From an uncultured Armatimonadota bacterium (GTDB lineage Bacteria > Armatimonadota > Armatimonadia > Armatimonadales > Armatimonadaceae), in the NCBI GenBank assembly GCA_903910385.1, contig CAIVZM010000005.1, positions 1 to 40,136 of the forward strand: 40,136 nt of DNA. The letters are read 5' to 3'. The notes under the pieces are model-generated. The model was not told the origin of the DNA. It did not search any database and saw only the letters and a list, made by a program, of their open reading frames with translations. Of the stretch, positions 1-40,136 are shown in pieces. The position numbers were made by a program, and so were the translations under genes. Position 1 is the first letter of the stretch; the number at the start of each line of letters is the position of its first letter.

Positions 1-2
1 AT

Positions 3-71
3 GGCTTCGAGGCGATAGCGTCTGCCATGCCGACTGCGAAAATCGGGTACTTGCTTCAAGAAATCCATTAA
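3..71 (+). CDS. possible 3' end of a truncated upstream gene
   Basis: Reading from base 3, an open frame of 22 codons ends in TAA at 69-71. It carries G/C at most third positions, like the real genes nearby. The start lies outside the window. The peptide ends in QEIH and is too short to name. Its place ahead of a sugar permease would suit a sugar-binding protein gene, but that is a guess. A second frame (from base 2) is open to a TAG near 88, so the reading frame is not certain. Confidence 0.25.
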   Translation, partial: GFEAIASAMPTAKIGYLLQEIH

Positions 72-168
72 GGGAGGAACCGTTTCTATAGCCATGCCTA
101 TAGTTTACCCACAATAACAAAATAACTGAATAGCCCTGACTGCGGAGGGAAACGAGGGGTGTGCGGAG

Positions 169-174
169 TATAAT
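169..174 (+). promoter_or_regulatory. TATAAT -10 box just upstream of the permease ATG
   Basis: A perfect TATAAT lies six bases before the ATG at 181. No convincing -35 box was found at 16-18 bases. Transcription from this box would begin at or within a few bases of the ATG, giving a leaderless mRNA. The only purine run (GAGG, 175-178) is too close to the ATG to act as a Shine-Dalgarno site. Confidence 0.45.
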
Positions 175-180
175 GAGGCG

Positions 181-2145
181 ATGTCCGTTACTCTCGATAA
201 GATTGCTCCCATTTCCCGTGAACAGCAGACGCCACCCGTAAAGCGTGGGATTTCAGACCGCGCCGTGGCGAACTGGTTCCTGTTGCCGACGATTCTCCTG
301 CTGGTCGCGATGAACCTGTTCCCGCTGTTCTGGTCGTTGTACCTGTCATTCTGTAAGTACAAAGCCGATTCCAAGGCGGCGCCCGTCTGGATCGGGAACG
401 CCAACTACCATGAAATGCTCGGTCGGGCGGAAGTCTGGCAGGCGTTTCAGGTCACCGCAAAGTTTGTGATTCTGGCGGTCGGGCTCCAACTGCTCGTCGG
501 GTTTGGGCTGGCGGTACTCTTGAATCGCTCCTTCAAGGCGAAGGGGATTGTCACAACGCTTTTCCTCTTGCCCATGATGCTTTCGACTGCGGTGGTCGGG
601 CTGTTCTGGAAATACCTGTTGGATCCTTCCTACGGACTGGTCAACTATCTGCTCGGATCAGTGGGTCTTCTGCCGGGCGGGCAACCGATCCAGTGGTTCG
701 ATAAAGACCATGCGCTCTGGTCGGTGGTGATCGCGGATACGTGGATGTGGTCGCCATTCGTGATGCTAATTGCGCTGGCGGGGTTATCATCCGTACCGAC
801 GACGCTCTATGAAGCGGCGAGCGTCGACCGAGCGTCCGAGTGGTTCAAATTTCGCTTCATTACGCTCCCGGTCATTGCGCCGCTGTTGATGGTCGCATTG
901 CTTTTCCGAACACTGGACTCGTTCAAGATGTTCGACCTCGCATGGATCATGACGGCGGGCGGAACGGCGAATAGCGCGGAAACTGTATCGATTCAGGTGT
1001 TCCGGGAGGCGCTTCGTAACTGGAATACGGGCGAATCGTGTGCGCTTGCCTATATCGTTCTACTGGTCATTATCGGGTTGACGAATTTGTACCTGATGCT
1101 GATGGCGCGGATCAAAGGGGAAACGACGCCAGATGCAACGCCGGTCTTTACGGCGGGCGTCGATTCGCCTTTGGGCGATATAGCGCGAAAATATGGGCCG
1201 CTTGCCGGAACTATTGCTGTGGTCGCCTTACTCTGGGGCGTCGGCGGCATTCCCATGCTGACGATTCTGGGGATTGCGGCGGTAATTGGGTTTCTGGCCT
1301 TCCGCCTGCCCCGCGCCGTCCGCCCGACAATCTCTTTTATATTGCTGACTATCGCCCTCATCCTGTATCTGCTACCGCTCTACTGGATCATTTCGACGTC
1401 TTTCAAGCCATATAGTCTGGTCAACACCACGCCGCCGACCTTCTTCTTTACGCCCACGTTTGAAAATTATGCGGAATTGATTCACCCGAATTCGTCGTCG
1501 GCGAAGGCGTTCCCTGGTCAACTGCTGGGCAGTCTTGTGATTGGCGTGGTGACGACCGTCCTGTCGGTGGGATTGGGGACGCTTGCCGCATATGCGTTCT
1601 CGCGTTTCCGAATCAAGGCGAAGAACGATGCGCTCTTTTTCATCCTGTCGACGCGCATGCTTCCCCCTGTGGTCGTCGCTGTGCCGATCTTCCTGATGTT
1701 CCGGTCTATCGGTCTGCTCAATACGTATGCAGGTTTGATCCTGCTCTACACCACGGTCAATGTAGCTTTTGCGACCTGGTTGATGAAGGGGTTCACGGAT
1801 GATGTGCCGCCTGAGTACGAAGAAGCGGCATTGTTGGATCGGTATACGCGACTGCAAGCATTCTTCAAGACCTGCCTTCCACTGATCGTCCCCGGCATGG
1901 CGGCGACTGCCGTATTCTGTTTCCTGAACGCCTGGAACGAGTATGCCTTCGCGCAGTTCCTTTCCACCGGGCAACTGTTGACTGCACCGCCTTCAATCAC
2001 GGCGGTTCTGGGTGGCGGCGCGGTGGAATGGCAGAAAATCGCCGCTCGCGCCATTGTCTTTGTCATTCCGGCAGCGGCGTTTACGTTCCTGATGCGTGAG
2101 CATCTCCTGCGCGGCATGACTTTCGGGGCGATCAAGGGCAGATAA
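181..2145 (+). CDS. fused MalF-MalG type sugar ABC transporter permease
   Basis: This 654-residue membrane protein looks like two binding-protein-dependent sugar permeases (UgpA/MalF type and UgpE/MalG type) joined in one chain; these are normally separate proteins of about 280-300 residues. Residues about 1-320 form the first permease, with its EAA loop at about 211-235 (EAASVDRA...ITLP). A linker with extra hydrophobic segments follows (about 340-390). The second permease runs from about 390 to the end, with its EAA loop near 540-565 (EEAALLDRY...CLP). The loop glycine of the EAA consensus is Arg in both halves (codons CGA and CGG). It would form the whole transmembrane pore in the inner membrane. 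No ATPase or complete binding protein gene is adjacent. A TATAAT box six bases before the ATG suggests a leaderless transcript, and a strong terminator follows. Confidence in the permease family is high; the substrate is unknown. Confidence 0.92.
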   Translation: MSVTLDKIAPISREQQTPPVKRGISDRAVANWFLLPTILLLVAMNLFPLFWSLYLSFCKYKADSKAAPVWIGNANYHEMLGRAEVWQAFQVTAKFVILAVGLQLLVGFGLAVLLNRSFKAKGIVTTLFLLPMMLSTAVVGLFWKYLLDPSYGLVNYLLGSVGLLPGGQPIQWFDKDHALWSVVIADTWMWSPFVMLIALAGLSSVPTTLYEAASVDRASEWFKFRFITLPVIAPLLMVALLFRTLDSFKMFDLAWIMTAGGTANSAETVSIQVFREALRNWNTGESCALAYIVLLVIIGLTNLYLMLMARIKGETTPDATPVFTAGVDSPLGDIARKYGPLAGTIAVVALLWGVGGIPMLTILGIAAVIGFLAFRLPRAVRPTISFILLTIALILYLLPLYWIISTSFKPYSLVNTTPPTFFFTPTFENYAELIHPNSSSAKAFPGQLLGSLVIGVVTTVLSVGLGTLAAYAFSRFRIKAKNDALFFILSTRMLPPVVVAVPIFLMFRSIGLLNTYAGLILLYTTVNVAFATWLMKGFTDDVPPEYEEAALLDRYTRLQAFFKTCLPLIVPGMAATAVFCFLNAWNEYAFAQFLSTGQLLTAPPSITAVLGGGAVEWQKIAARAIVFVIPAAAFTFLMREHLLRGMTFGAIKGR

Positions 2146-2165
2146 GAAAGCGGTTGCCATAACGA

Positions 2166-2213
2166 AAAAAGCGCCGGTCAATACCCTCTGAAGGGCATCG
2201 ACTGGCGCTTTTT
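2166..2213. terminator. bidirectional intrinsic terminator
   Basis: A 14-base stem (AAAAAGCGCCGGTC, 2166-2179, with GACTGGCGCTTTTT, 2200-2213) pairs fully if one G-T wobble is allowed. It has a T-rich tail on the plus strand and an A-run on the left, so it can stop transcription from both sides. It lies between the convergent permease and PEP-CTERM genes. Confidence 0.85.
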
Positions 2214-2231
2214 GGTTTTATTCCAGGGAGA

Positions 2232-2975
2232 CTAGTTGCGTCGGCGGCGAGCGATCAGCCCGAGTACCGAACCGGCGGCAAGAACGCCAAAGGCGACGAC
2301 GCCGGGTTCCGGCACGACCGAAACCGCATCAATACGCAGGGTCGAAGGAAGTATATTGTCATTGGAGTTAAATACTCCGAATCCGATCTTGTACGTGCCA
2401 TCCGCTGTGAACGTGTAAGGCTTATCAGTGAGCCATGCTGTGGTTCCCAAAGCGCCAACTTGATTGACAGATGCAAGAGCAAAGATAGCATTAGTTCCTG
2501 GCCCTGTGATGCTCACGAAGGCTGCATCGTTCCTTAGTGATGGACGAACAATGGGAATTGTAGTTTCCAGAGTGGAAAACTTATAGGCAAATAACAACTG
2601 CGAACCGCCGGAGACCGTAATATCCTGCGTGATGACCACGCCGTGGTTGTAGTTAGAAAAGTTCGAGTTAATACTTCCCGCTGTTAGACCAAGCGCAGTG
2701 TCGGTTGAATTTTTGTCTAAGCCGGTTATGACCGCACCCACTGCAGGAGTAGTTAATGCGGCGAAGCGCGTACCCTCGTAGGAATTTCCTAAAAGTCCAC
2801 CTGTCGTGGCGGCTGTTACCAGAGAGGATGGGTTAATCGTCCAATCCGGGTTAAATGTCCCGGTTTCAAATCCGCCATTAACGACAGGGTCTGCTGCATG
2901 GACGGTGGGAGTGATCGCGCCGAGGGTGAGGATGGCGGCGAAGAGCGACCATTTCGAGGGGGAGAGACGAATCAT
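2232..2975 (-). CDS. secreted PEP-CTERM sorting domain protein
   Basis: This 247-residue exported protein starts with a signal peptide (residues 1-27, ending in AVHA-like HAA). The mature N-terminus carries the VVNGGFETG motif common in PEP-CTERM and DUF642-like proteins. The C-terminus has the sorting signal: a VPEP motif, a hydrophobic helix and a final RRRRN. In the PEP-CTERM/exosortase system such proteins are cut by exosortase and released or anchored at the surface; no exosortase gene is in this window. The middle is probably a beta-sandwich carbohydrate-binding-like fold (inference). A Shine-Dalgarno AAGGA sits nine bases before the ATG. The upstream region holds a paired 9-base inverted repeat (3003-3059) that may be an operator. 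It converges on the permease gene across a shared terminator. Confidence 0.88.
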   Translation of the reverse strand: MIRLSPSKWSLFAAILTLGAITPTVHAADPVVNGGFETGTFNPDWTINPSSLVTAATTGGLLGNSYEGTRFAALTTPAVGAVITGLDKNSTDTALGLTAGSINSNFSNYNHGVVITQDITVSGGSQLLFAYKFSTLETTIPIVRPSLRNDAAFVSITGPGTNAIFALASVNQVGALGTTAWLTDKPYTFTADGTYKIGFGVFNSNDNILPSTLRIDAVSVVPEPGVVAFGVLAAGSVLGLIARRRRN

Positions 2976-3369
2976 AACTCATGTTCCTTAACATTGTAAA
3001 TTATCGCTTTCTTACTGTGTAAAACTAATCTTGAAGATTTACAAATCTGCGAAAGCGATTTTTGGGATTTTCAAGATGGAATACTTTGAAGCCCGATAAC
3101 CATTACACCTCAAATGAATCGATTTTAAACAGAATGCATTTTTAAAGTTGATAAATGTGAGTTCTTAGTTTATAAGTCTATTATTATATTGTAAAGGTTC
3201 GTAAAGATGTAATATGGATGAATAGCGGGTAATGCAACATTCATCGGGGTTAGCCAGTGGAGACGGTTGTCAGGTGTAATGATCTTCTCTCAGGTTGTCT
3301 TTCCGCGTTACAATAGAAACATAATAGAAACATAAAAGGCGATAGAAGAGCGAAAGAAGGGCGAAAGAC
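2976..3369. other. AT-rich divergent intergenic region
   Basis: This 394-base region separates the divergent PEP-CTERM and oxidoreductase genes. It contains the 3003-3059 inverted repeat, AT-rich stretches at about 3120-3230, and two back-to-back copies of AATAGAAACAT (3312-3322, 3323-3333) just before the oxidoreductase gene. TACAAT at 3309-3314 and CATAAT at 3320-3325 are possible -10 boxes, but neither has a good -35 partner. No open frame in it looks coding. Confidence 0.5.
3000..3060 (-). promoter_or_regulatory. paired inverted repeat, possible operator, over a weak minus-strand promoter
   Basis: ATCGCTTTC (3003-3011) and its exact reverse complement GAAAGCGAT (3051-3059) are 39 bases apart. 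Between them is a perfect palindrome, AATCTT-G-AAGATT (3027-3039). The left arm overlaps GATAAT on the minus strand (3005-3000), which with TTAGTT 17 bases upstream makes a weak promoter for the PEP-CTERM gene. The GAAAGCGATTT core also occurs in the palindrome at 23837-23850, suggesting a common LacI-type regulator (inference). Confidence 0.4.
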
Positions 3370-4449
3370 ATGGCGCAGACAATTCGTTGGGGCATTCTGG
3401 GGACAGGTGGGATCGCACGCGGATTCGCCGAAGGACTGAAAGTTCTTCCGGACGCAAAATTACAGGCGGTCGCTTCACGGACGCAGGAAAAAGCGGATCG
3501 ATTCGCCCGCGAGGTCGGGGCAGTGCGCGGCTACGGCGATTATGCGGCGCTGGTGTCGGATCGGGAAATCGATGCGGTGTATATAGCGACGCCACATCAT
3601 CGGCATAAAGACGACTGTTTGCTCTGTCTGGATGCTGGCAAACCCGTTCTCTGTGAAAAACCTTTTACCGTCGATGCGGCGGAGGCGCGCGAAGTCATGA
3701 CCCGGGCGCGTGAAAAGGGCGTTTTCTGCATGGAAGCGATGTGGATGCGCTTCATGCCCCTGATACTGGAAGCGCGAGAACAGATAAAGCGCGGCGCGAT
3801 TGGCGAACCGCGCGCGCTACTGGCTGATTTTGGTTATCCCACTCCGTATGATCCAGAAAGTCGCTTCTTTAACCGGGAATTGGGCGGCGGGGCCCTACTT
3901 GACCGGGGCGTTTACGGTATTTCCCTTGCCTATTTTCTATTTGGGCGACCGTCCGGCGTTTCCGGGGCGGCGGGAATGGCTCCGACAGGAGTAGATGAGC
4001 AGTCCGTTTATACGCTGACGTATCCCGACGGAAAAATCGCGCAGGTGTACTCCTCTCTGGGCGTTCGTTCCACCAATGCCGCGACGATTATGGGGACGCA
4101 GGGACGGCTTACCCTGACCGAACCTTTCTTCTCCCCCGCCCACTTGCGTCTATTGTCCTATGAACAACCGCAACCGGAAAATAGTAAGGCAAACAATGGC
4201 GGCGGCGGTTTGGCATCGCGTCTAAAACAGAATCCTGCCGCCGTGACGCTGTACCGGGCCGCCAAAAAAATCATGGGTTCTGGCGAAACGGTCATCACCC
4301 GTCCGGTAACAGGCAACGGCTACAACTATGAGGCAAGCGAGGTAATGCGTTGTCTCCGCGCCGGGGAAAAAGAAAGCCCCATCATGCCCCTGCATGAGAC
4401 GGTTGCGATTATGGAAACGATGGATTCCATTCGTAAAACCTGGATTTGA
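3370..4449 (+). CDS. Gfo/Idh/MocA family oxidoreductase
   Basis: This 359-residue soluble enzyme has an N-terminal Rossmann fold with the glycine motif GILGTGGIARG (residues about 8-18) and the family's CEKPF motif near residue 97, whose Lys is a conserved catalytic residue. The C-terminal part is the usual alpha/beta sheet domain (GFO_IDH_MocA_C-like). Members oxidise or reduce sugars, inositols or sugar derivatives with NAD(P); the substrate cannot be told from sequence. The ATG follows a clear AAGAAGG Shine-Dalgarno at nine bases. The gene stands 219 bases before a second family member on the same strand, so the two may form a pathway. The second protein is only distantly similar, so this is not a recent duplication. 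Confidence 0.92.
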   Translation: MAQTIRWGILGTGGIARGFAEGLKVLPDAKLQAVASRTQEKADRFAREVGAVRGYGDYAALVSDREIDAVYIATPHHRHKDDCLLCLDAGKPVLCEKPFTVDAAEAREVMTRAREKGVFCMEAMWMRFMPLILEAREQIKRGAIGEPRALLADFGYPTPYDPESRFFNRELGGGALLDRGVYGISLAYFLFGRPSGVSGAAGMAPTGVDEQSVYTLTYPDGKIAQVYSSLGVRSTNAATIMGTQGRLTLTEPFFSPAHLRLLSYEQPQPENSKANNGGGGLASRLKQNPAAVTLYRAAKKIMGSGETVITRPVTGNGYNYEASEVMRCLRAGEKESPIMPLHETVAIMETMDSIRKTWI

Positions 4450-4668
4450 TGAAGCATCGGCGATGATCTTGTGTCGGGTGTCCCGTTCCTGAATGGAACC
4501 GCTCGTCGCTGTTTCTTCTATCGCCACTGTTTGATCTGGAAACATCCAACTCTTCCCCTGTGATTCCTGAAAATGAACGAAGGGAATAGAAATTCAGGAG
4601 GGAGACTATTACTTTGCGGTGAATGGTTAGACTGTGATCATTAATCTGGAAGAGGATGCGATAGAACA

Positions 4669-5736
4669 ATGACGAACTATTCAGTTGGAATTATAGGCGC
4701 GGGACGACCCCGAAATCAGGCGGGCGCTACCGGTTTCGGTATGGCGCACCTGCATGCGGCGGGGTACGCGACCACCGGGAAATGCACTATTACGGCTATT
4801 GCGGACATCGTGCGCGAGAATGCGGAGCAGTTCGGACAGGAACATACTGGCGGCGCGGCGGCGATTTACACCGATTACCATGAGATGTTACGCGAAGCGA
4901 AGCCGGATATCGTTTCCGTCTGCACGATTCCTGAATTGCATTCGGCGATGGTGATCGCGGCGGCGGAATCTGGTGTCAAAGCGATCCATTGCGAAAAGCC
5001 GATGGCAGGAACGTTCGGCGAGGCGAAGCGTATGGCGGAAGTCTGCAAGACGCATGACGTCCAACTCACATTCAACCATCAGCGACGATTCAATAACCCG
5101 TTTCAGACGGCGCATCGATTGATCAAAGAAGGGGCTATTGGCAAGTTAGTGCGAATCGAAGGCGCCTGCGGCGATATGCTGGACTGGGGGACGCATTGGC
5201 TGAATATGTTCCTGTTCTACAATGATGAGTCGCCGGCGGTGTGGGTAATGGGGCAGGTGGACGCCCGCCGCCCCAAGACGGTTTTTCGGGTGCCGATGGA
5301 CACGCAGGCGATGTCTTTAATGGAATTCGCCAATGGGGTCACCGGCTTGCTTCTGGCAGGGGATGACGCGCATAAGATTATGGGGTGTGAGAACCGTCTG
5401 CTGGGAACCGAAGGCGTCCTCGAAATCCACAACGATGCTCCCAACGTTCGTCTGCGACGCAACGGAGATACCGAGTTCCAACCCATCGAAGACGGTGGTG
5501 GTGGGATTCATGCGGATAGCGCGATTGCGCTGGGGATTCAGGATTTGGTGAACGCACTCGAAACGGGCGCAACCCCGCTTCTGGATGTTTCGAATGCGTT
5601 CCCGACGACGGAAATCATCTTTGCAACCTACGAATCCGCACGTCGCCGGGGGCGTATAGATATGCCGTTGACGATTGAGGATTCCCCCTTCGTCTCAATG
5701 CTCAACGAAGGGGTATTTCCGCAGGCGTTGGGCTAA
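4669..5736 (+). CDS. Gfo/Idh/MocA family oxidoreductase with a long glycine loop
   Basis: This 355-residue protein has an N-terminal NAD(P)-binding domain and the CEKPM motif (HCEKPMAG, about residue 108). Its dinucleotide-binding loop is unusually long: GIIGAGRP, about eight extra residues, then GATGFGMAH, where most members have a compact GxGxxG. That form is seen in a subfamily of these enzymes, so it is probably a subfamily mark and not a defect. The C-terminal domain carries the WGTHWLNMF segment common in these dehydrogenases. A purine-rich GGAAGAGGA lies about 13 bases before the ATG, slightly far for a Shine-Dalgarno. The substrate is unknown; a sugar or polyol fits the neighbourhood. 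Confidence 0.9.
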   Translation: MTNYSVGIIGAGRPRNQAGATGFGMAHLHAAGYATTGKCTITAIADIVRENAEQFGQEHTGGAAAIYTDYHEMLREAKPDIVSVCTIPELHSAMVIAAAESGVKAIHCEKPMAGTFGEAKRMAEVCKTHDVQLTFNHQRRFNNPFQTAHRLIKEGAIGKLVRIEGACGDMLDWGTHWLNMFLFYNDESPAVWVMGQVDARRPKTVFRVPMDTQAMSLMEFANGVTGLLLAGDDAHKIMGCENRLLGTEGVLEIHNDAPNVRLRRNGDTEFQPIEDGGGGIHADSAIALGIQDLVNALETGATPLLDVSNAFPTTEIIFATYESARRRGRIDMPLTIEDSPFVSMLNEGVFPQALG

Positions 5737-5761
5737 CGCCCTCCATCTGGATCGTTAACTG

Positions 5762-6295
5762 TTACTTCTTCGCCAGGGCGGACTGGGCGACTTTTTCAAA
5801 GTCGGCATACTCCTGTCCGCCCACTATCTTCTTGATGACTTTGCCATTCCTGTCCAGAAAATAGGTGATCGGAATCGCTACCGAAGAATCATCGCGCAGA
5901 GTGGGTTCAAAGGTCTTCAACAGACCGCTGACATCTTCCGAGGAACTGAGCCATCCCTTCTGAACGCCATTTTTTCCCAGAAACGTCTTGACCTTGGCGA
6001 TTTCGCTCGGGTCGTCGGCGGAGATGGGCATGAATTCCAGGCCCTTGCTCCGATAATTATTGTAAAGCTTGACCAGCGAGGGAAACTCAGCCACACAAGG
6101 CCCGCACCAGGTAGCCCAAAAGTTGACGACGACTACTTTGCCCTTATAACCGGCAAGCGCCTTCTTGAGTCCTGCGGGGTCGGTCTTGACTACGGTCTGT
6201 GCGCTGGCAGGAGCGACATTTCCCACAGTGATGGCGCAAACCCCCATCAGCGTCAATGCAGCGGTGGCAGGCGCCATCCATCGGCGAAAATTCAT
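5762..6295 (-). CDS. exported TlpA/ResA-like thioredoxin-fold protein
   Basis: This 177-residue protein begins with a signal peptide (about residues 1-32, ending ASA). The mature domain has the active site WCGPC (residues 63-67) in the context NFWATWCGPC, typical of TlpA/ResA thiol-disulfide reductases, and a cis-Pro region (IPITYF, about 141-146) followed by DRNGK. It probably acts outside the cytoplasmic membrane, reducing protein disulfides or helping cytochrome c maturation. The latter would suit the CXXCH protein encoded at 23939, but that link is inference. A Shine-Dalgarno GAGGAAA lies about eight bases before the ATG. Length is normal for a single-domain member. Confidence 0.93.
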   Translation of the reverse strand: MNFRRWMAPATAALTLMGVCAITVGNVAPASAQTVVKTDPAGLKKALAGYKGKVVVVNFWATWCGPCVAEFPSLVKLYNNYRSKGLEFMPISADDPSEIAKVKTFLGKNGVQKGWLSSSEDVSGLLKTFEPTLRDDSSVAIPITYFLDRNGKVIKKIVGGQEYADFEKVAQSALAKK

Positions 6296-6448
6296 TTTTA
6301 TTTTTCCTCAGCAAGGAATACGAAGCGAAGCGGTCAGAAGTTCGTCGTTCCGTCGAACGCCGCCAGACAATTACCCTGCGACATGGGGATCGGACTCGTT
6401 ACTTCGCCCGGCTTCGCCCGCGATTGATGCATCATGTCACGAATTCAC

Positions 6449-6838
6449 TTATTTTGCGCCAAATTCCTTAATTGCCTGACGTAAGGCAGAGCGCAGAGTT
6501 TCCTTTTCACCTTCAACATTAGGAAGAACCGAGTTGCGTTTCTCTACTGCGCGGTTGGTTTCCTGAACAACGCTGTCAAGGATGCGAAGAAACGAACTTA
6601 CTTCGCGTGCGTAACGCGGCAGAAAGAAAACAACCAGCGAATCGCCACGGAAATCGATAGGGGGCTTGCCCGGATAGTTCAACTCGTCATAAACGGAAGC
6701 GAATTCCGATCCCCACTCCGGACCTGCATCATGGGATAAGCGGACGTTAAAGCCATACGCATTCGGATAACGGTCGTCCGACTGCAAGTTGTCCGGGTCA
6801 ATGGAGCTAATGGTGGCGGTATCTATCCGCTCCGGCAT
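6449..6838 (-). CDS. small conserved-looking hypothetical protein
   Basis: I do not recognise this 129-residue protein. It has no signal peptide or membrane segment. The centre is a hydrophobic strand (SLVVFFLPRY, about 70-79), followed by a likely helix rich in charged residues (about 83-129). Acidic and aromatic residues are spread through the N-terminal half. A strong GGAGGAAG Shine-Dalgarno eight bases before the ATG and normal codon use support a real gene. It ends about 150 bases before the start of the TlpA-like gene on the same strand, so the two may be co-transcribed. An AT-rich region separates it from the divergent DUF2089 gene. Confidence 0.7.
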   Translation of the reverse strand: MPERIDTATISSIDPDNLQSDDRYPNAYGFNVRLSHDAGPEWGSEFASVYDELNYPGKPPIDFRGDSLVVFFLPRYAREVSSFLRILDSVVQETNRAVEKRNSVLPNVEGEKETLRSALRQAIKEFGAK

Positions 6839-7029
6839 GGTTTCTTCCTCCGTAACAAAGAGACAAACCGGGCGCTCTCCGGTTCCGCGATTTATTCTAC
6901 CGTAGAGTATAAATATTCAGAATGAAAAATGTTAATATTGAAATCAAATAAATTGAGATTTATGGTAACATAAATTCATATTGATGAGTCTATACTGCTG
7001 TAAGGGTAGGGCAGATCGGAAAGGAACAA

Positions 7030-7452
7030 GTGATATTGCCAAGAAATATCAATGCCTGTCCGGTATGTGAGAGCGCACTGAACGTCACGGAGTTGACCTG
7101 TTCGCAATGTCAAACGCGTCTGCAGGGACGATTTGATCGTCCGCCGCTCGCGCGTATCGCGCCGGAGCATCAGGCGTTCATTGAGGTCTTTGTTCGTTGT
7201 CGGGGAATCATCCGGGATGTGGAGCGGACGCTTGGCATTTCCTACCCGACGGTTCGCGCGCGACTCGATACTGCGGTGGCGGCATTAGAGGTCGCTATGT
7301 CACTACCGGTGGCAGAGGCTCCTTCAGCGCCCTCACAACCTTCGGCGCTGGCGGATCAGTCTCGTGAATGGCGCAGACGCGCTATTTTGCATCAGGTGCA
7401 AGAGGGAAATATGGAAGCGTCCGAAGCCGCAGAACTCCTGCGTCATCTGTGA
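7030..7452 (+). CDS. DUF2089 family zinc-ribbon/HTH regulator
   Basis: This 140-residue protein has an N-terminal zinc ribbon (CPVC at about residues 10-13 and CSQC at about 24-27), then a helix-turn-helix-like segment (IIRDVERTLGISYPTVRARLD, about residues 60-80), an Ala/Pro/Ser-rich linker, and a C-terminal short helical module ending in a GNMEASEAAELLRHL-type motif. This order matches DUF2089 proteins, thought to be DNA-binding regulators. Translation starts at GTG 7030, after AAGGA at a good distance. TATACT at 6991-6996 is a possible -10 box. The same C-terminal helical motif (..GTITAEQAAELL..) opens the next gene's product, so the two proteins may interact. Confidence 0.85.
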   Translation: MILPRNINACPVCESALNVTELTCSQCQTRLQGRFDRPPLARIAPEHQAFIEVFVRCRGIIRDVERTLGISYPTVRARLDTAVAALEVAMSLPVAEAPSAPSQPSALADQSREWRRRAILHQVQEGNMEASEAAELLRHL

Positions 7453-7567
7453 CTGGTATCCAATGTCAGAGGCGTCGCCTTTGATTTCTTCCGCACCTTT
7501 TCGTTGACTCGGTTGACATCTGAATCTTTTGCGTCATGGAAAGCGCTGGCGCAAAAAGGAGAATATT

Positions 7568-9121
7568 ATGGCAAAAGAAGAAAATTTGCTCATCCTGAAA
7601 ATGCTTCAGGAAGGAACTATCACTGCAGAACAAGCAGCGGAACTCTTGAGTGCGGTGGAATCTTCCTCGTCTCGTGCAGTTGCCCCGGTTGCTCCGGTTG
7701 CTCCGGTTGCTCCGGTTGCTCCGGTTGCTCCGGTTACTCCCGCGGTTCCGATCCCTCCGCAGTTAACCGCTCCTCTGCCACCCGACCTGGACGACAAACC
7801 GCAACCCGAAGGCGAAATATTCGCTCGTGCGCGTGAACGTCTGGCGGCGGCGCGGGAAAAAGTCGCCGGTGTACAGGAACAACTCAATGCCGCCGAGGAA
7901 AAAGTGAGTAAGGCGCAGGAATCCGCGAATCCTTTCGATGCTCTTGCCGACGCCCTCAAAGATGTGCCAGGGGCAAAAACCATTTCGGATGCATTGCGTG
8001 ACCCGCATAAACTGGCGGCAAACGCTCGCCGACAGGCGCGGCGCATGGCGCGTCAAATCCGTCACTCGTTCCATGATATGCAAATCGATATCAACCTGAA
8101 TCTTGCCGAGACGATGCAGGGCGAACCGACGCTTTCCCTGCCCCGTGAGGTATCTGCCACGATTCCTCCCGGCAGCATGTTGCGGGTACGAAATACTCTG
8201 GGCGATATCGAAGCGATTGGCGCCGATGTTCCAGAGGCGCGAGTCGCAGGCCTGTTAAAAATATGGGCTGCTGATAAAGCGACAGCGGAAGAAATCGCCA
8301 AAAGTATCACGGTCAATGTCGAGCAGGGAGCGGAAGGGCCGACTATCAGTGTCTCACATCCGCCTAAAGTGCGCCGCGTCAGTCTGGACTTGAAAGCGTT
8401 CATTCCTCAGAATGGCGTTCGCGTCTCCTTGCTTTCCCCTTCCGGTGATGTGACGGCGCGGGGAATTCGTGCCGGGGTCGTGCTGGGAACGCAGAGCGGA
8501 GACGCCAAAGCATCGGAAATCAACGGGGATGTCGCGGCGGAAACCGCCTCAGGTGATATTGCGCTCGAAGGCGTTACCGGTAATATTCAGGCGACCACCG
8601 CTTCTGGTGATTTGCAGGCGATCCGTCTGACCGGACAAAACGTGAAAGCCGTGTCACAGAGCGGAGATATTTCCGTTCAGGAAGCGTCCGCCGTCAATAT
8701 CACCGTTGAGACCGTATCCGGTAATGCCGAAGTAGAGAAGGTTTCAGGACGAACGTTGCGTATTCGTTCCGTCTCCGGTGACACTCAGGCGTCCGATATC
8801 GCCTTTGAGGAAAGCGCGAGTCTGGAAACGGTCAGTGGTAGCGTCCTCTTCGCGCCACGCAACCCGCTTTCCGCAGGAACCATTAGCCTGAATGCGATTT
8901 CGGGCGATCTGGAATTGAAGTTGCCGGCGGAAACCAATGGCTCCGTGGAAATCACGACGAAAAGTGGCGATGCAGAGGGTAAATTCAAAGGTGCGGATGG
9001 CAAAGACCAGACGATCAGCGCAACGGGAATGACCGCTGTGGCGCATAGCATCGGCTCGGGCTCCGGCGTCAAGATCATGCTCGCATCCGTTTCGGGCGAT
9101 ATCTCGATCCGACAGGAATAG
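7568..9121 (+). CDS. DUF4097-type beta-repeat protein with SHOCT-like N-terminus
   Basis: The 517-residue product starts with a short helical module (LLILKMLQEGTITAEQAAELL, residues about 6-26), also seen at the end of the DUF2089 protein. A low-complexity VAP/PVA stretch follows (about 38-60), then a coiled-coil-like segment (about 85-125). From about residue 200 to the end come some twelve short repeats with SGD or SGN turns (SGDVTA, SGDIAL, SGDISV, SGNAEV and others), the signature of DUF4097 right-handed beta-helix-like domains. No signal peptide or membrane segment is seen. Homologues pair with regulators or anti-sigma systems; the exact role is unknown. ATG 7568 is chosen over an upstream in-frame start because AAGGAG lies six to seven bases before it. 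A strong terminator follows. Confidence 0.85.
   Translation: MAKEENLLILKMLQEGTITAEQAAELLSAVESSSSRAVAPVAPVAPVAPVAPVAPVTPAVPIPPQLTAPLPPDLDDKPQPEGEIFARARERLAAAREKVAGVQEQLNAAEEKVSKAQESANPFDALADALKDVPGAKTISDALRDPHKLAANARRQARRMARQIRHSFHDMQIDINLNLAETMQGEPTLSLPREVSATIPPGSMLRVRNTLGDIEAIGADVPEARVAGLLKIWAADKATAEEIAKSITVNVEQGAEGPTISVSHPPKVRRVSLDLKAFIPQNGVRVSLLSPSGDVTARGIRAGVVLGTQSGDAKASEINGDVAAETASGDIALEGVTGNIQATTASGDLQAIRLTGQNVKAVSQSGDISVQEASAVNITVETVSGNAEVEKVSGRTLRIRSVSGDTQASDIAFEESASLETVSGSVLFAPRNPLSAGTISLNAISGDLELKLPAETNGSVEITTKSGDAEGKFKGADGKDQTISATGMTAVAHSIGSGSGVKIMLASVSGDISIRQE
7679..7741 (+). repeat. in-frame 9-base tandem repeat encoding VAP units
   Basis: Seven 9-base units lie head to tail inside the DUF4097 gene: GTTGCCCCG once, GTTGCTCCG five times, then GTTACTCCC. 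They encode Val-Ala-Pro repeats. The middle five are identical, so copy number could change by slippage without breaking the frame, altering linker length. Confidence 0.9.
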
Positions 9122-9154
9122 ATGGAGTGAAGAGAGAGAAAAGGATGAAATAGT

Positions 9155-9186
9155 ACGGGGCGGTCTCTTTCGAGAGACCGCCCCGT
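9155..9186 (+). terminator. strong hairpin terminator with TTCG tetraloop
   Basis: A perfect 14-base stem (9155-9168 with 9173-9186) closes a TTCG loop and is followed by a short T-rich tail (TTTGCC). It lies 34 bases after the DUF4097 stop codon. Confidence 0.85.
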
Positions 9187-9364
9187 TTGCCATCTTTATG
9201 ATCTACGCTCGGTACAAGCGTCAACCGATTCCACTGTATCAAGCCCTGACGGGCCAACTATTACGGTCAGCGTTATCTCGACTGCGAGATGGTTTGCGTC
9301 TCCCGGTAAAACGGCTTTCTCAACGTTGAGGCGGAACCGACCCGCGACGCTTCGTTAGATGACA

Positions 9365-9913
9365 TTACTTGTGACGGTTATTAAGGACGAAAGGTTTCCA
9401 ATGAAAAAGGCTGATTCCCAGCAAGGCGATCAACAGAAGCGGAGCGGAGTTCGGTTCGGCTGCATTCACGGTCCGGATCGAGAAGTGCGCCGTCGCCAGT
9501 GTGAGACGGGCGTCTTCATCTGCGCCGCCTAACAGAGTGACGCTTCCTTTGTAAACGCCGGGGGGCGTCGTGGATGCTGGTAATAATCCGATAATCGGGC
9601 CGGAATAGAAATTATCCGGAGCCGTGGCTCCGAAAAATCCGGGGACATTAGCATAGAAGATACTATCGTTGGGGGTTAGATACGTTCCCGCTTCGCCTTC
9701 CAGATCGATCTGGACACGGTTGATGAGGACGAAATCCGCACCCGTATTTTGAATGATCCCTGAAAGCGTTTTTTCCTCGCCATTATTGGCATATATCGGC
9801 GCATCCAGAGTAAAAAGGACGTTGAAGTCGCCTTGCGCCCGCGCTGCGCCTGCCGAGAAAAGCAGGAGCAGCGCCGAGGCGAAAACAGCGATGGATGATT
9901 TTAATAACTGCAC
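9365..9913 (-). CDS. secreted protein with PEP-CTERM-like C-terminal anchor
   Basis: This 182-residue protein has a clear signal peptide (residues 1-26, ending ARA) and a C-terminal tail laid out like a sorting signal: AAEPNSAP, a hydrophobic helix (LLLIALLGISLFHW) and a short basic end (NNRHK). This resembles a degenerate PEP-CTERM tail with EPN where VPEP is usual. The middle part has no recognised motif; it is rich in beta-prone residues and looks like an immunoglobulin-like domain (inference). The gene lies downstream of the beta-propeller gene on the same strand, with an array of hairpins between them. Function is unknown; surface location is likely. Confidence 0.7.
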   Translation of the reverse strand: MQLLKSSIAVFASALLLLFSAGAARAQGDFNVLFTLDAPIYANNGEEKTLSGIIQNTGADFVLINRVQIDLEGEAGTYLTPNDSIFYANVPGFFGATAPDNFYSGPIIGLLPASTTPPGVYKGSVTLLGGADEDARLTLATAHFSIRTVNAAEPNSAPLLLIALLGISLFHWKPFVLNNRHK

Positions 9914-9944
9914 TATGAAGTTTCCCTTCGTCTGTTAGACCCTA

Positions 9945-10007
9945 TCTGACGGCATCTCTGCCGTTTCTGACGGTATCTCTGCCGTTTCTGACGGTATCTC
10001 TACCGTT
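9945..10007. repeat. three 21-base hairpin repeats with compensating changes
   Basis: Three adjacent 21-base units each contain a 6-base stem with a TCTC loop. Unit 1 has ACGGCA/TGCCGT (9949-9964), unit 2 ACGGTA/TGCCGT (9970-9985, one wobble pair in plus-strand RNA) and unit 3 ACGGTA/TACCGT (9991-10006). The stem base pair changes on both sides between units 1 and 3, so pairing is kept. A decayed fourth unit runs into the stop codon of the beta-propeller gene. Confidence 0.85.
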
Positions 10008-10008
10008 C

Positions 10009-11541
10009 CTAGCGGTATCCTACTGCGTACAGGTTGGCGTTATTGATCGCGTAGACCGTGCCGTCCACACCGATGACGGTAGGCGTGTACGCTTCTCCGA
10101 TACCGCCCGTCAGGCGGATTCGCTGTGAAAGAGTGTTTGTCGTCAAATCCCAGCGGTACAGTACGCCGTCTTCACAGTTGGCGAGAATGCATTTATTGAA
10201 TGGATCGACGGCGGCGGTATTGATACACCATTCTCGAACCGCATTCGGATGATTGGCGAGGAACTCGGTGTCAGGGGTCGGGCCGGCGACAGTTATCACT
10301 TCGCGCATTACCGTCGCGCCGCTGATCTTGTCGGTCTGTGTGGCATTGGGGTCTAGCAATGCAATACGATTGACGCCATCGCCGCCGCCCTCCACATAGT
10401 TGTTATACTTCACCATCAAGAGGTAGGAGGAAGTCCCTTTGTAGGAAGGAACCAGCGAACGTGGCACGATGGAGGCGGTATCATCCCAACCGAAGGCTCC
10501 AGACGTTTTCCGTTGCTTCAAATCAGCGCTGAAGTGCTGCAGCCATCCCCGATAGTTATTGCTTCCCGGCCAGTTTTCGAGTACGCCATAGTAGACATCG
10601 CCGTCCGGTCCAACGGTAGGGCTTGCCGTGCCGTCGTCACTGATCCAGGAAAATCTATCCGGATGGTTTACATCACGTAGCGGCGCTTTACTGACCGTTT
10701 CCAACGTTCGGGCGTTCAGGGCGAGCAGATAGGCGGCGTTTGTGCCGCCGTCAGTGGCGCAGATATAGAGAAGGCTATGATCGCGGCTCAGCGCTGGGGC
10801 GCAGTTAAAGGCGAAGTGATTCGCATTAGGATCGCCAGATGCCACAGCCGCCGTTACATAGGAACCTGCACCTGTAAAACTGATCCGGGCAATGCCACTC
10901 TTCAGTGTGAGGGAACCATCCGTGACATAGTACGAGAAGTACATATTGCCGAAGCGGTCTGTCGTGATAGGACTGCTGATCCGGACGGCGGAGTTGAATT
11001 TCGTGGGGTCTGCACTATAAAAGCAATATTTCGTCGTAGCGGCAACCGCTGTATCCGGTGAATCCCGTAAGGTGACTACGCCGCCAATGGAGGGATAAGC
11101 GAGTTTACCACGTGGCGTAATGACAGGATTGAAAGGCGGAACCCAGCGGTAAGGAGGCAAGACATAGTCCGAATCCTGTTTCCAGATCAAGGAACCGTCA
11201 CTGCCCTTGCGGGCTTCGATTCGGAACTGGTTCGAGGCGTTTCGCACCGGAATAATGACTGTGTTTGCCTGCGTTATCAGTGGCGAACCGTAATGGATCA
11301 GTAATCCGCGTGAGGAATAAGGCGGCGCATCGTCCACTTTGGCAGTCCAGCGAATCGCATCGAGTGGTTGAGAGGCGTTCTGTGAGATCGCCGTATGTTG
11401 CGGATCATGTCCGTAACCGTTCCATGAGTAAGAAAGACCCTGAGCGTCAAGGCGGGGAGCGTACAGTAACAACCCTGCTACTGTCGCTATGCCTGTCGCC
11501 ATCGCCAGCGCTAAACGAGGCAATGAAAGGAATTTTATCAT
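10009..11541 (-). CDS. secreted PQQ/quinoprotein-like beta-propeller protein
   Basis: This 510-residue exported protein has a signal peptide (about residues 1-33, ending LDA). The mature sequence opens with SYSWNGYGHDPQHTA, typical of PQQ-like propeller proteins, and contains repeated blade-like segments with GPDGDVYYG, DGTVYAI and similar turns. Such folds serve as scaffolds or as alcohol or sugar dehydrogenases. I cannot see clear PQQ or metal ligands, so enzyme activity is not claimed. A CAGGAG Shine-Dalgarno lies eight bases before the ATG, and TATAAT on the minus strand (11610-11605) gives a leader of about 60 bases. Its 3' end runs into the 21-base hairpin array. Confidence 0.75.
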   Translation of the reverse strand: MIKFLSLPRLALAMATGIATVAGLLLYAPRLDAQGLSYSWNGYGHDPQHTAISQNASQPLDAIRWTAKVDDAPPYSSRGLLIHYGSPLITQANTVIIPVRNASNQFRIEARKGSDGSLIWKQDSDYVLPPYRWVPPFNPVITPRGKLAYPSIGGVVTLRDSPDTAVAATTKYCFYSADPTKFNSAVRISSPITTDRFGNMYFSYYVTDGSLTLKSGIARISFTGAGSYVTAAVASGDPNANHFAFNCAPALSRDHSLLYICATDGGTNAAYLLALNARTLETVSKAPLRDVNHPDRFSWISDDGTASPTVGPDGDVYYGVLENWPGSNNYRGWLQHFSADLKQRKTSGAFGWDDTASIVPRSLVPSYKGTSSYLLMVKYNNYVEGGGDGVNRIALLDPNATQTDKISGATVMREVITVAGPTPDTEFLANHPNAVREWCINTAAVDPFNKCILANCEDGVLYRWDLTTNTLSQRIRLTGGIGEAYTPTVIGVDGTVYAINNANLYAVGYR

Positions 11542-11604
11542 CTGAGTCGCTCCTGATAAATGCAGAAAATTGTCCTTGGAGAGGGTAGTACATCCCCGGT
11601 GCCC

Positions 11605-11610
11605 ATTATA
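11605..11610 (-). promoter_or_regulatory. TATAAT -10 box for the beta-propeller gene
   Basis: ATTATA on the plus strand is TATAAT on the minus strand, about 60 bases before the start at 11541. The -35 region at 17 bases is TTCCCG, a weak match. A Shine-Dalgarno is present downstream, so this gene has a normal leader. Confidence 0.45.
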
Positions 11611-11681
11611 CTATAAAACCGATAAAACGGGAAATCAGTCAAGGCAGAGATGGTCGAATTCCTTTTCGCGGTGAGTTTTGC

Positions 11682-11687
11682 TATAAT
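11682..11687 (+). promoter_or_regulatory. TATAAT -10 box just upstream of the glycosidase-like ATG
   Basis: A perfect TATAAT ends five bases before the ATG at 11693, with no Shine-Dalgarno between. The expected start of transcription falls on or next to the ATG. The -35 position reads TTCCTT at 17 bases, a weak match. Confidence 0.5.
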
Positions 11688-11692
11688 CAACC

Positions 11693-13888
11693 ATGCCTGT
11701 ATGGTTTCCTGTGATCGCTATGCTTTCTTTTATAAATATGACTCTGGATTCCGCCACAGTATCGCTCGATACTTTGCCCGTTTATTCTTCCGCTTCCGTC
11801 CGTGAGGATTGGCTTGTCCATGCTCCAAAAGCGGTCGCCCGTATTTCTCGCAGCGAAGACGGGCGCGAGATTATTCTGGATAACGGACTGCTTCGAAGAG
11901 TTTTCCGGGTTGCGCCCAATGCGGCGACTGTGGCGTTCGATAACCGGATGACGGGCGCTTCCCTATTGCGTTCCGTGCGCCCCGAAGCGCAACTGGAAAT
12001 CAATGGCAAACGTAGAGATATCGGTGGATTGACCGGGCAACCGAATCTTGCCTTCCTGAGACAGGACTGGCTCGATACCCTGAAATCCGATCCGGATGCC
12101 CTGCAATTCTCTGGCTTCACGATGGGCGCGGCGACGGAGCGGTTCCCCTGGAAACGTGTGGGAGAAGGCGTGAAAAATCTGGCATGGCCACCGTCGGGAG
12201 TTTCTCTAACACTGCGCTTTGAGTCTGCCGCTTCTGATCCGGACGCGAAAATGACGGTGGAAGTGCATTATGAACTTTACGATGGTATGCCGCTTCTCTC
12301 CAAGTGGATGACTGTCCACAACAAGGGGGGGAAGACTTTTCGATTGAATCGTTTTACCGTCGAAACCCTTGGTATGGTGGAACCGGAGTCGATCGTTGAC
12401 CCCGTGGATCGCTGGGAGCGTCCCAATATTACGGTTGCTACCGATTATTCGTTCGGGGGGATGTCGGTTACCAACAGTAACAAGACCGTCTACTGGGAAA
12501 CGGATCCAAACTACAAAACGCAAGTCAATTATGAACTCAAAACTCCCTGTGTACTGGAAGTCCGTCCTCCTACCGGACCGGATGCCGATATCGCTCCTGG
12601 TGAATCTTTCGAGACTTTCCGGGTCTTCGAACTGATTCATGACAGTTACGACCGTGAGCGCAAAGGACTGGCAGTACGTCGTATGTACCGCACTCTGGCG
12701 CCGTGGGCTTCTGAAAACCCGCTGATGTTACATCTGACTTCCACCAACCCGGACGTGGTAAAGACAGCGATAGACCAGTGCGCCGAAGTCGGGTTTGAAA
12801 TGGTCATCTTCAGTTTTGGAAGTGGCCTGAATATGGAAGATGCGTCTCCGGAAAACATCGCCCGTTTCAAAGCGTTCGCGGATTACGCTCATAGTAAGGG
12901 GTTGCGTCTGGGAGGCTATTCGCTTCTCGCCTCACGCCGTATCAGCGACGAGGATGATTGTATCAACCCGAAAACTGGCAAGACCGGCGGCATGACCTTC
13001 GGCGATTCGCCGTGTCTGGGAAGTAAGTGGGGAATTGCGTACTTCGAACATCTACGGACATTTTTATCGGGAACGGGCTTTGACTTGCTGGAGCATGATG
13101 GCAGTTATCCCGGCGATATCTGCGCCTCGAAATCCCATCCCGGTCATCGAGGTCTGGAAGATTCGCAATGGACGCAGTATCAGCGGATCGCCGATCTGTA
13201 TCGCTGGTGTCGTGGTCGTGGCATCCATCTGAACGTCCCGGACTGGTACCTGCTGGCTGGATCGAACAAGACGGCGATGGGGTATCGTGAAACCAACTGG
13301 TCATTGCCTCGCGCCGAACAGCATATCCACTGCCGCCAGAACCTTTTCGATGGAACGTGGGAAAAGACGCCGGCGATGGGTTGGACATTCGTCCCCCTGG
13401 TCGAATATCAGGGTGGCGGAGATGCAGCCACTATCGAACCACTCAAGGAGCATTTACCCGATTACGAGCGTCACCTTGCCAACAATCTGGGGTATGGGGC
13501 GCAGGCGTGCTATCGTGGACCTCGTCTCTATGATAGTCCGGAGACGAAAGCGCTGGTCGTAAAGTGGGTGGACTGGTTCAAGAAAAACAGGGCGATTCTG
13601 GAATCCGATGTCATCCATCTGCGCCGCGCCGACGCCCGCGATTGGGATGGCATTCTGCATGTGAATCCTCATTTGCCGGAAAAAGGTCTTGCGGTTCTTT
13701 ATAATCCAACAGAGCGGGAAATAAAGACCGAGATAGACCTGCCACTCTATTACACGGGATTGACGACCTCCGCTAAAATCCAGATCGGCAACGCCCGCCC
13801 GAAAATATACCGGGTCGAACGAGATTATACCGTGCGAATTCCGGTGATACTGCCCCCGGCAAGCAATATCACCCTGACGGTAAGATAA
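11693..13888 (+). CDS. alpha-galactosidase/GH36-clan-like glycoside hydrolase
   Basis: This 731-residue protein has an N-terminal beta-sandwich-like half (to about residue 335), a barrel-like centre (about 340-640) and a C-terminal beta domain. The pattern and motifs such as FDLLEHDGSYPGD (Asp469 is a candidate nucleophile by analogy with clan GH-D), followed by HLNVPDWYLLAG and YRETNWSLPR, resemble GH36/GH27-type alpha-galactosidases and uncharacterised relatives. The assignment is by overall pattern; catalytic residues are inferred. The first residues (MPVWFPVIAMLSFINM) are hydrophobic and may be a weak signal peptide. A TATAAT box five bases before the ATG and no Shine-Dalgarno suggest a leaderless message; a later Met (residue 10 or 16) is the alternative start. 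Convergent with the RbsC-type permease gene. Confidence 0.65.
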   Translation: MPVWFPVIAMLSFINMTLDSATVSLDTLPVYSSASVREDWLVHAPKAVARISRSEDGREIILDNGLLRRVFRVAPNAATVAFDNRMTGASLLRSVRPEAQLEINGKRRDIGGLTGQPNLAFLRQDWLDTLKSDPDALQFSGFTMGAATERFPWKRVGEGVKNLAWPPSGVSLTLRFESAASDPDAKMTVEVHYELYDGMPLLSKWMTVHNKGGKTFRLNRFTVETLGMVEPESIVDPVDRWERPNITVATDYSFGGMSVTNSNKTVYWETDPNYKTQVNYELKTPCVLEVRPPTGPDADIAPGESFETFRVFELIHDSYDRERKGLAVRRMYRTLAPWASENPLMLHLTSTNPDVVKTAIDQCAEVGFEMVIFSFGSGLNMEDASPENIARFKAFADYAHSKGLRLGGYSLLASRRISDEDDCINPKTGKTGGMTFGDSPCLGSKWGIAYFEHLRTFLSGTGFDLLEHDGSYPGDICASKSHPGHRGLEDSQWTQYQRIADLYRWCRGRGIHLNVPDWYLLAGSNKTAMGYRETNWSLPRAEQHIHCRQNLFDGTWEKTPAMGWTFVPLVEYQGGGDAATIEPLKEHLPDYERHLANNLGYGAQACYRGPRLYDSPETKALVVKWVDWFKKNRAILESDVIHLRRADARDWDGILHVNPHLPEKGLAVLYNPTEREIKTEIDLPLYYTGLTTSAKIQIGNARPKIYRVERDYTVRIPVILPPASNITLTVR

Positions 13889-13905
13889 AGAGGCGGCAAT
13901 GAGCA

Positions 13906-13929
13906 ATGAAGGCGGACTGTCGCCTTCAT
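13906..13929. terminator. hairpin terminator between convergent genes
   Basis: ATGAAGGCG (13906-13914) pairs perfectly with CGCCTTCAT (13921-13929) around a six-base loop, followed by TCTTTAT on the plus strand. It lies between the stop codons of the glycosidase-like and permease genes. Confidence 0.65.
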
Positions 13930-13931
13930 CT

Positions 13932-14915
13932 TTATCGCTTACGGCGCAACCACTGGTCGAAGGCGACTGCGGCGAGGATAAGAAGGCCGATATAGATATT
14001 CTGGTCGAAGGGGTCGACGCCCAGCAGGTTGGAGCCATTTCTGAGGACGGCGATAAGAAGCCCGCCCAGAATCGTTCCGCTGACGCGACCTTCGCCGCCG
14101 GAGAGGGAAGCGCCGCCGACAACAACTGCCGTCACCACATCGAGTTCGTAACCATTGCCGCCGGTCGGATTGCCTGAACCCAGACGCGCGGTCTCGATAA
14201 GTCCGGCAAGACCTGCCAGAGCGCCGCAGAGCAGGTATGCCCATAACGTGACGCCCGCGACATTGACGCCCGAATAGCGGGACGCTTCCGCATTCGCTCC
14301 AATAGCGTAGAGATAACGTCCAAATCGTGTGTAGTAGAGTAGCAGGGCGACCGCAATCGAAACGAAGACAATGAGCAGGAGCGGAAAAGGAATGCCCAGA
14401 GGACGACCATTCGCCACATAGTTGAAGGCGTCTGGCGTCCCGTCGATAGTGACGCCATGAGCGATCCGCAACGCCAACCCCCGCGCCATCAGGAGCGTTC
14501 CCAGCGTCGCGATGAATGCCGGTACGCGCAATCGTGTGATGATCAGTCCATTGATCAATCCGGCAAGCGCTCCAACCGCGACTCCGGTCAGACAACCTGC
14601 CCAGACTGGCCAGTTTCGTTCGACCATCACATGCGCCGCCACAATGCCGGACAATGCCAGTACGGAACCGACCGACAGATCGATTCCGCCTGCGATGATC
14701 ACGACCGTCGCCCCCACGCCGATAATCAGGAGATAAGCGTACTGATTCGCCAGTGCGAAAGCGTTCTCAACAGTCAGGAAGTTAGGCGAACGCCATGCGA
14801 AAAAAACGCAAAGTATCAGCAGGGAAACAGCGGGTAGGAAACGTTTGGCGGCGGCTAGGTTCATGAGGCGTTCTGGCGGGGATGGGAGTCGGTATTCATC
14901 AGGACGATCTCTCAC
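13932..14915 (-). CDS. RbsC-family sugar ABC transporter permease
   Basis: This 327-residue integral membrane protein has eight or more hydrophobic segments and family motifs: SPNFLTVEN near the N-terminus, GGIDLSVGSVLALSG (about 77-91), a PAFIATLGTL segment (about 132-141), and VVVGGASLSGGEGRVSGTILG near the C-terminus. These mark the BPD_transp_2 permeases of ribose, xylose and galactose importers. It lies 35 bases after the binding-protein gene, with a stem-loop between, and is surely co-transcribed. The usual ATPase (RbsA-like) is missing from the operon. The GTG at 14915 is used here; ATG at 14864 (MNLAAAKRF) is an equally fair start and neither has a strong Shine-Dalgarno. Confidence 0.93.
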   Translation of the reverse strand: MRDRPDEYRLPSPPERLMNLAAAKRFLPAVSLLILCVFFAWRSPNFLTVENAFALANQYAYLLIIGVGATVVIIAGGIDLSVGSVLALSGIVAAHVMVERNWPVWAGCLTGVAVGALAGLINGLIITRLRVPAFIATLGTLLMARGLALRIAHGVTIDGTPDAFNYVANGRPLGIPFPLLLIVFVSIAVALLLYYTRFGRYLYAIGANAEASRYSGVNVAGVTLWAYLLCGALAGLAGLIETARLGSGNPTGGNGYELDVVTAVVVGGASLSGGEGRVSGTILGGLLIAVLRNGSNLLGVDPFDQNIYIGLLILAAVAFDQWLRRKR

Positions 14916-14919
14916 TGGC

Positions 14920-14935
14920 CCGGAGCGAACTCCGG
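14920..14935 (-). promoter_or_regulatory. intercistronic stem-loop between binding protein and permease
   Basis: CCGGAG (14920-14925) and CTCCGG (14930-14935) form a perfect 6-base stem; on the transcribed minus strand the loop is TTCG, a very stable tetraloop. Such hairpins after binding-protein genes often protect the 3' end of upstream mRNA and raise binding-protein levels over permease levels. That role here is inference. Confidence 0.55.
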
Positions 14936-14950
14936 ACCAGCAAGAATCTT

Positions 14951-15994
14951 TTAGCCCTTGGAGCGCAGGGCGGCGATTTCCGGTGTGTCCAGGTTATCCT
15001 TGGTCATCAGACCGACTCCGGTATCAATCCGCTTTTCAGGAGTCTTGCCCGATTTCATATCGACGATTGTCTTGACGCCTTCATATCCCATTTTAAAGGG
15101 GTTCTGAACGACCAGCGAATCGATCTCACCTTTTTCCAGTGCGCTTTCCAGTTGCTTGGTGGAGTCGAAGCCGATCAGTTTGATCTTTCCCAGCAAATTA
15201 CGGTTCCGCATCGCCTGCAATGCGCCGACGGTAGAGGATTCATTCGAACCAAAGATGCCGACAATGTCGGAATTCGCTGTCAGAACATCCTCGGTCACTT
15301 TCAGGGATTGCGCCCGGTCTGAGTTGCCATAGTTGGATCGAATGACCGTAATTCCGGGGAACTTCGCTTTGATGGTTTCTTCAAAGCCGCTTTCCCGGTC
15401 ACCGGTAGAGGCGGAGTTTGGCGCAAGAGGAATCAATGCTACCTTGCCCTTACCCCCTAGGATCTGACCCATGCGCTCGGCCGCAATCGCTCCGCCCTTT
15501 TTGTTGTCTGTCGCGACGAACGAAATATAATCTTCCGTCTGTGCGGCGGAGTCGAAGATGGTCAGCGGAATGCCCGCCGCCTTAGCTTTGCCGATCACGC
15601 CGACCAGCGCCGCTTTGTCCAGAGGCGCAAGGACAATGCCATCCACCTTGCTGTTGATCGCGTTTTCCACGACGCCGATTTGACTGGCGGTATCGCTTTC
15701 CTTCTGCGGACCGTCCCAGCGGATGGTGACGTTCATTTCTTCGCCCGCCTTTTCCGCGCCGGACTTGACCGATTGCCAGAAGACATGGGTCAAACCTTTT
15801 GGAATAACGGCGACAGTCATCTTTTTACCGCTGGCATCTGTAGCGGGCTTGTCCGTCGTAGAGGCGGATGTCGCAGGTGTGGCGGTATCCGCCGTCTTCT
15901 GCGCAGCATCATTGCATCCAGCGGCGCACAGAGATAATGCCAGGCAGATAACGCTGGCGAAGCGAAGGGGAGAAATCATCGTTTTTGACCACAT
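14951..15994 (-). CDS. RbsB-like sugar-binding lipoprotein
   Basis: This 347-residue protein has a lipoprotein signal with lipobox LCAAGC (Cys near residue 27), a Thr/Ala/Ser-rich spacer (about 30-57), then a type I periplasmic-binding fold (Peripla_BP_4). Family landmarks are VIPKGLTHVFWQSVKSG, the KVDGIVLAPLD segment, IFDSAA, FVATDNKKGG and IGFDSTKQL. It would capture a sugar or related small molecule outside the membrane and pass it to the adjacent permease. A weak AGGAAA lies about 10 bases before the first ATG; a second ATG at codon 6 is possible. The gene follows the esterase gene on the same strand and is the first of the transport pair. Confidence 0.93.
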   Translation of the reverse strand: MWSKTMISPLRFASVICLALSLCAAGCNDAAQKTADTATPATSASTTDKPATDASGKKMTVAVIPKGLTHVFWQSVKSGAEKAGEEMNVTIRWDGPQKESDTASQIGVVENAINSKVDGIVLAPLDKAALVGVIGKAKAAGIPLTIFDSAAQTEDYISFVATDNKKGGAIAAERMGQILGGKGKVALIPLAPNSASTGDRESGFEETIKAKFPGITVIRSNYGNSDRAQSLKVTEDVLTANSDIVGIFGSNESSTVGALQAMRNRNLLGKIKLIGFDSTKQLESALEKGEIDSLVVQNPFKMGYEGVKTIVDMKSGKTPEKRIDTGVGLMTKDNLDTPEIAALRSKG

Positions 15995-16080
15995 AGACAG
16001 GTATTTCCTCGCGGGAAATGGGTAATTTGGTGATTAATTCGCCATCGGAGCGGCGATTACTTCTTTTGATCCCAATTTTG

Positions 16081-17265
16081 TCACAAATGCTTTTCTAGAA
16101 AGCTCCACGCAGATTCATCATGGAATTCATGTCCGCCATTGAAAACGAGAAACTGGAAATCATCGCCGCGCCCGAGGCGTTTATAATACTCCGCCGAAGC
16201 GGGAGCGAGGCGGACGCCACCTTCACGATGGTCATCATCATCGCCGGAGCCTGCCTGTATCAATAGCGGGCGCGGACAGATCAGAGCGACCAGTTCCGAG
16301 TCTTTGAAGAGCGTAAAACGATCCTGAAAGCGGAAGTCGGAGGGCACGGAGTTTTCATCGCGCCAGTAACGCCATTCCTGAACGCCATAGTAACAACTGG
16401 AAACCGCTACCTTGATACGTGGCTCCAGAGCGGGCGTCACCAGAGCGTAATAGCCTCCATAGGACAGGCCGACCATGGCGACTCGTTTCGAATCGATCTC
16501 CGGACGCTTCAATAGGACATCCAGACTGCGCGTGATCTTGACGATTTCGACGGCGGTGAGACTTGTTCCCACCAGACGCATACGATTATCCGTACGATTG
16601 CGAATATCGCCGGGATAACCGGGGGCGGAAAACAGGTGTTGCGGAGCGAAAACGGCGTATCCGCGTTTCACGGCGCCGCGCACCATATCATGGTAGTTTC
16701 CGCCGCCATGAAATAGCGCCACTTCCGGCGAACCGCCGCCGCCATGCATGGAAATCACCAGAGGAACCCGGGTCTTGCCATTCAGCGCCACTCTGGGCGT
16801 AATATAAATGCCTTCCGCATGGACACCGGGAAGAACGGAAATTTTCACGCGATAGTAAATCCCCAGCGAATCCTCGCCCATTTTGTCGAAGAGGGGCGGT
16901 TCGGCGTCCGGCTTGCCCGGCGGCGGGAAACCCATGCTTTCGGCGAACTTCTGCCGCAACAACCGCACCGATCCATTATAGGCTTTTACGGACGAGTAAT
17001 CGGGCGTAAAAACGCTATTCAGTCGGCTCGCATCCTTTTTAAGCGCAAGAATGTAAGCGTCCAATTCTTTCGCCTGTTCCGCACGAAGGGGGTCTGAGGT
17101 GGAAACCTCTTGCTCGAATAATGGTGGCAATGGGCGTGTATCCTGCCCCCGGACGGGCGTAACCGCGAACAAGGCGACAAGAGGAAGAAACGCTCGTGCA
17201 TAACGTAACAGCGAACGGGAAGTAAACGAAGCGGCGATAGTTGTAACAGTCAAACGTGAGCGCAT
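16081..17265 (-). CDS. secreted acetyl-xylan-esterase/dienelactone-hydrolase-like alpha/beta hydrolase
   Basis: The 394-residue product has a signal-like N-terminus (hydrophobic LPLVALFAV, cut after VRG) and a typical alpha/beta hydrolase core. HGGGG (oxyanion region) precedes the nucleophile elbow GLSYGGYY, with catalytic Ser in the middle. A GSGDDDDH segment carries a likely acid residue, and GGHEF carries the likely catalytic His. Domain type resembles acetyl-xylan esterases or glucuronoyl-esterase-like enzymes of CE families, fitting its place before a sugar-binding protein and permease. ATG 17265 is preferred; an upstream TTG (17286) in frame has no Shine-Dalgarno. The ester substrate is not known. 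Confidence 0.82.
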   Translation of the reverse strand: MRSRLTVTTIAASFTSRSLLRYARAFLPLVALFAVTPVRGQDTRPLPPLFEQEVSTSDPLRAEQAKELDAYILALKKDASRLNSVFTPDYSSVKAYNGSVRLLRQKFAESMGFPPPGKPDAEPPLFDKMGEDSLGIYYRVKISVLPGVHAEGIYITPRVALNGKTRVPLVISMHGGGGSPEVALFHGGGNYHDMVRGAVKRGYAVFAPQHLFSAPGYPGDIRNRTDNRMRLVGTSLTAVEIVKITRSLDVLLKRPEIDSKRVAMVGLSYGGYYALVTPALEPRIKVAVSSCYYGVQEWRYWRDENSVPSDFRFQDRFTLFKDSELVALICPRPLLIQAGSGDDDDHREGGVRLAPASAEYYKRLGRGDDFQFLVFNGGHEFHDESAWSFLEKHL

Positions 17266-17325
17266 CGGCGGGCTTTCAGAAATCAATAGTCTTCACTCAG
17301 GATTCGTGATAACCCGACGGAATTC

Positions 17326-17532
17326 CTACCGGGGAGACGGATCGGTAGTCGTACCTGGCAGAAAGCCGGGGATAATCGCTCTGGGTAGGATTGGCGCTTC
17401 CGGCGCCGCAATTTTCTGTCCGAGTAATTCCACCTCTATCTCAGTGGCCTCGACCCATTCAGAGCAAATGAACGCTGTCGGGCGATCCGCTTGCTGTAAT
17501 AGTGAATACAGACACGATTCTCCTATTGCCAC
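17326..17532 (-). pseudogene. decayed C-terminal fragment of a LacI/GalR-type regulator
   Basis: The minus-strand frame contains DRPTAFICS, matching the ligand-domain RPTAxxCxND motif of LacI-family regulators, and 15 residues later VELLGQKI..P..P followed by LPRAIIPGFLPGTTT, like the last helix and strand of that family ('..LL..I..P..P...LPP.FVPGTTT'). About 50 residues that should lie between are absent, and no DNA-binding domain is found; an intact FAD-oxidase gene starts directly upstream. The pieces are in family order on the strand of the neighbouring esterase-transport module. I read it as an internally deleted, truncated regulator. The family match is by eye. Confidence 0.45.
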
Positions 17533-17598
17533 ATGGTTTTAGCAAATGCAGCAGGGGACGCCATAACTGTCAATAGTAGGAAAGCGGTCTCTTAAAGA

Positions 17599-18873
17599 CT
17601 ATTTTTCCAGTGTAATTCCCGCCGCTTTTTCTCCACTGCGCAGGGCGGCGTTCAAACTGCTCGCCGCTGTGTATTCGCCGGCAAAAACGACGCCGGGAAT
17701 ACCGGTCTCATTATCTGGCAGAGAGCGGTAGATGCCTGCCGGTTGCGCAAACTGGGCATAAGGAATGCGGTATATTTTCAACGGCCTGTATGTAGCGAAG
17801 GCTTCCAGAGCAACCCTGTCGCCTGCCATCATGCGACGTAAATCCTTAAGGGCGGAAGCGAAAAGCTCCTCATCGGAACCATCCCGCATACCTGCCAGAG
17901 ATGCAGTAAGAAGATATTTTCCGGACGGACATTGTTCCGGCGCCACATTGCTTATCTGCATGGCATTATTGACAATGGGGAGGGAGTTAGCATGAAGCAG
18001 GACTTTTTTCCCGGAGTAGACCGGCGCATCCCCAGCGAAATAAAGACAGACCGTCCCCACGTTCCCTGAAACAGTCTCTTTCCCCGTTAGTCGGGCGGCT
18101 TCGGGGGCAGTTGTCGCGATGACGGTGATATCGGCTGGGAAAATGTCTCCTGCCCTGGTTTTCGCTCCTTTGCAGACGCCTGCTGCAGAGAAGAGTAGCT
18201 CCGAAACTTCCGTGTGGAAGCGAATGCGATCCGCATTCAGCAATTCCGTTGCCAGTTGTGCGGGGATTTCGCCCATTCCGAGTGCAGGGGTCACGGTCTC
18301 GCCTTCCGCCAGCATCTTCCAGTCGAATTGAAAGGCTTTGGCGTCAGTGGCGAGACTGCGGTCAAGAAAGATGCCGCCGCCGAAGAAGGGGCGAATAAAA
18401 TTGTCGATATAGCGTGGAGAGAAACCAAATCGGAGCAGGAACGCTTCCGTCGTTTCGTCTGGCGCGTCCATAATGTCATCAATGGTGGTCGCTTTCATCC
18501 GGGTGGAAAGTAGCGCAGTCCGTAACTTGTCGCGCAGGGGGACAATCGATGTCAATGCGGAGGGAATAGCGGCGGAGAGATCACGCAGGGGGTCGCCGAG
18601 GGTATGACGCCTTGCGCCACGACAGATGATAGCGCCGGGTTCATAGCATCGAAGATCAAGTTTCGCATAATCGAGCTGTCGTTGCGCCGCCGGATAGGCG
18701 GTAAACAGAACCTGAAAGCCTCTGTCGAGACGAAAGCCTTCGACAATATCGGTGCGCACCCGTCCCCCGACGCCGTCGCCGCGTTCAAGAATCGTCACGT
18801 CCATACCAGCCCGAAAGAGAGTCCTTGCGCAGACCAGCCCGGCGACGCCCGCCCCGATGATCAATACTTTCAT
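17599..18873 (-). CDS. FAD-dependent amine oxidase/desaturase-like protein
   Basis: This 424-residue flavoprotein begins with the dinucleotide-binding motif VLIIGAGVAGLVCARTL, then ILERGDGVGGRVRT (the GG doublet motif of the amine oxidase family) and LDRGFQVLFTAYP. Near the C-terminus GEYTAASSLNAALRSGEKAA matches the FAD-contacting motif of the same superfamily (GDxxxxxS..GA..SG). Phytoene-desaturase-like and protoporphyrinogen-oxidase-like proteins share this plan. Reaction and substrate cannot be assigned. The ATG is the first codon of the conserved FAD motif; the Shine-Dalgarno is weak. The gene is not obviously part of an operon. Confidence 0.87.
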   Translation of the reverse strand: MKVLIIGAGVAGLVCARTLFRAGMDVTILERGDGVGGRVRTDIVEGFRLDRGFQVLFTAYPAAQRQLDYAKLDLRCYEPGAIICRGARRHTLGDPLRDLSAAIPSALTSIVPLRDKLRTALLSTRMKATTIDDIMDAPDETTEAFLLRFGFSPRYIDNFIRPFFGGGIFLDRSLATDAKAFQFDWKMLAEGETVTPALGMGEIPAQLATELLNADRIRFHTEVSELLFSAAGVCKGAKTRAGDIFPADITVIATTAPEAARLTGKETVSGNVGTVCLYFAGDAPVYSGKKVLLHANSLPIVNNAMQISNVAPEQCPSGKYLLTASLAGMRDGSDEELFASALKDLRRMMAGDRVALEAFATYRPLKIYRIPYAQFAQPAGIYRSLPDNETGIPGVVFAGEYTAASSLNAALRSGEKAAGITLEK

Positions 18874-19177
18874 AAAGCTTCGATTTTCTAAGTCACTCTT
18901 CTGACGCAGGAAGTTCCTGCGCTGACGTTCTCATGGTACAGAGATTTTGATCAGGCGCAACAATTTGGCGCTATCTTCTGGTGGCAGGCGACTCAGGCGG
19001 CGAGTGATGGATGATACTCCCTATATAAATGGCGCAAAGATATAATGAGGCAATTGTGAATCTAATAAATTGTTCTGGTTTGTATATTTTGTTGAATTTA
19101 CACATATATGAAATAAAAATCAGGAAAAAGATTCATTTTTCGCGTCTTTATGAGAAACATTAGGGCTTTATTAGTAT
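18874..19177. other. AT-rich divergent intergenic region without a gene
   Basis: About 300 bases between divergent genes. The first 130 bases are mixed composition; from about 19015 it is strongly AT-rich. TATAAT at 19041-19046 has no good -35 box and no open frame follows. Nothing else was recognised here; the promoter and leader described next begin at 19178. Confidence 0.5.
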
Positions 19178-19207
19178 TTGACAACAGCGCTTTTTTCGCG
19201 GTATAAT
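19178..19207 (+). promoter_or_regulatory. near-consensus sigma-70 promoter
   Basis: TTGACA (19178-19183) and TATAAT (19202-19207) are both perfect, with an 18-base spacer. A second overlapping TATAAT sits at 19207-19212. It is the best promoter in the window. Transcription should begin near 19214, leaving a leader of about 100 bases before the aminotransferase ATG. Confidence 0.85.
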
Positions 19208-19249
19208 ATAATCATACAAGCGCGGAAAGACCGCCAATTTGATTTTAAG

Positions 19250-19281
19250 GCGACCCTGCCACAAGCAGGAGTCGCTTTTTT
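19250..19281 (+). terminator. intrinsic terminator in the aminotransferase leader (attenuator candidate)
   Basis: GCGAC-CCTGC (19250-19259) pairs with GCAGG and GTCGC (19265-19269, 19271-19275) with one bulged A, loop CACAA, followed by six Ts (19276-19281). It lies about 36 bases after the predicted start of transcription and 32 bases before the aminotransferase ATG. Upstream, GCGG/CCGC (19222-19234) can form a small hairpin, while CGCC (19232-19235) could instead pair with GGCG (19249-19252) and block the terminator. This gives the layout of a transcription attenuator. It could also be the end of a small RNA of about 68 bases. Confidence 0.65.
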
Positions 19282-19313
19282 GTTACCAGAATTCCTCGCG
19301 TAGAAAATCCTTT

Positions 19314-20504
19314 ATGTCAAAAATTCGCACTTCGCAAAAGGCAACGTTGTTCGGCGAATCGGTCATTCGGGAAATGTCCCGGTTGTTTATGTCCCGTTCC
19401 TCGGATGGCCCCGGCGTCAACCTGGCGCAGGGATTCCCCGATTTTCCTGCCCCGGAAGCGATGAAGGAAGCGGCTGTAGAGGCGATTCGTGGCGATATTA
19501 ACCAGTATGCCGTGACATGGGGAGCTCCCGCGCTCAGAAATGCCATCGCTGATAAGACCGAGCGCTTTTACGGCATTCGTCCTGATCCGCAGACGGAAAT
19601 TACCGTGACCTGCGGGGCGACGGAAGCGATGATGGCCGCTCTGATGGCGGTAGTTGATCCCGGCGACGAAGTGATCGTCTTCGAACCGTTTTATGAGAAC
19701 TACGGCCCAGACGCCATTCTTTCCGGCGCAAAACCAGTCCATGTGCAACTAAGTGGGGCAAACTGGGATTTTGAACCGGATGAACTTGCCGCCGCTTTCT
19801 CAAATCGTACTCGCGCTATCATTATCAACACGCCGCATAATCCGACTGGCAAGGTATTTTCTCGGCAGGAATTGACTTTTATCTCCGAACTCTGCCAGAA
19901 GTGGAATGTCTGCGCGATCACGGATGAGATTTACGAACACATGGTCTACGAAGGAGATCATGTACGCGTGGCGGATCTTCCCGGAATGGCGGAGCGGACG
20001 ATTACGATCAGCGGTCTTTCCAAGACGTACAGCGCGACCGGCTGGCGCATCGGATGGCTTATCGCCCCGCCGGACGCTACCAACGCCATCCGAAAAGTCC
20101 ATGATTTTCTGACAGTCGGCGCCGCCGCGCCGCTTCAGGCAGGAGCGGCGTTCGCTCTGGGCTTTCCCGATGAGTACTATGCGAACCTGACCGAAATGTA
20201 CCGAAAGAAGCGTGATTTTACTCTTTCCGTGCTGTCACGCACCGATTTTAAAGTCATCGGGGCGACACGGGGAGCGTACTACATCATGACGGACGCCGCT
20301 CCATTGATTGAAGCGACAGGGCAAAAGGATGATGTCACCTTCGCTCGTTGGATGATCGAGAAGATTGGTGTGGCGACGGTTCCCGGTAGCAGTTTCTACC
20401 TCGATCCCGCCAACGGGCGAACGAAGATCCGCTTCTGCTACTGCAAAAAGCCGGAAACGCTAGAACTGGCGGCGCGACTATTGAGCGAACTGCCCCATCG
20501 TTAA
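19314..20504 (+). CDS. class I/II PLP-dependent aminotransferase
   Basis: This 396-residue enzyme follows the fold-type I plan: an N-terminal VNLAQGFPDFPAPE substrate-binding segment, CGATEAMMAALMA, a NTPHNPTGK motif (central Asn region), the AITDEIYEHMVY motif with its conserved Asp and Tyr, and SGLSKTYSATGWRIGW, where Lys237 would form the Schiff base with PLP. The C-terminal RFCYCKK segment holds the carboxylate-binding Arg. Closest in pattern to kynurenine/glutamine/methionine aminotransferases (KAT and YbdL type). ATG 19314 is chosen over an earlier in-frame codon, which lies inside the terminator-bearing leader. No clear Shine-Dalgarno. Expression is probably controlled by the strong promoter plus the terminator in its leader. 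Confidence 0.93.
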   Translation: MSKIRTSQKATLFGESVIREMSRLFMSRSSDGPGVNLAQGFPDFPAPEAMKEAAVEAIRGDINQYAVTWGAPALRNAIADKTERFYGIRPDPQTEITVTCGATEAMMAALMAVVDPGDEVIVFEPFYENYGPDAILSGAKPVHVQLSGANWDFEPDELAAAFSNRTRAIIINTPHNPTGKVFSRQELTFISELCQKWNVCAITDEIYEHMVYEGDHVRVADLPGMAERTITISGLSKTYSATGWRIGWLIAPPDATNAIRKVHDFLTVGAAAPLQAGAAFALGFPDEYYANLTEMYRKKRDFTLSVLSRTDFKVIGATRGAYYIMTDAAPLIEATGQKDDVTFARWMIEKIGVATVPGSSFYLDPANGRTKIRFCYCKKPETLELAARLLSELPHR

Positions 20505-20520
20505 GCGGCAGGGCAGTTCG
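20486..20520. terminator. inverted repeat spanning the aminotransferase stop codon
   Basis: CGAACTGCCC (20486-20495) and GGGCAGTTCG (20511-20520) are exact reverse complements with a 15-base loop that contains the stop codon. There is no T-run, so it may be a weak or factor-aided terminator, or an mRNA 3'-end protector, between this gene and the convergent epimerase-like gene. Confidence 0.5.
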
Positions 20521-20539
20521 GCGAAAGCGAACATAGAGA

Positions 20540-21313
20540 TCAGTCCGGGGGAGGGAAATCGTCCGTGGTGGAAGCCGTCGAGGCGACCTTGCTGGGACGC
20601 GCCAGCGGTTCCCATCCGAGGATATCGCGGGCGCGGGAGAGGTTCATAACTTTCTGACGCCAGTCGCCGCAGATCGTGAAAGCGTCGAATCCGCCGAGCG
20701 GTCGCTCAAGCGCATGGATGAATGCGCGGGCTACATCATCGCCGCGCGTCCACAGAAAGGGGTTTTCTCCCGATTTTGTGGCATTTTCTTCCCATTCGTC
20801 GTTGTCCATGGGGCGGCACAAGCGTAATGCCGTGACTGTCATTCCGCGCTCGGCGACTGCCGCCTGGCATACTTCTTCCCCCATGCGCTTCGCCAAGCCA
20901 TAGATACCAGTCGCATCGGGAACAATAAACTCGTGCGGGAAATATCGACCGTGGAGCGGATCGTAGACGGACATACTACTGGCGTAGACGGCGTGCTTGA
21001 TACCTGCTTCCTGCGCCGCTCCGAGCGCCAGATAGACACCTTTGACACTGACATCAAAATGTCCGCCGGCAGTCTCGATTCTGTTCCATCCGGGGATCGC
21101 CTTGCCGTACATCGCCAGATATGCTAGCAGATCGCATCCCTCCGCCGCCTTTCGGAGGGCGTCCAGATCCGTGACATCTCCCTGGAAATATTCGACATTA
21201 TCAAAATGCGGCGGACGTAAATCGAACACACGAATAGCGAACTTTTCGCTCAGATACGGCAAAATGAGCGTCGCAACATCGCCCGATCCGCCGACAACGA
21301 GAACTTTTTGCAT
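20540..21313 (-). CDS. NAD-dependent epimerase/dehydratase family protein
   Basis: This 257-residue extended SDR has the N-terminal motif VVGGSGDVATLI (GxxGxxG-like), an acidic FDLRPP end to the second strand, DVTDLD, an ASSMSVY segment and the catalytic YGLAK (YxxxK). The family acts on nucleotide sugars or sugar acids; some relatives are uronate dehydrogenases. The substrate is unknown. The chain is slightly short for an epimerase, because the C-terminal substrate domain is small, and ends in a Ser/Thr/Pro-rich tail. It converges with the aminotransferase gene and diverges from recJ. Confidence 0.88.
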   Translation of the reverse strand: MQKVLVVGGSGDVATLILPYLSEKFAIRVFDLRPPHFDNVEYFQGDVTDLDALRKAAEGCDLLAYLAMYGKAIPGWNRIETAGGHFDVSVKGVYLALGAAQEAGIKHAVYASSMSVYDPLHGRYFPHEFIVPDATGIYGLAKRMGEEVCQAAVAERGMTVTALRLCRPMDNDEWEENATKSGENPFLWTRGDDVARAFIHALERPLGGFDAFTICGDWRQKVMNLSRARDILGWEPLARPSKVASTASTTDDFPPPD

Positions 21314-21428
21314 ATGGCGTTCCTGTTCGGTGCGCTGGTGAGGGTTTCCTGCGTCGACGGAGAGAAAACGCTAATGCATTACGCGTGAACGACGATCGTT
21401 TTTTCTGAGATTTTCCTTTCAAACGATG

Positions 21429-21434
21429 TATAAT
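21429..21434 (+). promoter_or_regulatory. TATAAT -10 box close to the recJ start
   Basis: Perfect TATAAT nine bases before the ATG at 21444; the -35 position at 17 bases is TGAGAT, a weak match. The predicted transcript would have a leader of only two or three bases, and there is no Shine-Dalgarno. Confidence 0.45.
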
Positions 21435-21443
21435 TCACGCAGA

Positions 21444-23156
21444 ATGACATCCAAAGTGCAGTGGGTAGTACGGGAAACGGACATGAAAGCGACGGCGTCT
21501 CTGGCGTCTGCGCTGGATATCCCCCCGCTGGCGGCGCGTCTTCTGGTGAATCGGGGAATCACCGACAGAGCGACGGCGCAGTCGTTCTTCGATCCCTGTC
21601 TCGATAATCTTTTGGATCCCTTCCTGTTGCCTGATGTGGAAAAAGCGGTCGATCGCCTGATCGTGGCGCTGGATTCTGGCGAGACCATTTTCCTGCACGC
21701 TGATTACGATACCGATGGCGTCACATCCGCCGCTCTATGCTTCCGGGCGCTCTCGGCTCTGGGGGCGAATATCATCGGGCATGTTCCCCGGCGTTCAGAT
21801 GGTTATGATCTGCAAAAGGTGGGGGTGGATCGGGCGAAAGCGCACGGCGCTACCCTGATTCTTACGGCGGACTGTGGCAGTTGCGCGATAGAGCCTATTG
21901 CGTATGCCAATTCGCTCGGTATGGAAGTGATCGTCACGGATCACCACCGACCCGGTCCGATCTTGCCAGAAGCGGTCGCCATCGTCAATCCTTACCGCGA
22001 GGACTGCATCCCGCCGCCTTTCCAGTCACTTTGTGGCGCCGGAGTCGCTTACAAGGTTCTGGACGCCCTGATTTCCCGGCGGATGCCACAACATCGTGAG
22101 GCGTTTCGGCGACGCTTCACGGACCTGGTCGCTCTGGGAACTGTGGCGGATGTGACGCCGCTGATCGGCGAAAACCGGATTTTAGTGGCGGAAGGACTAC
22201 GGATTCTGGCGACGGCGGAACGCGCAGGGATTCGCGCCCTGCTGACCTCGTTAGACCTGCTCGATAAGCCCCTGACCGCTCACTCGATCAGTTTCCGCCT
22301 GGGACCGCGCCTGAACTCGGCAGGCAGGGTGGAGGATGCGATGCTCGCTTACCGCCTCCTCGCTACCCGGGATCGGGACGAAGCGGAAAGCCTCGCCGTG
22401 CAACTCGGAGCGATGCACGATGCTATCCGCGAAGAGACGGCGCGAGCAACCGTCGAGGCGGTGGAAGAAGCCCTCCGTGATGAAAATAAAGACCTCCGTG
22501 TGCTGGTTCTGGCGCGGGAAAAGTGGGGCAAGGGCGTTCTGGGAATAGTCGCTACCAGAATTGCCGAGACATTCCGTCGCCCGGTAATCTTGCTATCGCT
22601 CAATGAGGGGAAATACGGTGGCTCCGCTCGATCGTACAACAATTTCAACCTGCATCAAGCTCTGCACGAGTGCGCGGATTTGCTGGAAACGTTCGGAGGT
22701 CACTCCGTGGCGGCAGGCGTTTCACTCCGTCCTGAAAATCTCGACGCCTTCCGTGCGAAGATGCATCTTCTTGCAGAGGGCTTTGATCCGCCGCCCGCTG
22801 TTCTGGAAGCGGACGCCGAAGTTACCAGCGCCGCTGAACTGGACTTTGCGCTTCTGGACACCTTCAAGCGCATGGAACCGTTTGGCGCCGGAAACCCGGA
22901 GCCACTCTTTCTGACCCGTGGCGCGATGGTGCTGGGAACGCGACGGGTCGGTAAGGAAGGAAGCGTCTGCCAGATGCGACTGCGACTGCCGGGACGCACG
23001 CCGGAAATCAAGGCGGTCAACTTCCAGAACGGCGAATGGGCGGATACCTATGGGATAGGCGATAACATAGATATCCTATACCGACCATTCATCAATGTAT
23101 ATAAGGGAAATGAGAACATCGAACTGCAACTTCAGGATGTTCGTCCGTCAATTTAG
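21444..23156 (+). CDS. recJ: single-strand DNA exonuclease RecJ
   Basis: This 570-residue protein is a standard-length RecJ, a 5'-3' exonuclease of recombination and mismatch repair in the cytoplasm. Motif I (HADYDTDG, Asp87 region) and the DHH motif (VTDHHRPG, Asp166-His167-His168) supply the metal ligands. LNSAGRVEDA, GGSARSYNNFNLHQAL and FGGHSVAAGVSL are the later DHHA1 landmarks, and a C-terminal OB-like domain ends with NIELQLQDVRP. ATG 21444 is preferred over an in-frame ATG at 21426, because the conserved Trp segment (KVQWVVRE) then sits near the N-terminus as in other RecJ proteins, and the earlier ATG would overlap the -10 box. Confidence 0.96.
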   Translation: MTSKVQWVVRETDMKATASLASALDIPPLAARLLVNRGITDRATAQSFFDPCLDNLLDPFLLPDVEKAVDRLIVALDSGETIFLHADYDTDGVTSAALCFRALSALGANIIGHVPRRSDGYDLQKVGVDRAKAHGATLILTADCGSCAIEPIAYANSLGMEVIVTDHHRPGPILPEAVAIVNPYREDCIPPPFQSLCGAGVAYKVLDALISRRMPQHREAFRRRFTDLVALGTVADVTPLIGENRILVAEGLRILATAERAGIRALLTSLDLLDKPLTAHSISFRLGPRLNSAGRVEDAMLAYRLLATRDRDEAESLAVQLGAMHDAIREETARATVEAVEEALRDENKDLRVLVLAREKWGKGVLGIVATRIAETFRRPVILLSLNEGKYGGSARSYNNFNLHQALHECADLLETFGGHSVAAGVSLRPENLDAFRAKMHLLAEGFDPPPAVLEADAEVTSAAELDFALLDTFKRMEPFGAGNPEPLFLTRGAMVLGTRRVGKEGSVCQMRLRLPGRTPEIKAVNFQNGEWADTYGIGDNIDILYRPFINVYKGNENIELQLQDVRPSI

Positions 23157-23177
23157 GACATCGCGTTCGCTATTTCG

Positions 23178-23645
23178 CTATTCCCATGTTAACGGAAGTT
23201 GATCCAGTTCCGGCAATAAGACAACGCTCTCCTGTTCATTGGGGTCTGTACGCGCAACAAGCGCCATGGCAGGAATCGTCTGACTCCGGTTGTAGGGCAG
23301 ATGTGGGACATTGGCAGGAATGTAAACATAATCGCCAGGTCTATTGATCATATGTTCCTGCAAATTATCGCCATACCACATGCCCGCTTCGCCACTGAGG
23401 ACGTAGATTGCGGTTTCATGATTTTTATGGAGATGGGCTTTCGCTTTCGCGCCGGGAGGAATGGTAACTAACTGCAGGTGGATACCGACGGAACCGACTG
23501 TTTCTGCGGAGATGCCCGGAGTATAATTCAACCCCTGTTTCCCTATGAATTGTTCTCCTGCGCGTACTACGAGGCAGGTCGCCTCTATTGGGTTTGCCGC
23601 ATGGGATTGATCTGGCTCCCGATCAGTCGGTTTTATGATATCCAT
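23178..23645 (-). CDS. cupin domain protein
   Basis: This 155-residue protein carries a single cupin beta-barrel with both family motifs: HLHKNHETAIYVLSGEAGMWYG (first motif with two His and a Glu as metal ligands) and PGDYVYIPANVPHLPYN (second motif with His). Related small proteins bind a metal and act as isomerases, dioxygenases or small-molecule sensors. No second domain is present, so no reaction can be assigned. GAGAGG lies about 10 bases before the ATG, and a good sigma-70 promoter lies upstream on the minus strand. It converges with recJ, 21 bases apart. Confidence 0.88.
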   Translation of the reverse strand: MDIIKPTDREPDQSHAANPIEATCLVVRAGEQFIGKQGLNYTPGISAETVGSVGIHLQLVTIPPGAKAKAHLHKNHETAIYVLSGEAGMWYGDNLQEHMINRPGDYVYIPANVPHLPYNRSQTIPAMALVARTDPNEQESVVLLPELDQLPLTWE

Positions 23646-23686
23646 CGAATTGGCCTCTCAAAGTTAACAAAATTTGACGTTATCAT

Positions 23687-23715
23687 ATTGTAGTGAGGTT
23701 ATCTTTTGAGGTCAA
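23687..23715 (-). promoter_or_regulatory. sigma-70 promoter of the cupin gene
   Basis: On the minus strand TTGACC (23715-23710) and TACAAT (23692-23687) are separated by exactly 17 bases. The cupin ATG is about 42 bases further on, behind a GAGAGG Shine-Dalgarno. Confidence 0.7.
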
Positions 23716-23725
23716 GTGACATATA

Positions 23726-23796
23726 GTGAGTATATAATGAGTATATAGTTAGGTATATAGTTAGGTATATAGTTAGGTATATAGTTAGGTATATAG
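23726..23796 (+). repeat. 12-base tandem repeat upstream of the haem-motif gene
   Basis: Four perfect copies of TTAGGTATATAG (23749-23796) follow two diverged copies (23726-23748). The array lies between the cupin promoter and the large secreted-protein gene. Six units of 12 bases is about six helical turns plus, so repeat units stay nearly in phase. It is not a CRISPR array: there are no spacers. Confidence 0.9.
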
Positions 23797-23836
23797 TAGA
23801 TATAAATACAATCCTGAATTTTAATATTACAATTTG

Positions 23837-23850
23837 CGAAAGCGATTTCG
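23837..23850. promoter_or_regulatory. LacI-type operator-like palindrome
   Basis: CGAAAGCGATTTCG is a palindrome in 12 of 14 positions around a central CG, the layout of LacI/GalR-family operators. It sits about 90 bases before the start of the secreted-protein gene. Its left half and centre recur at 3050-3060 ahead of the PEP-CTERM gene. Confidence 0.5.
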
Positions 23851-23938
23851 AGTTTCCTGTAACCTTGAGAACGGGATGAAATCTAATGCGTGGAATGGTT
23901 TTAGAGGGATAGCATTACCTGTGGAGAAGGCGGGATTT

Positions 23939-26170
23939 ATGACGACGGCGATTAAAATTGTTTTCTGCTGTTTTGTTTTTTCGATGATGATCTCCAGCGT
24001 ACATGGTCAAAATGGGCCGCGTATTAGCGCGTTATTTCCCGCCGGTGCGCAGGCAGGTCAGACGGTGGAAGTGGCAGTACGGGGCGGAAATCTCACCGGA
24101 GCTAGTTCCGCCATGATTAATGGAGCGCCGGGAGTAACTGCGGAGTTATTACCTGCCGGTCTCAAGGTAGATGAAAAGGCGAAACCCGCTTTTGAAAAAG
24201 CGTGCGCTTCTTGCCATGAACTGCGCTCTCCTGCAAACCGAACGCTCACCCCAGAGCAGTGGGCTGCCACGGTCGACCGGATGATTACCGCTCGGAACGC
24301 CCAGATCAACAAGACGGATCGTGACGCTATAGTCGGTTATCTACAGGGTGCGGCGCGCGCCGGTCAGGTGATCGCCCGGGTGACGGTGTCGAAGGACGCT
24401 ATTCCCGGTGTTCGCGAAGTGAGAGTCGTCACGGATAAAGGCGTTTCCTCGGCGTTTTCCTTCGAGGTGGGGGCGTTACCGGAGACTCTGGCGACTATTC
24501 CCAACACCACGTTACAATCCCCACAAACGGTCGCGACGCCCGTTGTTATCAATGGCGTCATGACGAACAGCGGTCAAAGGGACTGGTTCGGGTTCGCCGC
24601 CAAAAAAGGGGAACGTCTGGTCTTTAACCTCAAGGGATACCGCCTGAACGAATCCGCCCAGTATTTTTTTAATCCGGTTTTGTACCTGTATGATGCCAGC
24701 GGAAAAGAATTGATAAAAAACCTCGGTCGGTTCGGTCTGGACCCCCTGATCGACTGGACGGCGCCGGCGGACGGAAATTATGTGATTCTGGTGCGCGATA
24801 TGCTCTGGAAAGGCTCTCCGGCGTCCGTGTACCGTCTTTCCATTGCATCACAGCCCTATGACGCTATCCTGACCCCTTCCGGTCCGGCGAAACCGGGGAC
24901 GGATGTGGCGACCCGCGTCGCGGCGACCATGCCGACAACGTCAGGCAGCGCTTCGGCGCCGACCGGGGGAGCGGCGCCAGGTTTTCCTGCGAATTTTAAG
25001 GTGCGCGTTCCTGAAGGCGCGGACGGCGTCACAATGGTTTCGACTCCTATCGGGGATGCTCCCTTGCTTGTGCGTGACCTGCCGGATGGAGGGGAACCGC
25101 AGGGCGCACGCGTTCCCGCTGTCTCCTTACCGGCGGTTTTTCACGGTACATTGAGGGCGAAGGGGCAGAGTGATATTTTCCATGTTCGCTCGAATCGTCC
25201 GGGAACCGGGTTGGAGTTTTACTCGCGCCGTCTCGGGTCGCCTCTACGCGTTCGCGTTATCATCCGGGATGCGAAAACGGGGAATGAGATTCATCGGCGC
25301 GATGCGGACGAGGTGAATGATTTACGCTTCGATGGCGCATTCCCGTCACCGGGCGCCTACCTGGTGGAAGTCAGTGACGTGAACGGCGATAGCGGATCTT
25401 CCTTCGCCTATTCCTGGGAAGCGCTGGATGGTGCGCCCGATTTTATCATGACCGCCACTCCGGACGTGACCAATCTGCAACCCGGATCATCTATGCCGAT
25501 CCTGATTCGCGCTGTTCGTCGCGATAATCTCAAATCGGCGATTCAGGTACGGTTGTCGGATTTACCGCCGGGAGTGACCGCGACCGAAGGCGTTCTACCG
25601 CCCGATGACGATAAAGTGACTTTGGTAGTTACCGCCGCCGCGAACGCCGCTCCCGCCTCACGAACTACTTCGATTGTGGGCATTGTGAATGGAAATAATG
25701 GCGCCGCCGCCCGTCGCGCCCGCGTTCTGGAAGATTTTCGCTACAACGGGCAACCCCGCTTCTTTCCACGTAACGCCGCCGTGATTTCCGTTACCAAAAC
25801 GCCTGCGCCGTTCGCTTTACGCTGGAAAGCGGGCAGTGAAAAGGCGGTATTCGTCCCCAATAAAGATAAGGTTCCGACCGCGACCGTGACACTGGAAATC
25901 GTGCGTCAGAATGGTTATCAGGGCGATGTCTACATCTACTTCCCCACGTTGCCACCGGGAATCTACGCCGAAAGCGGTTTGTATCTCCCCAAAGACAAAA
26001 ACGAGGGAAGTATCATCCTGCATGCCAATGGGGACGCCCGCTATCTGGACCCGAAGCAACCGCGCCCCTTTCCCAATCTGCCTCCGATATCGACGGTAGC
26101 AATCGCAAATGTCGGCGGCGATCCGACTATCGCCATTTCCACCTCTCCGCTGATCCTGTCCGTTCCGTAA
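23939..26170 (+). CDS. large secreted protein with PPC-like repeats and one c-type haem motif
   Basis: The 743-residue product has a signal peptide (residues 1-23, ending VHG). The mature protein opens with an IPT-like segment (ALFPAGAQAGQTVEVAVRGG) known from Planctomycete-type proteins. A cytochrome-like insertion follows at about residues 75-140, with CASCH at 89-93 and later helices. After it come the rest of the N-terminal domain (DAIPGVREVRVVTDKG), a pre-peptidase C-terminal-like (PPC) domain (about 190-300), a second PPC-like domain (about 395-500) and C-terminal beta domains. It may be a surface electron carrier or a scaffold. ATG 23939 is chosen because it opens the signal peptide and follows GGAGAAGG; a TTG start at 23834 would add residues that are not signal-like and would overlap the operator-like site. 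Confidence 0.8.
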   Translation: MTTAIKIVFCCFVFSMMISSVHGQNGPRISALFPAGAQAGQTVEVAVRGGNLTGASSAMINGAPGVTAELLPAGLKVDEKAKPAFEKACASCHELRSPANRTLTPEQWAATVDRMITARNAQINKTDRDAIVGYLQGAARAGQVIARVTVSKDAIPGVREVRVVTDKGVSSAFSFEVGALPETLATIPNTTLQSPQTVATPVVINGVMTNSGQRDWFGFAAKKGERLVFNLKGYRLNESAQYFFNPVLYLYDASGKELIKNLGRFGLDPLIDWTAPADGNYVILVRDMLWKGSPASVYRLSIASQPYDAILTPSGPAKPGTDVATRVAATMPTTSGSASAPTGGAAPGFPANFKVRVPEGADGVTMVSTPIGDAPLLVRDLPDGGEPQGARVPAVSLPAVFHGTLRAKGQSDIFHVRSNRPGTGLEFYSRRLGSPLRVRVIIRDAKTGNEIHRRDADEVNDLRFDGAFPSPGAYLVEVSDVNGDSGSSFAYSWEALDGAPDFIMTATPDVTNLQPGSSMPILIRAVRRDNLKSAIQVRLSDLPPGVTATEGVLPPDDDKVTLVVTAAANAAPASRTTSIVGIVNGNNGAAARRARVLEDFRYNGQPRFFPRNAAVISVTKTPAPFALRWKAGSEKAVFVPNKDKVPTATVTLEIVRQNGYQGDVYIYFPTLPPGIYAESGLYLPKDKNEGSIILHANGDARYLDPKQPRPFPNLPPISTVAIANVGGDPTIAISTSPLILSVP

Positions 26171-26257
26171 GGGGAAAACGGGCGTTCGGTCGAAGCGGGA
26201 AGGCGTTATCGTTCAAGCGATATACGATGATATACGACCTCCCGCTTTCGCCTGTTT

Positions 26258-26400
26258 TTATAGCGGCGGTGGCAGCGATTCCAGACGCCAGTAAATATTG
26301 TTCTCTCTCGCCATGAAGCGATGGTCGATCATATAGCGGCGTATCGATCCCCCTCAAAGTATGTCTTCAATGTCTTTAGTGAGAACGCTTCCGGGTCTGC
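26258..26400 (-). pseudogene. remnant of a DUF2087-like protein
   Basis: On the minus strand one frame reads PGSVLTKDIEDIL, a TGA stop, then GGSIRRYMIDHRFMARE.NNIYWR and a final TAA at 26260-26258. This follows the end of DUF2087 domains ('PGR.YTEKEVN.IL...LRR.LVD.GFL.R....YWR') with an in-frame stop in the middle and a few residues missing. A possible upstream continuation (ERQRRL) is in another frame, implying a frameshift. I read it as a decayed small regulator gene. The match is by eye. Confidence 0.35.
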
Positions 26401-26578
26401 ATTTCCATGGGCAATCTGCGTTGCCGTTCCTGGGAGAGATCGGAGCAATGCTGTCGGCGTTCCTCATCCGTTTGATAGTATCGGCGTGCGCCATCCGGGC
26501 GGACGCAAACTAACCTCAGTTCCGTAATAGGAACTCCACGAACGCGCTTCCAGATAAGAACGTATAAACGTATAAAAG

Positions 26579-26607
26579 ACCGCGAACGTCTACCCCGTTC
26601 GCGGTCG
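26579..26607. terminator. 11-base perfect hairpin ahead of the FHA operon
   Basis: GACCGCGAACG (26579-26589) pairs perfectly with CGTTCGCGGTC (26597-26607) around a 7-base loop. On the minus strand it is followed by CTTTTATACG, so it would act as a terminator there, perhaps against antisense transcription or for the decayed gene once present. On the plus strand it would be a stable leader hairpin 70 bases before the FHA gene. Confidence 0.55.
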
Positions 26608-26676
26608 CCGTTTCCACCGATTCGCAACCTTTCCCGCCTGAAGGTGTCGGAAAAGTCGCGGAGGAAAGATACTTCT

Positions 26677-27996
26677 ATGGCGCGGGATGTGCTGGAAAGT
26701 CTGCACAGGCGATTGACGGGGCTTTATGACAAATTGACCGGGGCGGTTCCCGGGGACTATGATTTGCGTCCGCGTGATGTCGTGCGGCGCATTGTCGAGG
26801 CGATGGAAGACCGCCAGCGAGAAGGTCTCGATGGTAACATTTATGTTCCTAATGTCTATACTTTGCAGGTGACAGTCGAAAACGACGACGAACGCCAGTA
26901 TCTGCGGACATTTCTGGGAGCCAACGAACTTGCTGCCGCTCTGGCGGATGAGATTTCCACTCGTGGCTACTCGGTGCGAGGCATGCTGGTCTTCACGGTG
27001 GATGAAGTTAACCCTGTCCGATCGGTCACTAGCGCCCCTGCGGAACGTGTCCGGGTGTTGTGTAAATTCGACCCGAACGCCGGAATGAATGATCCGACGC
27101 CCGGAATGGCAAACGCCGCCGGCGGTAAAGAAGAAACGCCCGCTCCCGCTGAGCCGGGCGCCGTATCGTCAACTCCCGCGCCGGAATCCCACGATGATCC
27201 GGGGACGTTACCGGCGGGCGCGACGACTCTGGCGCAAATTTCGCTTGTTTCTCGAAACGGAGAACTCGGTAAAACCTTTCCTATCAGCGTTCAGGGCGCA
27301 AAAATAGGGCGCGGCAAAAATGCCGGCAACACCATCATTCTGGATAATGATCCGCTGATTTCCAAAAGTCATGCGCGAATCGTCTTTCAGGGCGAAGGTT
27401 TCCTGATCTACGACCAGAATTCCATGAATGGAACAGTGGTGAACGGAAAATCGGTAACGCCGGCGACCGGGGTTCCGTTGAGCGATGGCGACGAAATTCA
27501 GATCGGGGACGCTCATCTTCGTTTTGTCGAATTTGGCGGCGATAAAACGCTGCCCCGTGGCGGAATCGCTCCTCGAGCGTCCTCTGCGCCCGATTTAGCG
27601 GCGACGGGCATCGGCGTATCCGGATTCCCAATGTCGGCGATGGGAGCGACCATTACAGGCGGCCTCGCCTTCTGTATGGTCGCAGGAGACGGAACCGTCT
27701 TTCCGCTGGCGTCCCATATGACGATAGGGCGATCCCTGACGGAAGATATCTCTCTGGTGGGCGACGGGGTGGCGGCGCACCATGCGCTTTTAAGCGCCCG
27801 TGAAGAAGCAGTTTACGTGGAAGACGAAGGGACGCCCGGAGGCACTTTCGTCAATGGGGAGCGTATTCCCGCTCATTTTCCAGTGGCGTTATATCCCGGA
27901 GATGTGGTCGCTTTCGGAGGGGTTTCGCTCCGCATACAAAAAGGCTACAATAGCGGTTATAATAAAGTCGAAAACGGGGCGGGGCGCGGATTTTGA
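26677..27996 (+). CDS. FhaA-like protein: DUF3662 domain plus two FHA domains
   Basis: The 439-residue cytoplasmic protein starts with a DUF3662 (FhaA N-terminal) domain (about residues 1-115, from RDVLESLHRRL to TVDEV). A Pro/Ala/Glu-rich linker (about 130-190) leads to a canonical FHA domain (about 200-285: IGRGKNAGN, then SKSHARI, then NGTVVNG), able to bind phosphothreonine. A second FHA domain follows (about 345-425: IGRSLTEDI, then AAHHALL, then GGTFVNG). In the second domain the SxxH motif is AAHH, so phosphopeptide binding may be weakened. ATG 26677 has GGAGG 12 bases upstream; a GTG at 26644 is the alternative. Its stop overlaps the start of the phosphatase gene. Inferred role: adaptor recruiting phosphorylated partners of the downstream kinase. 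Confidence 0.9.
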   Translation: MARDVLESLHRRLTGLYDKLTGAVPGDYDLRPRDVVRRIVEAMEDRQREGLDGNIYVPNVYTLQVTVENDDERQYLRTFLGANELAAALADEISTRGYSVRGMLVFTVDEVNPVRSVTSAPAERVRVLCKFDPNAGMNDPTPGMANAAGGKEETPAPAEPGAVSSTPAPESHDDPGTLPAGATTLAQISLVSRNGELGKTFPISVQGAKIGRGKNAGNTIILDNDPLISKSHARIVFQGEGFLIYDQNSMNGTVVNGKSVTPATGVPLSDGDEIQIGDAHLRFVEFGGDKTLPRGGIAPRASSAPDLAATGIGVSGFPMSAMGATITGGLAFCMVAGDGTVFPLASHMTIGRSLTEDISLVGDGVAAHHALLSAREEAVYVEDEGTPGGTFVNGERIPAHFPVALYPGDVVAFGGVSLRIQKGYNSGYNKVENGAGRGF

Positions 27997-29597
27997 GTCA
28001 GTACACAGTCGGATTTAAAATTGATATCGGACGGCAACGTTCGACGAACGAAGATGCTGGGGCGGTTTTTGACGCATCCGGTTGTGATGTCGCATTTGTT
28101 GTGTGCGACGGTATGGGTGGGATGGCTGCAGGAGAAGTCGCTGCCGCCGAAGCGGTTCGTGTCGTTCAGGAAACTATCGTCGCGCGTTTTGCCGAATCCT
28201 CCCCGGAACCTATGATTGTCCTCCGGGAAGCTTTCGTTCGGGCAAACGATGTTGTCAATGCCAAAAATGCAGTTGAGCGAACTGTCCGGCGTGCGGCGGC
28301 GCAGGAAAACGATATCGAGTCGGACAGGGAAGATTCCGGTGAAGACGCGCGTGCATTGATGGGCACCACCTGTGTAGCGGGCGTCATTCGCGCAGGAGAA
28401 CTGTTCCTCGGGCATGCCGGAGACTCGCGGGCTTATCTCTGGCGTAGCGGAAGACTGATGCGTCTGACCGATGATCACTCCTTCGTCGGTGAGCGTGTCA
28501 AAGCCGGGGATATGACCGAAGCGGAAGCGAAGAAGAGTCGATTCCGCAACATTGTTACCCGCGCTATCGGCATTGATGAGAAAGTGGAACCGGAACTGCG
28601 ACAACAACCGCTCGAACCTGGAGATCTGCTATTAGTCTGCACCGATGGTCTGACGACAATGGCGGATGATTCTGAAATCGCGGGAATGCTGTACGCTCCT
28701 TCCCTGCGGAATGCGCCTCCGAACCGTATTGCTGATGTTCTGGTGGACGCTGCCAATCGCCGGGGTGGAAATGACAATATCAGCGTTCTGACTGTTCGCG
28801 TTGCTGGCGATGAAAAAGAGCGGGAAGGCGTCGGCGAAACCGGTGTAGAATCGGGACGCAGTATAGCGTCGCGCCGGGATACGAACTTCGACAAGGTGGC
28901 TTCTGTTGATATATCGAAGTTGATTCCCGCTCTGGTTGGGGCGGGAGCGATGCTGGCGCTTTTGCTTCTGGCGTTCGCACTGGTTCCGTCTCTGAGCGCG
29001 TTTTTGCCAGGTAATAGTGGGAAGTCCCCAACGCTTGCTAACGGTTCCACGAATTCCGTTATCGACTTTTCCCACCTGAAATATGATAAACCGGTCTCCT
29101 TCGGCAATGTACTGGCGCGTGGCGAAATGCTTTCCTATGTTCCGGGAATCGGTCTGTATTGTGTGGGTGGAGCGTCGGGTCATGTCTCTGTACTGGATGC
29201 GAACGGCAAACCGCAAAAACCCGTAGAGAATATCGGTATCGTTGAGCGGGAACTCGATGAGGCTATTCCGTCGACCCGCGCCTACATGACGGCCGATATG
29301 CAGGGTAATGTATATCTTTCCTTTCCCCGTCGCAAAGTTATTGTCAAGAAAAGTCCGGACGGCGTGACACTGACCATTCTGGATGGATTTGACCGCCCTG
29401 AAGCGATGGCTGTAGATGAAAAGGGAAACTTATTCGTGGTAGACTTGAATCAAATTAAAGTCTGCCGCGCTATCACTGCCGCCACGACGCCTGCGGCTAC
29501 GGGAGCATCATCTTCTCCCTCTCCCGTCGCATCCGCCACGCCTGCCTCTGCTACCAGAGAAACTGCCAGAAAGCCGATACAGGGTTCCGGGCAGTAA
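27993..29597 (+). CDS. membrane PP2C Ser/Thr phosphatase with extracytoplasmic propeller-like domain
   Basis: The 534-residue protein has a cytoplasmic PP2C domain (about 1-275) with all main motifs: RSTNEDAG, VVCDGMGGM, GDSRAYLW, LLVCTDGL and GGNDNISV, giving metal-binding Asp residues for a working phosphatase. An acidic insertion (about residues 105-120) precedes MGTTCV. A single membrane helix (about 309-336) is followed by an outside domain (about 340-500) with NHL-like repeats (YMTADMQGNVYLSF, PEAMAVDEKGNLFVVDLN) and a Thr/Ala/Ser-rich tail. TTG 27993 is the start: its TTGA overlaps the FHA stop codon, so translation is coupled. The membrane and sensor-like part on the phosphatase is the unusual feature of the operon. 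Confidence 0.9.
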   Translation: MSQYTVGFKIDIGRQRSTNEDAGAVFDASGCDVAFVVCDGMGGMAAGEVAAAEAVRVVQETIVARFAESSPEPMIVLREAFVRANDVVNAKNAVERTVRRAAAQENDIESDREDSGEDARALMGTTCVAGVIRAGELFLGHAGDSRAYLWRSGRLMRLTDDHSFVGERVKAGDMTEAEAKKSRFRNIVTRAIGIDEKVEPELRQQPLEPGDLLLVCTDGLTTMADDSEIAGMLYAPSLRNAPPNRIADVLVDAANRRGGNDNISVLTVRVAGDEKEREGVGETGVESGRSIASRRDTNFDKVASVDISKLIPALVGAGAMLALLLLAFALVPSLSAFLPGNSGKSPTLANGSTNSVIDFSHLKYDKPVSFGNVLARGEMLSYVPGIGLYCVGGASGHVSVLDANGKPQKPVENIGIVERELDEAIPSTRAYMTADMQGNVYLSFPRRKVIVKKSPDGVTLTILDGFDRPEAMAVDEKGNLFVVDLNQIKVCRAITAATTPAATGASSSPSPVASATPASATRETARKPIQGSGQ

Positions 29598-29675
29598 CAG
29601 ACTTTTGAGGAGAAGGCCGATCTCATCCGCCCCGGAGCGTCTCAGACCTGTGTCATCGGAGAAGGAATTTCACAG

Positions 29676-31451
29676 ATGCCCATCGGAACGATTGGCAAAT
29701 ATGAGCGGTTAGACGTTCTGGGGCATGGCGCTTCAGGCGTCGTTTATCTGGCATGGGACACCCTCCTGAGACGCAATGTGGCGCTGAAGGAAATCCGTGC
29801 GGACGCCCCGGAACTGGATCGCATCCTCGAAGAAGCTCGTTTGCTGGAGCGTCTCCGTGACCATCCCTACATCGTTCGCGTCAATTCTGTCGATCGTGTC
29901 AACGGGGTTGTCCTGATCGACATGGAATTGGTGCGCGGGCGTAATCTTGCAGATGTTTTGCGGGAAACGCCAGGGCAACCGCTTGTAATAGCGGAAGCGT
30001 TGCGAATTGCCCTTGCGGTTCTTGAAGCCCTCGGCTATGCGCACGAACGCCGCATCGTCCATCGAGACATCAAGCCGGCGAATATTCTCATCGGTGACGA
30101 TGGAACGATCAAACTCACCGATTTCGGCCTGGCGGAAGCCCTGGGGTCCGGTTCGGTCGCGGGCGGCGGCGGGACGTTCCCTTATATGGCTCCGGAAGAC
30201 TTCGCGGAAGAATCGGAATCGGATTATCGCGCCGATCTCTGGGCGGTAGGCGTTGTTCTGTATGAGCTTCTTTCCGGGCGACGTCCCTTCGATGTAGCTC
30301 GTAAAAAAGACCCTTTCGCCTGGAAGAGAGTTATTTGTGAGTCCACTCCGCCTCGTTTGACGGAGTTGAATCCGTCTGTTCCGGTATCGCTTGCCGCTCT
30401 GATCGAACGCGCTCTGTCCAAAGATAAAGCAGACCGATTCCCGACTGCCCAGATATTCGCCGACTCCCTTCGTAGCGTCGCCGCAAACCTGAAGCCCAAT
30501 GCCGTAGGAGTGATTCCAGCAAGCAGCGGAAATGCGGCGCCTTCTCCCTATGACCCCATCCCGCTTCCGCCTGCTGTACCATTCATCTTCAGTAACGGAG
30601 ACGCCGCCTATACTCTGGATCAACTGCTGATCGGCGCGGCGAAAAATTGGGACGGAAGCCGCGCCGCCTTATTGGATGGGCGTTTCGAGCGTTTTCTGAT
30701 CGCTATCGGCGAAGTCCACATCGCAGAACTTGCCGCCGATCTTGCCTCTCGATTTCATGAAAGTCAGGATTCGCGTCTTCAGGAATTTTTGTACCGTTCA
30801 CACCCTGATCCCCCGGAACTGGTCGTGAGCGAGGATGCGACATTACCTCTGGTCGGAAGAGTGAATCTGTTCCGCCGCCCGAAATCGGCGTCAACCATTG
30901 GCATAACGACGACCGATACAAAGGCGGGGAGCGACTCAAGCGGAGGGTCGGAAAAACTGTTCGCCCCTTCGATTCCGGAGGCTAAGACCATTGCGCCGAA
31001 TCCGCCATCGTCTCGAAGCGCAGGTAAAATCATCGTTTTTTGCCTGCTGTATCTGTTGACCCTATCTCCGGTAGCGGTTGCCTTTGTGATGCGTAGCGGA
31101 TGGTCCTCCCGGCGTATGGGGGTATTTAATGATGTCGCTGAAGCCTGTGCGATCTCCGGGCTACTGGCGGCGATGTTGTTGCCGATTGGGGTGCGAGCGA
31201 ATGTACCCGCCGCATTACGCGCCCTGTGTTTTATTCCGCTGGCGTTCGGACTAGCCTGTCTGGGCGCGATCGGCTCCGCGATGGTTGGGACTGCCCCCTC
31301 TCCGGAAACGTTGCTCCGTCCGGTAATGGGTTTGCTTGGTCTGCTCTCGCTTCTGATTTTGGAAACGGCGACCGCTCGTAAGGGATGGAAAGTATGGTCG
31401 CTTCTGATTGCCGCCGCTTCAGCGCTTTCTGCCGCCTGGTATCTGAGGTAA
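29676..31451 (+). CDS. Hanks-type Ser/Thr protein kinase with five C-terminal membrane helices
   Basis: The 591-residue protein has a full kinase domain (about 8-270): glycine loop LGHGASGVVYL, Lys38 in VALKE, a C-helix Glu near 52-53, HRD at 129-131 with Asn136, DFG at 149-151, and MAPEDF. All catalytic residues are present. The activation segment is short and Gly-rich, with few phosphorylatable residues (Ser158, Ser160, Thr167). A linker (about 280-450) leads to five hydrophobic segments (about 451-471, 487-503, 510-530, 546-563, 570-588) and a very short end. No PASTA or other outside sensor domain exists. GAAGGA lies about nine bases before the ATG. It lies 78 bases after the phosphatase gene, in the same operon. 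Confidence 0.93.
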   Translation: MPIGTIGKYERLDVLGHGASGVVYLAWDTLLRRNVALKEIRADAPELDRILEEARLLERLRDHPYIVRVNSVDRVNGVVLIDMELVRGRNLADVLRETPGQPLVIAEALRIALAVLEALGYAHERRIVHRDIKPANILIGDDGTIKLTDFGLAEALGSGSVAGGGGTFPYMAPEDFAEESESDYRADLWAVGVVLYELLSGRRPFDVARKKDPFAWKRVICESTPPRLTELNPSVPVSLAALIERALSKDKADRFPTAQIFADSLRSVAANLKPNAVGVIPASSGNAAPSPYDPIPLPPAVPFIFSNGDAAYTLDQLLIGAAKNWDGSRAALLDGRFERFLIAIGEVHIAELAADLASRFHESQDSRLQEFLYRSHPDPPELVVSEDATLPLVGRVNLFRRPKSASTIGITTTDTKAGSDSSGGSEKLFAPSIPEAKTIAPNPPSSRSAGKIIVFCLLYLLTLSPVAVAFVMRSGWSSRRMGVFNDVAEACAISGLLAAMLLPIGVRANVPAALRALCFIPLAFGLACLGAIGSAMVGTAPSPETLLRPVMGLLGLLSLLILETATARKGWKVWSLLIAAASALSAAWYLR

Positions 31452-31566
31452 TAGGCAGGAATCATCGCGGTTTGACGGGAACCTTAAGACGCTAGAGAGA
31501 ATTCGCTTTTCAGATATCGCAATATGCCGGATGAGAGGCGGACTCCTCCACCGAAGGAGAATTATA

Positions 31567-32709
31567 GTGAGCGAACGTGTCGGAATTGGCGTCGTCGGGG
31601 CCGGTAGTATCGGTATTCGTGGCGCATTGGATCATCTGGTTCTGGAGGATGTCCAGGATTTAGTGCGATTGGCGGCGGTATGCGACCCGGCGCCAGGCCG
31701 TGCGGAAGCGGCGGCGGAAAAATACGGCGTCGCCAAACATTATTTAACCGAGGATGAGCTTTTTGCTGACCCTGATGTTCATGCGGTCATCATTTGCTCG
31801 CCCATCGGGATGCATTACGAACAGGGCCTGAAGGCGATTGCCGCCGGAAAGCACATTCATTTCAACAAAACGATGACGGTCACTTCGGATCAAGCCGGTG
31901 ACCTTATCGAAAAAGCGAAGGCGAAAGGCGTCCACCTTGTCGCATCGCCGGGGCAGATGCTCCGACCCACCAACCAGAAAATCCGCGAAATTATTCAGAG
32001 CGGCGGGCTGGGAAAACTGTCCTGGGCTGTGGCGGGCGCGGCGTTCGGCTCTTACCATGAGCAAGAGGGCGTTCGCACGGGCGATACCCCGTTGACCAAT
32101 ATCAATCCGTCCTGGTACTGGCGTAAACCCGGTGGCGGACCGCTCTACGATATGACGGTGTATGCCCTGCACTCCCTGACCGGCGTGCTTGGTGCGGCAA
32201 AGCGCGTCACCGCATTTAGCGGAGTCGGCATCAAGGAGCGCGAGTTCAAAGGGGAGATGTACCCCTGTGACGCCGACGACAACACGGTTATTCTGGCGGA
32301 TTTTGGCGATAATGTCTTCGCCTTTATTCACGGCACATTTGCGGGGATGGTCTCCGAGTTTGGTCAACCTTCCTACTTCGGCGAAAAGGGAACCATCACC
32401 GGAACCAAACTCAACGGTGAACAGATCGATTATCCTGGTCGTGCCGAGGGATTATCGCCGTTGCAGGTAACGCCGCACGTTTCCGGTAAGTATGCTGCGC
32501 ATGGCAAACTGGGCGAGCATCATGTCTATGAAGATACGATGCAACTGGTGCGCTGGGTTCGGGACGGCAAACCGAGCATTGTGACTGCGGATCATGCGCG
32601 TCACGTGATCGAGATTATCGAGGCGGGTTACAAGGCAGCCGAGACCGGGCAGGCGCAGGATCTGAAAACGACCTTTACGCTCCCCGACGATCTCACCTCG
32701 GCAACGTAA
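31567..32709 (+). CDS. Gfo/Idh/MocA family oxidoreductase with altered EKP motif
   Basis: This 380-residue dehydrogenase-like protein has the N-terminal glycine motif GVVGAGSIGIRG and the standard two-domain layout. At the usual EKP motif it reads NKT (FNKTMTV, Lys101): the catalytic Lys is kept, while Glu and Pro are changed. The rest of the family pattern (GKLSWAVAG, GGGPLYDMTVY) is normal, so it is probably active with an altered pocket, or belongs to a divergent subfamily. GTG 31567 is used because AAGGAG sits seven bases before it; an upstream ATG at 31531 lacks one. It precedes the SDR gene with a terminator between, so they are likely separate transcripts. Confidence 0.88.
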   Translation: MSERVGIGVVGAGSIGIRGALDHLVLEDVQDLVRLAAVCDPAPGRAEAAAEKYGVAKHYLTEDELFADPDVHAVIICSPIGMHYEQGLKAIAAGKHIHFNKTMTVTSDQAGDLIEKAKAKGVHLVASPGQMLRPTNQKIREIIQSGGLGKLSWAVAGAAFGSYHEQEGVRTGDTPLTNINPSWYWRKPGGGPLYDMTVYALHSLTGVLGAAKRVTAFSGVGIKEREFKGEMYPCDADDNTVILADFGDNVFAFIHGTFAGMVSEFGQPSYFGEKGTITGTKLNGEQIDYPGRAEGLSPLQVTPHVSGKYAAHGKLGEHHVYEDTMQLVRWVRDGKPSIVTADHARHVIEIIEAGYKAAETGQAQDLKTTFTLPDDLTSAT

Positions 32710-32717
32710 GAAAGCAG

Positions 32718-32752
32718 GGCGGGCGTTCTAAAGATAGAATGCCCGCCTTTTT
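32718..32752 (+). terminator. intrinsic terminator after the oxidoreductase gene
   Basis: A 12-base stem (32718-32729 with 32736-32747, one G-T pair) around AAAGAT, followed by TTTTT (32748-32752). It ends just before the Shine-Dalgarno of the SDR gene. Confidence 0.85.
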
Positions 32753-32768
32753 CCTTTTGGAGAGATTT

Positions 32769-33701
32769 ATGTTCGATTATGCGGCAAGTACGGCGATGGT
32801 TACCGGGGCTTCGCGAGGTATTGGCGCGGAACTTGCCCGCGCACTGGCATCCCGGGGCATCGGGCGTTTGATTCTGGTGGCTCGAACTGCGGATGATTTA
32901 CATTCGCTGGCGGAGCGTATCACCGCGCATCATGGAACTCCGGTCGAAGTGGTGGTCGCGGATCTGGCGCAACCAGGAGCGCCGGAATCGATCAAGATCG
33001 AGACGGATCGTCGCCAGTTGAAAGTCGATCTGCTCATCAATAATGCCGGCTTCGGCTCCTACGGGGCTTTTGAAACATTGCCGCTGGACAAAGAGCTGGC
33101 AATGATCAGTGTCAACATTGCCGCGCTGATCTCGTTAACCCGCCTGTATCTGCCGGAAATGGTGGAACGGGGACGCGGCGCTGTCATGAATGTCGGTTCC
33201 ACTGCCGCATTCCAACCTACGCCTTACATGACTACCTATGGAGCGACTAAGGCTTTCGTTCAGTCTTTTTCCGAGGGGTTATGGGCGGAAATGCAGGATA
33301 AAGGCGGCGATGTACGTGTCATATGTTTGTGTCCTGGCGGTACAGAGACCAATTTCGGTGCGGTTGTCGGTGCGGATCGCGGACGATTCGAGGATACCCG
33401 GATGGCATCTCCCGTTGATGTCGCGCAGGCAGGCCTGCATGCGCTGGAAACCGGTCAACCGTACATCGTGGTCGGTGCGATGAATTATATCGGGTCATTG
33501 ATGCCGCGCATCGCTCCCCGAGCAGTCGTCGCTTGTGTCGCCGCTTCGGTGTTGCGTCCGATAGAGAAAGCCCCGCAGAATAGTCGGGCAAAGAAGCGAA
33601 CACTCTCTTTTCCTGTAATGACAACCTGGGCAGTAATCGCCGCTGGCTGTATCGGAGGGGCGTATCTGCTTGTCTCTCAACGTCGTGAGTGTCAGGATTG
33701 A
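32769..33701 (+). CDS. short-chain dehydrogenase/reductase with C-terminal membrane segment
   Basis: The 310-residue protein has the SDR cofactor motif TGASRGIG, NNAGFG, a Ser in NVGSTAAF and the catalytic YGATK (YxxxK). Its 250-residue catalytic core is followed by about 55 residues with a basic stretch (SRAKKRT) and a hydrophobic helix (TWAVIAAGCIGGAYLLV), so it is probably tail-anchored to the membrane, as in some lipid- or steroid-directed SDRs. The substrate is unknown. ATG 32769 follows GGAGAG by about seven bases. APH-type gene follows 43 bases later on the same strand. Confidence 0.9.
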   Translation: MFDYAASTAMVTGASRGIGAELARALASRGIGRLILVARTADDLHSLAERITAHHGTPVEVVVADLAQPGAPESIKIETDRRQLKVDLLINNAGFGSYGAFETLPLDKELAMISVNIAALISLTRLYLPEMVERGRGAVMNVGSTAAFQPTPYMTTYGATKAFVQSFSEGLWAEMQDKGGDVRVICLCPGGTETNFGAVVGADRGRFEDTRMASPVDVAQAGLHALETGQPYIVVGAMNYIGSLMPRIAPRAVVACVAASVLRPIEKAPQNSRAKKRTLSFPVMTTWAVIAAGCIGGAYLLVSQRRECQD

Positions 33702-33744
33702 TGTGATCTTAATTTTTGTTCGATTGCGGCGATACGGCTTATAG

Positions 33745-34752
33745 ATGCAAGATGTATCAGCAAAAGAGAACGAGCTGAATCCGCTTCCCTGGCTTCATCG
33801 GCAATGGCGTCCCGAAGTGGAAGACTGGGTTCAGACGGAACTGGGGCGATACGGCGCAGAGATAACCGGGGAAATGACCCTCGTCAAGGATTCGCTATGG
33901 TCACGGGTAATGTGTGTGCCGACGACGAAGGGAGTGATTTATTTTAAAGCGGTCGGTCCGCTTCTGCGCTTTGAGGCGGGCCTGAGCGATTATCTGTTTC
34001 GCCGCTTCCCCGAAGATTGCATACCGGTCATCGCTCATGACCGGAATCACGGTTGGCTTCTGATGCCGGATGCCGGGATACGTCTGCGCGAAACCCACGG
34101 TTTCGAGATCACGGACTGGTATACTCTCCTGTCCCGCTACGCCTCTGTGCAAATTCAATTGATGCCCAACACCGATGCGCTACTTGAGACCGAAATGCCG
34201 GATCGTCGCGCCGCCGCGCTTCCGGCGATTTATGAAGACCTCGTCGAGCAAGCGTTTCATGCCTACGCTCATACGGATTATCGCCTGACAGTGAAGGAAC
34301 GAGACCGCTTTCGCGCTTTCGTTTCCGTCCTCAATGGGGAATGTCGTGAATTGGTCGGTTCCGGCATACCGGACAGCATCGATCACGGCGATTTACATGA
34401 TGGCAATGTTTTCGTGAAAAACGACATCGCCCGTTTCGCGGATTGGGGCGACTCCTGTGTAGCGCATCCCTTTGTCAGCGTACTTGTCCCCTTCAACGTT
34501 TTCGCCGCCCGCTTTAATTTCGCTCCGGACGCGCCCGAAATCGCCCGTCTCCGGGATGCCTATCTGGAACGATTCGAGATCTTTGCTGACCGGGAAACGC
34601 TTCGGAGAACATTCGTCACAGCACGCCATATCGGTGAAGTCTTCCGCGCTTTTAGCTGGCATAATGCGATCTCTCTACTCCCGGAGAACGCCCGCACCGA
34701 ACACGCCGAATCCGCCCTGTACTGGTTGCGTAAGTACAACGGTGTCGAATGA
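33745..34752 (+). CDS. aminoglycoside phosphotransferase (APH) fold kinase
   Basis: This 335-residue protein has the APH-family catalytic loop DHGDLHDGN (from residue 213) and the metal-binding segment FADWGD (from about 231). Such proteins phosphorylate small molecules (aminoglycosides, choline, homoserine or sugars) using ATP. The N-terminal lobe is variable and does not identify the substrate; a resistance role is not implied. No Shine-Dalgarno is visible before ATG 33745, where CTTATAG abuts the start. It follows the SDR gene closely and converges with dnaE. Confidence 0.82.
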   Translation: MQDVSAKENELNPLPWLHRQWRPEVEDWVQTELGRYGAEITGEMTLVKDSLWSRVMCVPTTKGVIYFKAVGPLLRFEAGLSDYLFRRFPEDCIPVIAHDRNHGWLLMPDAGIRLRETHGFEITDWYTLLSRYASVQIQLMPNTDALLETEMPDRRAAALPAIYEDLVEQAFHAYAHTDYRLTVKERDRFRAFVSVLNGECRELVGSGIPDSIDHGDLHDGNVFVKNDIARFADWGDSCVAHPFVSVLVPFNVFAARFNFAPDAPEIARLRDAYLERFEIFADRETLRRTFVTARHIGEVFRAFSWHNAISLLPENARTEHAESALYWLRKYNGVE

Positions 34753-34830
34753 TCTTGGCGCCCTGTAGTGACTTTATGTAGCTTCTATCCGTCAGTGCCG
34801 CATTGCTCTGAGCGCCGACGGGCGAATGTC

Positions 34831-37800
34831 TTACTCTATCCAGACCCTCTGAGGGCCGCCGCCTAACATCTGGCGAACCTGCGCGATTACCATTTCGTTA
34901 GGATCCGTTTTCAGGTCAGTACGGATTTTGACCGGTTTAGCCTCACCGATATCCACGTGCAGGAACAGAGGAGAACCGCCCTTGTGCGCTTCCATCGTCT
35001 CCTTGATCATCCGTAGAAACGTCTTGCAGGAACCATCGATGTGGACATGTAGTTCACGGGGTCTCGCATCTGCCGCCATGGCATCTGCAATAATTTGCTC
35101 CACCCGATCAACGAGGATTTCTACCTGAACGCTTTTCTCTTCTGCGCCTTCCTCTTCCTCGGCGTTACCGCCGCGTTTCATTCGTTCCCGATGCTGGGCG
35201 CGTCCAAAGATAGCGACTACGGCGTTAGGGATCAGGTATTTGCCGTATTCTGCAGTCGTCTTGGTGAAACAGGTCACGGAGATCGTTCCGGAGGTGTCTT
35301 CGATCGTCGCCGCCAGCATTGCCTGACCGGTTTTGGTGTATAAGTTACGAATGCTGGTCACCAACCCACCAATCGTGATGTTCTGGTTAGGTTGTGTTTC
35401 CTTGAGGTCAACGATGGGCGTTGCGCGGTACTTACGGCGCAATTCCGGCTCAAAGGGCTTCAACGGGTGTTCCGAAAGGTAAAGGCCGAGAAGCTCTTTT
35501 TCCCAGGCGAGGCGCTCCCCACGTGAGAAGTCAGGCAGGTCGGGCATGGTGACAACCTGCTTCGCTTCATTATCGGTATCGCCGCCGCCCATATCGAACA
35601 TATTACCTTGACCGACAGCGGCGTCTTTCGCTCCGCGTAAAGCGACAGCGCAACAGTCATCAAGACGGTCGAGGAGGGCGCGGCGGTTGGGGTAGATGCT
35701 GTTGAGCGCCCCCGCCTTGATCAGCATTTCGATAACGGAACGTGAGGTCAACCCTTCCGCAAAGACACGGGTGCAGAAATCTTCCAGTGAGGAGAAACGT
35801 CCCCCTTTTTGCCGTGCCGCCAGAATATGTTCAATGGGAGCTTTGCCCACGTTCTTGATAGCAAGCATTCCGAATCGAACAGCATTTTCCCCCTCGACAG
35901 TGAAGTCCATATTCGAATCGTTCACATCCGGGGGCAGAACCTTGACGCTCATGCGCGCGCATTCTTCGATAGCGAGAACGACTTTTTCCGTTGTGTCGAT
36001 GTAGGTTCCCATCAACGCGGCGAGGTATTCGGCAGGGAAATTTGCCTTTAAATATGCAGTTTGGAAGCTCAAACTTGCATAGCAGGCCGCATGTGCCCCG
36101 TTGAAAGCGTATCCAGCAAAGGGTTCGATTTCTGAAAAAATCTGTTCGGCATCTTTGACATTGACGCCTTTTTCTTTGGCGCCTTTGAGGAAATTTTCCT
36201 TTTGCTTCTCCATTTCGGAGGCTTTTTTCTTCCCCATGGCGCGGCGCAGGAGGTCGGCCTGACCGAGGGAGAAGCCTGCGACCGCCTGCACGATTTTCAA
36301 GACCTGATCTTGATATACGATAACTCCATAAGTCTCCTTAAGTATCGGCTCGAGGAGAGGGTGCGTATACTTGACCGATTCCGGGTTGAACTTTCCGCGA
36401 ATATAGCGCGGGATATGCGCCATCGGGCCGGGGCGGTAGAGGGCGACCATGGCGGCAAGTTCCTTGACGGAGTTGGGTTTCAGGTCGATGATGTATTTGC
36501 GCATGCCCTGAGATTCCAGCTGGAATATGCCGGTGGTTTCGGCGCGACCGAGCATATCGTAGGCGCGGCGGGCGTTCGGGTGGGAGTAGTCTAGGGGGAT
36601 TTGCCAGACGTCGATGTCCTCGTTGCGCTCCTCTTTTATCATTTTTACGGCGCGGGCTAAGATGGTGAGGTTGCTCAGGCCGAGGAAGTCCATTTTCAGG
36701 AGGCCGATGTCTTCCAGACTGCTGTGGGGGTACTGGGTGACCAGGGCGCCGTCGGCGTTGCGGGCGAGGGGGGTGTAGTTGACGAGCGGTTGCTCGCAGA
36801 TCATGACGCCGGCGGCATGGACGGAGGCATGGCGGGAGATGCCTTCGAGTTTGCGGGCGGTATCGACAAGGCGGGTGACGGCAGGATTGTTTTCGTACTC
36901 CTGCCGGAATTCCAGACTGCCGGGATGGTCTTTTTCCGGCCATCCATACATGGTGCGCTCGATGGTGAAGCCGAGGGGGAGGGCGGGAACCATCTTGGCG
37001 AGGCGGTCGACATCGGGGAGGGGCATGGCGAGGGCGCGTCCGGCATCGCGGAGGGCGGCTTTGGCGCCGAGGGTCCCGAAAGTGGTGATGAAGGCGACAT
37101 TTTCTTCGCCGTATTTTTTGGTGACGTGCTGGATAACCTCCATGCGGCGGTCATCCTGGAAGTCCATATCGACGTCCGGCATGGTGATGCGCTCCGGGTT
37201 GAGGAAGCGCTCGAAGGTCAGATTGTACTCGACGGGATCGAGGTCGGTGATGCCGAGGCAGTAGGAGGCGAGAGAACCGGCGGCGGAACCGCGCACGCCG
37301 AAGAAGATACCGCTACTCCGGGCATGGTTGGAGATGTCCATGACGATCAGGAAGTACTGGGCGAATCCGGTCTTCTGGACGATATCGAGTTCGTATTCAA
37401 GCCGTTCCCGGTGCACTTCGGAGTGGTTTGGGAGGCGCTTTTCCAGTCCCTGATAGCACAGTTCTATCATGGTGTCCTGCGCATCCTTGCCGGGGAGCAG
37501 ACCGACCGTGGGAAGGGGTACGCGCCCGGTCTCGATTTCGAGATTGCACTTGTCGGCGATCTCCATGGTGTTGTAGATGGCATCCGGGGCGAAGCGCTCG
37601 AACTCGCCGTACATTTCGTCGTAGGACTTGATGTAGAACTCGCGGGGTTCGTACTTCATGCGCTTGGGGTCCTCGACGGTGGTGCCGGTCTGTATGCAGA
37701 TGAGAACATCGTGGGCGCTGGCATCCTCCGCACGCAGATAGTGGGAGTCGTTGGTGGCGACCATCTTGATGCCGAGGCGTTCGGAGATGGACTTGACGGA

Positions 37801-38367
37801 TTCATTGATATCCCACTGCCCGGCGGCATGGTGTCCCTGGACTTCGAGGTAGAAGTCTTCGCCAAAGAGTTCACGGTACCAGGCGGCGACATTGATGGCG
37901 GGTTCGAGGGAACCGGCGCCGTTGCGGATGGCGTCCGCGAGTTCGCCGCCCATACAGGCGGAGGTGATGATGAGTCCCTCGCTGTACTGGGCGAGGAGTT
38001 CCTTATCGACGCGGGGTTTGTAATAGAATCCTTCGAGACAGGCTTTCGTGGTGAGCTGAAGGAGGTTTTTGTACCCGATTTCGTTTTTGGCGAGGGCGAC
38101 GAGGTGGTGGTTACCGTCCTTTTTGGGGTCGCGGTCGGTGCGTTTGCGGGTGGCGCAATAGAGTTCGACTCCCACAAGCGGTTTGATTCCGGCGTTTTTG
38201 GCGGCCTTGTAGAACTCGAAGGCTCCATACATCATGCCGTGATCTGTAATCGCCAGCGCAGGCATATCCAACTGCACGGCGTATTTCACCATCTCCTTGA
38301 TTTTCGATGCGCCATCAAGGAGAGAAAATTCGGAATGATTATGCAAGTGAGCGAAGTTTACGGGCAT
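34831..38367 (-). CDS. dnaE: DNA polymerase III alpha subunit (DnaE)
   Basis: This 1178-residue replicative polymerase has the full DnaE1 plan. The N-terminal PHP domain (HLHNHSEFSLLDG, ITDHG, GVELY, SACMGG, NDSHYL) keeps the metal-binding residues, so intrinsic proofreading is possible. The catalytic palm carries PDVDMDF with its Asp residues; YRPGPM and FNGAHAACY lie in the finger/thumb region; a C-terminal OB domain (ITIGGLVTSIRN) and tail follow. The ATG at 38367 overlaps the HNH-gene stop (TAATG), so translation is coupled. The segment at about 36,400-38,200 is clearly richer in G/C and in C-ending codons than both ends, and its opposite strand is open for 571 codons. Confidence 0.97.
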   Translation of the reverse strand: MPVNFAHLHNHSEFSLLDGASKIKEMVKYAVQLDMPALAITDHGMMYGAFEFYKAAKNAGIKPLVGVELYCATRKRTDRDPKKDGNHHLVALAKNEIGYKNLLQLTTKACLEGFYYKPRVDKELLAQYSEGLIITSACMGGELADAIRNGAGSLEPAINVAAWYRELFGEDFYLEVQGHHAAGQWDINESVKSISERLGIKMVATNDSHYLRAEDASAHDVLICIQTGTTVEDPKRMKYEPREFYIKSYDEMYGEFERFAPDAIYNTMEIADKCNLEIETGRVPLPTVGLLPGKDAQDTMIELCYQGLEKRLPNHSEVHRERLEYELDIVQKTGFAQYFLIVMDISNHARSSGIFFGVRGSAAGSLASYCLGITDLDPVEYNLTFERFLNPERITMPDVDMDFQDDRRMEVIQHVTKKYGEENVAFITTFGTLGAKAALRDAGRALAMPLPDVDRLAKMVPALPLGFTIERTMYGWPEKDHPGSLEFRQEYENNPAVTRLVDTARKLEGISRHASVHAAGVMICEQPLVNYTPLARNADGALVTQYPHSSLEDIGLLKMDFLGLSNLTILARAVKMIKEERNEDIDVWQIPLDYSHPNARRAYDMLGRAETTGIFQLESQGMRKYIIDLKPNSVKELAAMVALYRPGPMAHIPRYIRGKFNPESVKYTHPLLEPILKETYGVIVYQDQVLKIVQAVAGFSLGQADLLRRAMGKKKASEMEKQKENFLKGAKEKGVNVKDAEQIFSEIEPFAGYAFNGAHAACYASLSFQTAYLKANFPAEYLAALMGTYIDTTEKVVLAIEECARMSVKVLPPDVNDSNMDFTVEGENAVRFGMLAIKNVGKAPIEHILAARQKGGRFSSLEDFCTRVFAEGLTSRSVIEMLIKAGALNSIYPNRRALLDRLDDCCAVALRGAKDAAVGQGNMFDMGGGDTDNEAKQVVTMPDLPDFSRGERLAWEKELLGLYLSEHPLKPFEPELRRKYRATPIVDLKETQPNQNITIGGLVTSIRNLYTKTGQAMLAATIEDTSGTISVTCFTKTTAEYGKYLIPNAVVAIFGRAQHRERMKRGGNAEEEEGAEEKSVQVEILVDRVEQIIADAMAADARPRELHVHIDGSCKTFLRMIKETMEAHKGGSPLFLHVDIGEAKPVKIRTDLKTDPNEMVIAQVRQMLGGGPQRVWIE

Positions 38368-38945
38368 TACTTTATGTCTCCCTTATTTTCGAGATATTCG
38401 GCGGCCCTTTTTAGGATTGCCGGGTCTTCGCACAGATAGCCGATGGCGCGGTTACAACGGTCGCACAGCAAGCCGCGTACCTTGTTGGTGACATGGCAGT
38501 GGTCTACACAAAGTTCCTTACCATTTTCCGGTTCGCCCCGGCAGATTTTACAGCGGTCGCCCTGAGCCTCCTTCATGATCTCGAAGGTTTTGGCGTCCAG
38601 TTGATACTCGTACCAGATGCGGGAGCGATGGCGCGATATTTTGCCGCGTTCGGTCTTATTCCACTCGACCGCCCATTCGACGCTACAGGGCTTGCAATAG
38701 GTGGCGAGGCCATGCTTGGTGCGAATACCCTTGTTGAACTGGTTCAGCGGACGCCACTGTTGACAGCGTGGGCAACGGCTGGCGATGACTTCGCCCGTCT
38801 CTGTGCTGTAGCGCCATCGGCTTTCCTCCCGGAACGACGAAGGCGGCAACGGGTCGGCGGGCGTTTCGCCCTCACGGATAACTCTCGTTTTGTGGCGGGT
38901 CGAGAAAGCGGAAGCGTTGTAAAGGTAGGGACGTTTCATTGGCAT
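38367..38945 (-). CDS. endonuclease VII-like HNH protein coupled to dnaE
   Basis: The 192-residue protein has a C-terminal recombination endonuclease VII domain: CKICRG, LCVDHCHVTNKVRGLLCDRCN (residues about 149-170), IGYLCEDPAIL. The four Cys pairs and DHCH motif bind zinc and the catalytic metal. An upstream CPRC/CKPC pair (about residues 58-88) forms a second zinc site. Such enzymes are best known from phages, where they resolve branched DNA. The first ATG (38945) has no Shine-Dalgarno; ATG 38939 is an alternative. Its stop codon TAA overlaps the dnaE ATG, which is unusual for a phage-type gene and suggests joint expression with the replicative polymerase. Confidence 0.87.
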   Translation of the reverse strand: MPMKRPYLYNASAFSTRHKTRVIREGETPADPLPPSSFREESRWRYSTETGEVIASRCPRCQQWRPLNQFNKGIRTKHGLATYCKPCSVEWAVEWNKTERGKISRHRSRIWYEYQLDAKTFEIMKEAQGDRCKICRGEPENGKELCVDHCHVTNKVRGLLCDRCNRAIGYLCEDPAILKRAAEYLENKGDIK

Positions 38946-38982
38946 GGCACGAATTGAATAGTGGCGTTATCTGTCGGAAACA

Positions 38983-39033
38983 TGGGTTGAAACCCACGTC
39001 TAAATGGCGTTTCGCCAAGCGTCCTTCGGACGC
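38983..39033 (+). repeat. three consecutive short hairpins, interspersed-repeat-like
   Basis: Three tight palindromes follow one another: TGGGTT-GA-AACCCA (38983-38996), TGGCG-TTT-CGCCA (39005-39017) and GCGTCC-TTC-GGACGC (39019-39033). The arrangement looks like a modular REP-type element. Only one copy is in this window. No ORF overlaps it convincingly. Confidence 0.6.
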
Positions 39034-39139
39034 GGAGCGACCCAGTGAGTTCTGGTGGAATTTGTTTACAGGATACTACATCAGGGGGCGTTTTGGGGCG
39101 GAGAATCTATATGTTGGGATAATTTTTGTTTGGTGGTTG

Positions 39140-39207
39140 CCCGCCCTCACCCCCGTTTGCCCGCCCTCACCCCCCCTGCCCCCCTCTCCCTAAGAAGGGA
39201 GAGGGGG
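39140..39207 (+). repeat. 68-base palindromic repeat, copy A
   Basis: The element starts with CCCGCCCTCAC, repeats it after 20 bases and ends in a hairpin (CCCCCTCTCCCT, AAGA, AGGGAGAGGGGG). Copy B (39350-39417) is its exact reverse complement, and copy C (40029-40073) is a shorter version in the same orientation. Confidence 0.85.
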
Positions 39208-39263
39208 AGATATCGTAACGAGATAGAGTAGCGGGGAATGTGGAGTAGCGGGAGAGACAGAGC

Positions 39264-39332
39264 AGGGGAAAGGCTTGCCCTTACCCTCGCCCCACCGTCG
39301 GGTAAGAGTGGGCGGGAGCAAGCCCTTCCCCT
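39264..39332. repeat. nested inverted repeat between copies A and B
   Basis: AGGGGAAAGGCTTGC (39264-39278) and GCAAGCCCTTCCCCT (39318-39332) match as an inverted repeat with one mismatch. Inside lie TTACCC and GGGTAA. It forms a second, different palindrome family nested in the A-B pair. Confidence 0.6.
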
Positions 39333-39349
39333 ACCCACCAAACTTACTC

Positions 39350-39417
39350 CCCCCTCTCCCTTCTTAGGGAGAGGGGGGCAGGGGGGGTGAGGGCGGGCAA
39401 ACGGGGGTGAGGGCGGG
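39350..39417 (-). repeat. 68-base palindromic repeat, copy B (inverted)
   Basis: The exact 68-base reverse complement of copy A. It lies to the left of the DUF559 gene, with its hairpin end pointing away from that gene. Confidence 0.85.
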
Positions 39418-39534
39418 AAAACACCGTTAGGAGAATCATCTGGTTTTTTCCAAGAAACCTGTTGTGTTATTGGAGTCTTCCTCCTCTTTCTCAAGAGGTG
39501 GCACGGATAGCGATTGAACGAGGAGGGCGGAAAT

Positions 39535-39990
39535 ATGGATAAGGAAATCATTCGGGAGCGGCACCGGGAGCGGATACGTGGGGTGGAACCGCTGGTTCAG
39601 CAGGCGGCGGAGACGTTGCGGAAGCGGGCTACTCCTGCGGAAGCGCTTTTATGGCAGGCGTTGCGGGGGAGGGCTTGTGGGAGAATGAAGTTTCGGCGGC
39701 AACATGCGGTTGGGCCATTTATCCTTGATTTTTACTGCCCGGAAGCGCGTCTGGCGGTGGAGGTGGACGGGGAAATTCATGATTCGCTGGATGCTCAGGA
39801 GCATGATTCGTTACGTTCGGAGCATCTGGAGCGATACGGTTATCGCGTTCTGCGGGTACGCAACGTGGAGGTTCTTACGGATTTGCCGGGGGTTTTGGCG
39901 TTGATTGCACGGGCTGGGGAAGACGTGTGCGTTAGGGAGAATGCACGAGCGGGGGAGGACGCGGGGACGGATGGTGAGAGGGGAGGGTAG
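39535..39990 (+). CDS. DUF559 / Vsr-fold endonuclease-like protein
   Basis: The 151-residue protein contains a DUF559 domain (about residues 20-128). A predicted helical start (AAETLRKRATPAEALLWQALRG) is followed by the core motifs FILDFYCPEARLAVEVDGEIHD and a final strand RVLRVRNVEVL, matching restriction-endonuclease-like folds related to Vsr. The Asp and Glu-x-Asp residues are candidate metal ligands. DNA cleavage by this family has rarely been shown. The Ala/Arg/Gly/Glu-rich tail (RAGED repeated) looks like added low-complexity sequence. GGAGG precedes ATG 39535; an in-frame TTG at 39514 is less likely. It is bracketed by inverted palindromic repeats. Confidence 0.82.
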   Translation: MDKEIIRERHRERIRGVEPLVQQAAETLRKRATPAEALLWQALRGRACGRMKFRRQHAVGPFILDFYCPEARLAVEVDGEIHDSLDAQEHDSLRSEHLERYGYRVLRVRNVEVLTDLPGVLALIARAGEDVCVRENARAGEDAGTDGERGG

Positions 39991-40028
39991 AGAAGGGGGC
40001 GGCTTGGGCTCACCGCCGGTTGCCTTTG

Positions 40029-40073
40029 CCCGCCCTCACCCCCCTGCCCCCTCTCCCTAAGAAGGGAGAGGGG
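40029..40073 (+). repeat. palindromic repeat, shorter copy C
   Basis: CCCGCCCTCAC, a C-run, then the same hairpin (CCCCTCTCCCT, AAGA, AGGGAGAGGGG). It lacks the internal duplication found in copies A and B. Confidence 0.8.
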
Positions 40074-40125
40074 AGGCTATTGCGTTTGGTTGTCTGGGTA
40101 CGACAAGGCGACCTGTTGCTTTAGT

Positions 40126-40136
40126 CCCGCCCTCAC
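40126..40136 (+). repeat. start of another palindromic repeat copy at the window end
   Basis: The last 11 bases, CCCGCCCTCAC, match the opening of copies A and C, so a fourth copy probably begins here. Confidence 0.5.

Follow-up and report, generated by a model that had tools for sequence, protein, structure and literature searches.

A conserved FhaA-like, PP2C and Hanks-type kinase gene cassette in Armatimonadota, with a predicted NHL-like outside domain on the phosphatase

The window analysed here is a stretch of 40,136 nucleotides from an uncultured Armatimonadota bacterium (contig CAIVZM010000005.1 of assembly GCA_903910385.1). Between positions 26677 and 31451, its plus strand carries three consecutive genes, coding for an FhaA-like protein, a PP2C phosphatase, and a Hanks-type Ser/Thr kinase (hereafter, the cassette). 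A preliminary description, made from the letters alone, had reported this row of genes and the TTGA overlap of the first two, and all three open reading frames are indeed found as described. The phosphatase and kinase genes are separated by 78 bases. Directly 5' of the FHA gene lies a strong inverted repeat (26578-26606), resembling a minus-strand terminator, although there is no clear gene ending at this point on that strand; scans for promoters and terminators yielded no usable signal. The features of the locus are as follows.

26677..27996, plus strand: gene of the FhaA-like scaffold/reader protein (439 aa; ATG at 26677 with GGAGG upstream; alternative start GTG at 26644)
26707..26994, plus strand: FhaA_N domain (residues 11-106; PF12401, E 1.9e-7, 31.9 bits, cut-off 25)
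27301..27507, plus strand: first FHA domain (residues 209-277; PF00498)
27664..27948, plus strand: second FHA domain (about residues 330-424; second stretch of PF00498, and FHA2 profile)
27993..27996, plus strand: TTGA overlap in the sequence, the PP2C start TTG lying over the FHA stop TGA
27993..29597, plus strand: gene of the membrane PP2C phosphatase (534 aa; TTG start)
28035..28781, plus strand: PP2C catalytic domain, predicted cytoplasmic (PF13672/PF00481; R16, D21, DGMGG, TDGL, and GGNDN conserved)
28929..28985, plus strand: single transmembrane helix (residues 313-331; hydropathy 2.62; in the same place in 51/51 homologues)
29064..29474, plus strand: NHL-like domain, predicted extracytoplasmic (about residues 358-494; about three blades)
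29676..31451, plus strand: gene of the Hanks-type Ser/Thr kinase (591 aa)
29700..30461, plus strand: kinase catalytic domain (VALK, HRDIKPAN, DFG, and APE intact)
30537..30818, plus strand: small helical 'NW' domain, predicted cytoplasmic (residues 288-381; conserved in relatives of our families f1 and f2; low-confidence helices in the model)
31011..31445, plus strand: five-helix membrane bundle at the kinase C-terminus, without an outside domain

The first protein, which was traced through 61 genomes, can be assigned to the FhaA type by its FhaA_N match (31.9 bits against a cut-off of 25) and by its FHA domains (PF00498, two domains, E 4e-34), of which it has two, one of them C-terminal, where FhaA has one. 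The second matches PP2C_2 (E 3e-17), and an alignment of 15 sequences shows the metal- and phosphate-binding residues of PstP/Stp1-type phosphatases (the R16, D21, DGMGG, TDGL, and GGNDN region) to be conserved; the NCBIfam model Stp1_PP2C_phos scores 205.4 bits, below its curated cut-off of 230. Its layout, one membrane helix followed by an outside C-terminal domain, is that of PstP. Orthology to actinobacterial PstP is nevertheless unsupported, as the cassette PP2Cs form one clade of their own in the PP2C tree (support 96); no actinobacterial PstP is found among the nearest rows of that tree.

The preliminary description had given the phosphatase one membrane helix and an NHL-like domain beyond it, while cautioning that a domain with only three visible repeats might be incomplete or of another fold. 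The helix and the domain are both borne out. In a search with the single protein, the domain matches the sensor of PknD (1rwi, E 5e-10), together with the Pizza designs, and the family profile matches 1rwi, a solved NHL propeller, with an E-value of 8e-32, summed over repeated stretches. Pfam NHL scores 12.9 bits on the window protein, under the cut-off of 20. AlphaFold2, run at low confidence on a three-sequence alignment, builds three sheets, with a pLDDT of 54.5 overall and of 74-81 only for the last two blades. Foldseek searches with this model return propellers and propeller fragments, including Pizza3 and the PknD-345 fragment 8pkr. An NHL propeller-like fold class is thus well supported, more so than the exact number of blades or their closure. 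The tail following the helix is predicted to be propeller-like rather than disordered, and most probably lies outside the membrane rather than in the cytoplasm. The window copy is not a truncated one, since every homologue has a domain of about 140 residues, and a degenerate or incomplete domain can be ruled out, the same short domain being kept in 51 homologues, where positions D, G, Y, I, G, P, and G are invariant. In the monomer model, it has about three blades, against six or more in a closed propeller; it may, therefore, close into a ring by dimerising. In the 44 genomes searched outside the phylum, no end-to-end match to this domain was found, only NHL repeats in other proteins.

The third protein matches Pkinase (E 1e-48) and retains the VAIK Lys, HRD Asp, and DFG Asp of active Hanks kinases. 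Neither a Pfam nor a PDB search gives a match for its 'NW' domain, and the C-terminus has none in Pfam. The AlphaFold2 model, also a low-confidence one from three sequences, places five helices at the C-terminus (446-475 to 571-590) and no outside domain, in agreement with the earlier reading of the kinase. No PASTA or other outside domain is found on it by domain search or in the model, and its match to PknB_PASTA_kin (210 bits, cut-off 450) is confined to the kinase domain.

Conservation was followed with FhaA_N, PASTA, and outside-domain profiles run over 291 Armatimonadota genomes, and the counts given below come from the fetched loci. By their record titles, the relatives of this genome are Armatimonadota, one fetched relative being labelled Chthonomonadia. 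The membrane helix between the catalytic and outside domains, and the NHL-like domain itself, are present in all 51 PP2Cs. The kinase gene directly follows in 49 of the 51 loci and the FHA gene precedes in 36, some of the absent neighbours being due to contig ends; in family f2, which belongs to the same taxonomic order, the FhaA gene is unlinked. Conversely, none of the 41 full-length partner kinases carries an outside domain, and each has a C-terminal membrane bundle in which W and P residues are near-invariant. A simple hydropathy scan counts five helices in 27 of them, four in 12, and three in 2, and the few longer loops that it leaves are most simply read as helices under the threshold. 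The cytoplasmic middle of these kinases is more variable: 8 have the 'NW' domain, as in the window, 27 another conserved domain, 5 both (all in f2), and 1 neither. Homologous operons had been called for in the preliminary description, with a sensor on any homologous kinase as the result that would overturn it; no homologue has one. On comparison of these sequences, the domain split, with the outside domain on the phosphatase and none on the kinase, is established across the Armatimonadota cassette family, and the three proteins appear as a conserved module of some Armatimonadota. The arrangement is far beyond chance, as many families of this phylum show both the three-gene order and the split. 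Separately, two loci of family f28 (L178:5456-6898 and L179:4128-5501) hold a PP2C with the same outside domain and no adjacent kinase.

The sensing role had also been proposed to have moved from kinase to phosphatase, which is not supported in that form, as it implies a PASTA kinase that lost its repeats. In the kinase tree, the cassette kinases form one clade (100% SH-aLRT) on a long branch, and all PASTA kinases fall elsewhere, together with actinobacterial PknB, so that derivation from a PknB-like kinase by loss of PASTA is rejected; the genome, moreover, keeps a PASTA protein on another contig (C39), with degraded kinase motifs.

Several known systems offer points of comparison. The mycobacterial operon holds fhaA, fhaB, rodA, pbpA, pknA, pknB, and the phosphatase together (PMC11898655), in line with the linkage given in the preliminary description. 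Its picture of sensing by PASTA repeats on the kinase is incomplete, as PstP, a transmembrane phosphatase conserved in Actinobacteria (PMC6554272), itself has an outside domain: in M. tuberculosis, a cytoplasmic catalytic domain is followed by one membrane helix and a periplasmic domain held by disulfides (PMC12421883). An outside domain on a membrane phosphatase beside FhaA is, therefore, already known and not new in itself. What differs here is the fold of that domain, a kinase of another clade without an outside domain, and a module without PASTA; literature searches found no paper on an FhaA-PP2C(NHL)-kinase module. With the M. tuberculosis-type locus, the Armatimonadota module shares the FhaA_N/FHA protein, the one-helix PP2C with an outside domain, and a Hanks kinase, as well as cell-wall genes, which lie within the former and beside the module in two relatives. 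It differs by lacking fhaB and carrying both FHA domains on a single protein, and by having an NHL-like outside domain, no rodA or pbpA in the window, and a kinase with five membrane helices. The fhaA-fhaB-rodA-pbpA-PASTA kinase loci of other Armatimonadota (f11, f16, f21, f43, and f45) share the phylum, the FhaA_N protein, and the cell-wall linkage, but combine a short one-FHA FhaA, a separate FhaB, and an intact PASTA kinase, with no PP2C carrying an outside domain. M. tuberculosis PknD also uses an NHL propeller outside the membrane in Ser/Thr phosphorylation signalling, as the 1rwi match recalls, although there six blades sit on a kinase, against about three on a phosphatase in the window. 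Adjacent PP2C and kinase genes are shared with the PrpC-PrkC pair of Firmicutes, which differs in its soluble PrpC and in having PASTA repeats on the kinase as the sensor; the PrkC locus is better resembled by the degraded PASTA kinase gene of this genome, next to rpe. In Candidatus Geothermincola, where the order is fhaA-fhaB-PP2C-rodA-pbpA-kinase, a PP2C with a membrane helix carries a PASTA domain on the phosphatase (L074:3554-4882; PF03793, E 7e-10), which is another way for this enzyme to come by an outside domain.

The surroundings of the cassette in some relatives hint at the cell wall. In two loci of family f7, FhaA is preceded, at distances of 7 and 61 bp, by a gene in which RodA/FtsW and PBP are fused. 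These adjoining genes (L040:11414-14392 and L182:806-4018) code for HHH, RodA/FtsW, and PBP transpeptidase in one protein of about 1000 aa. Similar fusions are widespread in the phylum: most families that bear the cassette have them elsewhere in their genomes, and they are also present in some genomes that lack it. No such fusion lies beside the window cassette, and the genome itself shows only two unfused SEDS proteins. A membrane-anchored HEAT-repeat gene, absent from the window, directly follows the cassette kinase in 15 relatives (among others, L040:5591-7018, L163:9177-10736, and L184:2387-3958), and its product is a possible fourth member of the module. Because of the RodA/FtsW-PBP and HEAT-repeat neighbours in relatives, and of the known role of FhaA, control of peptidoglycan synthesis and of the cell wall is the best guess for the process targeted, and a likely one.

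The reading preferred here, to which we give a probability of about 0.55, is that of a membrane-anchored Ser/Thr module in which the NHL half-propeller regulates or places the phosphatase. We infer for it the orientation of the outside domain, a phospho-relay, ligand or dimer control, and a cell-wall target. The kinase, anchored through its five-helix bundle, would phosphorylate targets; the FhaA-like protein would read phospho-threonine through its two FHA domains and serve as a scaffold; and the PP2C, anchored by one helix, would strip the phosphates. The three-blade half-propeller, the module's only extracytoplasmic domain, would most likely regulate or place the PP2C, two half-propellers perhaps pairing, and the likely target would be peptidoglycan synthesis, as in the actinobacterial fhaA-pstP-pknB system. 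Signal-controlled dephosphorylation through the outside domain, as first suggested, is a fair hypothesis judging from the sequences. Nevertheless, the domain need not sense, as the periplasmic domain of mycobacterial PstP, which has the same layout, is non-essential and of unknown function (PMC12421883).

That precedent favors a rather doubtful alternative, in which the domain is merely an anchor, a localisation signal, or a protein contact on an ordinary PstP-like phosphatase with a lineage-specific tail, control lying elsewhere. The outside tails of the actinobacterial PP2Cs fetched (about 75-140 aa) are unrelated, which indicates that the tail varies freely between lineages. However, within this lineage, every homologue keeps the domain with its invariant positions, and its fold class is that used by the PknD sensor.

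Less probable is an entry of signals through the separate, degraded PASTA protein, as a receptor activating the cassette kinase or as its docking substrate, with a passive phosphatase. PASTA proteins were found by profile search in 278 of the 291 Armatimonadota genomes. The one encoded here (L052:5224-7284, on G000:C39) is likely a pseudokinase, with HGDVRPQN (HGD for HRD) and NFG for DFG; its gene is preceded by aroB and followed by rpe, with shikimate genes next to it. None of the eight PASTA proteins read from family f1, to which this genome belongs, retains the DFG Asp, and FhaA binds a phosphorylated pseudokinase (MviN) in mycobacteria. Against this, the PASTA gene and the cassette are on different contigs, with no physical link, and some cassette families (f5, f24, and part of f9) keep DFG together with HGD, so that their PASTA proteins may have remained active. 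In other families, the PASTA kinases linked to fhaA have intact motifs. Degradation of the PASTA kinase cannot be tied to the cassette, since PASTA proteins of the HGD type are also found in families that lack it.

It is unlikely that the kinase itself senses through its five-helix bundle (a lipid, the membrane state, or a membrane partner), which would leave the sensor on the kinase. The presence of the bundle in all full-length cassette kinases, its near-invariant W and P residues, and the membrane HEAT-repeat gene after the kinase in relatives are consistent with such a role, but no family match gives the bundle a function. Other kinases manage with one-helix anchors, although this does not show that the bundle senses. 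A defence function as an anti-phage kinase is rejected, the PADLOC matches (PD-T4-6, MADS, and BREX PglW) being generic ones that span the kinase domain only and leave the FHA protein unmatched.

Improbable as a whole is a bolder form of the preferred reading, a 'receptor phosphatase' whose NHL half-propeller, completed by a dimer or a partner, controls the PP2C against a sensorless kinase, with FhaA as reader, to govern RodA-PBP synthesis, the f1 PASTA receptor being now a pseudokinase. In the common picture of bacterial Ser/Thr signalling, it is the kinase that carries the sensor, and the phosphatase is unregulated. In its layout, the Armatimonadota module reverses the textbook PASTA-kinase arrangement; a kinase without an outside domain, beside a phosphatase that always has one of recognisable fold, offers a clean natural case for asking whether dephosphorylation can be an entry point for signals. 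The module also bears on what the PstP outside domain does, and gives the actinobacterial-type cell-wall phosphorylation locus a counterpart in another phylum, built with a different kinase clade.

Two further loci deserve mention. In an Eggerthellaceae locus (L076), a SEDS-PBP match falls in one 935-aa frame. The genome of the window itself has a second cluster of FHA, soluble PP2C, and kinase genes (L051:5170-16777, on G000:C22), with several FHA proteins.
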